A stretch of DNA of 64,000 nt from Pseudonocardiaceae bacterium YIM PH 21723 (GTDB taxonomy: Bacteria > Actinomycetota > Actinomycetes > Mycobacteriales > Pseudonocardiaceae), in the NCBI GenBank assembly GCA_003600225.1, contig QZFT01000023.1, positions 124,001 through 188,000 on the forward strand, in the 5' to 3' direction. The translations under genes and the position numbers were made by a program. Below, one piece after another: positions 1 through 64,000 of this stretch. Each line of letters starts with the position of its first letter. Within the stretch, counting starts at the first letter, position 1. A model generated the notes under the pieces. The model searched no databases. It worked only from the letters and a program-made list of their open reading frames with translations, and was not told where the DNA came from.

Positions 1-300
1 GACGAGTTCCCGTTCGTCGGACCGGTTCCGCCGGCGGGTGAGGTAACCGATCGCCTCCAGCCGCTTGAGCATCGGGGACAGGGTGGCCGGTTCGGCGCGC
101 AGGGCCTGGCAGAGATCACGCACCGAGCGCGGCGAGCTTTCCCACAGGGCCAGCATGACCAGGTACTGGGGATGGGTGAGACCCATGGGCTCCAGCAGGG
201 GGCGGTACAGCGCGATCACCGAACGCGAGGCGATCGACAGGGCGAAGCAGACCTGCCGGTCCAACTTGAGGGGATCCTCCCCCAGGTCGATCTGCCGCAT
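1..300 (-). CDS. MarR-family regulator, OhrR-like (3' end outside window)
   Basis: The first 100 residues of a winged-helix MarR protein read from an ATG at 300 toward the window edge; the C-terminus is missing. The N-terminal run QVCFALSIASR followed by YRPLLEPMGLTHPQYLVML is typical of OhrR, the organic-peroxide sensor, and the Cys at about residue 18 corresponds to its redox-sensing cysteine. OhrR proteins repress a peroxide-detoxification gene and themselves, and release DNA when that Cys is oxidised. A near-perfect palindrome lies just upstream and is a likely operator. The gene it controls could be the divergent DUF5313 gene or lie beyond the window; no ohr is visible here. Confidence 0.8.
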   Translation of the reverse strand, partial: MRQIDLGEDPLKLDRQVCFALSIASRSVIALYRPLLEPMGLTHPQYLVMLALWESSPRSVRDLCQALRAEPATLSPMLKRLEAIGYLTRRRNRSDERELV

Positions 301-326
301 AAGCTTCCTCACTCCCACCATTATTT

Positions 327-349
327 AGTGCACTAACTGTTAGTGTACT
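327..349. promoter_or_regulatory. probable MarR/OhrR operator
   Basis: A 23-bp palindrome, AGTGCACTAAC-T-GTTAGTGTACT, with one mismatched pair, in an AT-rich patch between the divergent MarR gene (start 300) and the DUF5313 gene (start 377). Its position and symmetry suit a dimeric MarR repressor. That it is bound by this regulator is inference. Confidence 0.6.
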
Positions 350-376
350 TCACAGTCGAGTACGCATGGAGGAGCG

Positions 377-790
377 ATGGGAGCTGTACGCCCGAACCCG
401 GCACAGTGGCTCTGGTACGCGGTCGGCGGTCGCCTGCCGGCGAGGTTCAAGGAGTGGGTGCTGAGAGACGTGACCTGCCGGAGCTGGGGCTGGCGACACG
501 CCGGCCGCGCCACCCTGCTGATCGCCCCGCTCGCCCTCGGCATCCTGCTGCTGCCCCTACCGCTGGAGATCCGGGGATGCATGGCCGGGCTGTCCGCCAT
601 CGTCGGCTACTACTTCTCCTTCTCGTACCTGGAAGAAAGCTGCGAAGTGCGCGCTTCCAAGCACGGCCATCCCTACGGAGCTGCCGCCATGGTCCGCCAG
701 GCCGCCGACGCGGAGGCCAACGCCGAAGCCCACGCCCGCTACATAGCCCGCTACCGCCAAACCGAAAGCCCCCAAGAGCAAACGAACTAG
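377..790 (+). CDS. DUF5313 membrane protein
   Basis: A 137-residue protein beginning with the RPNPAQWLWYAVGGRLP pattern of the actinobacterial DUF5313 family, followed by WVLRDVTCRSW. Two hydrophobic stretches (about residues 46-64 and 68-82) suggest a small integral membrane protein with a charged, Ala-rich C-terminal tail. Function is unknown in the family. It is divergent from the MarR gene and may share its operator. Confidence 0.75.
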   Translation: MGAVRPNPAQWLWYAVGGRLPARFKEWVLRDVTCRSWGWRHAGRATLLIAPLALGILLLPLPLEIRGCMAGLSAIVGYYFSFSYLEESCEVRASKHGHPYGAAAMVRQAADAEANAEAHARYIARYRQTESPQEQTN

Positions 791-867
791 AAACCAGCCC
801 CACCAAACCAGCCCCAGCCCCAAGGCAACCACGCTGGTTCAGGAAGCCACCGCACCGTGGGGGGCAT

Positions 868-884
868 GGGGGGCTCGGCCCCCC
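868..884. terminator. G/C hairpin, possible terminator
   Basis: A 7-bp GC-only stem with a TCG loop between the end of the DUF5313 gene and the tRNA gene. It has no following T-run, so termination is only a possibility. The surrounding 791-946 shows no coding signal. Confidence 0.3.
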
Positions 885-946
885 AAAATCATTCGAGCGA
901 ACCGGGGAGGCGCCGCCAGGCGCCGACCAGAAAACTGCTGAGCGAG

Positions 947-1018
947 TGGACGCAGAGGGATTTGAACCCCCGACCGCTCGGGTGTAAACCGAGTGCTCTT
1001 CCGCTGAGCTATACGTCC
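947..1018 (-). tRNA. tRNA-Val(TAC)
   Basis: On the minus strand a complete cloverleaf can be folded: acceptor GGACGTA/TGCGTCC (one G-T pair), a D arm with AGCTCAGCGGAAGAGC, anticodon stem CTCGG/CCGAG with loop TTTACAC giving anticodon TAC (valine, GTA codons), and a T arm with GGTTCAAATCC. The 3' CCA is not encoded. Length is 72 nt without CCA. Confidence 0.95.
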
Positions 1019-1064
1019 CTGTCGTGCCGGGAAATCTTAACCGATCACCCGGCAGACTCACGAA

Positions 1065-1526
1065 TTACGCCAGTTCGGCGACGGCCTTCTTCCAAGCGGC
1101 CTGGTCACGGGCCTCACCGGGCTGGTTGACCTCGGCGAACCGGACGACACCCTCGGTGTCGATCAGGAAGGTGCCGCGGTTGGCCATGCCGGCCTTCTCG
1201 TTGAAGACGCCGTAGGCCTTGGCGGCCTCGCCGTGCGGCCAGAAGTCGGACAGCAGCGGGAAGCCGTAGTTCTGCTGGTCCTCCCACGCCTTGAGGCTGA
1301 ACACGGGGTCGGTGGACACCGCGAGCACCTGGACGTTGGCGTCGGCGAAGGTGCTCAGATCGTCCCGCAGCTCGCACAGCTCACCGGTGCAGATGCCGCT
1401 GAACGCGAACGGGTAGAAGACCACCAGCACGTTCTGCTTACCGGCGAAATCCGCCAGCGCGACCGGCTGCTTGTTCTGGTCCGCGAGGGAGAACTCGGGC
1501 GCCTTGACGCCAACCTCGACCGACAT
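1065..1526 (-). CDS. ahpE: AhpE-type peroxiredoxin
   Basis: A 153-residue thioredoxin-fold peroxiredoxin that reduces peroxides and peroxynitrite. The active-site region YPFAFSGICTGELC carries the peroxidatic Cys46, and a second Cys51 follows closely, which is not usual in one-Cys AhpE. The length fits the family. It sits next to DUF3052 and aceE, the same order as mycobacterial Rv2238c-Rv2239c-aceE. It is cytosolic, with no signal peptide, and probably transcribed alone because a strong hairpin separates it from DUF3052 upstream. Confidence 0.9.
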   Translation of the reverse strand: MSVEVGVKAPEFSLADQNKQPVALADFAGKQNVLVVFYPFAFSGICTGELCELRDDLSTFADANVQVLAVSTDPVFSLKAWEDQQNYGFPLLSDFWPHGEAAKAYGVFNEKAGMANRGTFLIDTEGVVRFAEVNQPGEARDQAAWKKAVAELA

Positions 1527-1554
1527 GCAATCCCCTTGTCACCGCACTCAGCTC

Positions 1555-1589
1555 CAGGTCGGCGCACTCGAGAAGAGTGCGCCGACCTG
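1555..1589 (-). terminator. 15-bp hairpin downstream of DUF3052
   Basis: A perfect 15-bp inverted repeat (CAGGTCGGCGCACTC / GAGTGCGCCGACCTG) with a 5-nt loop, between the DUF3052 stop and the ahpE start on the same strand. Most likely a terminator for DUF3052. Confidence 0.7.
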
Positions 1590-1609
1590 CTGTCGGCTGT
1601 GAGCCTATC

Positions 1610-2041
1610 TCAGCGCTTGGCTTTCGCCGTCTTGGGCGAGACAAGGCGAATACCTGCCCAGTCGTCCGCGACGCTGATGTTGGAGGTCTGAGCGAGGCCC
1701 GCGGTGGGAACCGCTTCGGCGATATCGCTCGGCTCCACGTAACCATCACGGCCGGTCTTGGGCGTCAGTACCCAGATCACGCCGTTCTCGGCAAGCGGTC
1801 CAATGGCGTTGATGAGGGCGTCCACGAGGTCGCCGTCGTCCTCGCGCCACCAGAGGATGACGACATCCACGACCTCGTCCGCGTCCTCATCAAGGAGTTC
1901 GCCGCCACAGCGTTCCTCGATAGCGGCACGAACATCGTCATCGACGTCCTCGTCCCAGCCAAGCTCCTGGACCACCTGGTCCGGCTCGATTCCGAGCCTA
2001 TCGGCGACACCGACTTTGCCGGTGTCTCCCGGGGCCACCAC
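1610..2041 (-). CDS. DUF3052 protein (Rv2239c-like)
   Basis: A 143-residue, very acidic soluble protein with the family start VGVADRLGIEPDQVVQELGWDEDVDDD and a core ending in WWREDDGDLVDALINA and VLTPKTGRDGYVEPSDI. Length and sequence match the conserved actinobacterial DUF3052 family found beside aceE and ahpE. Its biochemical role is unknown. It is divergent from aceE across a ~360-bp spacer. Confidence 0.85.
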   Translation of the reverse strand: MVAPGDTGKVGVADRLGIEPDQVVQELGWDEDVDDDVRAAIEERCGGELLDEDADEVVDVVILWWREDDGDLVDALINAIGPLAENGVIWVLTPKTGRDGYVEPSDIAEAVPTAGLAQTSNISVADDWAGIRLVSPKTAKAKR

Positions 2042-2403
2042 GGTCGTTCACTCCTCCATCTGCGGATAGCGGCGACCGAGAGTGTCGGGCGCCGCGACGC
2101 GGTTAAACAACTGTTGTCCTGCACTAGCGAACACCGGTGATGGCTACTACGCAACCGCCCACACCGGGACACGCCGTAGCAAACCATCTCTTGGGCCCGC
2201 GTGCTTGCGGACTTGCCATCGGGATCGCCCGAGCAGGCGACGGTGTTACTCGTCACCCAGCAGGTTAGGAACATGAGATTACAAGTTGTCTTCCACCACT
2301 TACCGACCGGTTCGCGCGCGCACGCGCGTAGGTATGTGGGAGTGTGGAGAGGTCCGGGCATCCTGCCCGGCCAACGACCTGAAGGAAGAGGCGAGGAGAA
2401 CCC
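2042..2403. other. divergent promoter region, DUF3052 / aceE
   Basis: A 362-bp non-coding spacer between two divergent start codons. It is less GC-rich than its surroundings (for example 2265-2300) and should hold both promoters. A purine-rich stretch GAAGAGGCGAGGAG (about 2384-2397) supplies the ribosome-binding site for the TTG start of aceE. I see no riboswitch fold. Confidence 0.5.
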
Positions 2404-5184
2404 TTGTCCCCGCAGAATCTTGGCAGTGCTGCCGGCGGAATCGGGACACCCCAACGGGTGCCGGTTATTCGGGACGGAGGTGCCGCGCACCTTCCGGACA
2501 TCGACCCGGTCGAGACCGCGGAGTGGCTGGAGTCGTTCGACAAGCTCCTGGAACACGCCGGTCCGCACCGTGCCCGCTACCTCATGCTCCGCCTGCTGGA
2601 GCGCGCCCGTCAGAGCCGGGTCGGCGTACCGTCGCTGACCAGCACCGATTACGTGAACACCATCCCCACCGAGGAAGAACCCTGGTTCCCCGGTGACGAG
2701 GAGACCGAGCGCCGCTACCGCGCCTGGATCCGGTGGAACGCCGCGGTGATGGTGCACCGCGCGCAGCGTCCCGGTGTCGGCGTCGGTGGCCACATCTCCA
2801 CCTACGCGTCCAGCGCCTCGCTGTACGAGGTCGGTTTCAACCACTTCTTCCGCGGCAAGAACGACCCGTCCGGTGGCGACCACATCTTCATCCAGGGTCA
2901 CGCCTCCCCGGGTATCTACGCCCGCGCGTTCCTCGAAGGCCGCCTGTCGGCCGACCAGCTGGACGGGTTCCGCCAGGAGCTGTCGCACGCCGGACCTGGC
3001 GGCGGCGTGCCCAGCTACCCGCACCCGCGGCTGATGCCGGACTTCTGGGAGTTCCCCACGGTGTCCATGGGTCTCGGCCCGATGAACGCCATCTACCAGG
3101 CACGATTCAACCGGTACCTGCACAACCGGGGGATCAAGCAGAACGACAGCCGGGTGTGGGCCTTCCTCGGCGACGGCGAGATGGACGAGCCGGAATCGCG
3201 TGGTCTGCTGCACGTCGCGGCCAACGAGGGCCTGGACAACCTGACCTTCGTGATCAACTGCAACCTGCAGCGCCTGGACGGCCCGGTGCGCGGTAACGGC
3301 AAGATCATCCAGGAGCTGGAGCGGTTCTTCCGGGGCGCCGGCTGGAACGTCATCAAGGTCGTCTGGGGCCGCGAGTGGGACTCGCTGCTGCACGCCGACC
3401 GGGACGCCGCGCTGGTGAACCTGATGAACACCACGCCGGACGGCGACTACCAGACCTACAAGGCCAACGACGGCGCCTATGTGCGCGAGCACTTCTTCGG
3501 CCGCGACCCGCGGACGAAGGAACTGGTCAGCGCCATGTCCGACCAGGACATCTGGAACCTCAAGCGCGGTGGCCACGACTACCGGAAGGTCTACGCGGCC
3601 TACCAGGCGGCCACCGAGCACGTCGGCCAGCCGACGGTGATCCTGGCCAAGACGATCAAGGGCTACGGCCTGGGCCCGCACTTCGAGGCGCGTAACGCCA
3701 CGCACCAGATGAAGAAGCTCAAGCTGGACGACCTGAAGCTGCTGCGCGACACGCTGCGGATCCCGATCACCGACTCCATGCTGGAGAAGGACCCGTCGCT
3801 GCCGCCGTACTTCCACCCGGGACAGGACTCCCCGGAGATCCAGTACCTGCAGGAGCGGCGGCGCAACCTGGGCGGCTTCCTGCCCGAGCGGCGGAACAAG
3901 TCCAAGGCGCTCGCCCTGCCGGATGACAAGGCCTACGACGTCATCAAGCGGGGCTCGGGCAAGCAGGAGGTCGCCACCACCATGGCGTTCGTCCGGCTGC
4001 TCAAGGAGCTCGCCAAGGACAAGGATCTCGGCCCGCGACTGGTGCCGATCATCCCGGACGAGGCCCGCACCTTCGGCCTGGACTCGATGTTCCCGACGGC
4101 GAAGATCTACAACCCGCAGGGGCAGACCTACACGTCGGTCGACTCGACGCTGATGCTGTCCTACAAGGAGAGCGAGCAGGGCCAGATCCTGCACGAGGGC
4201 ATCAACGAGGCCGGTTCCTCGGCGTCGTTCACCGCCGTGGGCTCCTCGTACGCCACACACGGCGAGCCGATGATCCCGATCTACATCTTCTACTCGATGT
4301 TCGGCTTCCAGCGCACCGGCGACAGCCTGTGGGCCGCGGCCGACCAGATGGTGCGCGGCTTCGTGCTGGGCGCCACCGCGGGCCGCACCACGCTGACCGG
4401 TGAGGGCCTGCAGCACAACGACGGGCACTCGCAGCTCCTCGCGGCGACCAACCCGGCCGTCGTGGCCTACGACCCCGCGTGGGCGTTCGAGGTCGCACAC
4501 ATCGTCAAGGACGGTCTGCGCCGGATGTACGGCGAGCAGGCCGAGGACATCTTCTACTACCTGACGATCTACAACGACCCGTACGTGCAGCCGGCCGAGC
4601 CGGAGAACCTGGACGTGGACGGGCTGCTGCGCGGCCTCTACCGCTTCCAGGCGGGCCGGGAGACCGACGGCCCGACCGTCCAGATCCTCGGCTCCGGCGT
4701 GGCCCTCCCGTGGGCACTCAAGGCCCAGCAGCTGCTCGCCGACGAGTGGAACGTGCGGGCGGACGTCTGGTCGGCCACCTCGTGGAACGAGCTCCGCAAG
4801 GAAGCGGTCGAGGTGGACCGGTTCAACCTGCTGCACCCGGGCAGCGAGCCCCGGGTGCCGTACGTGACCCAGGAGCTGGCCAAGGCGGCCGGCCCGGTGG
4901 TCGCGGTGTCCGACTGGATGCGTGCGGTTCCGGACCTGATCCGCCCGTGGGTGCCCACCGACATGGTCTCCCTGGGCACGGACGGCTTCGGCTTCTCCGA
5001 CACCCGCCCGGCCGCCCGCAGGCACTTCCTGGTCGACGCCGAGTCGATCACGGTCGCCGCCCTGAAGGTGCTCGCCGAGCGTGGCGAGGTCGACCCGTCG
5101 CTGGCCGTCCAGGCCGCCGAGAAGTACCGGATCGACGACGTGCAGGCCGCAGGCCCGCAGACCTCCGACCCGGGCGTCGCCTAG
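2404..5184 (+). CDS. aceE: pyruvate dehydrogenase E1, homodimeric type
   Basis: A 926-residue thiamine-diphosphate enzyme that decarboxylates pyruvate and passes the acetyl group to E2 lipoate. Family landmarks are present: the N-terminal [27 protein letters not shown] region, [20 protein letters not shown], the TPP/Mg motif [12 protein letters not shown] near residue 257, and [19 protein letters not shown] in the pyrimidine domain. The length is normal. The start is a TTG at 2404 with GAGGAG just upstream; the next in-frame methionines are deep in the conserved fold. A hairpin repeat follows 11 bp after the stop. Confidence 0.97.
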
Positions 5185-5195
5185 CTACAGCACCT

Positions 5196-5248
5196 CCGAA
5201 GTTGGCGATGTCCGGGAATGCACTTCTCCCGAACATCGCCAACTTCGG
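5196..5248. repeat. palindromic hairpin repeat, copy 1
   Basis: A 53-bp element with 22-bp arms starting CCGAAGTTGGCGATGTCCGG and one mismatch, in terminator position just after aceE. It is a slightly diverged member of the family seen at 14710, 30881, 36802 and 54682. It probably terminates aceE. Confidence 0.8.
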
Positions 5249-5307
5249 GCCGATGAGTTTTCGCCCGCCCACCCGTCTACCTCCCAGACACCGACGAGGG
5301 AGTAGCC

Positions 5308-5916
5308 ATGGGCCGGATCCACATCGAAATGTTCGCCACCCTGGACCTGGTCGGGCAGGCGCCCGGCGGTCCCGAGGAGGACCCGGTCGGCTTCCCGTTC
5401 GGCGGCTGGCAGGCACCGTTGATGAACGAGGTCACCGGCACGCAGATCGTCAACGCCTACGAGGGCACGGACGCCCTGCTGCTGGGCAGGCGGACATACG
5501 ACATCTTCGCCGCCTTCTGGCCGCACCAGGACGACGTGTTCGGCAAACTCTTCAACCGCATCCCGAAATATGTGGCCTCCCAGGGCAAGCCCGACCTCTC
5601 CTGGGCCGGATCCACCCAGCTGGGCCCCGACCTGGTGAGCGCGGTGCGCGAGATCCGGGACCGGCACGAGCAGGTGACGGTCGTCGGCAGCCTGAACCTG
5701 GTGCAGACCCTGTTGCGGGAGAAGCTCTTCGACCGGCTCGACCTCTGGGTGCACCCGATCATGCTGGGCGTCGGGAAGAAGGTGTTCGAGGGTGGAGTGG
5801 TACCCACGAACCTCACCCTGCTCGAACCGCCGGTGGCGGGCGGGAAGGGCTCCGTGCTCCTGCGCTACGGACTCGTCGAGGGAACTCCGGCCACCGGAGA
5901 CATGACCGCCATGTAA
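5308..5916 (+). CDS. RibD C-terminal / dihydrofolate reductase-fold protein
   Basis: A 202-residue reductase-fold protein: MGRIHIEMFATLDL at the start, then GTDALLLGRRTYDIFAAFWP, VVGSLNLVQTLLREKLFDRLDLWVHPIMLGVGKKVF. This is the RibD_C/YyaP-YwjB family, related to DHFR and riboflavin reductases; members bind NADPH but most substrates are unknown. An SD GACGAGGGAG precedes the ATG. No partner genes point to riboflavin synthesis, so the substrate is left open. Confidence 0.8.
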   Translation: MGRIHIEMFATLDLVGQAPGGPEEDPVGFPFGGWQAPLMNEVTGTQIVNAYEGTDALLLGRRTYDIFAAFWPHQDDVFGKLFNRIPKYVASQGKPDLSWAGSTQLGPDLVSAVREIRDRHEQVTVVGSLNLVQTLLREKLFDRLDLWVHPIMLGVGKKVFEGGVVPTNLTLLEPPVAGGKGSVLLRYGLVEGTPATGDMTAM

Positions 5917-5944
5917 GACTCCTTGCCGACACAAGGGGGCAGTC

Positions 5945-6832
5945 ATGCACGTGGTGATCGGTTACGGCCCGGCCGGCAAGGCCACCGCCCGGCTCTTGGC
6001 CTCGCAGGGACAGCAGGTCCGGGTGATCACCCGGACGGCCAGGCCCGCGGAATCCGGCATCGAGCACGTGACCGGGGTGTCGGCCGAGAACACCGGCGAC
6101 GCCACGGTGATCTACGACTGCTCCGGCCTGCCCTACCCGCGCTGGGCGCACGACTTCCCGCCCCTGGCCGCCTCGGTTCTCCAGGCAGCCAGGGACGCCG
6201 GCGCGGTGCTGGTCATCCTGAGCAACCTCTACGGCTACGGACCGGTGGACACCCCGATCACCGAGGACCTGCCGTTGCAGGCGACCACGGTGAAGGGCCG
6301 CGTCCGCGCGGACATCTGGCAGCGGGCGTCCGGCTACGAGAAGGCGGTGGAGGCCCGCGCATCGGATTTCTACGGCCCGGAGATCGTCGAGGGCGGCCAC
6401 CTGGCCGGGCGGGCCATTCCGCAGCTGCTGCGGGGCAAACCGGTGCAGTTACTGGGCGACCCGTCGCTGCCGCACAGCTGGACCTACGTCCCCGACGTCG
6501 CCGAGGCCCTGGTGCGGCTCGGCGCCACCGAATCGGCCTGGGGCCAGGCGTGGCACGTACCCACCCTGCCCGCGTTGTCCGCGCACGCCATGCTGGACGC
6601 CCTGGCCGATCACGGTGACCTGCCGCGGATCCCGGTCCGGCAGCTGTCGCCGTTCCTGATCCGCACCATGGGACTGGCCTCACCGCTGCTGCGCGAACTC
6701 CAGGAGATCCGCTACCAGTTCGACCGGCCCTTCGCGGTGGACTCCAGCCGGTTCACCACGGAGTTCGGCGTGGAGCCCACTCCCCTGGATCAGCAGCTGG
6801 CGGCGACACTCAGCTGGTGGCGGGCCAGGTAG
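5945..6832 (+). CDS. NAD(P)-dependent epimerase/dehydratase family protein
   Basis: A 295-residue Rossmann-fold short-chain (extended) dehydrogenase. The N-terminal MHVVIGYGPAGKATARLLA is the nucleotide-binding glycine motif, and VLVILSNLYGYGP plus the downstream WTYVPDVAEALVRLG fit NAD-dependent epimerases. The canonical YxxxK is weak: GYEKAVEARASDFYGP provides YEK. The substrate is not evident. The gene is convergent with the HAD gene and overlaps it by 23 bp. Confidence 0.75.
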   Translation: MHVVIGYGPAGKATARLLASQGQQVRVITRTARPAESGIEHVTGVSAENTGDATVIYDCSGLPYPRWAHDFPPLAASVLQAARDAGAVLVILSNLYGYGPVDTPITEDLPLQATTVKGRVRADIWQRASGYEKAVEARASDFYGPEIVEGGHLAGRAIPQLLRGKPVQLLGDPSLPHSWTYVPDVAEALVRLGATESAWGQAWHVPTLPALSAHAMLDALADHGDLPRIPVRQLSPFLIRTMGLASPLLRELQEIRYQFDRPFAVDSSRFTTEFGVEPTPLDQQLAATLSWWRAR

Positions 6833-7463
6833 CGACCCAGTCCAGCAGTTCCGGATCGGTCAGCGATCCGAGGACCACGTCCGCCGGGAACGCGTGCAGC
6901 GTGGGCACGGCGATCAACGGCACCCCGGCGGCCTGAGCGGACCGGCCGCCGGTCGGCGAGTCCTCGAAGGCCAACGCCGACGCGGGCGACACGCCCAGCC
7001 GCCGACAGGCCTCCAGATACAGATCCGGCGCGGGCTTCGGCGAAGCGACCTCGTCGGCGGCCACGCTGACCTCGAAGGAGAACCCGCCCCGGCCGAGGGC
7101 CACGTCCAGCATCGAGCGCACCGAATTGCTGGCCACCGCAACGGGAACCAGGGCCGACACCCGGGCGACGAGCTCGACGGCGCCGGGCAGCGGCTCGGCC
7201 TTGGCCGCGACGATCTCGGTGACCGCCCGCACCAGGTCGTCGGTCGCCTCGGCAGCGGATGCCCCGGTCAGCGAGGCGATCACCTGCCCGGCCTGCTCCA
7301 CGGACTTGCCGATGACCAGCGCCTTCTGCTCGGGTCCGAACGGCAGGCCGTAGCGGGCGAACAGCTCGGTCTCCGCGATGGTCCAGCAGGGTTCGGTGTC
7401 CATCAGCAGGCCGTCGCAGTCGAAGACGACCGCGCGCGGCGGCCGCAGATTCCCCAGTGTCAT
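6810..7463 (-). CDS. HAD-superfamily hydrolase, subfamily IA
   Basis: A 217-residue phosphatase-like protein. Motif I is VVFDCDGLLMDTE with the nucleophile Asp15 and general acid Asp17. A helical cap follows, motif II is VAVASNS, and the C-terminal motif is ALAFEDSPTGGRSAQAAG. This is the beta-phosphoglucomutase/phosphoglycolate phosphatase type that acts on small phosphorylated metabolites; the exact substrate is unknown. The stop-start overlap (4 bp) with the upstream TetR gene suggests co-transcription. Confidence 0.85.
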   Translation of the reverse strand: MTLGNLRPPRAVVFDCDGLLMDTEPCWTIAETELFARYGLPFGPEQKALVIGKSVEQAGQVIASLTGASAAEATDDLVRAVTEIVAAKAEPLPGAVELVARVSALVPVAVASNSVRSMLDVALGRGGFSFEVSVAADEVASPKPAPDLYLEACRRLGVSPASALAFEDSPTGGRSAQAAGVPLIAVPTLHAFPADVVLGSLTDPELLDWVATWPATS

Positions 7464-8041
7464 ACGGGCGACGATATCGGGAGAGCGAGCAGTCGCACCG
7501 CCACGGCGCAGGCGTGCGCATAGGCCTCGTCGAAGGTGTGCATACCGTCGGAGACGAGCGCGCCCTCATGCAGCAGCATGATGCCGCGCGCGGTGGCGCT
7601 CGGATCCGTCGTGCCGGCCGCGATGTCCGTGAACAGCCGCAGCATCCACGTTTTCTGCCCCACGATCACCTCGTAGGCGGGGTGGGCCGGGTCGCTGATC
7701 TCCGCGTGGGCGTTGATCATGCTGCAGCCCTTGCCGCTGTGCTCGGCCGCCCATCGCGCGGACGCGTCGAACACCGCGCGCAACCGCTCCGCGGGCTCCT
7801 CGCCCGCCGCGGCCAGGATCGGGTCGAGGAACGCTCGCCACCGGTGGTCCCGCGCCCTGAGGTACTCGACCACGAGCCGTTCCTTCGAGCCGAACCGGCC
7901 GTAGAGCGTTTTCTTCGTCACCCCGGCGCGTTCGGCGATCAGATCGACTCCGACCGCATGGATGCCATGCGCGTAGAACAGCGCGTCGGCAGCGGCCAGT
8001 ACCGCACGCGCCTTGGGCGTCCACTCGATCACCGTGTCCAT
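7460..8041 (-). CDS. TetR-family repressor
   Basis: A 193-residue TetR protein with the N-terminal helix-turn-helix FYAHGIHAVGVDLIAERAGVTKKTLYGRFGSKERLV and a divergent ligand domain. The ATG at 8041 is preferred over longer in-frame starts because those would run through the operator and the divergent gene. It is divergent from an EamA transporter, with an inverted repeat spanning both starts, so it probably represses the transporter and itself. Confidence 0.88.
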   Translation of the reverse strand: MDTVIEWTPKARAVLAAADALFYAHGIHAVGVDLIAERAGVTKKTLYGRFGSKERLVVEYLRARDHRWRAFLDPILAAAGEEPAERLRAVFDASARWAAEHSGKGCSMINAHAEISDPAHPAYEVIVGQKTWMLRLFTDIAAGTTDPSATARGIMLLHEGALVSDGMHTFDEAYAHACAVAVRLLALPISSPV

Positions 8042-8048
8042 CTGTTGA

Positions 8049-8097
8049 GTATACCGATCTGTGTACTCTTGGGTCATGAGTAAACAGATCGGTATAC
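8049..8097. promoter_or_regulatory. TetR operator covering the EamA start
   Basis: Perfect 14-bp arms GTATACCGATCTGT (8049-8062) and ACAGATCGGTATAC (8084-8097) flank a 21-bp centre that contains the transporter ATG at 8076. The right arm lies inside its first codons. Such an arrangement would let the adjacent TetR protein block both divergent promoters. Confidence 0.75.
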
Positions 8098-8999
8098 CCC
8101 TGCGGCGGTCCACCCTCGTGACTCTCGGACTCGGCGCCCTGTTCGTCCTCTGCTGGTCCTCCGGATTCATCGGAGCGAAACTCGGGGCTACCGGCGCGCC
8201 CGTCACGACCGTCCTCATGTGGCGATCCCTGCCGCTCGCGGTGCTATTGGCGCCGTTACTGACCCGTCCGGGCCCCGGACTGGGGCGCCAGGTGGCGATC
8301 GGCGTCCTCTCACAGGCGGCGTACCTGCTGACGGTCTATTGGGCCATCGGGCTCGGCGTCAACACCGGCACGACCGCGTTGATCGACGGCATCCAGCCGT
8401 TGGTCGTCGCGGCACTGGCCGGCCCGCTGCTCGGGACCGCGGTGACCGGTCGCCAGTGGCTCGGGCTCGGTACCGGCCTCGCCGGCGTGCTGCTGGTGAT
8501 CGTCGCGGACGCCGGCGCGGCGGGCCCGGGCACACCGTGGTGGGCCTACCTGGTGCCCTTCGCCGGGATGGGGTGCCTGGTCACGGCGACCTTCCTCGAC
8601 CGGGGCGCCCGGCACCGTCCGTCGCCGGCACGAGCTCTCGCGATCCACTGCGCCTCGTCGGGCGTCGTGTTCACCGCTCTGGCACTCGCGGCCGGTGAGG
8701 CCGTGCCGCCGGCGGCACCCGGGTTCTGGATCGCCATGGCATGGCTGATCGTTTTCGCCACCTTCGGCGGCTACGGGCTCTATTGGCTGCTGCTGAACCG
8801 CACGGGTGTCACCACGGTGAACACGCTGATGTTCCTGATCCCGGCCGTCACCGCCCTCTGGGGCACGGCCATGTTCGGCGAACCCTTCACGGTTTTCACC
8901 GCCACCGGTCTGGCACTGGCGTTGCTCGCGACCGCGCTCGTCACCGCCCGCCCCGTAGGTACTTCGCCTCACAATCAGCCGGTGGAGCAATACACATAG
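8076..8999 (+). CDS. EamA/DMT-family transporter
   Basis: A 307-residue membrane protein with about ten hydrophobic helices in two EamA repeats. Family signs include LFVLCWSSGFIGAKLGA at the first helix and GVNTGTTALIDGIQPLVVA in the first repeat, then NRTGVTTVNTLMFLIPAVTALWG in the second. DMT proteins of this kind export amino acids or drugs. The ATG at 8076 lacks a clear Shine-Dalgarno, so a leaderless mRNA is possible. Control by the neighbouring TetR is likely. Confidence 0.87.
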   Translation: MSKQIGIPLRRSTLVTLGLGALFVLCWSSGFIGAKLGATGAPVTTVLMWRSLPLAVLLAPLLTRPGPGLGRQVAIGVLSQAAYLLTVYWAIGLGVNTGTTALIDGIQPLVVAALAGPLLGTAVTGRQWLGLGTGLAGVLLVIVADAGAAGPGTPWWAYLVPFAGMGCLVTATFLDRGARHRPSPARALAIHCASSGVVFTALALAAGEAVPPAAPGFWIAMAWLIVFATFGGYGLYWLLLNRTGVTTVNTLMFLIPAVTALWGTAMFGEPFTVFTATGLALALLATALVTARPVGTSPHNQPVEQYT

Positions 9000-9133
9000 A
9001 TCCGACCAAGGCGGAATCCACTGAATGCAGGGAAAATGTCCGCTTTGTACACTTTCACCATAAACTGGGTTTCTACCCCGGATAGCTCGGTAATCCTGCC
9101 GCCGTCCCAGTCGGACGAGAAAAAGGAGAAACC

Positions 9134-9700
9134 GTGAGTTCGACATCATTCGGTCGCCGTTTTGGTGCGTTTGTCACCGCTTCGGCAATGGCCATCGGAG
9201 CATTGTTCCTCGCCGGAGCCCCGGCAACCGCCCAGCACAAAGCGGCTGGTGAGGACCTAGGCACCCTGGCCTCCGAGGTCGTGGGCAGCTTCACCGACAG
9301 CACCGGCGGCACGGGAACGCTGACCGGCGCATTCAACCCGACCGAATTCAAGAACACCCCCGACGGAATTGTCGCACTGGGTACTTTGACCGGTGATATG
9401 ACCGATTCCACCGGCACCAAGGTCGGTAGCGTGTCCGAACCGGTGACCCTGCCATTGGACACCGCGACGTCGAGTAAGAGTTGCCAGATTCTGGACTTGG
9501 TGATCCGGCCCATCGATCTGAATCTGCTCGGCCTGAAGGTCCACCTGAGCAAGGTGCACCTGAACATCACGGCCAAGCCCGGACAGGGCAATCTGCTCGG
9601 TAACCTGCTGTGCGCGGTCGCCGGCCTGCTGGACAGCCACCGCAACGCGGAGGCGGCCACCACGCTGAACACCGTGCTGGGCCTCGTCGGCCGTAGCTGA
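9134..9700 (+). CDS. secreted protein of unknown function
   Basis: A 188-residue protein beginning with a signal peptide (FGRRFGAFVTASAMAIGA, cleavage likely after ATA near residue 36). The mature part contains the pattern SCQILDLVIRPIDLNLLGLK ... NLLGNLLCAVAGLLD, with two cysteines that could form a disulfide. I recall this pattern in many uncharacterised actinobacterial secreted proteins. The start is GTG at 9134 behind AAGGAG. It stands alone between an upstream transporter and a bidirectional terminator. No function can be assigned. Confidence 0.75.
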   Translation: MSSTSFGRRFGAFVTASAMAIGALFLAGAPATAQHKAAGEDLGTLASEVVGSFTDSTGGTGTLTGAFNPTEFKNTPDGIVALGTLTGDMTDSTGTKVGSVSEPVTLPLDTATSSKSCQILDLVIRPIDLNLLGLKVHLSKVHLNITAKPGQGNLLGNLLCAVAGLLDSHRNAEAATTLNTVLGLVGRS

Positions 9701-9711
9701 TCAGAGAACAA

Positions 9712-9743
9712 GGCAGGGCCCGGGCCACCGCCCGGGCCCTGCC
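9712..9743. terminator. bidirectional GC hairpin
   Basis: Perfect 14-bp arms GGCAGGGCCCGGGC / GCCCGGGCCCTGCC with a 4-nt loop, placed between two convergent genes (ends at 9700 and 9745). Confidence 0.8.
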
Positions 9744-9744
9744 C

Positions 9745-10500
9745 TCACGCGTAGCCGAGCCGGATGTCGCCGGTGCCGGACTTGGCCGAGATCGAAGCCT
9801 GCGCCGACGAATTCTGGTTGAGGGTCTGCTGAATCGACCCGGAACCGGCCTCAGTGGACACTCGATAGGTCCCGCCCTGCGGCACGTTGATCGTCACGTC
9901 CCCGGTGGAGGTCTCCGCCCGGACATCGGTGGGCCCGGCGGCGAACCGCAGCGCGGCCGAGCCGGTGGTGACCATGGCCTCCAGCGACGCGGCGCGCAGC
10001 CCGGTGCCGCTCAGCTCCCCGGTGTCGGTGCGCGCGTGTACCTGGGCGCCGCCCACGTCCGTCAGCCGGATGTCGCCCTGCCCCACATCGACCCGCAGCC
10101 CGCCGGACGACGCCCCCACGGTCACGTCTCCGACCCCGCTGCGTAGCTCCAGCACCGTGGACCTGGGCACCGTGAGCGTGTAGTTGATCTCGCAGGCCAG
10201 CTGGTCGCAGGGGTCGCCGACCACGGAGAACTCGTTGCCCGTCCAGGATTCGTGGTACTGCGGCCGTCCGAAGGCCCACACCAGGTCCCGCTCGACCCGC
10301 ACCTCGCCGTCCACGCCGGGCCGCACTTGGATGGAGCCGACGTCCAGGTTGACCGAGATCTTGTCCACCTGCTGCCAGTACACCTGGGATTCGTGTTCGC
10401 TCTTCTTGCCGAGCCAGAACACCCACACCGCGCTCGCGCCCAGTAACACCATCACCGCGGCCAGCACGCCGCCGGTGATCACCCATCCCTTGCGACCCAT
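9745..10500 (-). CDS. DUF4097-type membrane-anchored beta-helix protein
   Basis: About 251 residues: a single N-terminal membrane helix (about 7-31) followed by an extracytoplasmic region of short repeating beta strands such as GVGDVTVG, GQGDIRL, DTGELSG and STGDVTINVPQGG, the pattern of DUF4097 adhesin-like proteins. It starts at ATG 10500, overlapping the stop of the response regulator (TGATG), so it is the third gene of a histidine kinase-regulator operon. It may be the output or an accessory of that system; its molecular role is unknown. Confidence 0.8.
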   Translation of the reverse strand: MGRKGWVITGGVLAAVMVLLGASAVWVFWLGKKSEHESQVYWQQVDKISVNLDVGSIQVRPGVDGEVRVERDLVWAFGRPQYHESWTGNEFSVVGDPCDQLACEINYTLTVPRSTVLELRSGVGDVTVGASSGGLRVDVGQGDIRLTDVGGAQVHARTDTGELSGTGLRAASLEAMVTTGSAALRFAAGPTDVRAETSTGDVTINVPQGGTYRVSTEAGSGSIQQTLNQNSSAQASISAKSGTGDIRLGYA

Positions 10501-11144
10501 CACGCGCCCTCCAGGAATCGCAGCACGGCCAGCACCCGGCGATGGTCGGCGTCGGCCAGTGGCAGATCCAGTTTGGTGAAGATGCTGGTGACGTGTTTGG
10601 CCACCGCGCTCTCGCTGATCACCAGTGCCCCGGCGATACCGGAATTGGACCTGCCCTCGGCCATCAGCCGCAACACATCGGTCTCACGTTCGGTCAGCCG
10701 GTGCAACGGTTTGGGCTTTCTGCGGATGAGGATCTGCGACACGACCTCCGGGTCCAGCACGGTCTGCCCGCCGGCCACCCGCTGCACCGCGTCCAGGAAC
10801 TCCTCCACATCGGCCACCCGGTCCTTGAGCAGGTAGCCGACCCCGCTGTTCTCCCCGCTCAGCAGGTCCGTCGCGTACCGCTCCTCCACGTACTGGGACA
10901 GCACCAGGACCCGGACCCTGGGGTGCTGCTCGCGCAGCAGCAACGCCGCCCGCAGCCCCTCGTCGGTATGCGTGGGCGGCATCCGCACATCGGCCACCAC
11001 CAGGTCCGGTTCCTCCTCGGACACCCGGGCCAGGAGCTCGTCGGCGGTGCCGACGGCCGCGATCACGTGCATCCCGGCGCCCTCCAGCAACCGCACGATG
11101 CCCTCGCGCAGCAGTACCGAGTCCTCGGCGATCATCACCCGCAT
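10500..11144 (-). CDS. NarL/FixJ-type response regulator
   Basis: A 214-residue regulator with an N-terminal receiver domain (MRVMIAEDSVLLREG, phospho-acceptor Asp52 in VVADVRMPP, conserved Lys in YLLKDRV) and a C-terminal LuxR-type helix-turn-helix (LTERETDVLRLMAEGRSNSGIA). It should be phosphorylated by the histidine kinase encoded directly upstream (overlap 10 bp) and act as a transcription factor. DUF4097 is co-transcribed downstream. Confidence 0.93.
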   Translation of the reverse strand: MRVMIAEDSVLLREGIVRLLEGAGMHVIAAVGTADELLARVSEEEPDLVVADVRMPPTHTDEGLRAALLLREQHPRVRVLVLSQYVEERYATDLLSGENSGVGYLLKDRVADVEEFLDAVQRVAGGQTVLDPEVVSQILIRRKPKPLHRLTERETDVLRLMAEGRSNSGIAGALVISESAVAKHVTSIFTKLDLPLADADHRRVLAVLRFLEGA

Positions 11145-12352
11145 GGCAGCTCCACCGTCATCACCGTTCCCCGTCCCTGCGGGCTTTCCAGACTGAACCG
11201 GCCGTCCACCGCGGCCACCCGGCCGGCCAGGCCACGCAGCCCGCTGCCGTCGGCCACGCTGGCCCCGCCGCGGCCGTCATCGGTCACCTTCAGCCGCAGT
11301 GTGCCGCCCGCGGTGCTGACCGAGATCCGCACCAGGGCGGCCCGCGCGTGCTTGGCCACGTTGGTCAACGCCTCGGAGACCACGAAGTAGGCGATCGCCT
11401 CCACCGCTTTCGGCGGGCGCACCGGCAGATCGACGCTGAGCTCCACTGGAACCGGCGACGCGGCGGCGATCCCGGACAACGCGGCGTCCAGGCCCCGATC
11501 CTCCAGCACGGCGGGATGCAGGCCGCGGACGAACTCACGCAGCTCGGTGACCGCCAGCTTGGCTTCCTCGTGCGCGGCGACCAGTGCCTGCCGGGTGTCC
11601 TCCGGCAGCTCGGCGGCGTTCCGCCGGGCCAGGCCGAGGTTCATCGCCAGCAGGGTGAGCCGCCGCTGCGCGCCGTCATGCAGGTCCCGTTCGATCCGCC
11701 GGCGTTCGGCGTCCACCGCCTCGACCAGGCCCGCCCGGCTGACCAGGAGCTCGTCCACCCGTTCCTGGAGTTCCTGGCGTGCGCTGGGACCGAGCAGGCC
11801 GATCGCCAGCCGCGCGTCCAGGAAGGCCAGGCCGCGGGCGACCCACGGCGCGGTGAACAACGCCAGCACACCGCCCAGCACATACAGAACACCGCTGCGG
11901 AGCCCGTAGGGCAGCAACACCAGCGCCGCGCCCCACAGGCCGGCCACCAGGGCGAAGCCGAGGGTGGACAGCAACGCGGAGAGCAGGTGGAAGGCCAGCT
12001 GCTGCCAGGTCGCGGCGTCGGCCACGGTGGCCAATACCCGGCGCCACCAGCGCGAATGCTCCGGCCGGGTGGGTGGCAGCACGTGCACGTCCAGCAGCGC
12101 GGCGAACCGGGCGCGCTGCGCGGCGGACAGCCCGTGCAGCCCGGCGAACAACGCGGCCAGGCTCAGCAGCGGCAGGATGACGGTGATCGCGGTGCCGAGG
12201 GTGAGGGCACCGAGTCCGACGATCAGCAGCACGCCGGCCAGCCCCAGCGGGAAGCCCAGCGCCAGGTGTGCGGTCGCCAGCCAGGTGGCACCGGAAATGG
12301 GTGCGCGAACCAGCGCCTTCAGCAGGCTGCGGAATTCCCCCGACATGGACAC
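11135..12352 (-). CDS. sensor histidine kinase, HisKA_3/NarX type
   Basis: A 405-residue membrane kinase. The first ~200 residues contain four to six hydrophobic segments in a putative-sensor-type module with no large external loop, consistent with sensing in the membrane. The dimerisation box ERRRIERDLHDGAQRRL carries phospho-acceptor His225. An HATPase domain follows, with the N box SEALTNVAKHA and G boxes VTDDGRGG and SGLRGLAGRV. It pairs with the overlapping response regulator. Confidence 0.9.
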   Translation of the reverse strand: MSMSGEFRSLLKALVRAPISGATWLATAHLALGFPLGLAGVLLIVGLGALTLGTAITVILPLLSLAALFAGLHGLSAAQRARFAALLDVHVLPPTRPEHSRWWRRVLATVADAATWQQLAFHLLSALLSTLGFALVAGLWGAALVLLPYGLRSGVLYVLGGVLALFTAPWVARGLAFLDARLAIGLLGPSARQELQERVDELLVSRAGLVEAVDAERRRIERDLHDGAQRRLTLLAMNLGLARRNAAELPEDTRQALVAAHEEAKLAVTELREFVRGLHPAVLEDRGLDAALSGIAAASPVPVELSVDLPVRPPKAVEAIAYFVVSEALTNVAKHARAALVRISVSTAGGTLRLKVTDDGRGGASVADGSGLRGLAGRVAAVDGRFSLESPQGRGTVMTVELPCG

Positions 12353-12772
12353 AGATCAACTCTAGAGTGCCGTCCCGGCGAAGGCCATGGACCGGGCACC
12401 CGATCCCTACTGCAACTGGCTACACCCCCCACTAATGAGGTTCCGGTACCGGAGGAAAAGGTGCTAGGTCGAGTGATTCGGGGCATTACCTTACGGTCTC
12501 ACCAGAAATGTCACTGAGCACACCGCAGCCGACGACCATGCGTGCTGCAATCGGTGCCATAGGGTGAAAAGGTCAAGAAATACCGACGCCACCCTGAACA
12601 TAGCGCCGAAGAACGTAAAGGCATACAGCGGAGACAATGGGTCCAGCACGTGCATGCACTGCTCTGAACAGGTGTTTACCGATGCATCGGATAACAATCA
12701 GGTAGCCCGTGTTCGCAGTTAGGGTGGATGTGTGCCGATACTTTCATCGGTGACTTATGCGTTGGGGGCGTA
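12353..12772. other. 420-bp spacer before the first SARP gene
   Basis: Divergent spacer between the histidine kinase and the first SARP gene. Base composition drops near 12420-12720. A run GTTGGGGGCG just before GTG 12773 acts as ribosome-binding site. A 68-codon minus-strand frame inside it has no recognisable protein features and was not called. No terminator or riboswitch fold was seen. Confidence 0.4.
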
Positions 12773-14701
12773 GTGAAGTTCCGCATTCTGGGTCCGGTGG
12801 AAATCATCCGTGACGGCACTCCACTGCCGATTGGTGGACCACGGAACAGGGCCGTACTGGCCGCTCTCGCCACCGATGTCGGCCGCGCCGTGAACACCGA
12901 AAAACTGGCCGGCGCGGTGTGGGGAGAACAGCCCCCGGCGACCGTTCGCGCACAGATCCAGATCTGCATTTCGGCACTGAGGCGTCTCGAACTTCCGATC
13001 ACCTCCAGCTATTCCGGATATACCCTCGACGTTGATCCCTTTTCCGTCGACGCGACGCAATTCCACGCCCTCATCGCACAGGCCAGGGCCCTCTCGAAGG
13101 CCGACGGCTACCGGCAGGAGGCGGCCGACCTGCTGCGCTCGGCCGTCGACCTGTGGCGCGGCCCCGCGCTGGACGGCGTTCCCGGGCTGGCGGCGGAGGC
13201 CGCCCGGCTGGACGAGGCGCGGATCGCGGCCACCGGCGACCTGATGGACATGGAACTCCAGTTCGGCAGGCACAGCCACCTGATCAGCGAGCTCACCACG
13301 CTGGCGCGGGAGTATCCGCTCCAGGAGCGGTTCCAGGCCCAGTTGATGCTCGCGCTGTACCGGTCCTCCCGGCAGGCCGAGGCGCTCCGCGTCTACCGGG
13401 ACCTGCGGGAGATGATGCACCGCGATCTCGGCCTGGAACCCGGCCTGGAACTCCAGTCCCTGGAGCGGCGGATGCTGATGCGCGACCCGGCGCTGGCCTA
13501 CTCCGAGACGGTGCAGGAACAGCCGCTGATCATCGAGCAGGCGAACGCGCCGCGGCGCGAGCAGATCGTCCGGCTGCCGCCGGAGACCGGGGTGTTCACC
13601 GGGCGCAGCCGGGAGATCGAGCGGATCACCGAGCAGCTGCTCGGCACCGGATCGCCGGTCGTGCTGACCGGACCGGTGGGCATCGGCAAGAGCGCCCTCG
13701 CCGTGCAGACCGCCTACGGACTGAGCGGCCACTTCCCGGACGGCGTGCTGTACCTGGACCTGCGCGCGGCCGACCCCCAGGAGGCGGTCTCCCAGCTGCT
13801 CGGCCAACTCGGCGAGGACCCGGCGGGCGACCGGGACCGGTACGCGGAGCGGGTGGCCACCGGCCGGATGCTGCTGGTCTTCGACGGGGTCACCGACGAG
13901 GAACAGATCCGCGGGCTGCTGCCACGCACCATGTCCGCCGCTGTGCTGATCACCAGCCGGTCCCGGCTCACCGCGCTGGAGGGCTCCTGGCTCCTGGAGG
14001 TCGACCCGCTCGACGAGGACGCGGGCATGGACCTGCTGGGCAACATCATCGGCCACCATCGGCTGGCCGCCGAGCCGGAAGCCGCGCGCGCCGTGGTCGG
14101 GCAGTGCGAACGACTGCCGTTCGCCATCCGCATCGCGGGCGCCCGGCTACTGGCCAAACCGCACTGGTCGCTGACCCGGTTCGCCGGGAGGCTGGAGCCG
14201 GAGGCGACCCGGCTCGACGAGCTGGCCCACGCCGACCTGCGGATGCGCTCGGTGCTGGACCTCGAGTACACCGCGCTGGACCCGATCCTGCGCTGGGCGC
14301 TGCGCAGGCTGAGCCTGCCCCGGGTGCCGTACCTGCCGAGCTGGCTGGCCGCGGCGCTGCTGGACCTGAGCCTGCCGCAGACCGAGAACGTGCTGGAGAG
14401 CCTCCTGGACGCCCGGTTGCTGACCGCCGTGCCCGCGCCGCTCGGCGACGACATCCGCTACCGGCTGCCCAGCCTGGTGTGGCTGTTCGCCCGGGAACGC
14501 GCCCGCATCGAGGACAGCCCGATGGACACCGACGCCGCCCAGGACCGGGCGCGGTTGGCCGGGCTGCGGCTGATGGACGAACTGGGCTCCGAGTCCCCGT
14601 CCCTGGACCAGCTGGACCCGGCCCAGCGCGCCGCCGCCCTGGCCGACCCGGCCGGCTGGCTCACCGCCCACCAGGACATCCTCGGCTCCCTCACCTGCTG
14701 A
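12773..14701 (+). CDS. SARP-family regulator with NB-ARC ATPase domain (SARP1)
   Basis: A 642-residue protein of the AfsR/DnrI type. The N-terminal OmpR-like winged helix (MKFRILGPVEI; LAGAVWGEQPPATVRAQIQICIS) is followed by a bacterial transcriptional activation domain (to about residue 245). An NB-ARC-like ATPase comes next, with the P-loop GPVGIGKSA near residue 300 and ITSRSR. The TPR tail of full AfsR proteins is absent. The start is GTG 12773, which matches the usual MKFRILG beginning; an upstream ATG at 12728 adds unrelated residues. SARPs activate antibiotic clusters, and it lies at the edge of the NRPS region. Confidence 0.88.
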   Translation: MKFRILGPVEIIRDGTPLPIGGPRNRAVLAALATDVGRAVNTEKLAGAVWGEQPPATVRAQIQICISALRRLELPITSSYSGYTLDVDPFSVDATQFHALIAQARALSKADGYRQEAADLLRSAVDLWRGPALDGVPGLAAEAARLDEARIAATGDLMDMELQFGRHSHLISELTTLAREYPLQERFQAQLMLALYRSSRQAEALRVYRDLREMMHRDLGLEPGLELQSLERRMLMRDPALAYSETVQEQPLIIEQANAPRREQIVRLPPETGVFTGRSREIERITEQLLGTGSPVVLTGPVGIGKSALAVQTAYGLSGHFPDGVLYLDLRAADPQEAVSQLLGQLGEDPAGDRDRYAERVATGRMLLVFDGVTDEEQIRGLLPRTMSAAVLITSRSRLTALEGSWLLEVDPLDEDAGMDLLGNIIGHHRLAAEPEAARAVVGQCERLPFAIRIAGARLLAKPHWSLTRFAGRLEPEATRLDELAHADLRMRSVLDLEYTALDPILRWALRRLSLPRVPYLPSWLAAALLDLSLPQTENVLESLLDARLLTAVPAPLGDDIRYRLPSLVWLFARERARIEDSPMDTDAAQDRARLAGLRLMDELGSESPSLDQLDPAQRAAALADPAGWLTAHQDILGSLTC

Positions 14702-14709
14702 CCCACGGT

Positions 14710-14764
14710 CCCGAAGTTGACGATGTTCGGGCACGCCCTTCGCCCGAACATCGTCAACTTCGGG
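14710..14764. repeat. palindromic hairpin repeat, copy 2
   Basis: Perfect 23-bp arms (CCCGAAGTTGACGATGTTCG...) around a 9-nt loop, between convergent SARP1 and the ABC permease. It probably works as a bidirectional terminator and is the most regular copy of the family. Confidence 0.85.
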
Positions 14765-14772
14765 TAGAGGTA

Positions 14773-17307
14773 CTACTCCCGGCTGCCGATGGCGTCGACC
14801 GGCCGGTCCCGCAGCACGTGCTTGGCCGGCAGGATCACCGCCAGCCAGCCCAGGCACACGGTGACCAGCACGATCGCCGCGTAACCCAGCGGGGGCCAGT
14901 ACGGGAACGAGGTCTCCGTGCGCCCCATGCTGTACGGCACCAGCGTGGCGATGGCGATCCCGGTACCGAGGGCGATCGCGGTGACGATCAGCATCACCGA
15001 CTCCCACCGCGCCATCCGCAGCACCTGGTCCCGGGTGGCGCCCACCAGCCGCAGCAGGGCGAACTCCCGCCGCCGCTCGGTGGTGGTCATCGCCAACGTG
15101 TTGATCATGGCGATGCCGGTGTAGAGCACGATCACGAAGGTCACCAGGAACGCGCCCCACTGGTTGGCCCGCTGGTCCTCGTCCCTGGCCACCAGCGCGG
15201 CCTGCGGGTCCACAACGGACAGTCCGGGATGCCTGGATCCCAGCGCCGCCAACGCATCGGCGGAGCCGCCCTTCACCAGCACCTGGTCCACCAGCCCGGA
15301 GGTGGTGTGCCCACGCAGCATGTCCAGCGGCACGGTGACATCGCCATAGCCGAGGCCCCGGCTGTAGATCGCCACCACCTTCACCGTCTTCGCGGTGCCG
15401 TCCGCGAGCCGGATCGGCATGTCACTGCCCACGTTCCAGCCCAGCGCGGTGGCCTCGGTCTGGGACAACGCGATGCTGTCCCCGCGTAGATCGGCCAGGT
15501 TCCCCGCGCGCAGCCCCAGGTCCACGGTGGACCCGAGATCGGTGGCGTCCACCGCCTGCGCGGGCACTGCCGACATGTCCGGCTCCGCCGTGGTGCCGGT
15601 CAGGATCTTGGTGCGCACCACCGCGGTGGCGGACTGGACGCCGGGCACCGCACGCACCTCGCGCACCACGTCCGGGGACAGCTGCCCGGTGATCACGTGA
15701 TCGGCCCGGCTGCCCTCGGCGGCCTGGTCGGCCGCGGCCTGCAGCGCCGACGCGGGCAGGAAGATCTCGGTGCAGGCGAATCCGACGGCCAGCATCATCG
15801 GGATCACCGCGGAGCTCACCCGCCGGGTGTTGGACCGGCTGTTCGCCACCGCCAGATACCCGGAGCTGCCGGAGAACATCCGCACCAGCGCACCCAGCAA
15901 CCCGCTGGCGATCCGCACGAGAACCGGAGCCAGCAACGCCAGCGTGAGCAGCAATGAGAACAACACGCCGAGCGAGACGCCCGCCGCACCGTCTCCGGTC
16001 ACCCCGGTGGAGATGCCCATGACGACGACGCTGATCGCCGCGAAGGCGAGCCCCAGCACCAGCCTTGGCCAGCGCAGGATCCGCCGGTCGGCACTCGCCT
16101 CCGCAAGGGCCTCCGTCGGCGCCGTCTTGCCGGCCCGCCGCCCCGCCACGAAGGTGGCCAGCAGGGCGACCAGCACGGTGGAGCACACCGCGACCAGCAC
16201 CGGCAGCCAGCCGACCCGCAGCTGCAGGCTGTCCGGGATCATGCCGTGATCGACGAACAGCGAACGCAACAGCGAGGCCAGGCCGATGCCCAGCAGCGAG
16301 CCGATCAACGCGCCGGGCAACGAGATCAGCAACGCCTCGGCGGCGATCATCCGGCGTACCTGTTTCGGGGTCGCGCCGACCGCGCGCAGCAGGGCGATCT
16401 CCCGGTGCCGCTGCTGCACCGACAGCACGAAGGTGCTCGCCACGACGAACAACACGACCGCCAGGCCGACGCCGCCGAACGAGCCGGACAGCGAGACCAG
16501 GTAGAACGCGCCGTTGCCGCCGTCCAGAAACTCGATCCGGCCGCGCTGTTCCCCGGTCAGCGCGACGAAGTCCTTCTCCCCCAACGAACCCTGAATGCTC
16601 GACGCCAGCGCCTCGGCATCGGTTCCCGGCCGGGCCAGTACCCCGATGGCGTCGACGGTGCCGGACCGCCCGGCCAGCCCGAGCGCGGCCTGCTGGCCGA
16701 AGAACACGGCGGACTGCTTGACCAGCGGCCGTTCGCTGTTCGCGATGCCGGAGACGGTCACCGTGCGCGGAATCCCCCGCACGGACACCGTGATCCGGTC
16801 CCCGACGTGCGCGTTCGCCTTACCGGCCAGGGCGTTGTCCAGCACGACCTCGTCGGACCGGACCGGTTCGTGCCCGCTGCCCAGCGTGAACGGGGCCAGT
16901 TTCGCCGAATCCCAGCCGTGGCCCCAGGAGGCGGGCCCGTCCAGGGGCTTCCCGTCGACGATCACGGTGGCCGGGAAGGACACGTCCGCGACGGCCTCCC
17001 GGACCCCGGGAACCGCGCGGACCTTGTCCAGCACCCCGGAATCGAGGCGGACCCGCTCGGTCAGCGGCGTGGACTCGCCGGTCCCCCCGTCCGGGTTCTC
17101 CGGATCGGCGGGCGCGTCGAAGCTCTGCTTACCCCCGACGACCACGTCGGCCGCCGCGTACCGCTCCGGCGAGGAGCTCGCCCGGACGCCGGATTCGAGG
17201 AGGATGCCGGCCGCCGAGACCACGGTGGCGGCCAGGAACAACGCCACGAACGCGCCGAAGAATCCGCCCTTGCGGGCCTTCAAGGTCTTGAGCGCCAGCC
17301 TGATCAC
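14773..17307 (-). CDS. FtsX-like ABC transporter permease
   Basis: An 844-residue membrane protein with two FtsX-type modules. A membrane helix near residue 20 is followed by a large extracytoplasmic domain, three helices around VLFVVASTFVLSVQQRHREIALLRAVGATPKQV, a second extracytoplasmic domain, and a final module with TLAMTTTERRREFALLRLVGAT. This is the MacB/LolCDE type, which moves peptides or lipids rather than small solutes. The start is GTG 17307, overlapping the ATPase stop by 4 bp. Its place between two SARP genes suggests export of, or protection from, the cluster product (inference). Confidence 0.88.
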   Translation of the reverse strand: MIRLALKTLKARKGGFFGAFVALFLAATVVSAAGILLESGVRASSSPERYAAADVVVGGKQSFDAPADPENPDGGTGESTPLTERVRLDSGVLDKVRAVPGVREAVADVSFPATVIVDGKPLDGPASWGHGWDSAKLAPFTLGSGHEPVRSDEVVLDNALAGKANAHVGDRITVSVRGIPRTVTVSGIANSERPLVKQSAVFFGQQAALGLAGRSGTVDAIGVLARPGTDAEALASSIQGSLGEKDFVALTGEQRGRIEFLDGGNGAFYLVSLSGSFGGVGLAVVLFVVASTFVLSVQQRHREIALLRAVGATPKQVRRMIAAEALLISLPGALIGSLLGIGLASLLRSLFVDHGMIPDSLQLRVGWLPVLVAVCSTVLVALLATFVAGRRAGKTAPTEALAEASADRRILRWPRLVLGLAFAAISVVVMGISTGVTGDGAAGVSLGVLFSLLLTLALLAPVLVRIASGLLGALVRMFSGSSGYLAVANSRSNTRRVSSAVIPMMLAVGFACTEIFLPASALQAAADQAAEGSRADHVITGQLSPDVVREVRAVPGVQSATAVVRTKILTGTTAEPDMSAVPAQAVDATDLGSTVDLGLRAGNLADLRGDSIALSQTEATALGWNVGSDMPIRLADGTAKTVKVVAIYSRGLGYGDVTVPLDMLRGHTTSGLVDQVLVKGGSADALAALGSRHPGLSVVDPQAALVARDEDQRANQWGAFLVTFVIVLYTGIAMINTLAMTTTERRREFALLRLVGATRDQVLRMARWESVMLIVTAIALGTGIAIATLVPYSMGRTETSFPYWPPLGYAAIVLVTVCLGWLAVILPAKHVLRDRPVDAIGSRE

Positions 17308-18089
17308 GACAGCACCTCCTCGTCCTCCCACGCGCCGAGGTGGGTCATCCGCTCGGCGACCGCGTCGGCCGTCGGCCGGTGCAGCTCACCGACCAGATGC
17401 CCGTCGGCGAGGAAGACGACCCGGTCGGCGAAGGACGCGGCCACCGGGTCGTGGGTCACCATGACCACCGTCTGCCCGGCGGCGTCGACGACCTCGCGGA
17501 GTAAGGCGAGGACCTGACGTCCGGTGCGGGAGTCCAACGCGCCGGTCGGCTCGTCGCCGAACACCACGTCCGGCTTGGTGATCAACGCGCGGGCGATTGC
17601 CACGCGCTGCTGCTGACCACCGGACAGCTCGGACGGCCGGTGTTTCAGCCGCTCGCTCAGCCCTACCCGGCCGGCCACCTCCCGCACCCACGCGGAGTTG
17701 GCCTTCTTGCCCGCCAGCCGCAGCGGCAACGCGATGTTCTCCGCGATGTCCAGCGAGGGCAGCAGATTGAAGGCCTGGAAGACGAAGCCGGCCCGTTCGC
17801 GGCGCAGCTTGGTCAGCTCGTTCTCGTTCAATGTGGACAGTTCGACGCCGCCGAGGTGAACGGTGCCCTCGGTGGGCCGGTCGAGGCCCGCGGCGCAGTG
17901 CAGGAACGTGCTCTTGCCGGATCCGGAGGGGCCCATGATCGCGGTGAAGCTCCCCCGAGGACAGCCGAAGGTGACGTCCCGCAACGCGGTCACCTGGGAG
18001 TGTCCCTTTCCGTAAACTCTGCTCACCGTTCGCAGAAATACCGCATAATCGACATTTCCACTTTCTGCGATATTACCCCGACGTTGCAC
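17304..18089 (-). CDS. ABC transporter ATP-binding protein, MacB/LolD type
   Basis: A 261-residue nucleotide-binding subunit: Walker A GPSGSGKST, Q-loop VFQAFNLLP, signature LSGGQQQR, Walker B VVFGDEPTGALD and switch His in VTHDP. The FNLLP Q-loop and GALD are typical of MacB/LolD/FtsE ATPases that partner FtsX-type permeases, and the permease follows with a 4-bp overlap. A GTG start at 18089 preceded by AGAAAGGG is used. It is divergent from SARP2. Confidence 0.92.
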   Translation of the reverse strand: MQRRGNIAESGNVDYAVFLRTVSRVYGKGHSQVTALRDVTFGCPRGSFTAIMGPSGSGKSTFLHCAAGLDRPTEGTVHLGGVELSTLNENELTKLRRERAGFVFQAFNLLPSLDIAENIALPLRLAGKKANSAWVREVAGRVGLSERLKHRPSELSGGQQQRVAIARALITKPDVVFGDEPTGALDSRTGRQVLALLREVVDAAGQTVVMVTHDPVAASFADRVVFLADGHLVGELHRPTADAVAERMTHLGAWEDEEVLS

Positions 18090-18361
18090 GACTCAAACCC
18101 TTTCTCTCACCTGCTCTGCATCGAGGGTTTCATGAATACGGTTTGATCTCGATCCCACCTGCTCCCGTCCGGGGGTGTACTTGACTCCACCCCTGCACTG
18201 TCATTCCTACCAGCCAGTACATGGCAAAAATGTGATGCCGCACACATATTTCGGCCGTGCTTGAAAAACGCAGGTAGTTGATTCATGAACAGGCTGCGCT
18301 GTTTTTGGAAATGATTGCACCCGCCACCTCCGTGTAGGTATAAATCGACACAGGGGGAACC
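18090..18361. promoter_or_regulatory. divergent promoter region, ABC exporter / SARP2
   Basis: A 272-bp spacer of lower GC between divergent starts. TATAAA near 18338 and an AGGGGGAACC ribosome-binding site precede SARP2. It should carry promoters in both directions and is a natural place for a SARP to act. I could not identify clear SARP heptamer direct repeats. Confidence 0.45.
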
Positions 18362-20050
18362 ATGAGAATACGAATATTGGGCGATGTAGAGGTAGAGCAG
18401 GACGGCAGACTGATGCCGCTCGGCGGCCCACGGCAGACGACGGTGCTGTGCGCCCTCGCGTTGAATCGGGGCCGGGCGGTCCCGGTGGACCGGCTGACCC
18501 AGATCGTCTGGGGAGACCAGCCGCCGAGCACGGCGCGCACGCAGATCCAGATCTGTGTGTCGAAGCTGCGCCGGGTGGTCGGGGTGCCCATCGAGTCCAA
18601 CCAGGTGGGTTACACGCTGCACGTGGATCACCTGGATCTGGACCTGGCGCAGTTCGAGTCCCTGGTGACCCGGTCGCAGGCTCAGCCGTCGCCGATCCCG
18701 CTGCTGCGGCAGGCCCTGGAGCTGTGGCGTGGCCCGGCGCTGGGCGGCGTGGAGGCACTGCGCCCGCAGGCCACCCGGCTGGACGAGCTGCGGCTGCGCA
18801 CCACGGTCCGGCTGATGGACGCGGAACTGGCAGAGGGCAGGCACCGCGAGCTGATCGGTGAACTCCGCGAGCTGACCCACCGGCACCCGCTGCACGAGTC
18901 CCTGCACGGCAGGCTGATGCTGGCCCTGTTCCGGGCCCAGCGACAGGCCGACGCGCTCGACACGTTCCGCACGCTGCAGAGCACGTTGAGCCGTGACCTG
19001 GGCGTCGAACCGGGCGCCGAGCTCCGCGAGCTGCACCAGCGCATGCTGCGCCGGGACCGCACCCTCGCTCCCGGCAGAGCCGTGCCGGAACAGCCACCGC
19101 GCCCGCCACTGGTCGGCCGCGGCGCGGCGATCATGCGCGTCGGCACCCTGCTGCGCGCGCAGCACCGCCGGTCCGCCCCGATCGTGATCGTCAGTGGCGC
19201 GGCGGGCACCGGCAAGACGGCCCTCGCGGACGAGATCTCCCGCTCCACCGGCGACGCCTTCACCGATGGCGTGCTGCGGCTGACCTTCGACGCGGACCTG
19301 CACGCGCACCACGCGCTGGGCCTGCTGCTGGAACAGACCTCCGTGCCAGCGCAGGAGATCCCGGTCGAACCCCGGCTGCGCCGGGAACTCTGGCACCGGA
19401 TCAGCGGCAGGCGGCGATTCCTGCTGATCCTGGAGGACGTGCGGATGGAGTCCCAGGTCCGGCCGCTGGTGCCCGCCGCCGGGAGCGCGGTCCTGGTGAC
19501 CAGCAGACGCCGGCTCACCGCGCTGGACGCCGACCTGGTCGAACTATCCACTTTGGACCTGGACGAGGGTGTCGCGCTGCTGGGCTCGCTGCTCGGTTCC
19601 CGCCGGGTGACCGCCGAACCGGAGGCCGCCCGGACGATCGTCACGCGGTGCGCCGGCCTGCCGGTGGCCCTGGTCGCGGCGTGCCGGCGACTACCCGCCG
19701 GGCGGTCGCTGACCCGGCTGGCGGACCGGCTGTCCGACGAGGGCGCCCTGCTGGACGAGCTGGGCGACGGGGTGCGCCGGCTGATCACCGAGACGGTGTT
19801 CACCGCCCCACCCGCGGCCCGGCGCGCCCTGCGGCTGCTCAGCCTGCGCGGCCGTCAGGAGTTCACCGAGCGGGAGGCCTCGATGCTGCTCCGCGAATGC
19901 GCCGAACCGCTGCTGGAGTCCCTGGTGGACGCCCGGCTGCTGGAGGTGCTCGCGGACGGCTACCGGATTCCGCCGCTGGTCCGCCTGGTAGCCAGGGAAT
20001 TCGCGTTGGAGAACGCGCCCAGGCCCGTTTCGTTGCCCGTCAGTGTGTGA
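18362..20050 (+). CDS. SARP-family regulator with NB-ARC domain (SARP2)
   Basis: A 562-residue relative of SARP1: winged helix (MRIRILGDVEV, IVWGDQPPSTARTQIQICVS), activation domain to about residue 240, then a P-loop ATPase with GAAGTGKTA near residue 282 and VTSRRRLTALD. It also lacks TPR repeats. The ATG follows a strong AGGGGGAACC. The two SARPs share the same architecture and many residues, indicating duplication. Likely a pathway-level activator of the NRPS region; which promoters it binds is not visible. Confidence 0.87.
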   Translation: MRIRILGDVEVEQDGRLMPLGGPRQTTVLCALALNRGRAVPVDRLTQIVWGDQPPSTARTQIQICVSKLRRVVGVPIESNQVGYTLHVDHLDLDLAQFESLVTRSQAQPSPIPLLRQALELWRGPALGGVEALRPQATRLDELRLRTTVRLMDAELAEGRHRELIGELRELTHRHPLHESLHGRLMLALFRAQRQADALDTFRTLQSTLSRDLGVEPGAELRELHQRMLRRDRTLAPGRAVPEQPPRPPLVGRGAAIMRVGTLLRAQHRRSAPIVIVSGAAGTGKTALADEISRSTGDAFTDGVLRLTFDADLHAHHALGLLLEQTSVPAQEIPVEPRLRRELWHRISGRRRFLLILEDVRMESQVRPLVPAAGSAVLVTSRRRLTALDADLVELSTLDLDEGVALLGSLLGSRRVTAEPEAARTIVTRCAGLPVALVAACRRLPAGRSLTRLADRLSDEGALLDELGDGVRRLITETVFTAPPAARRALRLLSLRGRQEFTEREASMLLRECAEPLLESLVDARLLEVLADGYRIPPLVRLVAREFALENAPRPVSLPVSV

Positions 20051-20062
20051 AGGAGCTGTGAC

Positions 20063-20296
20063 ATGACCATTCTGGCCACCCGCCTGGAAGCCGAACTGCA
20101 TCGGCTCCGCGTCGAACTGGACCGGGGAGATCCCCTCGCGGAGACCGCCCTGGCCCTGGTCGAAGCCGCCGCCCTGGGCGTCGCCGCCGTAGAACGCGCC
20201 CGGCTCGGCGAGGATCCCCGGAGCTCACTTCTCCAAGCGGTGGGCGCCGCCCGCGCCGCCGTCGTCGCCGCCTCCTGGGCGGCCTCGGAAAGCTGA
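20063..20296 (+). CDS. small Ala-rich helical protein, unknown
   Basis: A 77-residue, Ala/Glu/Leu-rich protein that should be almost wholly helical (LEAELHRLRVELDRGDPLAETALALVEAAALGVAAVERARLG). It starts 12 bp after the SARP2 stop behind AAGGAG, so it is translationally linked to it. I do not recognise a family. It may be a small partner of the regulator, but this is only position-based. Confidence 0.55.
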   Translation: MTILATRLEAELHRLRVELDRGDPLAETALALVEAAALGVAAVERARLGEDPRSSLLQAVGAARAAVVAASWAASES

Positions 20297-20318
20297 ACCA
20301 GGCTCTGTGCCTAGGAAC

Positions 20319-20364
20319 CTGAAGGGTGTCTTCGGTTACGTCAGGCAACGAAGACACCTTTCAG
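20319..20364 (+). terminator. hairpin terminator after SARP2 unit
   Basis: 16-bp arms CTGAAGGGTGTCTTCG / CGAAGACACCTTTCAG with one mismatch and a 14-nt loop, just after the 77-residue gene. It separates the SARP2 unit from the lower-GC insert that follows. Confidence 0.7.
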
Positions 20365-20493
20365 CGCATTCACGTATGCAAGAGGTTCCATCAAGTACTG
20401 TCCAACGCCGCCCCCACTGACCCGGAAGGGGCCTCTCACCCGAGCGACTAGCCAAGCTGGCACTATGGATCACCTCGGCAACAGGAGGCACAG

Positions 20494-20757
20494 ATGTTAT
20501 CTCCTCGCATACGGATATGGGCTGCCCGGGCGCTGGCAATCACCATCACCATCGGGCTGTCAATCTACCTATGGCGGGTGGGTCTGGATCGCGCCGACAA
20601 GCTGGGAAGCTCGATCAGTGCTGTGCTCGCCCTTGGCGCACTCCTATCGTCACTACTTCCTGCTCGGAATAACGATCCGATATTAACTGTGGCCGACACA
20701 ACGAATGTGCAGATCAACCATGGCGGCGGCAACATCCAAAATAACTACCGCTCATGA
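20494..20757 (+). CDS. small two-TM protein with C-terminal amyloid-like motif (candidate NLR effector)
   Basis: An 87-residue protein with two hydrophobic helices (about 11-27 and 39-56) and a polar tail. Residues 69-85, TTNVQINHGGGNIQNNY, match residues 10-26 of the next protein at 9 of 17 positions without gaps. Paired Q/N/G-rich motifs at an effector tail and an NLR head define bacterial amyloid-signalling pairs in the literature (Daskalov, Saupe, Dyrka and co-workers). If that holds, this would be the membrane-acting effector. Good SD AGGAGG; the stop overlaps the NLR ATG (ATGA). Codon 2 is TTA, with a second TTA later. Confidence 0.7.
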   Translation: MLSPRIRIWAARALAITITIGLSIYLWRVGLDRADKLGSSISAVLALGALLSSLLPARNNDPILTVADTTNVQINHGGGNIQNNYRS

Positions 20758-22985
20758 GCGCGTACTACGACCTGAGTGGCACCCGCGATTCCCAGGTTAA
20801 TCTGGAAGGCGGCAACACACAGAACATCTACATATCCGATCGCGAGATCGAATGGCCCGTTCAGATTGGCGTCGTGCCTCCACAGGCCACTGCCACCCAA
20901 CGCCGTCAGGCCCTACGCAATGAGATCGAAGAAAATCGCGACACCATTCTCAGCCAAGTGTTAGGTGGCGAAGGTGGCGTGGGCAAAACCCAACTCGCAG
21001 TCGCGTATGCAACGGAAGCAGACACGGACCTGGTGGTATGGGTAGATGCTACCCAGGCGACTTCAGTAATCAGCCAATTCGCGGCTGCCGCGCAGCGTCT
21101 ACGACTTCCTGGCGCTGCCGGGAAGAACCAGGACTCTGATGCCTGCACCTTCCTCGGATGGCTAGCGAGCACGCCAAAGTCCTGGTTAGTCGTGCTAGAC
21201 AACGTCACCGACTCTGCAGCCCTCCAGGACTGGTGGCCCCGCAGCACCACAACCGGCCGGGTCTTGGCGACCACACGTCTACAACACAGCACTCTGTCCG
21301 GATCGGGACGTCAGGTGATCAGAGTTGGCCTATACACGGAACAGGAGTCGTTGGCGTACCTAAGTGAACGCCTAAACAAGGCCTGCCACTCGGAACTCTT
21401 CACGGGAGCGGCCGCTGAACTGGCCGAGGCACTAGGACGCCTGCCGCTGGCCCTGTCGCACGCTGCAGCTTACATGATCGACCAACAACGTAACTGTACC
21501 GAGTACTTGGCCCTATTCCGCGACCAACTCTCCCGGCTAGACGAGCTAATGCCTGGCAGCGCCGACGGTGATTCTCGAAATATCCGCACGACCCTGCTAT
21601 TGGCTCTGGAGGCGGCGGATTCAGCCGAACCCCGCGGTCTGGCCCGGCCGGCAATGCATCTGGTGGCCTGCCTCAGACCGGAAGGGCATCCAGAAATTCT
21701 TTGGCAAACAAGCGCAATAGCTTCTTTTCTTGAAAAATACCGTTCAGGTGATTCCCAAGAAAATTCTCCCCTATCCCCAGGAGATATCCGCCAGGCGATT
21801 CTACTACTCCACCGATTCGGCCTGCTAAATTATGATCACCAAAAAGCTTCTGTCGCGATTCGTATTCACGCCCTCACCGCAAGAGCCACCCGAGAGGGAC
21901 TAACAGAGGTCGAGCTAACTGAAGCAATCCAAACTAATGCTGATGCACTTTCCACCATTTGGCCGCAGTTCGATTTCCAAGACCTCGGCCTGGCAACCAC
22001 ACTCCGAGCCAATATGGAGGCACTGTGCGCGAATGACACTGACGCCCTCTGGGACGATGCCATGCACGATGTACTCATACGCGCAGGATTGGGTCTACAC
22101 CAACTCAACGCACATAGCGCAAGCATTGCTTACTGGAAAAAACTCCTTGTCATTGCCGATAAAAAATTAGGACTTCGCCATTCGGATACTATCCTAATAC
22201 TAGGGAATCTTGCTAGCGCGTACACCGAAGCAGGCCATATAAATAATGCAATATACCTCCAGAATCTAGTTTTCCAACACTGTGTCAGGATCCTTGGCCC
22301 CAAGCACCCCGAAACTCTCGGTAGCCTAAACAACCTTGCCGCTTCATACCTATGGGCAGGTAACAGCAACGAAGCCATTTCCCTTCTCTCGCAAGTCTTA
22401 GATGATCGCACACAAATACTTGGTGCTATGCACTCAGATACCATTACGAGCAGACACAATCTCGCCGCAGCCTACTCCCTAGCAGACCGCACCGACGAAG
22501 CAATCACTCTTCGAGAACAGGTTCTCGAAGATCGAATTCGCCTATCCGGCTCCGACCACGTCGAGACTCTCATCGCCAAAAGTAACCTCTCGACGTCGTA
22601 TCACTACGCAGACCGCACCACCGAAGCAATCACTCTTCGAACAGAGGTGCTACAGGACTGCACCCGAATCCTCGGCGCCGAGCACCCTGACACCCTCATC
22701 GCCATGGGCAACCTCGCTACTTCCTACCTGCAAGCAGACCGCACCAAAGAAGCGACTGAACTGCTCAAGCACGGCGAGCGCGACAGCACCCGCCTCCTCG
22801 GAACCCGGCATCCCAATACCCTCACCATGCGGCACAATCTCGCCACCGCGCACTACAAAGCCGGACGGGTGCGGGAAGCCATTGAACAGCTTAAGCAGGT
22901 CGAATTCGACCGCACTGAGACTCTCGGAGTTACACATCCGCATACAGTTCTAACACGGAATGTACTTGCTGAATGGCAGATGTAA
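20754..22985 (+). CDS. NLR-like NB-ARC/TPR protein
   Basis: A 743-residue STAND-type protein. Residues 10-26 repeat the motif of the preceding small protein. The NB-ARC P-loop is GEGGVGKT (about 72-79). Walker B is in SWLVVLDNV, a sensor is in ATTR, and LGRLPLALSHAAAYM matches the GLPLA motif. The C-terminal ~270 residues hold about six kinesin-light-chain-type TPRs (LG..HP.TL....NLA..Y..A.RT.EAI.L). Such proteins act as ATP-dependent switches with a TPR sensor. Base composition and TTA codons (at least four) differ from neighbouring genes, indicating recent acquisition. Function as immunity or cell-death switch is inference. Confidence 0.8.
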   Translation: MSAYYDLSGTRDSQVNLEGGNTQNIYISDREIEWPVQIGVVPPQATATQRRQALRNEIEENRDTILSQVLGGEGGVGKTQLAVAYATEADTDLVVWVDATQATSVISQFAAAAQRLRLPGAAGKNQDSDACTFLGWLASTPKSWLVVLDNVTDSAALQDWWPRSTTTGRVLATTRLQHSTLSGSGRQVIRVGLYTEQESLAYLSERLNKACHSELFTGAAAELAEALGRLPLALSHAAAYMIDQQRNCTEYLALFRDQLSRLDELMPGSADGDSRNIRTTLLLALEAADSAEPRGLARPAMHLVACLRPEGHPEILWQTSAIASFLEKYRSGDSQENSPLSPGDIRQAILLLHRFGLLNYDHQKASVAIRIHALTARATREGLTEVELTEAIQTNADALSTIWPQFDFQDLGLATTLRANMEALCANDTDALWDDAMHDVLIRAGLGLHQLNAHSASIAYWKKLLVIADKKLGLRHSDTILILGNLASAYTEAGHINNAIYLQNLVFQHCVRILGPKHPETLGSLNNLAASYLWAGNSNEAISLLSQVLDDRTQILGAMHSDTITSRHNLAAAYSLADRTDEAITLREQVLEDRIRLSGSDHVETLIAKSNLSTSYHYADRTTEAITLRTEVLQDCTRILGAEHPDTLIAMGNLATSYLQADRTKEATELLKHGERDSTRLLGTRHPNTLTMRHNLATAHYKAGRVREAIEQLKQVEFDRTETLGVTHPHTVLTRNVLAEWQM

Positions 22986-23007
22986 TCCCGATCTAGACAT
23001 AGCGGAG

Positions 23008-24216
23008 TCAAGACGACACCTCCTGACGAGTGGCCTGTTGATTGATCACCGGCGTGATAGTGGCAGATAGAGCAAGAAGGACCATGCCAGCGGTGATCAC
23101 GGCAATGGTCCAGGTGACACCTATAATGTCCAATAGATAGCCACCGAGAAGCAACCCCAGCGGGATGGGACCGTATTCGATCAGAATGGCTGCGGCCGAG
23201 ACCCGCCCCTGCATCCCGTCCGGAGTCAGAGAGAGCCGATAAACGTCTACGCCGATATTCCAGATCGGGCCAATAAACACGATCAGGGCGAGCACACAAC
23301 CCAGAACCCATAGATCATCGGCCAATAGAGTCATTGGGACAAGCAGGGCCCAAGACCAATTCGCACCTATCACCACAGATCTTAGCGAAAGCTTGGCGTT
23401 CACTCTGGCCGCCAGTAAGGCTCCGATCGTTCCACCGATTCCGGCGGCCGCAAGAATCAAACCAACCTCTGAGTCGGAGTGGTCGGCTGTTTTGAGCTTC
23501 GCGATCACCGCCAGCTGGAGCGCCTGGAACAGCAGGTTGCTGCCGCCGACCAGGATCACCGTGGCCCGGATGAACGGCTGCCGGAACAACCACGCCGCAC
23601 CTTCCCGGACGTCGTCCAGCATCCGCCCTGCACTCTCCGGGGCCACCCGCTCGGCCTGGAACGGCTTGCGGATGAACAACAACATCACCGCGGAGACCAC
23701 TTTGGACAGTGCGTCGCCGAGGAACGGCACCCAGCTGCCCAGCCCGAGCAGCGCGGGGCCGAGCGGCGTGCCCATCAGCATCGCCGCCCGGTCCCGCATC
23801 TCGTTCTGCCCGTACGCCGCGGTCAGTTCCTCCGGCGATACCACGTTCCGCACGGCGGCGTGTGACGCCAGCCGGTGCGGCACGGTCAGCGCGCCCTCGA
23901 CGAAGGCGACGCCTGCCACGTGCCAGAGGTTGAACCCGCCGTACAGCAACGCGACGAACACGCTGGCCAGCGCCACCGCCCGGCCCAGGTCGCAGACGAG
24001 CATGACCCGGCGCCGGTCGAACCGGTCGACCACCACGCCGGCGGGCAGCTGCAACAGCACGTTGGCCGCGGTGGCCAGCGCGCCGACCACCCCGGCCGCC
24101 GCGTAGGAGCCGGTCATCGCGATGATCAGCAGCGGGTAGACCACTGTGGACACACTGGTGCCCAGTGCGGACACCGCCGATCCGCTCCAGAGCAGGGTGA
24201 AATCGCGGTTGCGCAT
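23008..24216 (-). CDS. MFS exporter
   Basis: A 402-residue major facilitator protein of the EntS/MFS_3 type: FTLLWSGSAVSALGTSVS at helix 1, DRFDRRRVMLVCDLGRA in the conserved 2-3 loop, and about twelve helices in all. The start is ATG 24216 behind AAGGAG, and this ribosome-binding site overlaps the stop of the carbamoyltransferase, so it is the last gene of the NRPS operon and probably exports the peptide. The 3' part (23008 to about 23500) is clearly lower in GC than the 5' part and resembles the adjacent NLR insert, suggesting a recombination joint inside the gene. Confidence 0.87.
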   Translation of the reverse strand: MRNRDFTLLWSGSAVSALGTSVSTVVYPLLIIAMTGSYAAAGVVGALATAANVLLQLPAGVVVDRFDRRRVMLVCDLGRAVALASVFVALLYGGFNLWHVAGVAFVEGALTVPHRLASHAAVRNVVSPEELTAAYGQNEMRDRAAMLMGTPLGPALLGLGSWVPFLGDALSKVVSAVMLLFIRKPFQAERVAPESAGRMLDDVREGAAWLFRQPFIRATVILVGGSNLLFQALQLAVIAKLKTADHSDSEVGLILAAAGIGGTIGALLAARVNAKLSLRSVVIGANWSWALLVPMTLLADDLWVLGCVLALIVFIGPIWNIGVDVYRLSLTPDGMQGRVSAAAILIEYGPIPLGLLLGGYLLDIIGVTWTIAVITAGMVLLALSATITPVINQQATRQEVSS

Positions 24217-24227
24217 GACCACTCTCC

Positions 24228-25175
24228 TTAGTGGACCGGGAACCCGGTGTGGTCGCGGAGGCACCAGTCGAGGACCGCCAGGGCGCCGTTCAGCTTGTTC
24301 TCCGCCTGGTCGAAGGCCAGCGAACGCGGGCCGTCGAGGACCTCGGCGGTGACCTCCTCGCCGCGATGCGCGGGCAGGTCGTGCAGGAACACCGCGTCCG
24401 GGCTGGTGTCCAGCACGGCCTGGTTCACCTGGAACGGGTCGAAGATCTCCCGCCAGTTCTCGTCCGGTTTGGACGTTCCGGTGGTCTGCCAGCGGGTCGT
24501 GTAGATCGCGTCCACCGGCTTGGGCAGCGCGTCCATGTCGTGCTGCTGGACCACGACCGAACCGGACAGCCGCGCGTACTGCTGGGCCTGCGCCAGCACC
24601 GACGGATCCAGCCCGTAGCCGGGCGGCGTCCGCAGGTACAGCTCGGTGCCCTCGAAGCGGGGCAGCGACAACGCGAGCGCGGCCGCGGTGTTGTTGCCCT
24701 CCCCCACGTACAGCACCCGCAGCCCCTTCAGCCTGCCGAACCGGCGGGCCAGGGTGATCAGGTCGGTGATCGCCTGGGTCGGGTGCTCGCGCTCGCTCAT
24801 CGCGTTGACCACCGACATGGTGTCCTGGTCGGCGAACGCCCGCAGTTCCTCGGTACTACCGGCGGTGCGGGCCACCAGTCCGTCCAGCATTCGGCTGAGG
24901 ACCCTGCCGGTGTCCTCCGCCGTCTCGCCGGTGTTCAGCTGCAGATCGCCGGGACCGTAACCGATGATCCGGGCGCCCAGCCGCAGTGCGGCGGCCGAGA
25001 AGGCGGTGCGGGTGCGGGTGGACGTCTTGCGGAAGTAGATCCCGATGATGCTGCCGGCCAGGGGTTCGCCGAGCCGCTGGCCGCCGGCGTAGTCCACCCC
25101 GAGCCGGACCAGGTGCCGCAGCTCGGCGGTGTCCACATCGGTCAGTGAGACCAGGTGTCTGCGCAGTGCGCTCAT
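24228..25175 (-). CDS. ornithine-carbamoyltransferase-like enzyme, probably Dap carbamoyltransferase
   Basis: A 315-residue carbamoyltransferase. The carbamoyl-phosphate motif STRTRT is near residues 52-57 and HPTQ lies mid-protein. The OTC motif HCLPAHRGEE is changed to HDLPAHRGEE, losing the Cys that contacts ornithine, and the SMG loop is replaced by WQTTGTSK. A different amine acceptor is therefore likely. With SbnA/SbnB in the operon, Dap is the natural candidate, giving beta-ureidoalanine, as I recall for viomycin VioL and zwittermicin. The ATG overlaps the NRPS2 stop by 4 bp. A plain arginine-pathway role is unlikely here. Confidence 0.82.
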   Translation of the reverse strand: MSALRRHLVSLTDVDTAELRHLVRLGVDYAGGQRLGEPLAGSIIGIYFRKTSTRTRTAFSAAALRLGARIIGYGPGDLQLNTGETAEDTGRVLSRMLDGLVARTAGSTEELRAFADQDTMSVVNAMSEREHPTQAITDLITLARRFGRLKGLRVLYVGEGNNTAAALALSLPRFEGTELYLRTPPGYGLDPSVLAQAQQYARLSGSVVVQQHDMDALPKPVDAIYTTRWQTTGTSKPDENWREIFDPFQVNQAVLDTSPDAVFLHDLPAHRGEEVTAEVLDGPRSLAFDQAENKLNGALAVLDWCLRDHTGFPVH

Positions 25176-28100
25176 GGGTTCACGCTCCCCATAGGAAGGA
25201 ATAACTGCCAGGAAGAGACAAGAAGGTCGGCCAGCCGATGTACGTGTGGCGGGGTCAGCACACCCAGGTGATCGCCGGACACCCGCTCGGTGTGCAGCCC
25301 GCCGCCGGCGATCTCGGTCCACCGGTCCACATAGGACCGCAGGCTGAGGCCCTCGATGGCCTCGTGGCCCTCGGCTACCAGTTCGTCGCCGAGGATCAGG
25401 GTCAGCGGCAGCCCGGCGGTCCGGTACCGGTAGGACAGCGTCGCGTCGTGCAGCCGGGTCCACAGCCGCAGCCGCTCCAGCCATTCGGCGCCGATGGTGT
25501 CCTCGGTGATCTCCACCCCGCCATCGTCGTCCACGGCCCGGCGCAGCACCGGCGCCACCTCGGCCCGGATCTGCCGGGCCCGGTCCTCGTCGGTGCAGTC
25601 CATGAGCTCCTCCAGCAGCTCGGCACTGCGGTGGAACTCCTCGAGCAGCTCGGGCCGCTCGCCGCCACCGGTGGTGTCCACCGTGGGGTCCAGCAGCACC
25701 ACGGATACCTCGGCGCCGCGATCCCGCAGCAGCTGGGCGAGTTCCCAGGTCACTGGGCCACCACCGCACCAGCCGAACAGCCGGTAGGGCCCCGCCGGCT
25801 GCACGTTCAGCACGGCTTCCAGGTAAATGGCCGCCAGCTGCTCGATGGGGGTGGCCGCAGCACCAGGATCGATCACCGCCGGGTGTTGCAGCGCGGCGAT
25901 CGGATGTTCGCCGGGCAGCAGCGCGGCCAGTTCCCGGTACCAGTGCACGCTGCCGCCGCCCGGGTGCACCAGGAACAGCGGAGTGTCCACTCCGGACTTG
26001 CGGAACCAGACCACTGTGGACCCGGTGGCTCCGGCCTGTTCCCCGTGATCGAGGAAGGCGGCCAGCTCGCCGACGGTGCGGTGCCGCAGCAGCTGTTGCA
26101 CAGTGACCCCACGGCCACTGCGCTCTTTCAGCACGGCGACACAGCGCACGGCGAGGAGGGAATGCCCGCCCAGCTCGTAGAAGTCGTCGGTGACCCCGAC
26201 GCGCTCGGCGCCGAGCACCTCCTCCCACACGTCCGCGATGAGCTGCTCGGTGGCCGTCCGTGGCACCAGGTAGGCCTTGCGGATGTCGCGAGTGTCCACT
26301 GTGGGCTCCGGCAGGGCCTTGCGGTCCAGCTTGCCGCTGGGCGTGCGGGCCAGTTCGGGCACGAACATCAGCGAGGCCGGGATCATGTAGCCGGGCAGCC
26401 GCTCGGCCAGGAATACCCGCAGGTCATCGGCCTGCTCGCCGACCAGGTAGCCGACGAGTTGCCGGTCGCCGCTGGGCGCGGTGAACGTGGTGACCACGGC
26501 CTGCCGGACCGCCGGGTGCTCGTGCAGCGCGGCCTCGACCTCACCGAGTTCGATGCGGTGACCGCGGATCTTCACCTGGCTGTCCAGCCTGCCCAGGAAG
26601 TCGATCCGGCCGTCCGGCAGCAGCCGTACCCGGTCCCCGGTGCGGTACAGCCTCGCCCCCGGTGCGGCGCTGAACGGGTCCGGGACGAACCGCTCGGCGG
26701 TCAGGTCCGGACGACCCAGGTAGCCGCGAGCCACGCCGATGCCGCCGACCACCAGTTCCCCTGGCACGCCGGGCAGCCGGGGTTCCAGGTGCTCGTCGAC
26801 CACATACGCCTGCGCGCCCAGGATCGCCCGCCCGATGGTGAACCGGTCGGTGTCCGGTTCCATTCTGTCCACTGTGGCCCAGACCGTGGTCTCGGTGGGC
26901 CCGTAGCCGTTGAGGAAGGTGGCGATGGACCGCCACCGCTCGGCCAGGGCCGGTGGGCATTCCTCGCCGCCGACGATGACCACACGCGGGGTGTAGCCGT
27001 CGGTGGGGATGAGCGCCAACGCACTGGGCACGATCGCCATGTGCGTGATCCGCTTGGCGCGCAACAGTTCCACGAGGGGCTCGCCGGGGGTGAGCTGTTC
27101 CCGGGGTGCGAGCACCAGGGTGGCGCCGTGGCCGAGGGCCAGGGTGATCTCGAAGATGGAGATGTCGAAGATCGGCGCGGCCAGTTGCAGCACCCGGTCA
27201 CCCGGCTCGATGCCGAGGTACTGGGAGTGCGAGGCGGTCATGCTGGCCAGTCCGCGGTGTTCCACCACCACGCCCTTGGGCCTGCCGGTGGATCCCGAGG
27301 TGTAGAAGACGTACGCCGCGTCCCCGGGCAGTACCTCGGGCAGGTCCACAGTGGACGGAACCAGGTGACCGTCCACCAGGGTCACCTGCCGGCCCAGCGA
27401 GCCGAGGTTGCCGAAGACCTGGGTGGACATGATCAGCTGCCGCACCGAGGCGTCGTCCAGCACGTAGACGAGCCGGGCGGGCGGTTGACCGGGGTCGAGG
27501 GGCAGGAAGGCGCCGCCGGCCCTGGTGACCGCGAGTTCGGCCACGATCAGGTCGGCGCTCTGCGGCAGGCAGACTCCTACGACGCTGCCCCGGCCGATGC
27601 CCCTGGCCACCAGTTCCCTGGCCAGTTCGTCGACCCGGTCGATCAACTCGCGATAGGACAGCGTGCTGTCCTGATAGCTCAGGGCGGTGCCGTCCGGGGT
27701 GCGCTGCGCCCACTCGGCGACCAGGTCGTAGAAGGTGCGCGGGGTCTCGGCGGTGTCCAGGAAGCCGCCGATCAGCCGGGTCCTGTCCGCTGCGGGCAGC
27801 ACCGGCGCGGCGACCGGGCCGTGTGGGTCGGCGGCCATGGCGGTGAGCACCGCGCCGTACACCCGGGCCAGGGCCAGGCCGTGCTGCTTGGCCACGTACC
27901 GCGCGTTGCCGACCAGGACGAGGCGGCCCCATTCGGTGGAGACGCCCCAGCCGACCTCGTTGGGGCTGTGGTCCACGGTGCCGGAGACGTCGACGGAATC
28001 CCGGTCCAGCACGTGGAAGTCCAGGAAATTGAAGCCGACGTCCACAAGGGACTCGCCGTCGCCGAACTCGCGGAGCATCGCGGCCATCGGGTAGCGGCGG

Positions 28101-31100
28101 TGCCCGGTGAGCGCCACCTCCTCGGCGAAGACCGCCCGCACCGCGTCCAGCCAGCTGCCAGTGAACTCGGGCGACCGGAACGGAACCACGTTGAGGTACA
28201 TGCCGAACGTGCGATCGCCGTCGGCGGTCTCCGGCCGGCCGTTGGAGATGAGTCCGGTGAGGAATCGCGGCTGGTCGGTGGCCAGGGACAGCGCCCGCAG
28301 GTGCGCGGTGAGCAGCACGCTCTTGAACGAGACGCCGGCCAGCGTGGCCAGTTCCCTGAGCTGCTCCTCCAGGTGGCTGAACGGAACATGCAGGTCATAC
28401 ATCGGATCCGGACCCGGGTCCGGGTCCGCCCACACCTCGGGCAGCCGCAGTTTCGCCGCATCCTCCACTCTGGACGCCCAGAACTCGCGGTCCACTGTGG
28501 AGTTCAGTGCCCGCTGTTCGAGGGCGATGAAGTCGGCGTACCGGGTGGCGGCCACCTCGGCCTCCGGCTGCGGGGTGGCGTCCCGGTAGGAGCGGTACCA
28601 GGCCAGCAGCTCGGTGATCATCGAGTGGTGGCTCCAGCCATCGAGGATGGCGTGGCACTCGACCAGGGTGAACCGCCAGCACTCGTCCTCGGCGTACACC
28701 CGGAGTCGCCAGGTTCCGGGCACGGTCAGGTCGAACAGCTCGTCCCGTTCGGCCCGCATGTGGTCGTCGACCAGGCGTTCACAGTCCGCTGTGGACAGTC
28801 CACGCAGGTCGACCGGGCGGACCGGGATGTCCGCGTGCGGGTAGACCAGCTGCAGGGGCCTGCTGAACCGGGACAGCTCGAACGCGGTGCGCAGCACCTC
28901 GTGCCGTTCGACGATGGTGTCCACCGCGCGGCGCAATGCGGGCAGGTCCAGCGCCTCGCCGTCGCGAACCGTGTAGGTGGTGGCGTTGTGATAGGGCCGG
29001 AGTTCCTGGTCGGCCAGCATCTCGTAGATCATCCCGGCTTGACCCTCAGCCAGGGGATAGGCGTCGACGACCTCGTCGGGCAGCGCCGCCCGGTCGGCCG
29101 GATCGAGCAGCGCGAAGGGCGCCACCCGTTGCTCTGCCGAGCCGGTGGCCTCCGGAAACACGGCGGCCAGGTCGGCGATGGTCTGGCTGCGGAACAGGTC
29201 CTGTACGGCGACGGGGTAGCCGAGTTCCTTCATCCGGCCGACGACCCGCACGGCGCGGATGGAGTCGCCGCCGAGCTCGAAGAAGTTGTCCGTGCCGCCG
29301 ACCCGCTCCAGGCCCAGTTCCTCGGCCCACACCTTGGCGAGTTCGCGCTCCACATCGGACGCGGGCGCGATGTACTCCCGTCCGGTGTCCAATCGGGACA
29401 CGTCGGGCTTGGGGAGCGCCCGCCGGTTGACCTTGCCGTTGGTGGTCAGCGGCAGCTCTTCTAGGTGCACGAACACCGCCGGGATCATGTATCCGGGCAG
29501 CCGGCCGGCCAGGTGGGTGCGCAGCCCGGCGACTTCGGCGGTGCCGGACAGCACCACGTAGCCCACCAGGCGCTTGTCTCCCGGTGCGAATTCGTGGGCC
29601 ACCACCACGGCGGCGTCGACCTGGTCGTGCGTGGTGAGTGCGGCCTCCACCTCACCGGTCTCGATGCGGAAGCCGCGGATCTTGACCTGGTCGTCGACCC
29701 GGCCGAGGAACTCGATCTCGCCGTCGGGCAGCAGCCGGGCCTTGTCGCCGGTGCGGTACAGCCGGTCCCCGCTGCGGCCGCTGAACGGGTCCGGCAGGAA
29801 CCGCTCGGCGGTGAGCTCGGGCCGGTTCAGGTAGCCGTGGGCCAGGCCCGCGCCACCGACGTAGAGCTCGCCGGGCACGCCGATCGGCGCCGGGTTCAAC
29901 GCACTGTCCACGACGTACAGTTCGAGGTCGCGCAGTGGCGCGCCGATCGGGCTGCGGGCGGCGCCGCCGTGCCGGGCGACGTCGACGGGCAGCACCTCGC
30001 GGTAGGTGACGTGCACGGTGGTCTCGGTGATGCCGTACATGTTGATCATCGCCGGGGCCTTGGCGCCGAGCCGGGCGAACCACGGTCCGAGCGCGGACAC
30101 GTCGAGGGCCTCGCCGCCGAACACCACGGCACGCAGCGCGAAGTCCGGGGTGTCCTCGCCGAGCGCGCCGAGCAGGTTGGTGAACGCGCTCGGTGTCTGG
30201 TTGAGGATGGTGACCCGCTCGTCGACCAGGGTGTTCAGGAAGTCCTTGGGCGATCGGGAGATCTCGAACGGCACGACGACGAGGCGGGCGCCGTAGGTGA
30301 GGGCGCCCCAGATCTCCCAGACGGAGAAGTCGAAGGCGTAAGAGTGGAAGAAGGTCCACACGTCGTCGGCGCCGAACCGGAAGTCCGGGTCGGTGCTGGT
30401 CAGCAGCCGGACCACGTTGCGGTGGCTGACCATCACGCCCTTGGGCTTGCCGGTGGAGCCGGAGGTGTAGATGACGTAGGCCAGGTCGTCCAGCCCGGCG
30501 CGGATCCCGGGGTCCACAGTGGACCGCTGCGCGGGAACGTCCCCTTCGGTGAGGACCAGAGGGATCCCGGAGTCCTCGATCATGAAGCCGAGGCGGTCGT
30601 CCGGCTGGTCCGGATCGAGGGGCAGGTAGCCGCCGCCGGCTTTGAGCACGGCCAGCAGGGCGATGACCAGTTCGGCGCACCGGCGCATCCGGACACCGAC
30701 CAGTACGCCGGGTCCCACTCCCTGCGCGATCAGCTCGTGTGCCAGGTGATTGGCGCGTTCATCCAGGTCCCGGTAGCTGAGCTCGGTGTCCCCGAAGGTG
30801 ACCGCGACCTTGTCCGGGCGCTCCTGGGCGGCATTGCGCACAAGTCGATCGAGGGTGAGTCGGGCCGGCGACTGAAGGTCCCGAAGTTGACGATGTTCGG
30901 GCTCGTTCCTCGCGCGAACATCGTCAACTTCGGAGCCAGTGTGGAAGGGGAGCGCCCCAAGCGGAGTGTCCGGGTGCTCGGTGACGTGCTCGAACAGACC
31001 GATGAGGTGGTGGGCGATCCGGTCCACTGTGGATTCGTCGAACAGTGCGGTGGCGTAGTCGAGGTGACCCGCCAGGGAGCCGTCGGCGAGTTGCTTGATG

Positions 31101-32310
31101 GCGAAGGCGAGCTCGAACTTGGCCGGGGACCACGGCGTACGTTGCTCGGTGAGCGTGAGACCGGACAGGTCGTGGCTCACCGTGGCGTCGGCCTCGAAGG
31201 CGAAGCTGACCTGGATGAGCGGATTGCGGGACAGGTCCCGGGCCGGGGCCAGCTCGGTGACCAGGCGCTCGAACGGCACCTCGGCGTGGTCGAACGCGGC
31301 GAGCGAGGTCTCCCGGACCTGTTCCAGGAGCACGTGGAACGGCAGGTCCTCGCCCGCGTCGGCCCGCAGCACCAGGGTGTTGGCGAAGTAGCCGACGACC
31401 CGTTCAACGCCGGGCGCGGTGCGGGCGGCGATGGGTGAGCCGATGGCCACGTCCGGCTGTCCGGTGTGCCTCGCGAGGAGCGCCTGGATTCCGGCGAGGA
31501 GCACCATGAACGGGGTCGCGTCGTAGCGGCGGCCGAGCGCGGCGAGCCGGGTGGCCAGCTCGGCGGGCAGGGTGAAGTCCACCGTGGATCCCGCCGGATT
31601 CCACTGTGCCGGGTAGGGCCGGTCGGTGAGCAGTGGCAGCGCGGACAGCCCGGCCAGCTGCTTGGTCCAGTAGTCCACTCCGGACTGTTCGCCGGCCTTG
31701 GCCCGCTGCCAGCTCGCGAAGTCGGCGTACTGCACGGGCAGCGGTGCGAGCTCCCGTCCCCGGTAGAGCGCGGCCAGGTCCTCGGTCAGCACCTCGGCGG
31801 ACCAGCCGTCGAAGGCGATGTGGTGCACGGTGAGCAGCAGCAGGTTGTCCTGCTCGGCCAGCCGGTACAGGGTGGCCCGCAGCGGATGCTCGGCCTGCAA
31901 CCCGAACGGCTTCGCGCCCTCCGCCGCCAGCAACGCGTCCACTGTGGACGCGGGTCGGCCACGCAGATCGACCTCGGTGACCGGCAGTTCGGCCGGCTCG
32001 TCGATGAGCTGCACCGGCTCGTTGTCGATGTTCACGTAGCGGGTGCGTAGCACCTCGTGCCGCTCGACCAGCGCGGTCAGCGCAGCTCGCAGCCGGACTT
32101 CGTCCAGCGGCCCGGTGAGCCGCAGGGCCAGTGGAATCAGGTACTCGGCACCACCGGGGCGCAGCTGTTCCAGCAGCCACAACCGCTGCTGGGCGAAGGA
32201 CAGCGGCAGTGGACGGCCCCGGTCGACGCGCGGGATACCCGTGCTCTCGGCGCTGCGTTCGCTGAGGCGCTTGCGGACCAGCTCGGCCCGCAGCGCCGCC
32301 ATTCGATCGG

Positions 32311-32314
<4 letters not shown>
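25172..32314 (-). CDS. nonribosomal peptide synthetase 2, C-A-T-C-A-T-TE
   Basis: 2380 residues. C domain (about 25-455, H164-H165-IAFDG). A domain (about 480-985), pocket by eye DFWNVGMVHK, one change from Thr. Carrier with Ser1018 (GGDSI, the type usually before E or dual C domains). Second C domain with CHAILDG, first His replaced by Cys1220. A domain (about 1520-2020), pocket DIFAIGGVWK, large and hydrophobic, no firm match. Carrier Ser2052 (GGHSL). Thioesterase (about 2095-2375) with GWCGGG, nucleophile Cys2183 instead of Ser. Residues 461-478 are encoded by an inserted hairpin repeat. The ATG overlaps the NRPS1 stop (4 bp). Adds residues three and four and releases the product. Confidence 0.93.
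27344..27356. repeat. iterated palindrome GTCCACWGTGGAC (representative copy)
   Basis: One of four exact 13-bp copies in the window (also 30512-30524, 31937-31949, 58899-58911), with many one-base variants inside genes, mostly in the NRPS operon. See the corresponding finding. Confidence 0.7.
30881..30933. repeat. palindromic hairpin repeat inside NRPS2, copy 3
   Basis: A 53-bp family member (19-bp perfect outer arms) within the coding sequence at the C-to-A linker of NRPS2. Read in the gene frame it encodes EVDDVRAR-NEP-EHRQLR. The reading frame is kept and the site lies in a flexible linker. Confidence 0.9.
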
Positions 32315-37247
<4,933 letters not shown>

Positions 37248-37251
<4 letters not shown>

Positions 37252-37427
37252 CGTGCGGCGCCCCGCAGGCTCGCCGGACGCATGTCCGTCCACACGCGAC
37301 CGATGTGGGCCAGGCACTCCTCGCGGGAGGCCACTGTGCCCTCCTCCTGCCAGCCGTTGGGCAGGGCCTTGCCGACCGGCCAGATCGAGTACTGCTCTTC
37401 GTGATTGCGCACAACGCGGAAGTTCAT
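37248..37427 (-). CDS. MbtH-like protein
   Basis: A 59-residue MbtH homologue: NHEEQYSIWPVGKALPNGW, then ECLAHIGRVWTDMRPASL, with the conserved Trp residues. MbtH proteins bind adenylation domains and help them fold and work. ATG 37427 has GAGGGGGAC upstream, and the stop overlaps the NRPS1 start. An in-frame extension upstream lies in sbnB and is not real. Confidence 0.95.
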
Positions 37428-37452
37428 GATCTTGTCCCCCTCAGGTTGGTGA

Positions 37453-38436
37453 TTACGACAGGAATCCGTCGATCCGGACGCCCAGTCCGGTCTGCTCGGC
37501 CCGCGCGCGCACCGCGTCGCCGAGGGCCATGTCCAGCGCGCCGAGGCCGAACGGTGAGACCACGGTGACAACGCCGGCGTCGTAGTGGTTGCCGCCCGCG
37601 GTGAGCAGCTCGCCGATGCTGTGCGCGATGAAGTCGCGGTTGCCCGTCCGCAGTTCGGCCAGGTGAATGCTGGTGTTGGCCCGGCTCACGTGATCGGCGT
37701 CGTCGACCACATTGCGACTGTCCAGAATGGATTCCGGGGTGAGGTCGCGCAGCGAGATGTGCAGGACCACGCTGCCGGGCCGCACGTCATCCAGGTTGAG
37801 GTGCGGGTGGATCGCGGTGGTGGCCAGGGAGATCAGCCGGTTGTTGCGCAGCGCCACGGCCAGGTCGGGCTCCACGCTGATCGTGAGCTCCGGCCAGGCC
37901 GCGCCGACCTGCGCCCCGAACGCCGCGGCGCGCGCCGGGTCCAGGTCGTACAGCGCCAGCTTGCGCAGGCTGGGCAGCGCGATCCGCAGGTAGCGCAGGA
38001 TCTCCAGCTGGATCGGCCCGGTGCCGATGAGCAACGCCTGCTCGGTGTCCGGCTCCGCCAGGGACCGGGCGGCCAGCGCGGCGCTCGCCCCGGTGCGCCG
38101 GGCGGAGATGTGGGTTCCCTCCAGCAACGCCTCGGCGCGGCCGGTCTCCATGCTGTTCAGCACCACCACGGCCGAGGCCCTGGGCAGTCCACTCGCGACA
38201 TTGCCCGGGAAGGAGGCCACCCACTTGAAGCCGGCCACCGGACGCTCACCGCCGACGAAGGCGGGCAGGCCGATGATCCGGTTGACCTCGTCGTCGGGGA
38301 AGCGCAGGAACACCGAGTGCGGCACGCTGGTGCGCGCTGCGGCGTGCTGCACATAGGCGTCCGCGACGATGTCGAGCACCCGCTGGTCGTCCTGGTCCAG
38401 AATGGCCAGAACGTCCTTTTCGGACAGAATCAGCAT
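37453..38436 (-). CDS. sbnB: SbnB-like N-(2-amino-2-carboxyethyl)-L-glutamate dehydrogenase
   Basis: A 327-residue member of the ornithine cyclodeaminase/mu-crystallin family, with the SbnB-type start MLILSEKDV and conserved SVFLRFPDD and FKWVASFPGN stretches, then the NAD-binding ALLIGTGPIQLEILR. SbnB oxidises ACEGA to release L-2,3-diaminopropionate and 2-oxoglutarate. Directly downstream of sbnA with a 7-bp overlap, which makes the Dap assignment firm compared with true ornithine cyclodeaminase. Confidence 0.9.
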   Translation of the reverse strand: MLILSEKDVLAILDQDDQRVLDIVADAYVQHAAARTSVPHSVFLRFPDDEVNRIIGLPAFVGGERPVAGFKWVASFPGNVASGLPRASAVVVLNSMETGRAEALLEGTHISARRTGASAALAARSLAEPDTEQALLIGTGPIQLEILRYLRIALPSLRKLALYDLDPARAAAFGAQVGAAWPELTISVEPDLAVALRNNRLISLATTAIHPHLNLDDVRPGSVVLHISLRDLTPESILDSRNVVDDADHVSRANTSIHLAELRTGNRDFIAHSIGELLTAGGNHYDAGVVTVVSPFGLGALDMALGDAVRARAEQTGLGVRIDGFLS

Positions 38437-39458
38437 GCGATCTTCTCCCTCAGATCCGCGGCCCCCAGGACCTTGTTGATGTCGGCCGCATCGACACCGA
38501 ACTTCTCGGCCACCCAGTCGTCGGAATAGACGGTCGCCAGATACCGGTCACCGCGGTCCGGCAGCACCAGCGCCACCGTGGATCCGGGTGGGATCTCCGG
38601 GGCGAGCCGCAGCAGCGCGGAGACCACCGCTCCGGAGGAGCCGCCGGCCAGGATCGCCTCGGTCCCGACGAGCCTGCGGCAGCCACGCACGCAGTCCAGG
38701 TCGCTGATGTGCATGACCCGGTCGGCCAGTCCCTCGCCGAAGAGGGCGGGCACCACGGAGGCGCCGTGACCGGGGATGAGGCGGGGCATCGGCCGCTTGC
38801 CGAAGATCGCGCTGCCCTCGGCGTCCACCGCGACGATCGTGGTGTCCAGGTTCTGGGAGCGCAGGTATTCGGCGGTGCCACGCAGGGTTCCGCAGGAACT
38901 GGTGGCGCAGAACAGGTAGTCCAGCTGACCGTCCACTGCGGACAGGATCTCCGCCACGGTGCGGTGGTGCGCGGCGGCGTTGAGCGGGTTGGCGTACTGG
39001 TTCGGCCAGTAGGCGTGCGGGACAGTGGCCGCCAGCTCGCGTACCCGGCGGAGTCGCGCGGGCAGGTACTCGCCGGTGTCCGGGTCGACCTCGGTGACCA
39101 CATTGACCTCGGCGCCGTAGGCACGCAGGATCGACAGATTCTGTTCCGTGGTGCGGGCATCCACGACGCAGACGAATCGCAGTCCGAAGTAGACGCAGAG
39201 CTGGGCCAGGCCGATGCCCAGGTTGCCGGAGGTGGATTCGACGATCACCGAGCGGCCGGGGACGAGCTCACCGCGCTCGATCAGCCCGCTGAGCATCGAG
39301 TAGGCGACGCGGTCCTTGATGCTGCCGCCCGGGTTGAGCGACTCCAGCTTCCCGTAGACGTGGAAACCCGCGTCCGGGATGAGTTTGTTCAGCTGGATCA
39401 GCGGGGTGTTGCCGATGGTGGCCAGGACCCCGGTGTCCTGGGTCGTTGTGGTGAGCAC
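38430..39458 (-). CDS. sbnA: SbnA-like ACEGA synthase (PLP, cysteine-synthase fold)
   Basis: A 342-residue fold-type-II PLP enzyme: IGNTPLIQLNKLI, the PLP lysine K48 in GGSIKDRVAY, STSGNLGIGLA and a C-terminal GGSSGAVVSALL. SbnA condenses O-phospho-L-serine with glutamate to ACEGA, the substrate of the overlapping sbnB product. It differs from cysteine synthase in pairing with sbnB and in the LNPGGSIKDR context typical of SbnA. The start is GTG 39458 behind GGAAGGGAAG; an in-frame upstream ATG gives an Arg-rich, unlikely extension. Confidence 0.9.
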   Translation of the reverse strand: MLTTTTQDTGVLATIGNTPLIQLNKLIPDAGFHVYGKLESLNPGGSIKDRVAYSMLSGLIERGELVPGRSVIVESTSGNLGIGLAQLCVYFGLRFVCVVDARTTEQNLSILRAYGAEVNVVTEVDPDTGEYLPARLRRVRELAATVPHAYWPNQYANPLNAAAHHRTVAEILSAVDGQLDYLFCATSSCGTLRGTAEYLRSQNLDTTIVAVDAEGSAIFGKRPMPRLIPGHGASVVPALFGEGLADRVMHISDLDCVRGCRRLVGTEAILAGGSSGAVVSALLRLAPEIPPGSTVALVLPDRGDRYLATVYSDDWVAEKFGVDAADINKVLGAADLREKIAC

Positions 39459-39786
39459 TGATGCGCTTCCCTTCCGTAGCCGCCGGCTCCCCCTTCGACC
39501 GGCCTCCATCAGCTTGTGGACCGGGGTTATCGGTGGCGGTATGGCGGCGGTATCGGGGCGCTATTGGTGGGCCATGTCTTTCAGCTGGGCTTGAATGAGA
39601 CTGGTTGGGTCTGGTGGGGATTCGAAGGATGGCTTTGGAGGAGGGAGGGGGACGGGTCTTTCCTTTTGGGCTGTCTCGTTGTGGGTTTTTTCGGGGTTTC
39701 ACGTGACTGTGGGGCGCCGGTTTTACACCCATGTGGGTTATCTTGCGGATTCGATATCCTCATTGCATGCGAGTAATATCGAAGAC
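39459..39786. other. 328-bp spacer with a relic of the large repeat arm
   Basis: Spacer between divergent sbnA and the HNH gene. Positions 39607-39670 resemble one arm of the large inverted repeat at 58645-59161 (shared GGATGGCTTTGGAG and GGTCTTTCCT blocks). The last ~70 bp are AT-richer and should contain the HNH promoter; a promoter for the sbnA-NRPS operon must also lie here. Confidence 0.55.
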
Positions 39787-40914
39787 ATGAGCGAGAGCCA
39801 CGAGTACACAGCAGACGGGTTCGAGGTGCTGGTCAAACGGCACCGCAAAGACGCCGCTCTGATCCGCTCGTATGCGGCTCGCATGGCCGAGGAGCGCGGT
39901 GATTATGAGTTCGTTGCTGATGTGATCGGCGAGGTGTTGGGCATGTCATCTCGTCGTGCGGCGAACTGGCTGGAAGTCGCTCAGGCTCTGGATGGTCCAT
40001 TGCGGTCCACGTTCGAGGCGCTGTTGGACGGGATGATCTGCGAAGAGCGGATGCAGGCCATCTATTCCAAGACTCAGTGGCTGGCGGCGGACAAGGTTCC
40101 GCCTGTGGAACAGATCGCGTTGGACAACGCTTTGTGGTCCTCAGGGCGAGAGCTCGCGGCGATCATGGATGAAGAGATCCTGCGTGTCGATCCCGATGGT
40201 TACGCGGACCGGAAGTCACGGCGGATGCATCAACGGAAACTGGAGCACCGCAAAGGATCCGACGGTGTCTCCACGTTGGCGATAACTGGCGATGAAGCAA
40301 CCAATCACGCGATCACCCAGCATGTCGGCGCGCTCGCGAAGAAGTTGCGGCGTGAAGGCGATGAGCGCGAGATGGATCAGCTGCGTTGCGACATCTCGCA
40401 ACAGTTGTTGCTGGGGACTTTTGAGGGCGCTGGGGATGTGAAGGCGGAGATCATCGTCCACCTGACCCCGGATGTTTTGGCGGGGTTTTCGGATGCTCCG
40501 GCGCAGGTGGCGGGAATGGGTCCGATCGCCGCGCAGGTCGCGAGGGATTATGCGGCGAAGGGTGATTGGTATCGGTTGGTCGAGGATCCGATCACCGGAG
40601 TGGGGATCAAGGCGGAGACCAAGTCACGGTTCCCGACTCCGGGAATGCGCAGACTGCTGACCTCAACCCACAGGACTTGTTCGGCGCCATTCTGCATGGC
40701 GGCGGCGGTTACCTGCGACATCGATCATTGCCGGCGCCACGAAGACGGCGGCAAAACCTGCATCTGCAACCTGCTCCCGCTGTGCCGACACCACCACCGC
40801 CTCAAGGATGAGGGCAACTGGAGCTACACCAAGAACGCGGATGGTTCGGTGAAGTGGATGACGAATGAGGGCCGAGTTCTGACCAAACCGCTGAGGCCCC
40901 ACAAACGCAACTGA
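39787..40914 (+). CDS. DUF222/HNH endonuclease
   Basis: A 375-residue protein with an N-terminal DUF222 helical domain (about 1-270) and a C-terminal HNH nuclease (CDIDHCRRHEDGGKTCICNLLPLCRHHHRLK). Such genes occur in many copies in actinomycete genomes and are probably mobile. It lies on the opposite strand between the leu-type block and the sbn-NRPS block and appears to split one operon. The start at ATG 39787 is chosen because the upstream in-frame extension runs through repeat sequence. Its target and role are unknown. Confidence 0.88.
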   Translation: MSESHEYTADGFEVLVKRHRKDAALIRSYAARMAEERGDYEFVADVIGEVLGMSSRRAANWLEVAQALDGPLRSTFEALLDGMICEERMQAIYSKTQWLAADKVPPVEQIALDNALWSSGRELAAIMDEEILRVDPDGYADRKSRRMHQRKLEHRKGSDGVSTLAITGDEATNHAITQHVGALAKKLRREGDEREMDQLRCDISQQLLLGTFEGAGDVKAEIIVHLTPDVLAGFSDAPAQVAGMGPIAAQVARDYAAKGDWYRLVEDPITGVGIKAETKSRFPTPGMRRLLTSTHRTCSAPFCMAAAVTCDIDHCRRHEDGGKTCICNLLPLCRHHHRLKDEGNWSYTKNADGSVKWMTNEGRVLTKPLRPHKRN

Positions 40915-41081
40915 ACCCACAACCAGAACCGGGGTGGGGCCGTACCCAACCCCGGCGTGTCCCCCACACACAAAGGAGACCTGATGTGTTCTCCCCATCA
41001 TTCCGGGGGCAGCAGGGAAAAGAGAAGGGCCACCGGGGAGCAAGAGCGGATGGGGCGTGCGACTCCAAGGAGGTGCTGGGT

Positions 41082-41132
41082 CGGGGCTGTCAATCACAGC
41101 CAGAATCCCACAGCTGGGTTTTGACAGCCCCG
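41082..41132 (-). terminator. hairpin at the 3' end of the leu-type operon
   Basis: 12-bp arms CGGGGCTGTCAA / TTGACAGCCCCG enclosing a second small stem (AGCCAGAATCCCACAGCT), 36 bp beyond the leuB-like stop. Likely terminator of the leu-type operon. The rest of 40915-41168 shows no gene. Confidence 0.6.
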
Positions 41133-41168
41133 GCACAGCGCCTCACGATCACAAGCCGCCCCACCCCG

Positions 41169-42191
41169 TCACAGCGCAGCCCGAATAGCCGCCCCAGCCT
41201 CCGAAGTAGACAAAGTCCCACCCAGATCCGGAGTAACCCGCACAGCATCAATGACCGACTGCACAGCCTTGCGGATCCCAGCAGCCTCAGCCGCAAACCC
41301 GAGCCGCTCGATCAACAAGGCAAGGGTGAGCACAGCCCCAACAGGATTGGCCCGCCCGCTCCCGGCGATATCCGGAGCCGAACCGTGCACCGGCTCATAC
41401 AACCCATACCCGGTGTCCCCATTGATATTGGCGGAAGCCGCGGTCCCGATCCCGCCGGCCAACTCCGCCGCCAGATCCGACAAGATATCGCCATACGAGT
41501 TATTGGTGACGATGACATCGAAAGCAGTCGGATCCGACACCAGTTTCATCGCCGCAGCATCCACGTACAGATGCGAGGTCGCCAGCTCAGGGTGCTGAGC
41601 GGCGGCGGCCTTCCAGACCCGCTGCCACAACCGCCCGCCATGCTGCACGGCGTTCGACTTGTCGACCATGCACACCCCGCGACGGGCCACCGAGAACGCG
41701 TAGTCGATCACCCGCTTGACCCCGTGGTACGTGTTCACCTCGGCATCCACCGCGACCTCGTGATCGGTGTACTGCCGCAGCGCGCCACCGATCCCGGCGT
41801 ACAGCCCCTCGGTGTTCTCCCGGATGATCAACGCGTCGATCTGCCGCCGAGCGGGATCACGCAGTGGGCTGAGCCGATCGTGGAACAGCACCGCGGGCCG
41901 ATAGTTGACGTACAGATCCAGCTCGAACCGCAGCCGCAGCAGCACACCGCGCGCGTATTCCGGGTCGGTCACCCGAGGGTCGCCGACCGCGCCGAGCAGC
42001 GTGGCTGTACTGGATCGAACCCTATCCAGATCCCCATCAGACAGGGCCACCCCGGATTCCAGGAACCGGCTCGCGTTCACGTGGTCCAGCACGTCCACCT
42101 CGATACCGAGGTCCAGATGATCGAGAAGCAGCAGAGCCTCCCCGGTCACCTCCGGGCCGATGCCGTCGCCAGGAATGACGGTGATCATCAC
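41169..42191 (-). CDS. leuB: 3-isopropylmalate dehydrogenase-like enzyme
   Basis: A 340-residue beta-decarboxylating dehydrogenase: MITVIPGDGIGPEV, ALIIRENTEGLYAG, VCMVDKSNAVQHGG, DVIVTNNSYGDILSDLAAELAGGIGTAASANI and EPVHGSAPDIAGSGRANP. It oxidises and decarboxylates a 2-alkyl-3-malate, the last step of alpha-keto acid elongation. Whether it uses isopropylmalate or another alkylmalate cannot be read from the motifs. It overlaps the aminotransferase gene by 4 bp and is the last gene of the leu-type block. Confidence 0.88.
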   Translation of the reverse strand: MMITVIPGDGIGPEVTGEALLLLDHLDLGIEVDVLDHVNASRFLESGVALSDGDLDRVRSSTATLLGAVGDPRVTDPEYARGVLLRLRFELDLYVNYRPAVLFHDRLSPLRDPARRQIDALIIRENTEGLYAGIGGALRQYTDHEVAVDAEVNTYHGVKRVIDYAFSVARRGVCMVDKSNAVQHGGRLWQRVWKAAAAQHPELATSHLYVDAAAMKLVSDPTAFDVIVTNNSYGDILSDLAAELAGGIGTAASANINGDTGYGLYEPVHGSAPDIAGSGRANPVGAVLTLALLIERLGFAAEAAGIRKAVQSVIDAVRVTPDLGGTLSTSEAGAAIRAAL

Positions 42192-43351
42192 AACTCTCCC
42201 CCCGCCCGCAGGTGCCGCCGCGCGGCCTGCAGGGTGTCGACGCTCCGGTTGAAGGCGACCCGGACGAACCGGCCCGCACGATCTTCGTTCTCGACGAACA
42301 GTGCGCCCGGCACCACCAGCACAGCGCTGGAGGTGAGCAGACCGTGCACAAAGGACTCCGAGCCCTCCGTGGTCACCGGGCTGATGTCGGCCAGGAAGTA
42401 GCAGCCGCCCTGGGAGGGCAGCACGGAAAGGCCGAACTCGGTGAAGATCTCCGTCGCCAGGTCCCGGCGCTCGGCCAGTACCGGCGCCGGATCCCAGTTC
42501 CGGGTGCCGAAAACCCCGGCCTTGGCCGCCGCCAGTTGCAGCGGGGCGGCCGTGCCGTTGGTCGTCACCTCGTGGACCCGGCGCAGCACGGTGGTGCGCG
42601 CCTGGTCGGCGCGCAGGTAGCCGAGCCGCCAGCCGCTGACCGCGTGGCTCTTGGACAGCGAGCCGACCACAATGTTCCGGCCACGCAGCATCGGTACGTC
42701 GGCGGCGGACACGTGCAGCCCGCCGTCGAAGACGAACGGGGCGTAGACCTCATCGGAGATCAGCGTGACGTCCCACTGGACGCACAGCTCGGCGATCTCA
42801 TCCCATTCCCGCAGGTCCAGTACCCGGCCGGTGGGGTTGCTCGGCGAGTTCACCACCACCGCCCTGGTGCGCGGGCCGAAGGCCGCCGCCAGTTCCGCCG
42901 GGTCGTAGCGCCAGTCCGGCGCGCGCATCGGGACGAACTTCGGGATACCGCCGGCCATGGTGATCGCGGACAGGAAGTTCTCGTAGAACGGTTCGAACAC
43001 GATCACCTCGTCACCGGGGTCGATGCTCGCCAGCAACGCCACGCACAGGCCCTCGGTGGCGCCGACGGTGATCGTCAGCTCCCTCTCCGGGTCGGCGGGA
43101 GTGGGCAGCGATTCGGCGAGCCGGGTGCGCACCGTGAGGTCGCCGGACGGATCGGCGTACTGGTTCCGCCCGGACCGGATGGTCGCCACTGCCTCCTCGA
43201 TCATCGCCTCCGGGGTGTGCGGCGCACCGGGGGTACCGACCGCGAGGTCGATCGCCTCCCGTTTGTGCGCCAGCCGCAGCAGATCCACCAGCTTGCTGCC
43301 GGTCAGTCCCGAGGCCCGGCTGGAGAATCGGGTTCTCGCGATCGCCGTCAT
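42188..43351 (-). CDS. class I/II PLP aminotransferase
   Basis: A 387-residue fold-type-I aminotransferase: NSPSNPTGRV, DEVYAPFVF and the PLP lysine K234 in SLSKSHAVSGWRLGY. It probably converts the elongated alpha-keto acid made by the LeuABCD-like enzymes into the amino acid for the NRPS. The ATG at 43351 overlaps the leuD stop (4 bp). The long upstream extension in this frame lies over leuD and is not coding. Leucine operons rarely include their own class I aminotransferase, which supports a specialised pathway. Confidence 0.88.
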   Translation of the reverse strand: MTAIARTRFSSRASGLTGSKLVDLLRLAHKREAIDLAVGTPGAPHTPEAMIEEAVATIRSGRNQYADPSGDLTVRTRLAESLPTPADPERELTITVGATEGLCVALLASIDPGDEVIVFEPFYENFLSAITMAGGIPKFVPMRAPDWRYDPAELAAAFGPRTRAVVVNSPSNPTGRVLDLREWDEIAELCVQWDVTLISDEVYAPFVFDGGLHVSAADVPMLRGRNIVVGSLSKSHAVSGWRLGYLRADQARTTVLRRVHEVTTNGTAAPLQLAAAKAGVFGTRNWDPAPVLAERRDLATEIFTEFGLSVLPSQGGCYFLADISPVTTEGSESFVHGLLTSSAVLVVPGALFVENEDRAGRFVRVAFNRSVDTLQAARRHLRAGGEL

Positions 43352-43940
43352 GCCGCCCCGACCCTGGGTAGCCACGGCTTGCGCCCCGCCTCGAATCCGG
43401 TGATCAGCTCGTCGCGGCCCAGGGTGACCGCGATGTCGTCCAGGCCGTTGAGCAGCAACCAGCGCGGCCGCTTGTCGATCTGGAAGCCGTGCGTCAGTCC
43501 GGAAGCGCGGACCTCGCAGGCCTCGACGTCCACGGTGACCACAAAGGACGGATCGGCGTCCACCTTGGACGCGAGGGTGTCCACGACGGACTCCGGCAGC
43601 TGGACAGCGAGCACGCCGTTCTTCCACGCGTTGCGGAAGAAGATGTCGCCGAAGCTGGTCCCGATGACCACCCGGATCCCCCAGTCCCGCAATGCCCACA
43701 CGGCGTGTTCCCGGGAGCTGCCGGTACCGAAGTTGTGCCCGGCCACCAGCACGCTGGCCTGCCGCCGGGCCGGGTCGTTGAACACGAACTCCGGGTCCTG
43801 CATCCAGGCGTGGAACAGCGTGTCCTCATAGCCGGACTTGGTCAGCCGCTTGCAGAACTCCGCCGGAATGATCTGGTCGGTGTCCACATCACCGCGCCGC
43901 AGGACCAGCGCGGTTCCACTGTGTTCGGTCAGGGGTTCCA

Positions 43941-43941
<1 letters not shown>
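43348..43941 (-). CDS. leuD: isopropylmalate isomerase small subunit-like
   Basis: A 197-residue swivel-domain subunit: RRGDVDTDQIIPAEFCKR and LVAGHNFGTGSSREHAVWALRDWGIRVVIGTSFGDIFFRNAWKNG are the standard LeuD motifs that complete the aconitase-type active site. Works with the LeuC-like subunit encoded just upstream (TGATG overlap) to move the hydroxyl group of the alkylmalate. Confidence 0.92.
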
Positions 43942-45331
<1,390 letters not shown>

Positions 45332-45332
<1 letters not shown>

Positions 45333-46492
45333 CACGCGGCACCCACCGACTGGGACAGCCGGGCTTCGAGGATGGCCCGCAGCGTGGACAGCTCGATGGA
45401 CCGGGCCTCGGTGCGACCGGCGATGTACTCCTCGTACAGCTCCTCGATCAACGCGAGGTCCTGGCCGACGCCCATCTCCTCCAGGAGGAAGCGCAGCACG
45501 TTGCGGCCGGAGTGCCTGCCGACGACCAGCGAACGCTCGCGACCGAACCGGGCGGGCTCGATGTACTCGTAGGTGATCGGGTTGCGCAGCATGCCCGCCT
45601 GGTGGATACCGGCCTCGGTGGCGAACGCGTTGATGCCGAAGATCGCCTTGTTCCGGGACGGGGTGAGCTCGATGATCTCGCACATCTGCCGGTAGGCGCG
45701 GTACAGGCCCTCGGTCTGGATCCTGGTGGTCGCGCCGTAGAGCTCGCTCTTGTAGGCCAGCACCGCGACGACCTCCTCCAGGGAGGTGTTGCCCGCCCGC
45801 TCACCGATGCCGCCCAGCGTCACCTGCACCTCGTCGGCGCCGTTCAGGATGCCGGCCAGGGTGTTCGCGGTACCCAGTCCGAGGTCCTCGTGGCAGTGGG
45901 TGGAGACGGTGACGTCGTCGGGCACCCAGGACCGCACGGCGGCGATCAACGCGCCGAACTCGGACGGCACCGAGTAGCCGGTGGTGTCGGCGACGGCGAA
46001 AGTGGTGGCGCCGGCTGCCATGCTCTCGATGACCAGCTCGCGCAGGTAGTCGTGGCTGCCCCGGCTGGCGTCCTCGATGCCCACCGAGATGTCGGTCGCG
46101 CCGAGGTCGGCGGCGAACCGGACCGCGTCCACCAGCTCGCGGACACCCTCGGCGCGGGTGATGCCGCGCTTGTGCTCCAGGTGCAGCTCGCTGCCGGTGG
46201 CCATGATCTCCACCTGGTGGTTCCGGGTGCCACCCGAGGCGATGGCCAGCTCCACGTCCCGGCGGTGCGCGCGGCTCAGCGTGGAGATCCGGGCCGTGCT
46301 CACCGCCTCGGCGATCAGCTGCGTGGCCTTGAAGTCGCTGGGCGAAGAGCTCGGGAAGCCGGTCTCGATGATGTCCACGCCGAGGGCTTCCAGGGTCAGT
46401 GCCAGCTCCAGTTTCTGCTCCGGCAGCATGGCGTTCCCCGGCGCCTGCTCACCATCTCGCAATGTCGTATCATAAATCGAGATCTGCTTCAT
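45332..46492 (-). CDS. leuA: 2-isopropylmalate synthase-like enzyme without regulatory domain
   Basis: A 386-residue DRE-TIM acyltransferase ([62 protein letters not shown]). It condenses acetyl-CoA with an alpha-keto acid. Housekeeping LeuA is usually over 500 residues with a C-terminal leucine-binding domain; that domain is absent, so feedback control by leucine is unlikely. The metal-site motif HxHND is HCHED here. First gene of the block. Could be a homologating synthase for a longer-chain or aryl amino acid, or a deregulated leucine supply. Confidence 0.88.
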
Positions 46493-46625
46493 GATAATCT
46501 TCCCCCTTAATAGATCTTATGATTTATATGAATCGCCTGAACTGCATCTTCACCATTCCAGTGTTGCGTCAGCGATGAATATCCGCCACGCTTTTCAGTT
46601 CCTCATGAAATACGCTGGCAGCCGT
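46493..46625 (-). promoter_or_regulatory. promoter region of the leu-type operon
   Basis: A 133-bp spacer, unusually AT-rich near 46500-46540, with TATAAA-like sequence on the minus strand and AAGGGGGAAG before the leuA-like ATG. No T-box or leader peptide with Leu codons was evident. Control by the upstream ArsR-type regulator is plausible. Confidence 0.5.
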
Positions 46626-47513
46626 TTATGCGGAAATCAGTTCCGGGCCCCCGATGAGCGCGGCCCCCAAGGGGGTCAGCGTGTGCAGGACGGTGTTGCG
46701 GGAGCGGTGGGTGGAGATCAGGCCCGCCTCGCGGAGCACCGACGCGTGCTGGCTCACCCCCGCCGCCGAGATGCCGAGGCGCTCGGCCAGCTGACCGGTG
46801 GAGCAGCCGTCGGACAGCGAGGTCAGCACCGCCGCCCTGGTCCGCCCGACGAGCGCGGCGATGGCCTGCCGGTTGGAGCGCGCAGCGCCCCACAGGCCGG
46901 CCGCCCGCCCCCGGTCCGGCTGTGCGGAGAAGATCAGCACCGGGCGGCCGGTCTCCCGGGTCGCGTCGAGCAGGACGGCGTTGCCCTCCCTCAGGAACAG
47001 CGAGGGGCTGAGCAGCAGACCGCGGCCGCGCAGGTGCACATCGCGGTCCTCCTCAGCGGGCAGTTCCAGCACCGGAGACCGCCAGTGGATCTTGGCGGGC
47101 AGGGTGCTGAGCAGCTGCTCGACGCCGCCGCTCATCACCACCCGGCCGCGGGCGATCCGCTCGGCCTCCAGGTGGCCGCGGACGTTCTCCCAGAACGGCG
47201 CCACCGCGATCCGGTAGAACTCGGACAACACACCGGACAGCTGCCGCCGGTCCTCCGCCGCGAGCACATCGGTGCCTTGCCGGTCCAGCAGCCAAAGCAG
47301 ATCCCTGGCCAGCGAAAAGGTGCGTTTCGCGGCGCGAATGGCATCCAGCTGCGGATCTAATCGGGCTCGAATCTGTTGTCGCCAACCGCCGAAAATCATC
47401 CCGCCCGCTCGTTCGAATACATCGAAGGCGAAAACGGTTTCGGCGATAGGGCCGAGAGTTCCGGTCAGATGTGTGCGGATGAGATCATCGGCGGCGAAAT
47501 GAATTCTCAGCAT
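46626..47513 (-). CDS. ArsR-family regulator with DUF5937 N-terminal domain
   Basis: A 295-residue protein. The first ~200 residues match the DUF5937 type that begins MLRIHFAADDL, and the last ~85 form an ArsR winged helix (AVLTSLSDGCSTGQLAERLGISAAGVSQHASVLREAGLISTHR). ATG 47513 with GGGGGGAC upstream is preferred to a longer in-frame GTG or ATG. No metal-binding Cys motif is present, so metal sensing is not suggested. Its place directly upstream of the leuA-like gene, same strand, suggests local control. Confidence 0.82.
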   Translation of the reverse strand: MLRIHFAADDLIRTHLTGTLGPIAETVFAFDVFERAGGMIFGGWRQQIRARLDPQLDAIRAAKRTFSLARDLLWLLDRQGTDVLAAEDRRQLSGVLSEFYRIAVAPFWENVRGHLEAERIARGRVVMSGGVEQLLSTLPAKIHWRSPVLELPAEEDRDVHLRGRGLLLSPSLFLREGNAVLLDATRETGRPVLIFSAQPDRGRAAGLWGAARSNRQAIAALVGRTRAAVLTSLSDGCSTGQLAERLGISAAGVSQHASVLREAGLISTHRSRNTVLHTLTPLGAALIGGPELISA

Positions 47514-47628
47514 ACGCAATGTCCCCCCTTCGACCGACATCGCGATCGTGTCAAGGGGGGTTATCCGCAGCCATATGCGCCGAACATCGGCCTGCTATCG
47601 GCCGTCTATCCCAGGACGTGGATGCACC

Positions 47629-47665
47629 GCAGGGCACCGGCCGGGTGATGCGGCCGGTGCCCTGC
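47629..47665 (-). terminator. 15-bp hairpin terminator
   Basis: Perfect arms GCAGGGCACCGGCCG / CGGCCGGTGCCCTGC with a 7-nt loop, 26 bp beyond the stop of the mechanosensitive-channel-like gene, on its downstream side. Confidence 0.75.
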
Positions 47666-47690
47666 GGCACGTCGGGACAACGGGGATCGG

Positions 47691-48446
47691 TTACATCCCG
47701 GAGCGGGTGGTGCTGCTCTCCTGCCGGGCGTGAGCCGCGGTCGCGGAGTAGTTGTCACCGGTCGCGGTGCGCTGCGACGGGGCGGACATCTCCTCGTCCA
47801 TCCGGTTCAGCCAGCGCTCGGCGCGCTGCTGCATCGGCTTGATCATGCCGCCGCCAACGCCGACGATCAGGATGCCGCCGACGGTGGCCAGCACCGCGAT
47901 CAGCACCGGCATGGTCACCGTGATGGCGATACCCATCTGGTTCAGCGCCGCGATGACGCCGAGGGCCACGATGAACACGTAGGCGATGGTGCCCAGCATC
48001 GGGGCGAAAGCCCGCTGGCCAAGGGCACTGGCAACGATGTCACGAACGATGCGGCCGACGTAGGCGGCGACCAGGACCAGCACGATCGCCACAGCGATCT
48101 TCGGCAGGAAGCTCACCACGCTGTTCAGCAGCTCGGAGACCGGGTTACCGGTACCGAAGGCGCTGAACGCGAACTGCAGACCGATCAGCAGCACGAAGTA
48201 GTAGACGAGCTTGACGATCAAGCCGCCCAGGTCCAGCTTCGACTCGGCCATGGCGCCTCCGAGACCGGAACGCTCGACCAGCTTGTCGAAGCCGACTCGC
48301 TTGAGGACCATGCCGATGGCCTTGGAGATGCCCTTGGCGATCAACCAGGCGATCAGCAGGATGAGCAGGAATCCGGCGAGCTTGGGAACAAACGTGGCGA
48401 AGGAACTCCACGCATTCTTCAGCCCGTCTTGCAATACGGTAGGCAC
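47691..48446 (-). CDS. MscS-like conserved-TM-helix membrane protein
   Basis: A 251-residue protein with five hydrophobic segments and two TM-helix repeats of the kind placed near MscS channels (FVPKLAGFLLILLIAWLIAKGISKAIGMVLKRVGFDKLVERSG; FLPKIAVAIVLVLVAAYVGRIVRDIVASALG). The beta domain of true MscS is missing, so channel activity is uncertain. GTG 48446 is used because GAGGAG lies at the right distance from it, whereas the GTG two codons upstream overlaps that site. The polar C-terminal tail is probably cytoplasmic. Confidence 0.8.
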   Translation of the reverse strand: MPTVLQDGLKNAWSSFATFVPKLAGFLLILLIAWLIAKGISKAIGMVLKRVGFDKLVERSGLGGAMAESKLDLGGLIVKLVYYFVLLIGLQFAFSAFGTGNPVSELLNSVVSFLPKIAVAIVLVLVAAYVGRIVRDIVASALGQRAFAPMLGTIAYVFIVALGVIAALNQMGIAITVTMPVLIAVLATVGGILIVGVGGGMIKPMQQRAERWLNRMDEEMSAPSQRTATGDNYSATAAHARQESSTTRSGM

Positions 48447-48610
48447 GATCACTCCTCAATCAGACTCAGACACTGTTGTGCAAGTCACTTCTTATGATCG
48501 TTTCCCACTTGACAAACCATGGCAACTCGCCATGCGTCACTCGAATGGCGGATTCGAATTTGATTGGGCAAATACCAAATATTTCGGCGTGACATGCGAT
48601 TCTTGTCCGC

Positions 48611-49813
48611 ATGAGCACCGCCGCGACGAGCGAGCATGATCCGGAACTGTCCGCGCAGACCCTGCGCACCCTGGAGCGGGCGTCCGGAAACATCTCCACC
48701 TCCAGCCTGGCCGCCATGGAGCAGCGGCTGCCCTGGTTCCAGCGCCTGCCCGCCAGCCAGCGGGCCGGCGTGCTGCTGGTGACGCAGACCGGCGTCTCCA
48801 ACTTCGTGTCCTGGCTGCGCGATCCCGCCCAAGGTGTGAAGCTCACCGCCCAGGCGTTCAACACCGCCCCGCGCGACCTGGCCAACTGGGTCAGCCTGCG
48901 CCGCACCGTGGAACTGGTGCGCATCGCCATAGACGTGTTCGAACAGCGGCTGCCGGAGTTCGCCGCCGACACCCAGGAGCGGGACCGGCTGGTGAAGGCC
49001 GTGTTGCGGTACGGCCGGGAGATCGCCTTCGCCGCGGCCACCTCCTACGCCACCGCGGCCGAGGCCCGGGGCGCCTGGGACGCGCGGCTGGAAGCCCTGG
49101 TGGTGGACGGCGTGGTCCGTGGCGACGCCGAGGAGGCTCTGCTGTCCCGCGCCTCCGCGCTGGGCTGGGACCCGGGCGTCGAGGCCACCGTGCTGGTCGG
49201 CAACCCCGCGTCCGAGGAACCGCCGAAGGTGGTCTTCGACGTGCGTTCCCGTGCGGCGCGGGTGGGCAGGCCGGTACTGCTGGGCGTGCAGGGCTCCCGG
49301 CTGGTGGTCGTGCTCGGCGGCCCCCTCGACGAGGCGACCGACCGGCAGGTGCTGGAGAAGATGGCCGGCGCCTTCGGTACCGGGCCGGTGGTGGCCGGTC
49401 CGACGATGACCAGCCTGGCCGAGGCGCACCGCAGCGCCAGCGACGCGTTGAACGGCCTGCGCGCCGTCGTCGCGTGGCCGGCCGCGCCGCGTCCGGTGCG
49501 CTCCGGCGACCTGCTGCCCGAGCGGGCCCTCGCCGGCGACCCGGAGGCCGAGCGTCAGCTCATCGAGCGGATCGTGCTGCCGCTGGTGGAGTCCGGCGGC
49601 AGCCTGCGGGAGACCGTGGAGTCGTTCCTTGAGGTCGGCGGCGTGCTCGGCGCGTGCGCGAAGGCGTTGTTCGTGCACCCGAACACCGTTCGCTACCGGT
49701 TGCGCCGGGTCACCGAGCTCACCGGCCGCAACCCCACCGACCCGCGCGACGCCCACGTGCTGCGCATCGCGCTAGCGGTCGGCCGGCTGGCCCGCTCCCG
49801 TGGACTCTGGTAG
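48611..49813 (+). CDS. fasR: PucR-type regulator of fatty acid synthesis
   Basis: A 400-residue regulator with a helical N-terminal region, a central GGDEF-like fold (VDGVVRGDAEEALLSRASALGWD) and a C-terminal PucR helix-turn-helix (VHPNTVRYRLRRVTELTGRNPTDPRDAHVL). It matches FasR in length and in its place before fabD-fabH-acpP-fabF; FasR activates that operon in Streptomyces. A gene on the other strand now lies between it and fabD. Confidence 0.88.
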   Translation: MSTAATSEHDPELSAQTLRTLERASGNISTSSLAAMEQRLPWFQRLPASQRAGVLLVTQTGVSNFVSWLRDPAQGVKLTAQAFNTAPRDLANWVSLRRTVELVRIAIDVFEQRLPEFAADTQERDRLVKAVLRYGREIAFAAATSYATAAEARGAWDARLEALVVDGVVRGDAEEALLSRASALGWDPGVEATVLVGNPASEEPPKVVFDVRSRAARVGRPVLLGVQGSRLVVVLGGPLDEATDRQVLEKMAGAFGTGPVVAGPTMTSLAEAHRSASDALNGLRAVVAWPAAPRPVRSGDLLPERALAGDPEAERQLIERIVLPLVESGGSLRETVESFLEVGGVLGACAKALFVHPNTVRYRLRRVTELTGRNPTDPRDAHVLRIALAVGRLARSRGLW

Positions 49814-51019
49814 CCCGGCAGCCAGGTCCTGAACACCCGCCGCCCAGCGCTCGGCGAGCGTGTCCATCCCGGGGAGCGCGTTGTCGGTGACGAACTGCAC
49901 CGACGTGCGCCCCCGGTAGGACAGGGACAGCGTGGCCACCGGATTGCCCGGCGGCAGGAACGTCACCGGATCCATCGCCACGACCGGGTCGGCGCCGATC
50001 AGCAGCGGGGCGCGCAGCACGAAATGCGAGGTCGCCACCTCACCCTGCGGCCGCTGCCCCCACTCGGCGGCCAGATCCGCCAGCCACTCCGACCGTTCCA
50101 GTGCCCGCTGCCGCATGGCCTCCCGGTGCCCGGGCGACCGCAGGACGGCGGTGGCCGCGACCATGGCGGCCATCCGCTCCTGCCAGGAACCCGGCGGCAG
50201 CGAGATCCCGGCCATCGTCACCAGGTTGCCGGGCACCTCGGCCTCGCCGGGGGCCCGGATGTTGACGGCGACCAGCACATCCGTGGGGCTCAGGGACTCG
50301 CCGGGCAACTGCTGCGCCCACCAGTCGGACACCGCCGACATCACTGCCGAGACGTAGACATCGTTGCCGGATCCGCCGTACGCCCGCGCGACGGCGCGCA
50401 CCACCGCGCTGGGGACCGTGGTCCAGTGATGGGCTTGGTCGTACCCGTAGCCGTACTGCTTCGGCGGCCAGATCCCGGAGCGCCGGATCGACCGGTGCTG
50501 CATCCGGGCCGCCGACAGCCGCTCCCCCAGGGTCGGCGGCACGGGGGTCGCCAGTGAGGGAACCACCGCCGCCGATCCGGCGGCGTCGGGAGGCGTTTCG
50601 GCGAACAGCAGTTCCAGCACCCGGGCGATGGCGCCGAAGTCCTGCACACCATGGCTGGCGCGATAGAACACGGCATACCCGGGCCGGCCTTCCCGGCGGA
50701 GCAGACGGAGCTCCCACGGCGGCATGTCCGGCAGATACGGCTCGTGCTGCGCGGCGACCGCCGCCGCACCGGGATCCGCGTCCCCGGGCAGGACCTGCTC
50801 CCGCACCTGCCGGTCGATGTCGGGGCTGCGCCGCACCCATCGCGGACCCTGCACGTCCAGAATCGTGGACAGCGTGGCCGTCGCGCCGTGCCGGCCGGCG
50901 ACCAGGGAACGCAGCTCGCCGATCGAGGGCGCCTGGCCGTCGCAGTGCAGGAGCGCGCCGATGGACACCCCGTTCAGGCCGACATCCGCCCACCCGGGCT
51001 GTCGCGGAACATGATTCAC
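49772..51019 (-). CDS. WS/DGAT-like acyltransferase, degenerate active site
   Basis: A 415-residue protein with the chloramphenicol-acetyltransferase/condensation fold of wax ester synthases: a short N-terminal segment, YRASHGVQDFGAI at the catalytic position, GSGNDVYVSAVMSAV and VPGNLVTMAGISLP. The HHxxxDG motif is reduced to SH(123)GVQD(127)FG, so one His and the Gly are lost. Acyl transfer to an alcohol or diacylglycerol is possible but activity is uncertain. It lies between fasR and fabD on the opposite strand, and its 3' end overlaps that of fasR by 42 bp. Confidence 0.72.
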   Translation of the reverse strand: MNHVPRQPGWADVGLNGVSIGALLHCDGQAPSIGELRSLVAGRHGATATLSTILDVQGPRWVRRSPDIDRQVREQVLPGDADPGAAAVAAQHEPYLPDMPPWELRLLRREGRPGYAVFYRASHGVQDFGAIARVLELLFAETPPDAAGSAAVVPSLATPVPPTLGERLSAARMQHRSIRRSGIWPPKQYGYGYDQAHHWTTVPSAVVRAVARAYGGSGNDVYVSAVMSAVSDWWAQQLPGESLSPTDVLVAVNIRAPGEAEVPGNLVTMAGISLPPGSWQERMAAMVAATAVLRSPGHREAMRQRALERSEWLADLAAEWGQRPQGEVATSHFVLRAPLLIGADPVVAMDPVTFLPPGNPVATLSLSYRGRTSVQFVTDNALPGMDTLAERWAAGVQDLAAGLPESTGAGQPADR

Positions 51020-51181
51020 TTCGCCATTGTGGCGGTTGCCGGCGGAACTTCACCCGGTGGTCAACCTGCGGCAAGCAGGTGAAAAGCGCCGATAGCGTCA
51101 CCGGTTTGTAGACAGTGCACAACGAAAGGCGTCCGACTTCGTGGGCGGCAACACCAGCGGACACAGACCCGAGCGTGTTGG

Positions 51182-52117
51182 GTGACAGCTGTGATCGCAC
51201 TCCTCACTCCTGGGCAGGGCTCCCAGGCCCCCGGCATGCTCTCCTCCTGGCTGGAAGTCGCCGGTGCCCGCGAGCGCATCGCCGCCTGGTCCGACGCCAC
51301 CGGCCTCGACCTTCTGCGTCTCGGCACCGAGGCCGACGCCGAAGAGATCAAGGACACCGCGGTCACCCAGCCCCTGGTCGTCGCGCTGGCGCTGCTGGCG
51401 CACGCCGAGCTGATCAACCGGATCGGTGCGCTGCCCGCGGACACCGTCGTCGCCGGGCACTCGGTCGGTGAGCTGGCCGCCGCCGCGGTCGCCGGAGTGC
51501 TGACCGAGGACGACGCCGTCGCGCTCGCCGCCATCCGCGGCGCGGAAATGGCCAAGGCGTGCGCCGTGACCCCGACCGGCATGGCGGCCGTGATGGGTGG
51601 CGACCCGGAGGCCGTCGTCGCCGCGCTGGCCGAGCTGGACCTCACCCCGGCGAACCGGAACGGCGCAGGTCAGATCGTCGCCGCCGGCGCCATCCCGGCG
51701 ATCGAGAAGCTCGTCGGCAACGCCCCCGAGGGCACCCGGGTGAAGCAGCTCGCCGTCGCAGGTGCCTTCCACACCCACTTCATGGCCCCCGCGCAGGACG
51801 CGCTGCGCAGCAAGGCCGCGGACATCGCCGTCGCCGACCCGAGGCTGACGCTGCTGTCCAACGCGGACGGCACGCCGGTCACCACCGGTGCCGAGGTACT
51901 GTCCAGGCTGATCTCCCAGGTGACCAGCCCGGTGCGCTGGGACTCCTGCATGACCACCATCGGTACGCACTCCCCCGCACTCGTGGCCGAACTCCCGCCC
52001 GCCGGAACGTTGACCGGCCTGGTGAAGCGGGAGCTGAAGGGCACCGCCACACTCGCTGTGAAGACCCCGGCGGAACTGGACAAGCTGGTAGACCAGCTGA
52101 AGGAGAATCTCGCGTGA
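51182..52117 (+). CDS. fabD: malonyl-CoA:ACP transacylase
   Basis: A 311-residue acyltransferase that loads malonyl groups on AcpP for type II fatty acid synthesis. LLTPGQGSQAPGML starts the fold; the nucleophile is Ser94 in GHSVGE, and the catalytic His is in AFHTHFM. GTG 51182 is used; GTG 51191 is an alternative. First gene of the fab operon, with its stop overlapping fabH. Confidence 0.95.
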   Translation: MTAVIALLTPGQGSQAPGMLSSWLEVAGARERIAAWSDATGLDLLRLGTEADAEEIKDTAVTQPLVVALALLAHAELINRIGALPADTVVAGHSVGELAAAAVAGVLTEDDAVALAAIRGAEMAKACAVTPTGMAAVMGGDPEAVVAALAELDLTPANRNGAGQIVAAGAIPAIEKLVGNAPEGTRVKQLAVAGAFHTHFMAPAQDALRSKAADIAVADPRLTLLSNADGTPVTTGAEVLSRLISQVTSPVRWDSCMTTIGTHSPALVAELPPAGTLTGLVKRELKGTATLAVKTPAELDKLVDQLKENLA

Positions 52118-53091
52118 CAGAGCTGAACCTGACCCCGTCCCGGACAGGCAGCCGCATCCTGGGTTTCGGCAGCTACCAGCCGGAGCGCCGGGTCACCAAT
52201 GACGAACTCGCGCAGGAGATGGACACCAACGACGAGTGGATCCGCTCCCGGGTGGGTGTCATCGAGCGCCGGCTCTCCGAGCCGGGCCAGACCCTGGTCG
52301 ACCTCGCCGTCGAGGCCGGCAAGAACGCGGTGACCGACTCCGGTCTCACCCCGTCCGAGATCGACACGGTCATCGTGGCCACCTGCACCATGGAGACCAA
52401 CATCCCGAACGCGGCGGCGCAGACCGCGCACCGCATCGGCATCCAGGCCGCGGCCGCCTTCGACCTGAACGCCGCCTGCGCCGGATTCAGCTACGGACTG
52501 GGCACCGCCTCGGACTTCGTCCGGGTGGGCAGCGCGAAGAACGTCCTGGTCATCGGCGTGGACAAGTTCACCAACTGGGTGGACTACACCGACCGTTCCA
52601 CCGCGATCATCTTCGGCGACGGCGCGGGCGCCGCCGTGGTCGGCCCGTCCGACACCCCGCAGATCGGCCCCGCGGCCTGGGGCAGCGCGGGCGACCTGGC
52701 CGAGATGATCTACGTGAAGGACCGCAACTCCTTCATCTTCCAGGAGGGCCAGTCGGTCTTCCGCTGGGCCACGACCAAGATCGCTCCGATCGCCCTCGAG
52801 GCGGTCAAGCGGGCGGGCGTGGACATCGCCGACATCGACGTGCTGGTCCCGCACCAGGCGAACCTGCGCATCATCGAGGCCATCGGCAAGGGGCTGCGCA
52901 AGCACGGCGCCCGAACCGATCTCAAGGTCGCGACGGATATCCAGTACAGCGGCAACACCTCCGCCGCCTCCATCCCGATGGCCATCGATCACATGCGTGC
53001 CGCGGGCGAGATCAAGTCCGGAGAGCTGGCCCTGCTGGTCGGCTTCGGCGCCGGTCTCAGCTACGGCGCGCAGGTCGTGGTCTGCCCCTAA
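52114..53091 (+). CDS. fabH: beta-ketoacyl-ACP synthase III
   Basis: A 325-residue condensing enzyme that starts fatty acid chains from acyl-CoA and malonyl-ACP. The catalytic triad is visible: Cys122 in AACAGFSYGL, His247 in PHQANLR and Asn281 in GNTSAAS. GTG 52114 overlaps the fabD stop (GTGA). The upstream in-frame extension lies over fabD and is not coding. Confidence 0.96.
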   Translation: MTELNLTPSRTGSRILGFGSYQPERRVTNDELAQEMDTNDEWIRSRVGVIERRLSEPGQTLVDLAVEAGKNAVTDSGLTPSEIDTVIVATCTMETNIPNAAAQTAHRIGIQAAAAFDLNAACAGFSYGLGTASDFVRVGSAKNVLVIGVDKFTNWVDYTDRSTAIIFGDGAGAAVVGPSDTPQIGPAAWGSAGDLAEMIYVKDRNSFIFQEGQSVFRWATTKIAPIALEAVKRAGVDIADIDVLVPHQANLRIIEAIGKGLRKHGARTDLKVATDIQYSGNTSAASIPMAIDHMRAAGEIKSGELALLVGFGAGLSYGAQVVVCP

Positions 53092-53152
53092 CACTTCCGG
53101 GAACGTTCCCGGACAGCTAGAAGCGTGAAGCAGCTACATGGAAGGCAAAATT

Positions 53153-53389
53153 GTGAGCGACAACGTTCTGCAGGGACTCGCCGAGATCGTCGAAGAGGTT
53201 GCCGGCGTGGAGGCTGCCGAGGTCACCTCCGAGAAGTCCTTCGTGGACGACCTGGACATCGACTCGCTGTCCATGGTGGAGATCGCCGTGCAGGCCGAGG
53301 ACAAGTTCGGCGTGAAGATCCCGGACGACGAGCTGGCCAACCTGAAGACCGTCGGCGACGCCGTCAGCTACATCACCAGCAACTCCTGA
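53153..53389 (+). CDS. acpP: acyl carrier protein
   Basis: A 78-residue acidic helical carrier. The phosphopantetheine site is Ser38 in DSLSMVE, followed by VKIPDDELANLKTVGDAV. GTG 53153 is favoured because GGAAGG lies 8 nt upstream; ATG 53138 would add five residues (MEGKI) without a good ribosome-binding site. It lies between fabH and fabF, the standard actinomycete order, and serves both initiation and elongation. Confidence 0.94.
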   Translation: MSDNVLQGLAEIVEEVAGVEAAEVTSEKSFVDDLDIDSLSMVEIAVQAEDKFGVKIPDDELANLKTVGDAVSYITSNS

Positions 53390-53442
53390 TCTGATCTGAC
53401 GACATCCCACCTGAAAGCAGCAGGTCCTAGCGCGGAGGCGCA

Positions 53443-54672
53443 ATGAGCACCGACATCGTCATCACAGGATTGGGCGCGACGACACCGCTGGGCGGCGACG
53501 CCACGTCCACCTGGGATGCACTCCTGGCCGGACGCAGCGGCGTCGCCAGGATGGAAGACGAGTGGCTGGAGAAGTTCGATCTGCCGGTGCGCATCGCCGC
53601 GCGTCTGGTCGTCGAACCGACCGAGGTACTCCCGCGAGTCGAAGCACGTCGCATGGACCGCTGCGAGCAGGTAGCGGTGATCGCCGCCCGGCAGGCTTGG
53701 GCGGACGCTGGTCTTGGCGAGGACGGCGTTGAGAAGGAACGTCTCGGCGTCGTCCTCGGCACGGGCATCGGTGGCGCTGTCACCCTGCTGGACCAGGATG
53801 ATCTGTTGGAAACGGCGGGCCTGCGCAAGGTCTCGCCGCTCACCGTCCCGATGCTGATGCCCAACGGCCCGGCCGCGCACGTCGGCCTGGACCTGAAGGC
53901 CAGGGCGGGCGTGCACTCCCCGGTCTCCGCCTGCGCCTCCGGCGCCGAGGCGTTGGCCTGGGCGTTCAAGATGATCAAAGCCGGTGAGGCGGACGTGGTC
54001 GTGGCCGGCGGTGCCGAGGCCTGCATCCACCCCCTTCCGCTCGCGGGCTTCTCCCAGGCTCGCACCATGAGCACCCGCAACGACGAGCCGGAAAAGGCCT
54101 CGCGTCCGTTCGACGTGAGCCGGGACGGCTTCGTACTCGGTGAGGGTGCCGGTGTGATGGTGCTGGAGCGCGAGGACTTCGCTCGTGCCCGCGGCGCCAA
54201 GATCTACGGCAAGCTGGCCGGTATCGGCACCAGCTCCGACGGTTACCACATCACCGCCCCGGATCCCGAAGGAAACGGCCAGGCACGCGCCATCACCGCG
54301 GCGCTGCGGGTCGCGGGCATCGACAAGGCGGACGTGGGCCACGTGAACTGCCACGCCACCTCCACTCCGGCGGGTGACGTCACCGAGACGGTGGCCATCC
54401 GCAAGGCGATCGGCGACCACCCGGTGCTCACTGCGCCGAAGTCCTCGTTCGGTCACCTGCTGGGTGCGGCCGGCGCGGTCGAGGGCCTGGCGACGCTGCT
54501 AGCCGTCCGGGACGGCATCATTCCGGCCACCCTCAACCTGGACGAGCTCGACCCGGGCGTGCAGCTGGACGTGGTGTCCGGCGAGCCGCGCAAGGTCGAG
54601 CTCCAGGCCGCGGTCAGCGACTCCTTCGGTTTCGGCGGCCACAACGTGGCCCTCGTCTTCACCAAGGCCTAG
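53443..54672 (+). CDS. fabF: beta-ketoacyl-ACP synthase II
   Basis: A 409-residue elongating ketosynthase with Cys164 in SACASG, His304 in NCHATST and His338 in SSFGHLLGAAG, all intact. Extends acyl-AcpP with malonyl-AcpP. Last gene of the fab operon, with a hairpin repeat 9 bp after the stop. The start ATG 53443 is preceded by CGCGGAGG. Confidence 0.96.
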   Translation: MSTDIVITGLGATTPLGGDATSTWDALLAGRSGVARMEDEWLEKFDLPVRIAARLVVEPTEVLPRVEARRMDRCEQVAVIAARQAWADAGLGEDGVEKERLGVVLGTGIGGAVTLLDQDDLLETAGLRKVSPLTVPMLMPNGPAAHVGLDLKARAGVHSPVSACASGAEALAWAFKMIKAGEADVVVAGGAEACIHPLPLAGFSQARTMSTRNDEPEKASRPFDVSRDGFVLGEGAGVMVLEREDFARARGAKIYGKLAGIGTSSDGYHITAPDPEGNGQARAITAALRVAGIDKADVGHVNCHATSTPAGDVTETVAIRKAIGDHPVLTAPKSSFGHLLGAAGAVEGLATLLAVRDGIIPATLNLDELDPGVQLDVVSGEPRKVELQAAVSDSFGFGGHNVALVFTKA

Positions 54673-54681
54673 CTCTCAGCT

Positions 54682-54729
54682 CCGAAGTTGACGATGTTCG
54701 GGCTCTTTCCCGAACATCGTCAACTTCGG
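54682..54729. repeat. palindromic hairpin repeat, copy 5
   Basis: Perfect 21-bp arms (CCGAAGTTGACGATGTTCGG plus G) with a 6-nt loop between convergent fabF and the GH6 gene. It probably terminates both. Confidence 0.85.
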
Positions 54730-54736
54730 AACGCCT

Positions 54737-55660
54737 TCAGCTGCCGTTGATCAACGCGGTGGCCAGGCGGGGATCGAATGTCCCGCTCGCGACACCGGTG
54801 ACCACGCCGACGGTGCCATCGGACTCCCCCGGATGCTTGATCCACAACAACGCGTCGCAGCCGGTGCCGTCGTTGACGATCGCCGGATGGGCACCCAGTT
54901 TCCGGCCGGGCGGGTTGCACCACCAGTCGGCCGGATGCGCCGCGATATACGAGTCCGACGGCCGCCCGTTGCCGTTGCGCGCCGTGTCCACCACGTACCG
55001 GACGCCGTGGATTCCGGCCTGATCGCCCAGCAGGCCGATGAGCTCGGCGGCGTACTTGTGGCAGGTCGCCAGGTCGGAGAAGTTCGACACGTTCACCGAG
55101 AAGCCCCGCACCCCGGCGATACCCGCACGGACGAGAGCCAGCGCCAGCGTCGCCGGATCGTGGTTGGGCGCCTCACCGGCGTCCAGGTAGACCGCCGTGT
55201 TCGACGCCAGCCCGGTGAGCAGGCCGACGGCCGCGTTCAACGCACCGAACCGGCCGCCTTGATCCGGCAACGGCAGGCTGGGCGCGTGGATCAACGCGTC
55301 GGGTTCCAGGATGACCGCGGCCGGCGCGTCGCCGATGGCGTTGGCCAGCGTCACCAGATCCTGCAGGTAGGCGGAGATCGAGGCCGCCCCGCCCTTGGCG
55401 AAGTTCCCCAGGTCCCGGTTGGGAATGTCGTACATGACCAGCACGGGTAACTGCCTGGCCGCCGCGGCGGCCGAGGTGTAGCTCCGCACCCAGCCGGTGA
55501 TGTCGCCGCCCGCGGTCCACCGGGCCTGCGGCACCCCGGTGATCTGCTGTCTGATCGCCGCGGCCGCCGGATTCTGCGGGTTCTCGTTCACCCAGCGCTG
55601 CGCGTTGGTCTCCGTGTCCACATACAGACCACCCGGCACCATTCCATACGGATCGCCCAT
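54737..55660 (-). CDS. GH6 family glycosidase without signal peptide
   Basis: A 307-residue GH6 catalytic domain (endoglucanase/cellobiohydrolase type): LYVDTETNAQRWV, VLVMYDIPNRDLGNF, the acid region ILEPDAL, VSNFSDLATCHKYA, YVVDTARNGNG and LLWIKHPGESDG. GH6 enzymes cut beta-1,4-glucans. ATG 55660 with GGGGGGTGATC upstream gives no signal peptide, linker or cellulose-binding module, and the in-frame upstream extension has none either. An intracellular or non-classically secreted enzyme is implied, which is unusual. Confidence 0.85.
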   Translation of the reverse strand: MGDPYGMVPGGLYVDTETNAQRWVNENPQNPAAAAIRQQITGVPQARWTAGGDITGWVRSYTSAAAAARQLPVLVMYDIPNRDLGNFAKGGAASISAYLQDLVTLANAIGDAPAAVILEPDALIHAPSLPLPDQGGRFGALNAAVGLLTGLASNTAVYLDAGEAPNHDPATLALALVRAGIAGVRGFSVNVSNFSDLATCHKYAAELIGLLGDQAGIHGVRYVVDTARNGNGRPSDSYIAAHPADWWCNPPGRKLGAHPAIVNDGTGCDALLWIKHPGESDGTVGVVTGVASGTFDPRLATALINGS

Positions 55661-55844
55661 GATCACCCCCCCGTGTTCAGGCGAAAACCCCAGTTGATCG
55701 CCAGTGTCCTCAGCCCCGATCACGGCGTCAATCGGGCCTCACCGGAAGCAGACACGGTTGGGTGGCTTTGGGTGGATTCGACCGAATAGCGCGCAATTCC
55801 CGCCCGTTCGGACCAGTAGCAGATCTACCGTCCACAAAGGACAA

Positions 55845-56438
55845 TCAACAGGGTGACTTCGCCGCGCTACCGCTGGTCACGCTGTCCAGCCGCAGGCCGG
55901 CGGCGGTGTCGATCAGGCTGTACACGGCCCGCCACTGCAGGCAGGTGTACTGCGCGTCGGGTGGGGCATGCGCCAGATCCTGCGTGCTCACAAAGGACAG
56001 CATCAGCCGCAGGGCGCCACCCTGAGCGGCCTCGACCCGGTAGAGGTTGACGGTGCCGTCCCTGCTGGTGCTGAAATCGCCCAGCCACTTGCCCCTGGGG
56101 TACTCGGCCACCCGGCGCGGCACCACGGTCGACGCCCACGCGTCGTAGTTCCTGGTGTTGATCGCGGTGAAGTGCCTGCCCAGCAGGTCGACCAGTTCGT
56201 CCCGGCGCGAATTCAGGTCCACGTCGGCCGTCGTCCAGATCTTCAGCTCACCGGGCGGCTCGCCGACCATGGTGGGCGGGGCGGACTCAGTGCCGGCCGA
56301 GGTGAGGCCGGCGGGCCGGTAGACGTCCCTGGCCAGAAGTCCCAGGCCGGTGGCGGCCACCAACGCCAGCACCAGGATGCCGGCCACGGCCGCCATCCTG
56401 GTGAAAAGTCCCTCGTGGACCTCGCCGTCCCCACTCAC
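55845..56438 (-). CDS. single-pass membrane protein, unknown
   Basis: About 197 residues: one N-terminal membrane helix (around RMAAVAGILVLALVAATGLG) and an extracytoplasmic domain with DELVDLLGRHFTAINTRNYDAWASTVVP, which resembles NTF2-like/SnoaL-type folds, and a Cys-containing end. No specific family is recognised. GTG 56438 is the chosen start; a longer version from 56459 is possible. It is followed upstream by DUF3145. Confidence 0.6.
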   Translation of the reverse strand: MSGDGEVHEGLFTRMAAVAGILVLALVAATGLGLLARDVYRPAGLTSAGTESAPPTMVGEPPGELKIWTTADVDLNSRRDELVDLLGRHFTAINTRNYDAWASTVVPRRVAEYPRGKWLGDFSTSRDGTVNLYRVEAAQGGALRLMLSFVSTQDLAHAPPDAQYTCLQWRAVYSLIDTAAGLRLDSVTSGSAAKSPC

Positions 56439-56459
56439 CTGCCAAGGGTGCCACAACAA

Positions 56460-56963
56460 CTACCCCACGCGGTGCAGCCACGTGACGGGCGCCCCATCAC
56501 CGGCCCTGCGGAACGGCTCCAACGCCTCGTCCCAGTTGGTGCCGAGCAGCTCTTCCAGGCGATGGGCCAGAGCCTCCGGCGCCCGGTACTTGGCCGCCAG
56601 TGTCCGGATCTGGTCCTCGGACACGACGATGTCGCCGTTGGCGCTCGTGTTGGCGCGCCACAGTCCGAGACCGGGCACGAAACAGAAGCGCTGCCCATCC
56701 AGGCCAGGGCTCGGTTCCTCGGTGACCTCGAACCGGACCATCGGCCAGGATTTGAGCGCGCTTACCAGCCGGGCACCTGTGCCCGGCTCAGCTGACCAGC
56801 TGCATTCTGCGCGCAGCTGACCTGGCGCCGCGGGCTGTGCCGTCCACTGCAGGTCGGCACGAGTACCCAGGGTGCCCGATATGGCCCACTCGACGTGCGG
56901 ACAGACCGCAGATGGCGACGAGTGGACGTAAATCACGCCACTGGTGCTTCCACGGGTGCTCAC
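56460..56963 (-). CDS. DUF3145 protein
   Basis: A 167-residue protein with the family pattern GVIYVHSSPSAVCPHVEWAISG, then DLQWTAQPAAPG and CSWSAEPGTGARLVSALKSW and a helical end. DUF3145 sits beside the fab operon in several actinomycetes, as here. It is cytoplasmic; its role is unknown. The start is GTG 56963. Confidence 0.88.
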   Translation of the reverse strand: MSTRGSTSGVIYVHSSPSAVCPHVEWAISGTLGTRADLQWTAQPAAPGQLRAECSWSAEPGTGARLVSALKSWPMVRFEVTEEPSPGLDGQRFCFVPGLGLWRANTSANGDIVVSEDQIRTLAAKYRAPEALAHRLEELLGTNWDEALEPFRRAGDGAPVTWLHRVG

Positions 56964-57300
56964 TGCTGACCTCCGCTACTCGACGAGGCTCGTCTTCCCC
57001 TACGGCCTGTCTCACAGCGTTGGCAACACCCGTTGGGCCACATTCTGCACGGTGCGGCGCCTGTTCGCCATACGAGAAACAAGCGCATTTACCGCCGTTG
57101 AGACCTTTCATGATCTTGACATATAGCCCCCGGGCACTTTCACAGACCCTCCCATACCAGGGAAGGGAATCCCGCGAGAGGATCACCACTACCGGTGGCC
57201 CGTATACCGCCGGGGATCACGATCTGATTTACCTCTAATCTGAAGATGCCCAACCCGGTAAGCCCCGAACTCGACGAGCCCGCGCTCGGAGGTGTTGCAC
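56964..57300. other. 337-bp divergent spacer
   Basis: Spacer between DUF3145 and the following plus-strand gene. AT-rich TACCTCTAATCT near 57230 may be a -10 region for the plus gene, whose ribosome-binding site is GGAGGT at 57288. No gene or strong hairpin was found. Confidence 0.4.
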
Positions 57301-58638
57301 GTGCGACTGGTCCGGCTCGCCGACCCACCTGCCGCCATCAGCAGGGATATCCGTGCCGCCCTACTGGGCCTCGGCACGGGGGCGGACAAGCTCGGCGGTG
57401 TCGCACTGCTCGGGCACCAGCCCGAGGACGCGGCCACGCCCATCGAGGCACTGATCATTCTGCCCACCGGCATCCTGGCCGTGGTCGGCATCGACCTGCC
57501 CGAACCCGGCCTCAAGGTCACCGCCCCGCTGGACGGACAGTGGCTGGTGGACGGCTGGCCGCTGGTCTCCGAGGACGGACCGGCCAACCCGGCGACCGAC
57601 GCGATGCGCCGGGCCGAGGAGGCCCTCGACCAGATCGCCGCGCTCACCGATCTGCCGCGCGGCATCATCCTGGCCATCGGCCCGTACGCGGAGAAGGTCG
57701 AGCAGCCGGACGAGGACCGCAGGCGCGGCGTGCGCATCCTGCACCCGACCGCGATCTCGCTGACCGCGGCCGCCGGGGAACTCACTCCGCGCGGCGGCGC
57801 CCGCTCGGTGGAGGAGATCCAGAAACTGATCGACACGATCAGTCCACAGTGGCCGAAGGTGTCCACCGCGGACATGGTCGGCGAGGGTTTCACCGACGCG
57901 GTGACCGGCGAGGTCGCCTCGGCGTCGACGGTGCACCTGAAGCGGTCCGAACTAGCCGTCCGCCCTGGCGCTCAGCCGGTGGCGGTGGTGAAACCCGTGC
58001 CGAACAAGGAGAAGACGGGCAGGCACAACCTGCCGTCCACCTTCTCGGTGACCAGGCAGGGCGCGATCGTGCTGACCGTGCTGCTGGTCCTGGTGATCAC
58101 CCTGTTGATCCTCGCGCTGACCGTCGGCCTGAGCCAGCGGGACAACAATCCCGGCCCACTGGGCGCCCCGGACACCACGACCACGCAGGAGACGACCGAT
58201 CCGCCGGAGTCCACGGTGGACGGGATCACCTATGAGCGGATGGCGCTGGTCAAGGACGACGACTGCGTCGGCCACGCCTACGGGGATCTGCAGCAGTGGC
58301 TGGGCAGCCACCAGTGCACCGCACTCAATCGGGCACTCTTTCGCGCGACGCAGGCGGCGATCAGCGTTTCGGTGATCACCATGCCGGACGCCGCAGCCGC
58401 CGAGGCCTTACAGAAGGTGGCCGACCAGAACGGCACCGGCTCGGTGAACGACCTGGCGAAGGACGGCAAAGCCTGGCCGGGCGGCCCGACCACGTTCGAC
58501 AACGCCGCCTACGCCAGCAGCCGGGACAGGGACTCCGTCCGGATCGTCCGCGCTGTCTGGCTGGGCAAGCCCTCGTCGGCCACGGACCCCAAACTTCGCG
58601 ATCAGGCCACCCGGGCGTTAAAGCTCTCGCTGTCCTAG
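57301..58638 (+). CDS. single-pass membrane protein, unknown
   Basis: A 445-residue protein: a cytoplasmic N-terminal domain of about 250 residues (LGLGTGADKLGGVALLG, ALIILPTGILAVVGIDLP), one membrane helix (about 255-278), a Thr/Pro-rich linker, and an extracytoplasmic domain of about 140 residues with two Cys (DDDCVGHAYGDLQQWL ... QCTALNRALF). The N-terminal pattern faintly recalls nuclease-related (NERD-like) domains, but catalytic residues are not evident. The GTG at 57301 is chosen by spacing from GGAGGT. Function unknown. Confidence 0.7.
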   Translation: MRLVRLADPPAAISRDIRAALLGLGTGADKLGGVALLGHQPEDAATPIEALIILPTGILAVVGIDLPEPGLKVTAPLDGQWLVDGWPLVSEDGPANPATDAMRRAEEALDQIAALTDLPRGIILAIGPYAEKVEQPDEDRRRGVRILHPTAISLTAAAGELTPRGGARSVEEIQKLIDTISPQWPKVSTADMVGEGFTDAVTGEVASASTVHLKRSELAVRPGAQPVAVVKPVPNKEKTGRHNLPSTFSVTRQGAIVLTVLLVLVITLLILALTVGLSQRDNNPGPLGAPDTTTTQETTDPPESTVDGITYERMALVKDDDCVGHAYGDLQQWLGSHQCTALNRALFRATQAAISVSVITMPDAAAAEALQKVADQNGTGSVNDLAKDGKAWPGGPTTFDNAAYASSRDRDSVRIVRAVWLGKPSSATDPKLRDQATRALKLSLS

Positions 58639-58644
58639 GTCCGT

Positions 58645-59161
58645 TGCGTCTGGGTTGTTGGGGGAAGATGGCTTTGGAGGGGGAGACGGGTGGGGTTGCC
58701 GGTCTTTCCTGCCGGCGTGTTGGGTGGGGGCACGCCGGTCTGACTTTTCGGGCTTGATCACCTTCGGTGCGGACTTGCGCGGGGCTGGTGGGGTTGTTGG
58801 GGCAGGTGGGGTTCTTGTGGGTGAACTGGGTGGGATTGTTCCTGGTTAAAGACCTATTTAGGGCCCTAAATAGGTCTTTAACCAGGAACAATCACCGTGT
58901 CCACAGTGGACTCAACACCGGTCTTCGGATCTCGCGCCACCCGGCGCGGGCATGATCGCCACAGACCGTGAACACCGCCCCCGCGGAGCCTCGCCAACCA
59001 GACCCAATCGCGTTCCTCGGCCACTCCGAGTCACCCCGACCCGACAATGCCCACCCGACCGCCAGTCCGGCGTGCCCCCACCCAACATGCAGGCAGGAAA
59101 GACGCCCCCCGCCGCCCATCTCCCCCTCCAAAGCCATCTTTCGACAACCACCAGACCCAAC
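58645..59161. repeat. large imperfect inverted repeat element
   Basis: Two ~100-bp arms, 58645-58745 and 59060-59161, are reverse complements over most of their length (shared GATGGCTTTGGAGGGGGAGA, GTCTTTCCTGCC and TGTTGGGTGGGGGCACGCCGG blocks). They enclose a less similar interior centred on a perfect 60-bp palindrome. No transposase lies inside; short frames in it are by-products. Together with a relic arm at 39607-39670 it suggests a small mobile or MITE-like family. Covers the 586-bp gap before the ceramidase. Confidence 0.75.
58834..58893. repeat. perfect 60-bp palindrome
   Basis: 27-bp arms beginning GATTGTTCCTGGTTAAAGAC around GGGCCC with no mismatch or loop. It is far more AT-rich than the surrounding DNA. 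It sits at the centre of the large inverted repeat. Confidence 0.97.
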
Positions 59162-59224
59162 CCCCACCCGCCAAAAACATGAAGCTTCTTCACAAACCCA
59201 CCGGCTGGCTATAGCCTGGCAGTC

Positions 59225-61213
59225 ATGTGGTCCCCGACACATCGCCTGAAGGCCCTGTTCGCCGCCGGTCTCGTCACCGCGGCAGTGCTGGTCGTGCCCG
59301 TCGCGCAGGCGAACGGGCAGAGTTACCTGGTCGGCCGCGGCACCGCCGACATCACCGGTGAGGTCGCCGAGGACGGCATGCTCGGCTACGCCCAGCCCAC
59401 GCAGACCACGCACGGCATCCACCTCCGGCAACGCGCCCGATCGTTCGTCATCGCCGAACCGAACGGCGGCAAGCGGGTGGCGATGACCGTGACCGACACC
59501 GGCATGATGCTGTCCGGCGTCCGGGACGTGGTGCTGAATCGGCTACGGCAGAAGTTCGGCGACGCGTACACCGACGCCAACGTGCTGCTGTCCGCCACGC
59601 ACACCCATGCGGCGCCCGGCGGGTTCAGCGACTACACGCTCTACAACGTCACCACACTGGGCTTCCACCGCAAGACCTTCGACGCCCTGGTGGACGGCAT
59701 CGTGGATTCGATCAGCGCCGCCGACGCCGACCTGAAGCCCGGTGGCGTCACGGTCAACCGGGGCACCCTGACCGATGCCGGCGTGAACCGGTCCCGGCGG
59801 GCCTTCGACCGCAACCCGGCGCAGGACAAGGCCGTCTTCCCGGACGCCATCGACCCGGTCAGCACCCTGCTGCGCCTGGATCACGACGGCAGGCCGGTGG
59901 GCGCACTCAACTGGTTCGCCACCCACGGAACCAGCCTGACCAGCGACAACCTGCTGATCAGCGGGGACAACAAGGGATACGCCGCCTGGGCGTGGGAACA
60001 GCAGCAACCCGGTTTCGTGGCCGGATTCGCGCAGACCAACCCCGGTGACATCTCGCCGAACCTGGCACTCAAGCCGGGTACCGGGCCCACCGAGGACCAG
60101 GTGCGCAACACCGAGATCATCGGCAGGCGCCAGCTGGACTCCGCGCAGTCGCTGGCCTCGGGCGGGAATCCGCTGTCCGGCGGCATCGACAGCCGGATCT
60201 CCTATGTGGACATCAGCAAGACCACTGTGGACGGAAAGTTCACCCCGGACGGGAAGCAGCACCGGACCTGCAACGCCGCCATGGGCGCCAGCTTCGCGGC
60301 GGGGTCCACTGAGGACGGACCGGGCCCGGCGATCTTCCACGAGGGCGCGGGCAGCAATCCGCTGATCGAGCAGATCTCCAAGCTCGCCTACACCGCGTCG
60401 CCGGAGTTGAAGGCCTGCCAGGCCCCGAAGGACATCCTGCTGCCGGTGGGCGACATGGGCTGGGTGGCGACCACGCTGCCGGTGCAGCTGCTGCGCATCG
60501 GCGAGCTGTACATCGCGGGCATCCCCCAGGAGCCGACCATCGTGGCCGGCCTGCGGCTGCGCCGGACCATCGCTGCGGAGCTGGGTGTGCCGATGGAGAA
60601 CGTGCTGGTCAACGGCTACGCCAACGACTACGCGGGCTACCTGACCACGCCGGAGGAGTACCAGCAGCAGGACTACGAGGGCGGCCACACCATGTACGGC
60701 CAGTGGGAACTGCCCGCCTACCAGCAGGAATTCGCCCGTATCGCGGCCGACATGCACGCCGGGCGGCCCAGTGCCTCCCCACAGGCCAGGCCCCAGCACG
60801 GTGATCCCCTGGCGCTGCAGCCCGGCGTGGTGATGGACGCCCCGCCGCTGGGCCAGAACTTCGGCGATGTGCTGCTCGCCCCCAAGGCCGAGTACCGCAC
60901 GGGCGAGACGGTGCGGGCGCAGTTCGCGGGCGCGCATCCGAACAACGATCTGCACCGTGGCGGCGGCTACCTGGAGGTACAGCGCCGCGAGGGCGACGGC
61001 TGGCGGACCGTGGCCAAGGACGGAGACTGGTCGACCACCTTCCGCTGGGCGCGGCTGGGCATCGCGGCGTCCACCGTCACCATCGACTGGACCATCCCAC
61101 CGGGGACGCAGTCCGGCGATTACCGGATCGTCTACCACGGCGACGCGAAGCCGCTGCTGAACGATCGGGCCTTCCCGATCACCGGCAGCACCGGGCCGTT
61201 CCGCCTCCGCTGA
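59225..61213 (+). CDS. secreted neutral ceramidase
   Basis: A 662-residue enzyme of the neutral/alkaline ceramidase family, which hydrolyses the amide bond of ceramides. A signal peptide (about 1-31, ends PVAQANG) is followed by YLVGRGTADITGE, the zinc ligands in LLSATHTHAAPGG, NWFATHGTSL, and the nucleophile Ser in NPGDISPN. A C-terminal beta domain follows. The ATG is at 59225. It is exported and probably acts on foreign sphingolipids; no neighbouring sphingolipid genes are seen. Confidence 0.9.
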   Translation: MWSPTHRLKALFAAGLVTAAVLVVPVAQANGQSYLVGRGTADITGEVAEDGMLGYAQPTQTTHGIHLRQRARSFVIAEPNGGKRVAMTVTDTGMMLSGVRDVVLNRLRQKFGDAYTDANVLLSATHTHAAPGGFSDYTLYNVTTLGFHRKTFDALVDGIVDSISAADADLKPGGVTVNRGTLTDAGVNRSRRAFDRNPAQDKAVFPDAIDPVSTLLRLDHDGRPVGALNWFATHGTSLTSDNLLISGDNKGYAAWAWEQQQPGFVAGFAQTNPGDISPNLALKPGTGPTEDQVRNTEIIGRRQLDSAQSLASGGNPLSGGIDSRISYVDISKTTVDGKFTPDGKQHRTCNAAMGASFAAGSTEDGPGPAIFHEGAGSNPLIEQISKLAYTASPELKACQAPKDILLPVGDMGWVATTLPVQLLRIGELYIAGIPQEPTIVAGLRLRRTIAAELGVPMENVLVNGYANDYAGYLTTPEEYQQQDYEGGHTMYGQWELPAYQQEFARIAADMHAGRPSASPQARPQHGDPLALQPGVVMDAPPLGQNFGDVLLAPKAEYRTGETVRAQFAGAHPNNDLHRGGGYLEVQRREGDGWRTVAKDGDWSTTFRWARLGIAASTVTIDWTIPPGTQSGDYRIVYHGDAKPLLNDRAFPITGSTGPFRLR

Positions 61214-61222
61214 CCCCCTCCG

Positions 61223-61277
61223 CCGGAGTTGACGAGTTTCGGGGCCCCGGAGCTCACCCGAAACTCGTCAACTCCGG
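61223..61277. repeat. palindromic hairpin repeat, variant copy 6
   Basis: 21-bp perfect arms CCGGAGTTGACGAGTTTCGG plus G, differing from the family consensus at three positions, each matched by a compensating change on the other arm. Located 9 bp after the ceramidase stop, where it should terminate transcription. Confidence 0.75.
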
Positions 61278-61580
61278 GCCAGGATCGCCGCCCGGAGCCG
61301 GTGAAGCGAGCAGCGCGAAACCATGACGCGCCCAGTCGTTCCGAATAAATAACGGAAAGGCCTTGCATTTCCCCATGCGGAAATGCGCGTCAACCACAGA
61401 CATACAGCAATAAGAACACATCGCCTGAACCCTATGGCGTGCCGAGATTGGTTTTTCGGGTTCCCATAGGCGAATCTATTAACCAATAGAACGTCTGCAC
61501 AGCACGGACATTCTGCCGAACCGCTCCCCCGATCTCGGCAGCCAGCCGCCGTCCCGGCCGATCCGCAGCTAGTGCATTCC

Positions 61581-61620
61581 GAGCCGGTCGGCGCGCTCCA
61601 CAGGCCGCGCCGACCGGCTC
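61581..61620. terminator. 15-bp GC hairpin
   Basis: Perfect arms GAGCCGGTCGGCGCG / CGCGCCGACCGGCTC with a 10-nt loop in the large intergenic region. No adjacent gene end, so its transcript is unknown. Confidence 0.5.
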
Positions 61621-61647
61621 CCCCGGGGCCGATTTCCACATTTAAAG

Positions 61648-61684
61648 CAGGGAGCACGTACCCCTCCCCGGTACGTGCTCCCTG
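61648..61684. terminator. 15-bp hairpin
   Basis: Perfect arms CAGGGAGCACGTACC / GGTACGTGCTCCCTG with a 7-nt loop, 28 bp after the previous stem. The two in tandem may form a strong terminator or the end of an unannotated RNA. Confidence 0.5.
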
Positions 61685-61898
61685 CGCGTATTCAGCAAAT
61701 CCTTGAAATTGCGTTCACAGTTAATTCACCGATCCGTCTTACGGCGGTGAAAACTTTCTGCGCCAGTAAATCCGACGATGCCGGTCCGCACATTTACCGG
61801 AGCCGATCGGTAACAGGGTGATCACGGAGCGACACCGGTGCGCGGCGCGTTCAGGCACCCTGAGCAGGAAGAACATCTTCACTTGATACCGTTTGAAC

Positions 61899-62228
61899 AT
61901 GGCAGAGCTGATCATTAACGCACCGTTCCCCTTCGCGGACAACGTGTTCCCCGCGGAGCTGGGTGCGGTCGTGCAGCGCTCGGTGCTGGATGGCAGCGAA
62001 CCGGCGCTGTTCGTGGCGCACACCGAGGACAACGCGTGGCTGGTCGGTGACGGTGTCTCCGACCCCAACATCGAGGGCGCGTGCGTGGTCGCGCCGATGG
62101 TCGATGTGCTGGCCAAGGACGAGAAGGTGACCGAGGTCGCCGACCTGCCCGTGGGCATGGCCGCGTACCGGGACAGCGCCGACGAGCCCTGGCAGCGCGA
62201 ATCCTTCACCTGGGCCGAAGAAGGCTGA
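61899..62228 (+). CDS. small acidic protein, unknown
   Basis: A 109-residue soluble protein (MAELIINAPFPFADNVFPAELGAVVQRSV ... WLVGDGVSDPNIEGACVV ... WQRESFTWAEEG). Strongly acidic and coding-like in composition, but I do not recognise a family. TTGATACC near 61883 and no Shine-Dalgarno suggest a leaderless start at ATG 61899. It is followed by a hairpin and is convergent with the esterase. Confidence 0.6.
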   Translation: MAELIINAPFPFADNVFPAELGAVVQRSVLDGSEPALFVAHTEDNAWLVGDGVSDPNIEGACVVAPMVDVLAKDEKVTEVADLPVGMAAYRDSADEPWQRESFTWAEEG

Positions 62229-62234
62229 GCAGGT

Positions 62235-62283
62235 CGCGAAGCCGGCGAGGTTCGGGCTCTGGCCGAACCTCGCCGGCTTCGCG
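62235..62283. repeat. palindromic hairpin repeat, variant copy 7
   Basis: 21-bp perfect arms CGCGAAGCCGGCGAGGTTCG plus G with a 7-nt loop. It shares the GAAG..GGCGAnGTTCGG layout of the family. Located between convergent genes ending at 62228 and 62295, so a bidirectional terminator. Confidence 0.7.
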
Positions 62284-62294
62284 GACGGTCGAAC

Positions 62295-63296
62295 TCAGGC
62301 GGCCTGGCGTGAGGTGACGAACGCGGCGATGTCCGCGCTGGCCCTGCGGGCCTCCGGGGTGAGGCCGACGGCGGTGAACGCGTGCACCACGCCCTGCCAG
62401 ATCTGCAGGATGCACGGCACTCCCGCGGCGGCCAGTTTCTCCGCCATGGCCTCCGCGTCGGCCCGCAGCACCTCACTGCCGCTGACCTGGATCAGCACCG
62501 GCGGCAGCCCGGCCAGCTCGCCGTGGATCGGCGCGGCCAGCAGGTCCAGCGGCTCCGGGTGGAAGAACAGCGGCGTCAGGTTGTCCAGCTTGCGGACGGG
62601 GATGTAGGCGTCCCGCTTGTAGTTCACGTGCTCCGTGCGCACCGAGTTGTCCAGGTCGACCAGCGGCGAACAGACCGCCAGCCCGGAGGGCATCGGCAGC
62701 CCGGCCTTGCGGGCCTCCAGGGCCACCGCGAAGGACAGGTAACCACCGGCGGAGTCCCCGGCGAACACGATCGACTCCGGCTTGTGGCCACGGTCCAGCA
62801 GCCACTGGTAGGCGGCGATGCAGTCGGCGATGGAGCCGGGGATTCCAGTCTCCGGAAGCTGGCGGTAGTCCACCGACAGCACCGGTAAGCCGGTCCGCCG
62901 GGACAACGAGGACGTGAGCCGGCGATGGGTGCCGGGTCCACAGGCGACGAAGCCGCCGCCGTGCATGTACAGGATCGCCCCGCCGGATTCCGGCCAGTCC
63001 TGGGTGGCGGTGGTCAGCTCGCCCTTGAAGCCGTCGGCCCGGACCTTGGTGATCAGCACCCGGTCGTCCTTGGGCAGCAGGCGACTGGCGGCCAGCTCGA
63101 GCAGCGGGAAGAACCGCATGGTGAACGGGTTGATCGGAGCGACGGTGAGCACCGGGCGGACGAAGGTCTTCGCGATGACGAACAGCACCTTCGACTGCCA
63201 GCTACGGCCGCCGATGCGCTGGGTTCCGCTGGCAGATCTCGGTGAGCGGGCCGGTACGTCGTCGGGTTCAATCGGGGGGATCGACCGCAGCGCCAT
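62295..63296 (-). CDS. alpha/beta hydrolase, HSL-type esterase
   Basis: A 333-residue esterase of the hormone-sensitive-lipase group: oxyanion motif YMHGGGF, nucleophile in GDSAGG, catalytic Asp region in VLIQVSGSEVLRADAE and His in GVVHAFTAV. ATG 63296 is chosen because GGAGGTGACC lies upstream; GTG 63305 would overlap it. The N-terminal helices may associate with membranes. Acts on short or medium acyl esters; the natural substrate is unknown. Confidence 0.87.
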   Translation of the reverse strand: MALRSIPPIEPDDVPARSPRSASGTQRIGGRSWQSKVLFVIAKTFVRPVLTVAPINPFTMRFFPLLELAASRLLPKDDRVLITKVRADGFKGELTTATQDWPESGGAILYMHGGGFVACGPGTHRRLTSSLSRRTGLPVLSVDYRQLPETGIPGSIADCIAAYQWLLDRGHKPESIVFAGDSAGGYLSFAVALEARKAGLPMPSGLAVCSPLVDLDNSVRTEHVNYKRDAYIPVRKLDNLTPLFFHPEPLDLLAAPIHGELAGLPPVLIQVSGSEVLRADAEAMAEKLAAAGVPCILQIWQGVVHAFTAVGLTPEARRASADIAAFVTSRQAA

Positions 63297-63440
63297 GCTG
63301 GTCACCTCCGAGCCACAGTGATTTACATTTCATTAACTGAACCAAGTGGTTCCCCGAAACGCAATAAGGCATCGCACGGTCATCACCCGTTCACGTAGCG
63401 GACCTTGCCAAATTCGTGAATCTTCTTCATATTATGACCC

Positions 63441-64000
63441 GTGTCACATATCTCCCGCCGGGGCATGCTCACCGGAATCGCCGCCATGATGGTCCCCGGC
63501 CCAGTGCTGCGCACGGCCGCCGACGCCGCGCCTGACCTGGTGCGAGGGACGACCTTCCCCGAAGGTGTGATGGCCGGTGTGCCACGCACCGACGGCGCCA
63601 CGCTGTGGACCCGGGCCACGCTCGGCCTCCTGCAGAACAGCGGCAAGCTCGCGCTGCTGGTCTCCCGCAACGAGGACCTGAGTTCACCGGAGATCGTCAC
63701 CGAGGTGACCGCCGAAGCCCAGTGGGACGGGTGCATCCACTACCCGGCGACCGGCCTGCGCGCCGGGGAGCAGTACTTCTACCAGTTCCGCGGCAAGGAC
63801 ACCGAGTCCCCGGTCGGCCGGTTCCAGACCGCCCGGCCCGCCGACTCGCAGGCGCCCACCCGGATCGGCTTCTTCACCTGCCAGGGCTTCACCGAGGGCT
63901 ACTACGCGGCGCACCGGCACCTGGCCGCCGAGGACCTGGACCTGGTGGTCTGCCTCGGCGACTACGTGTACGAGGCCTCGGTGCCCGGGGTCCGGGGCAT
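63441..64000 (+). CDS. PhoD-family phosphatase, Tat-exported (3' end outside window)
   Basis: An open frame from GTG 63441 runs off the window (186 codons). It begins with a twin-arginine signal (ISRRGMLTGIAAMMVPG, then TAADAAP). PhoD features follow: GVMAGVPRTDGATLWTR, GLRAGEQYFYQFRGKD, TRIGFFTCQ and CLGDYVYE, the start of the metal-binding region. PhoD enzymes are secreted phosphodiesterase/phosphomonoesterases used for phosphate scavenging. A nearby ATG at 63434 is out of frame. Confidence 0.85.
   Translation, partial: MSHISRRGMLTGIAAMMVPGPVLRTAADAAPDLVRGTTFPEGVMAGVPRTDGATLWTRATLGLLQNSGKLALLVSRNEDLSSPEIVTEVTAEAQWDGCIHYPATGLRAGEQYFYQFRGKDTESPVGRFQTARPADSQAPTRIGFFTCQGFTEGYYAAHRHLAAEDLDLVVCLGDYVYEASVPGVRG

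Follow-up and report, generated by a model that had tools for sequence, protein, structure and literature searches.

The window analysed here is a stretch of 64,000 bp from contig C1 (C1:124001-188000, so that a window position is the C1 position minus 124000) of a 7.6-Mb draft genome in 111 contigs, which is 97.7% complete and the sole genome of its genus in our comparison set. Between a gene whose product gave no Pfam match and a ceramidase gene lies one complete copy of a composite repeat (Table 1), the arms of which were matched by nhmmer at C1:182641-182758 (+) and C1:183054-183166 (-). An inverted repeat had originally been predicted at 58645-59161, and it is indeed present there, with the extent given by the HMM being slightly larger. 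Within the copy, a repeat search pairs the halves 58834-58863 and 58864-58893 over 30+30 bp with 100% complementarity and no loop, and pairs the outer segments 58653-58742 and 59063-59152 over 90 nt at 83%. The exact palindrome, its AT-rich composition (40% GC, versus 68% in sampled DNA of the same genome) and the imperfect inverted arms on either side were all correctly described in the original prediction, as was the absence of a protein of its own from what is a non-coding, many-copy element with inverted ends. A run of 30 consecutive pairs cannot have originated by chance. The description of such a sequence as hard to maintain was nonetheless overstated, as strong counter-selection affects only palindromes well above 100 bp. 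When folded as RNA, the window element reaches -329 kcal/mol (z -15.5), and an Rfam scan of it returned only matches to microRNA hairpins, far below threshold, as any long hairpin yields.

Table 1. Features of the composite repeat copy and its flanking genes (window coordinates)
Feature	Position	Strand	Basis or remark
Upstream gene, 448 aa	57292..58638	+	Stop codon 3 bp before element
Complete copy of composite repeat	58641..59166	.	526 bp between arm ends by HMM; arm matches and genome search
Left arm, outer end GGGTTGGGTCTGG-type, inward-reading	58641..58758	+	Arm HMM, E 1.6e-25
Conserved TGTGGGTGAAC flank of hairpin cassette ('V' side)	58816..58826	+	V motif in 29/56 copies; coordinates from sequence
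Perfect loop-less 60-bp palindrome, the hairpin cassette, GTTAAAGAC (M1) type	58834..58893	.	
13-bp palindrome GTCCACAGTGGAC (motif B), joint of the two variable cassettes	58899..58911	.	Coordinates from sequence
Second variable cassette, W type, with CATGATCGCCAC at 58951-58962	58912..59053	+	
Right arm, inverted	59054..59166	-	Arm HMM, E 9.6e-29
Downstream gene, neutral/alkaline ceramidase (PF04734, PF17048)	59225..61213	+	Start 59 bp past element

Far from being unique, or an artefact without related copies, the element found dozens of copies of itself when used as a query against its own genome. Specifically, a 16-base arm motif, with one mismatch allowed, has 330 matches in the genome (181 and 149), compared with 0 for a reversed-pattern control. 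Given that this motif recovered 27 of 33 HMM arms in two contigs, we estimate about 400 arms, and perhaps 200 elements, for this genome. In the 1.81 Mb of it that we read, partly chosen for copies, we counted 180 arms and 74 complete copies, the latter ranging from 337 to 636 bp (median 487). Because these 74 include copies found first by their likeness to the window copy or its relatives, module frequencies among them are biased towards M1. Arm density is uneven: C24 has 5 arms over 253 kb and C1 has 13 over 354 kb, as compared to 20 over 160 kb in C16, and contigs C1 and C24 differ in element density from C16, C13 and C22; the long contigs may just be the repeat-poor ones. The window also holds a single decayed arm of the family at 39600-39679 (HMM E 1e-6), which lacks a partner arm close by. 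A second hairpin repeat of about 55 bp (CCCGAAGTTGACGATGTTCGGGCTCG...CGAACATCGTCAACTTCGG) occurs five times in the window (5197-5247, 14710-14763, 30877-30935, 36801-36855 and 54682-54730) and gives 77 half-matches in 1.81 Mb of the genome.

With respect to internal anatomy, the complete copies (n = 74) follow a common plan in which an inward-reading arm that starts with GGGTTGGGTCTGG is followed by a cassette, the sequence GTCCACWGTGGAC, a second cassette and the inverted arm. The arms are about 110 bp long, and the two cassettes that they enclose are variable. By comparison, the 13-bp joint palindrome GTCCACWGTGGAC is found in 70 of the 74 copies when variants are allowed (35 exact). At least eight hairpin types were distinguished, namely the window's own type M1 (GTTGTTCCTGGTTAAAGAC), M2 (TTTTCCGTCTTCAAGACCG), M3 (GTTGTTCCATCTTCAAGATGG), M4 (CCTGAAGGACGCC), M5 (CCTGAACGTGGCTTTCAGG), M6 (ACTTGTCGTG), M7 (GATCAATGGCGGATTTGG) and M8 (GCAGTAAGGGTGCCCC). 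Copies with an M4 left cassette are 85-87% alike in that cassette and carry M1, M5, M6 or other right cassettes beyond the 13-mer, and these right cassettes are only 28-32% alike. Copies e29 and e42 are alike end to end save for the hairpin core, where both M3 arms replace both M1 arms. The cassettes are shown by these comparisons to come from several hairpin families and to be freely combined. The original prediction overlooked that the palindrome belongs to a set of at least eight hairpin cassettes that can replace one another, and that what stays constant inside the element is the 13-bp GTCCACAGTGGAC. The palindrome's perfection is in fact atypical of the family, since a loop-less palindrome of more than 50 bp occurs in 3 of the 74 copies, that of the window being the longest.

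The outer arms and the inner hairpins differ in how closely their halves are matched. Left and right arms are 72.2% identical within a copy and 72.1% between copies (permutation p 0.34), and the excess mutual information between arm columns, 0.19 bits for columns 1 bp apart, is down to 0.001 at distances of more than 50 bp. As within-copy identity equals between-copy identity and linkage is gone by about 50 bp, the arms behave as a recombining pool in which left-right pairing is shown not to be maintained. The within- versus between-copy comparison gives no sign of selection for RNA pairing of the outer arms, and RNAalifold finds no consensus structure in them (-2.7 kcal/mol, with the most strongly linked columns unpaired in that fold). 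The halves of the inner hairpin, on the other hand, match at 0.767 within a copy versus 0.711 between copies (29 positions, p 5e-5). At the inner end, the two hairpin halves of the window copy both read CTATTTAGGG. Three other copies share its CTATYTAGGG on the TGTGGGTGAAC-facing side, one of them with a single change, and on the 13-mer-facing side these same three read GTTTTCGAGG, GTTTTCGATG or ATTTCCGAGG. By parsimony over these four copies, the perfect palindrome probably owes its origin to template switching, in which one hairpin half is overwritten by the complement of the other (PMC8794818, PMC7202029).

The joint 13-mer also occurs apart from the elements. In 0.90 Mb, GTCCACNGTGGAC was found 17 times outside them, 13 times with A or T at its centre, compared with a mean of 0.16 for palindromes built from shuffled half-sites, and in called genes all 13 copies of the joint 13-mer lie in one frame (STVD). 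The present genome has 234 occurrences of GTCCACNGTGGAC; other genomes of the family have 660, 359, 220, 199, 149 and 127, one genome of another family has 246, low-count genomes have 0-14, and the reversed control gives 0-2. The sequence is strongly over-represented in many Pseudonocardiales genomes (noted in the present genome, G000, and in its relatives G001, G006, G007, G014, G015, G018 and G028) and lies mostly within genes in three relatives. In this it resembles HIP1 of cyanobacteria, which has been linked to methyltransferases (PMC4390886). One rather doubtful reading of these counts is that GTCCACWGTGGAC could be the genome-wide site of a DNA-binding, methylating or recombination system in Pseudonocardiales, with the elements as its vehicles or recombination junctions. 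If the motif is functional, a group of antibiotic producers would seem to have a chromosome-wide DNA motif system that is so far undescribed.

The element itself is confined to a much narrower range. It had no match in 389 other genomes of the family, and likewise none in a search of 40 relatives. Single copies of the M1 core pattern were found in 3 of 385 other genomes, the M6 cassette was found in 0 of 199 and the M5 cassette in 1 of 40. When a like element was sought in 400 kb of the relative G016, high-copy repeats were confined to one stretch and were not dispersed. Clustered repeats (GGCCGCAATGGAGTCCGGCCGCGGGGGCCGGAGTGAG) in that genome, at G016:C18 (L245) 163-263 and 13227-15830, are CRISPR-array-like in appearance.

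In terms of position, with genes called by a simple home-made codon-usage caller, 0 copies lie inside genes, and convergent gene pairs flank 28 of 71 copies versus 236 of 1360 other gaps (P 2e-5). Among the gene 3' ends that face an element, 57 of 90 lie within 22 bp of the arm, which leaves no room for the gene's own terminator, and 24 lie at 45-95 bp, often, as judged by eye, behind a terminator-like hairpin; for facing gene starts the median distance is 156 bp. The search of relatives for empty sites that the original prediction had proposed was made at the conserved convergent PduO-DUF2550 junction, which is 475 bp long here and holds one copy. The corresponding gap is 58 bp in G016, which has the most similar PduO (83% identity), and 54, 49, 32, 32, 31, 21 and 1 bp in further relatives, with up to 82 bp among the short ones; in some relatives it is longer, from 150 to over 1000 bp. 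No arms were present in 80 named loci. Streptoalloteichus, Actinosynnema and Kibdelosporangium are among the named genomes whose PduO is closest to that of the present genome, which points to a Pseudonocardiaceae-like family. The short junctions support insertion in the present lineage, which we infer at this one locus from a comparison between genera, all of these relatives belonging to other genera and some having longer gaps. In G006 (L125), a 54-bp hairpin that is almost perfect but unrelated in sequence (AAACGATGAACGGCGCTTTGTGCAC...) occupies the same gap, and this suggests that different hairpins fill 3' junctions in the family.

As for how the family spread, movement in trans is the natural guess for a dispersed element without a protein, and this had been part of the original prediction. 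The lack of a protein, the many copies, the inverted ends and the short gap in some relatives where a copy sits here all fit an element moved in trans; an autonomous copy, a RAYT and a target-site duplication were not found. In particular, flanking k-mers are not shared above the level in shuffles for k of 5-9 (k of 4 alone gives p 0.026), and neither a transposase between arms nor a gene-bearing arm pair, as in an autonomous transposon with the same ends, occurs in the 1.81 Mb read of the 7.6 Mb. Transposition is thus a putative route. These results bear on whether the family is an ordinary MITE, derived by deletion from a DNA transposon, with terminal inverted repeats of about 110 bp that a DDE transposase would recognise in trans and with an interior diversity that would reflect later decay and nested insertion. 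Such an origin would account for the inverted ends, the high copy number, the absence of coding sequence, the intergenic placement and the apparent insertion at the PduO-DUF2550 junction. Beyond the missing duplication signal and the lack of a transposase between arms in the DNA read, however, the interior consists of recombined cassettes and not of a single decayed sequence, and the arms are unusually long and are unlinked beyond about 50 bp, which leaves us regarding this origin as unlikely. Mobilisation of a REP/BIME system by a RAYT (Y1 transposase), in enterobacterial style, would likewise explain why palindromic units are combined as mosaics near stop codons. We reject it as extremely improbable, since the genome, at its stated completeness, has no match to PF01797 in a search that was positive in five control genomes, and since the element is far larger than REPs.

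A different view is that the element is kept by selection as a bidirectional transcription end, its hairpin ending or protecting the transcripts on both flanks. The original prediction had named a very strong terminator among its options, and such activity is hinted at by the position of the copies at gene 3' ends. The role would fit the closeness of the arms to those ends, the enrichment between convergent genes, the co-variation of the hairpin halves and the very stable RNA fold. Against it, the outer arms lack both within-copy co-variation and a consensus RNA structure, and intrinsic terminators are matched in the element about as often as chance would give (2 versus 0.9). Moreover, hairpin pairing could be maintained by template switching alone (PMC8794818), and placement at 3' ends would also follow from the avoidance of coding and promoter DNA. 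We accordingly consider selection for this role a possible but somewhat unlikely explanation of the family. An assembly error at a repeat is a highly improbable source of the perfect palindrome: several contigs of this draft do end in copies, but the window copy has unique genes on either side and lies mid-contig, perfect palindromes of 54 bp occur in two other copies, and many more are near-perfect.

Taken together, these observations lead us to favor, with reasonable but not full confidence, a lineage-specific composite repeat that underwent non-autonomous spread and then reshuffling, with a template-switched hairpin in the window copy. The family would have spread in the present lineage either by copying through recombination or by means of a transposase that was lost or acts in trans, and copies may have persisted where they do least harm, right behind stop codons or terminators. 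Gene conversion over short tracts, together with template switching, would then have reshuffled the arms and cassettes. The window hairpin itself was probably made perfect in one template-switch event, which wrote a copy of the opposite half over the half next to GTCCACAGTGGAC. The element may also, as a by-product, terminate or insulate the transcripts that reach it from either side.

With perhaps 200 copies whose parts are shuffled in one genome, the family allows gene conversion, template switching and module exchange to be read from a single assembly. The decay of linkage within about 50 bp, together with unlinked outer arms versus matched inner hairpins, also provides a natural test of how the perfection of palindromes is kept up. 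Our search of the open literature, which was incomplete, turned up no account of the motif or of the element; known systems resemble the latter in part. MITEs such as Correia elements share its inverted ends, gene-free interior and dispersal, and terminal inverted repeats are present here as arms at both ends; those arms are, however, about 110 bp long, the interior is shuffled, and neither a target-site duplication nor, in the 1.81 Mb read, a partner transposon was found. The overwriting of one half to give a perfect palindrome and the block-wise compensatory change recall quasipalindrome correction by template-switch mutation (PMC8794818, PMC7202029), although the event is deduced here by comparing paralogous copies of one genome and not from mutants. 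The BIME/REP mosaics of enterobacteria also combine palindromic units close behind stop codons, but the units here are far larger and the genome lacks a RAYT. BOX elements of Streptococcus have the layout boxA-boxBn-boxC, with boxE and boxF ends of 115 and 133 nt also present in S. suis (PMC3049150). The likeness to BOX is one of layout: both are composite, with constant ends, variable inner modules (as seen here across 74 copies) and a high copy number in one lineage, and both are intergenic, enriched between convergent genes, devoid of a protein of their own and stable in predicted fold (PMC3049150). Here, in contrast, the two ends are inverted copies of each other, at least eight hairpin families take the place of tandem boxB units in the inner slots, and the joint between those slots is a 13-bp palindrome. 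Among composite interspersed repeats, the element is best regarded as a new, lineage-specific variant, with BOX and BIME as its closest kinds.
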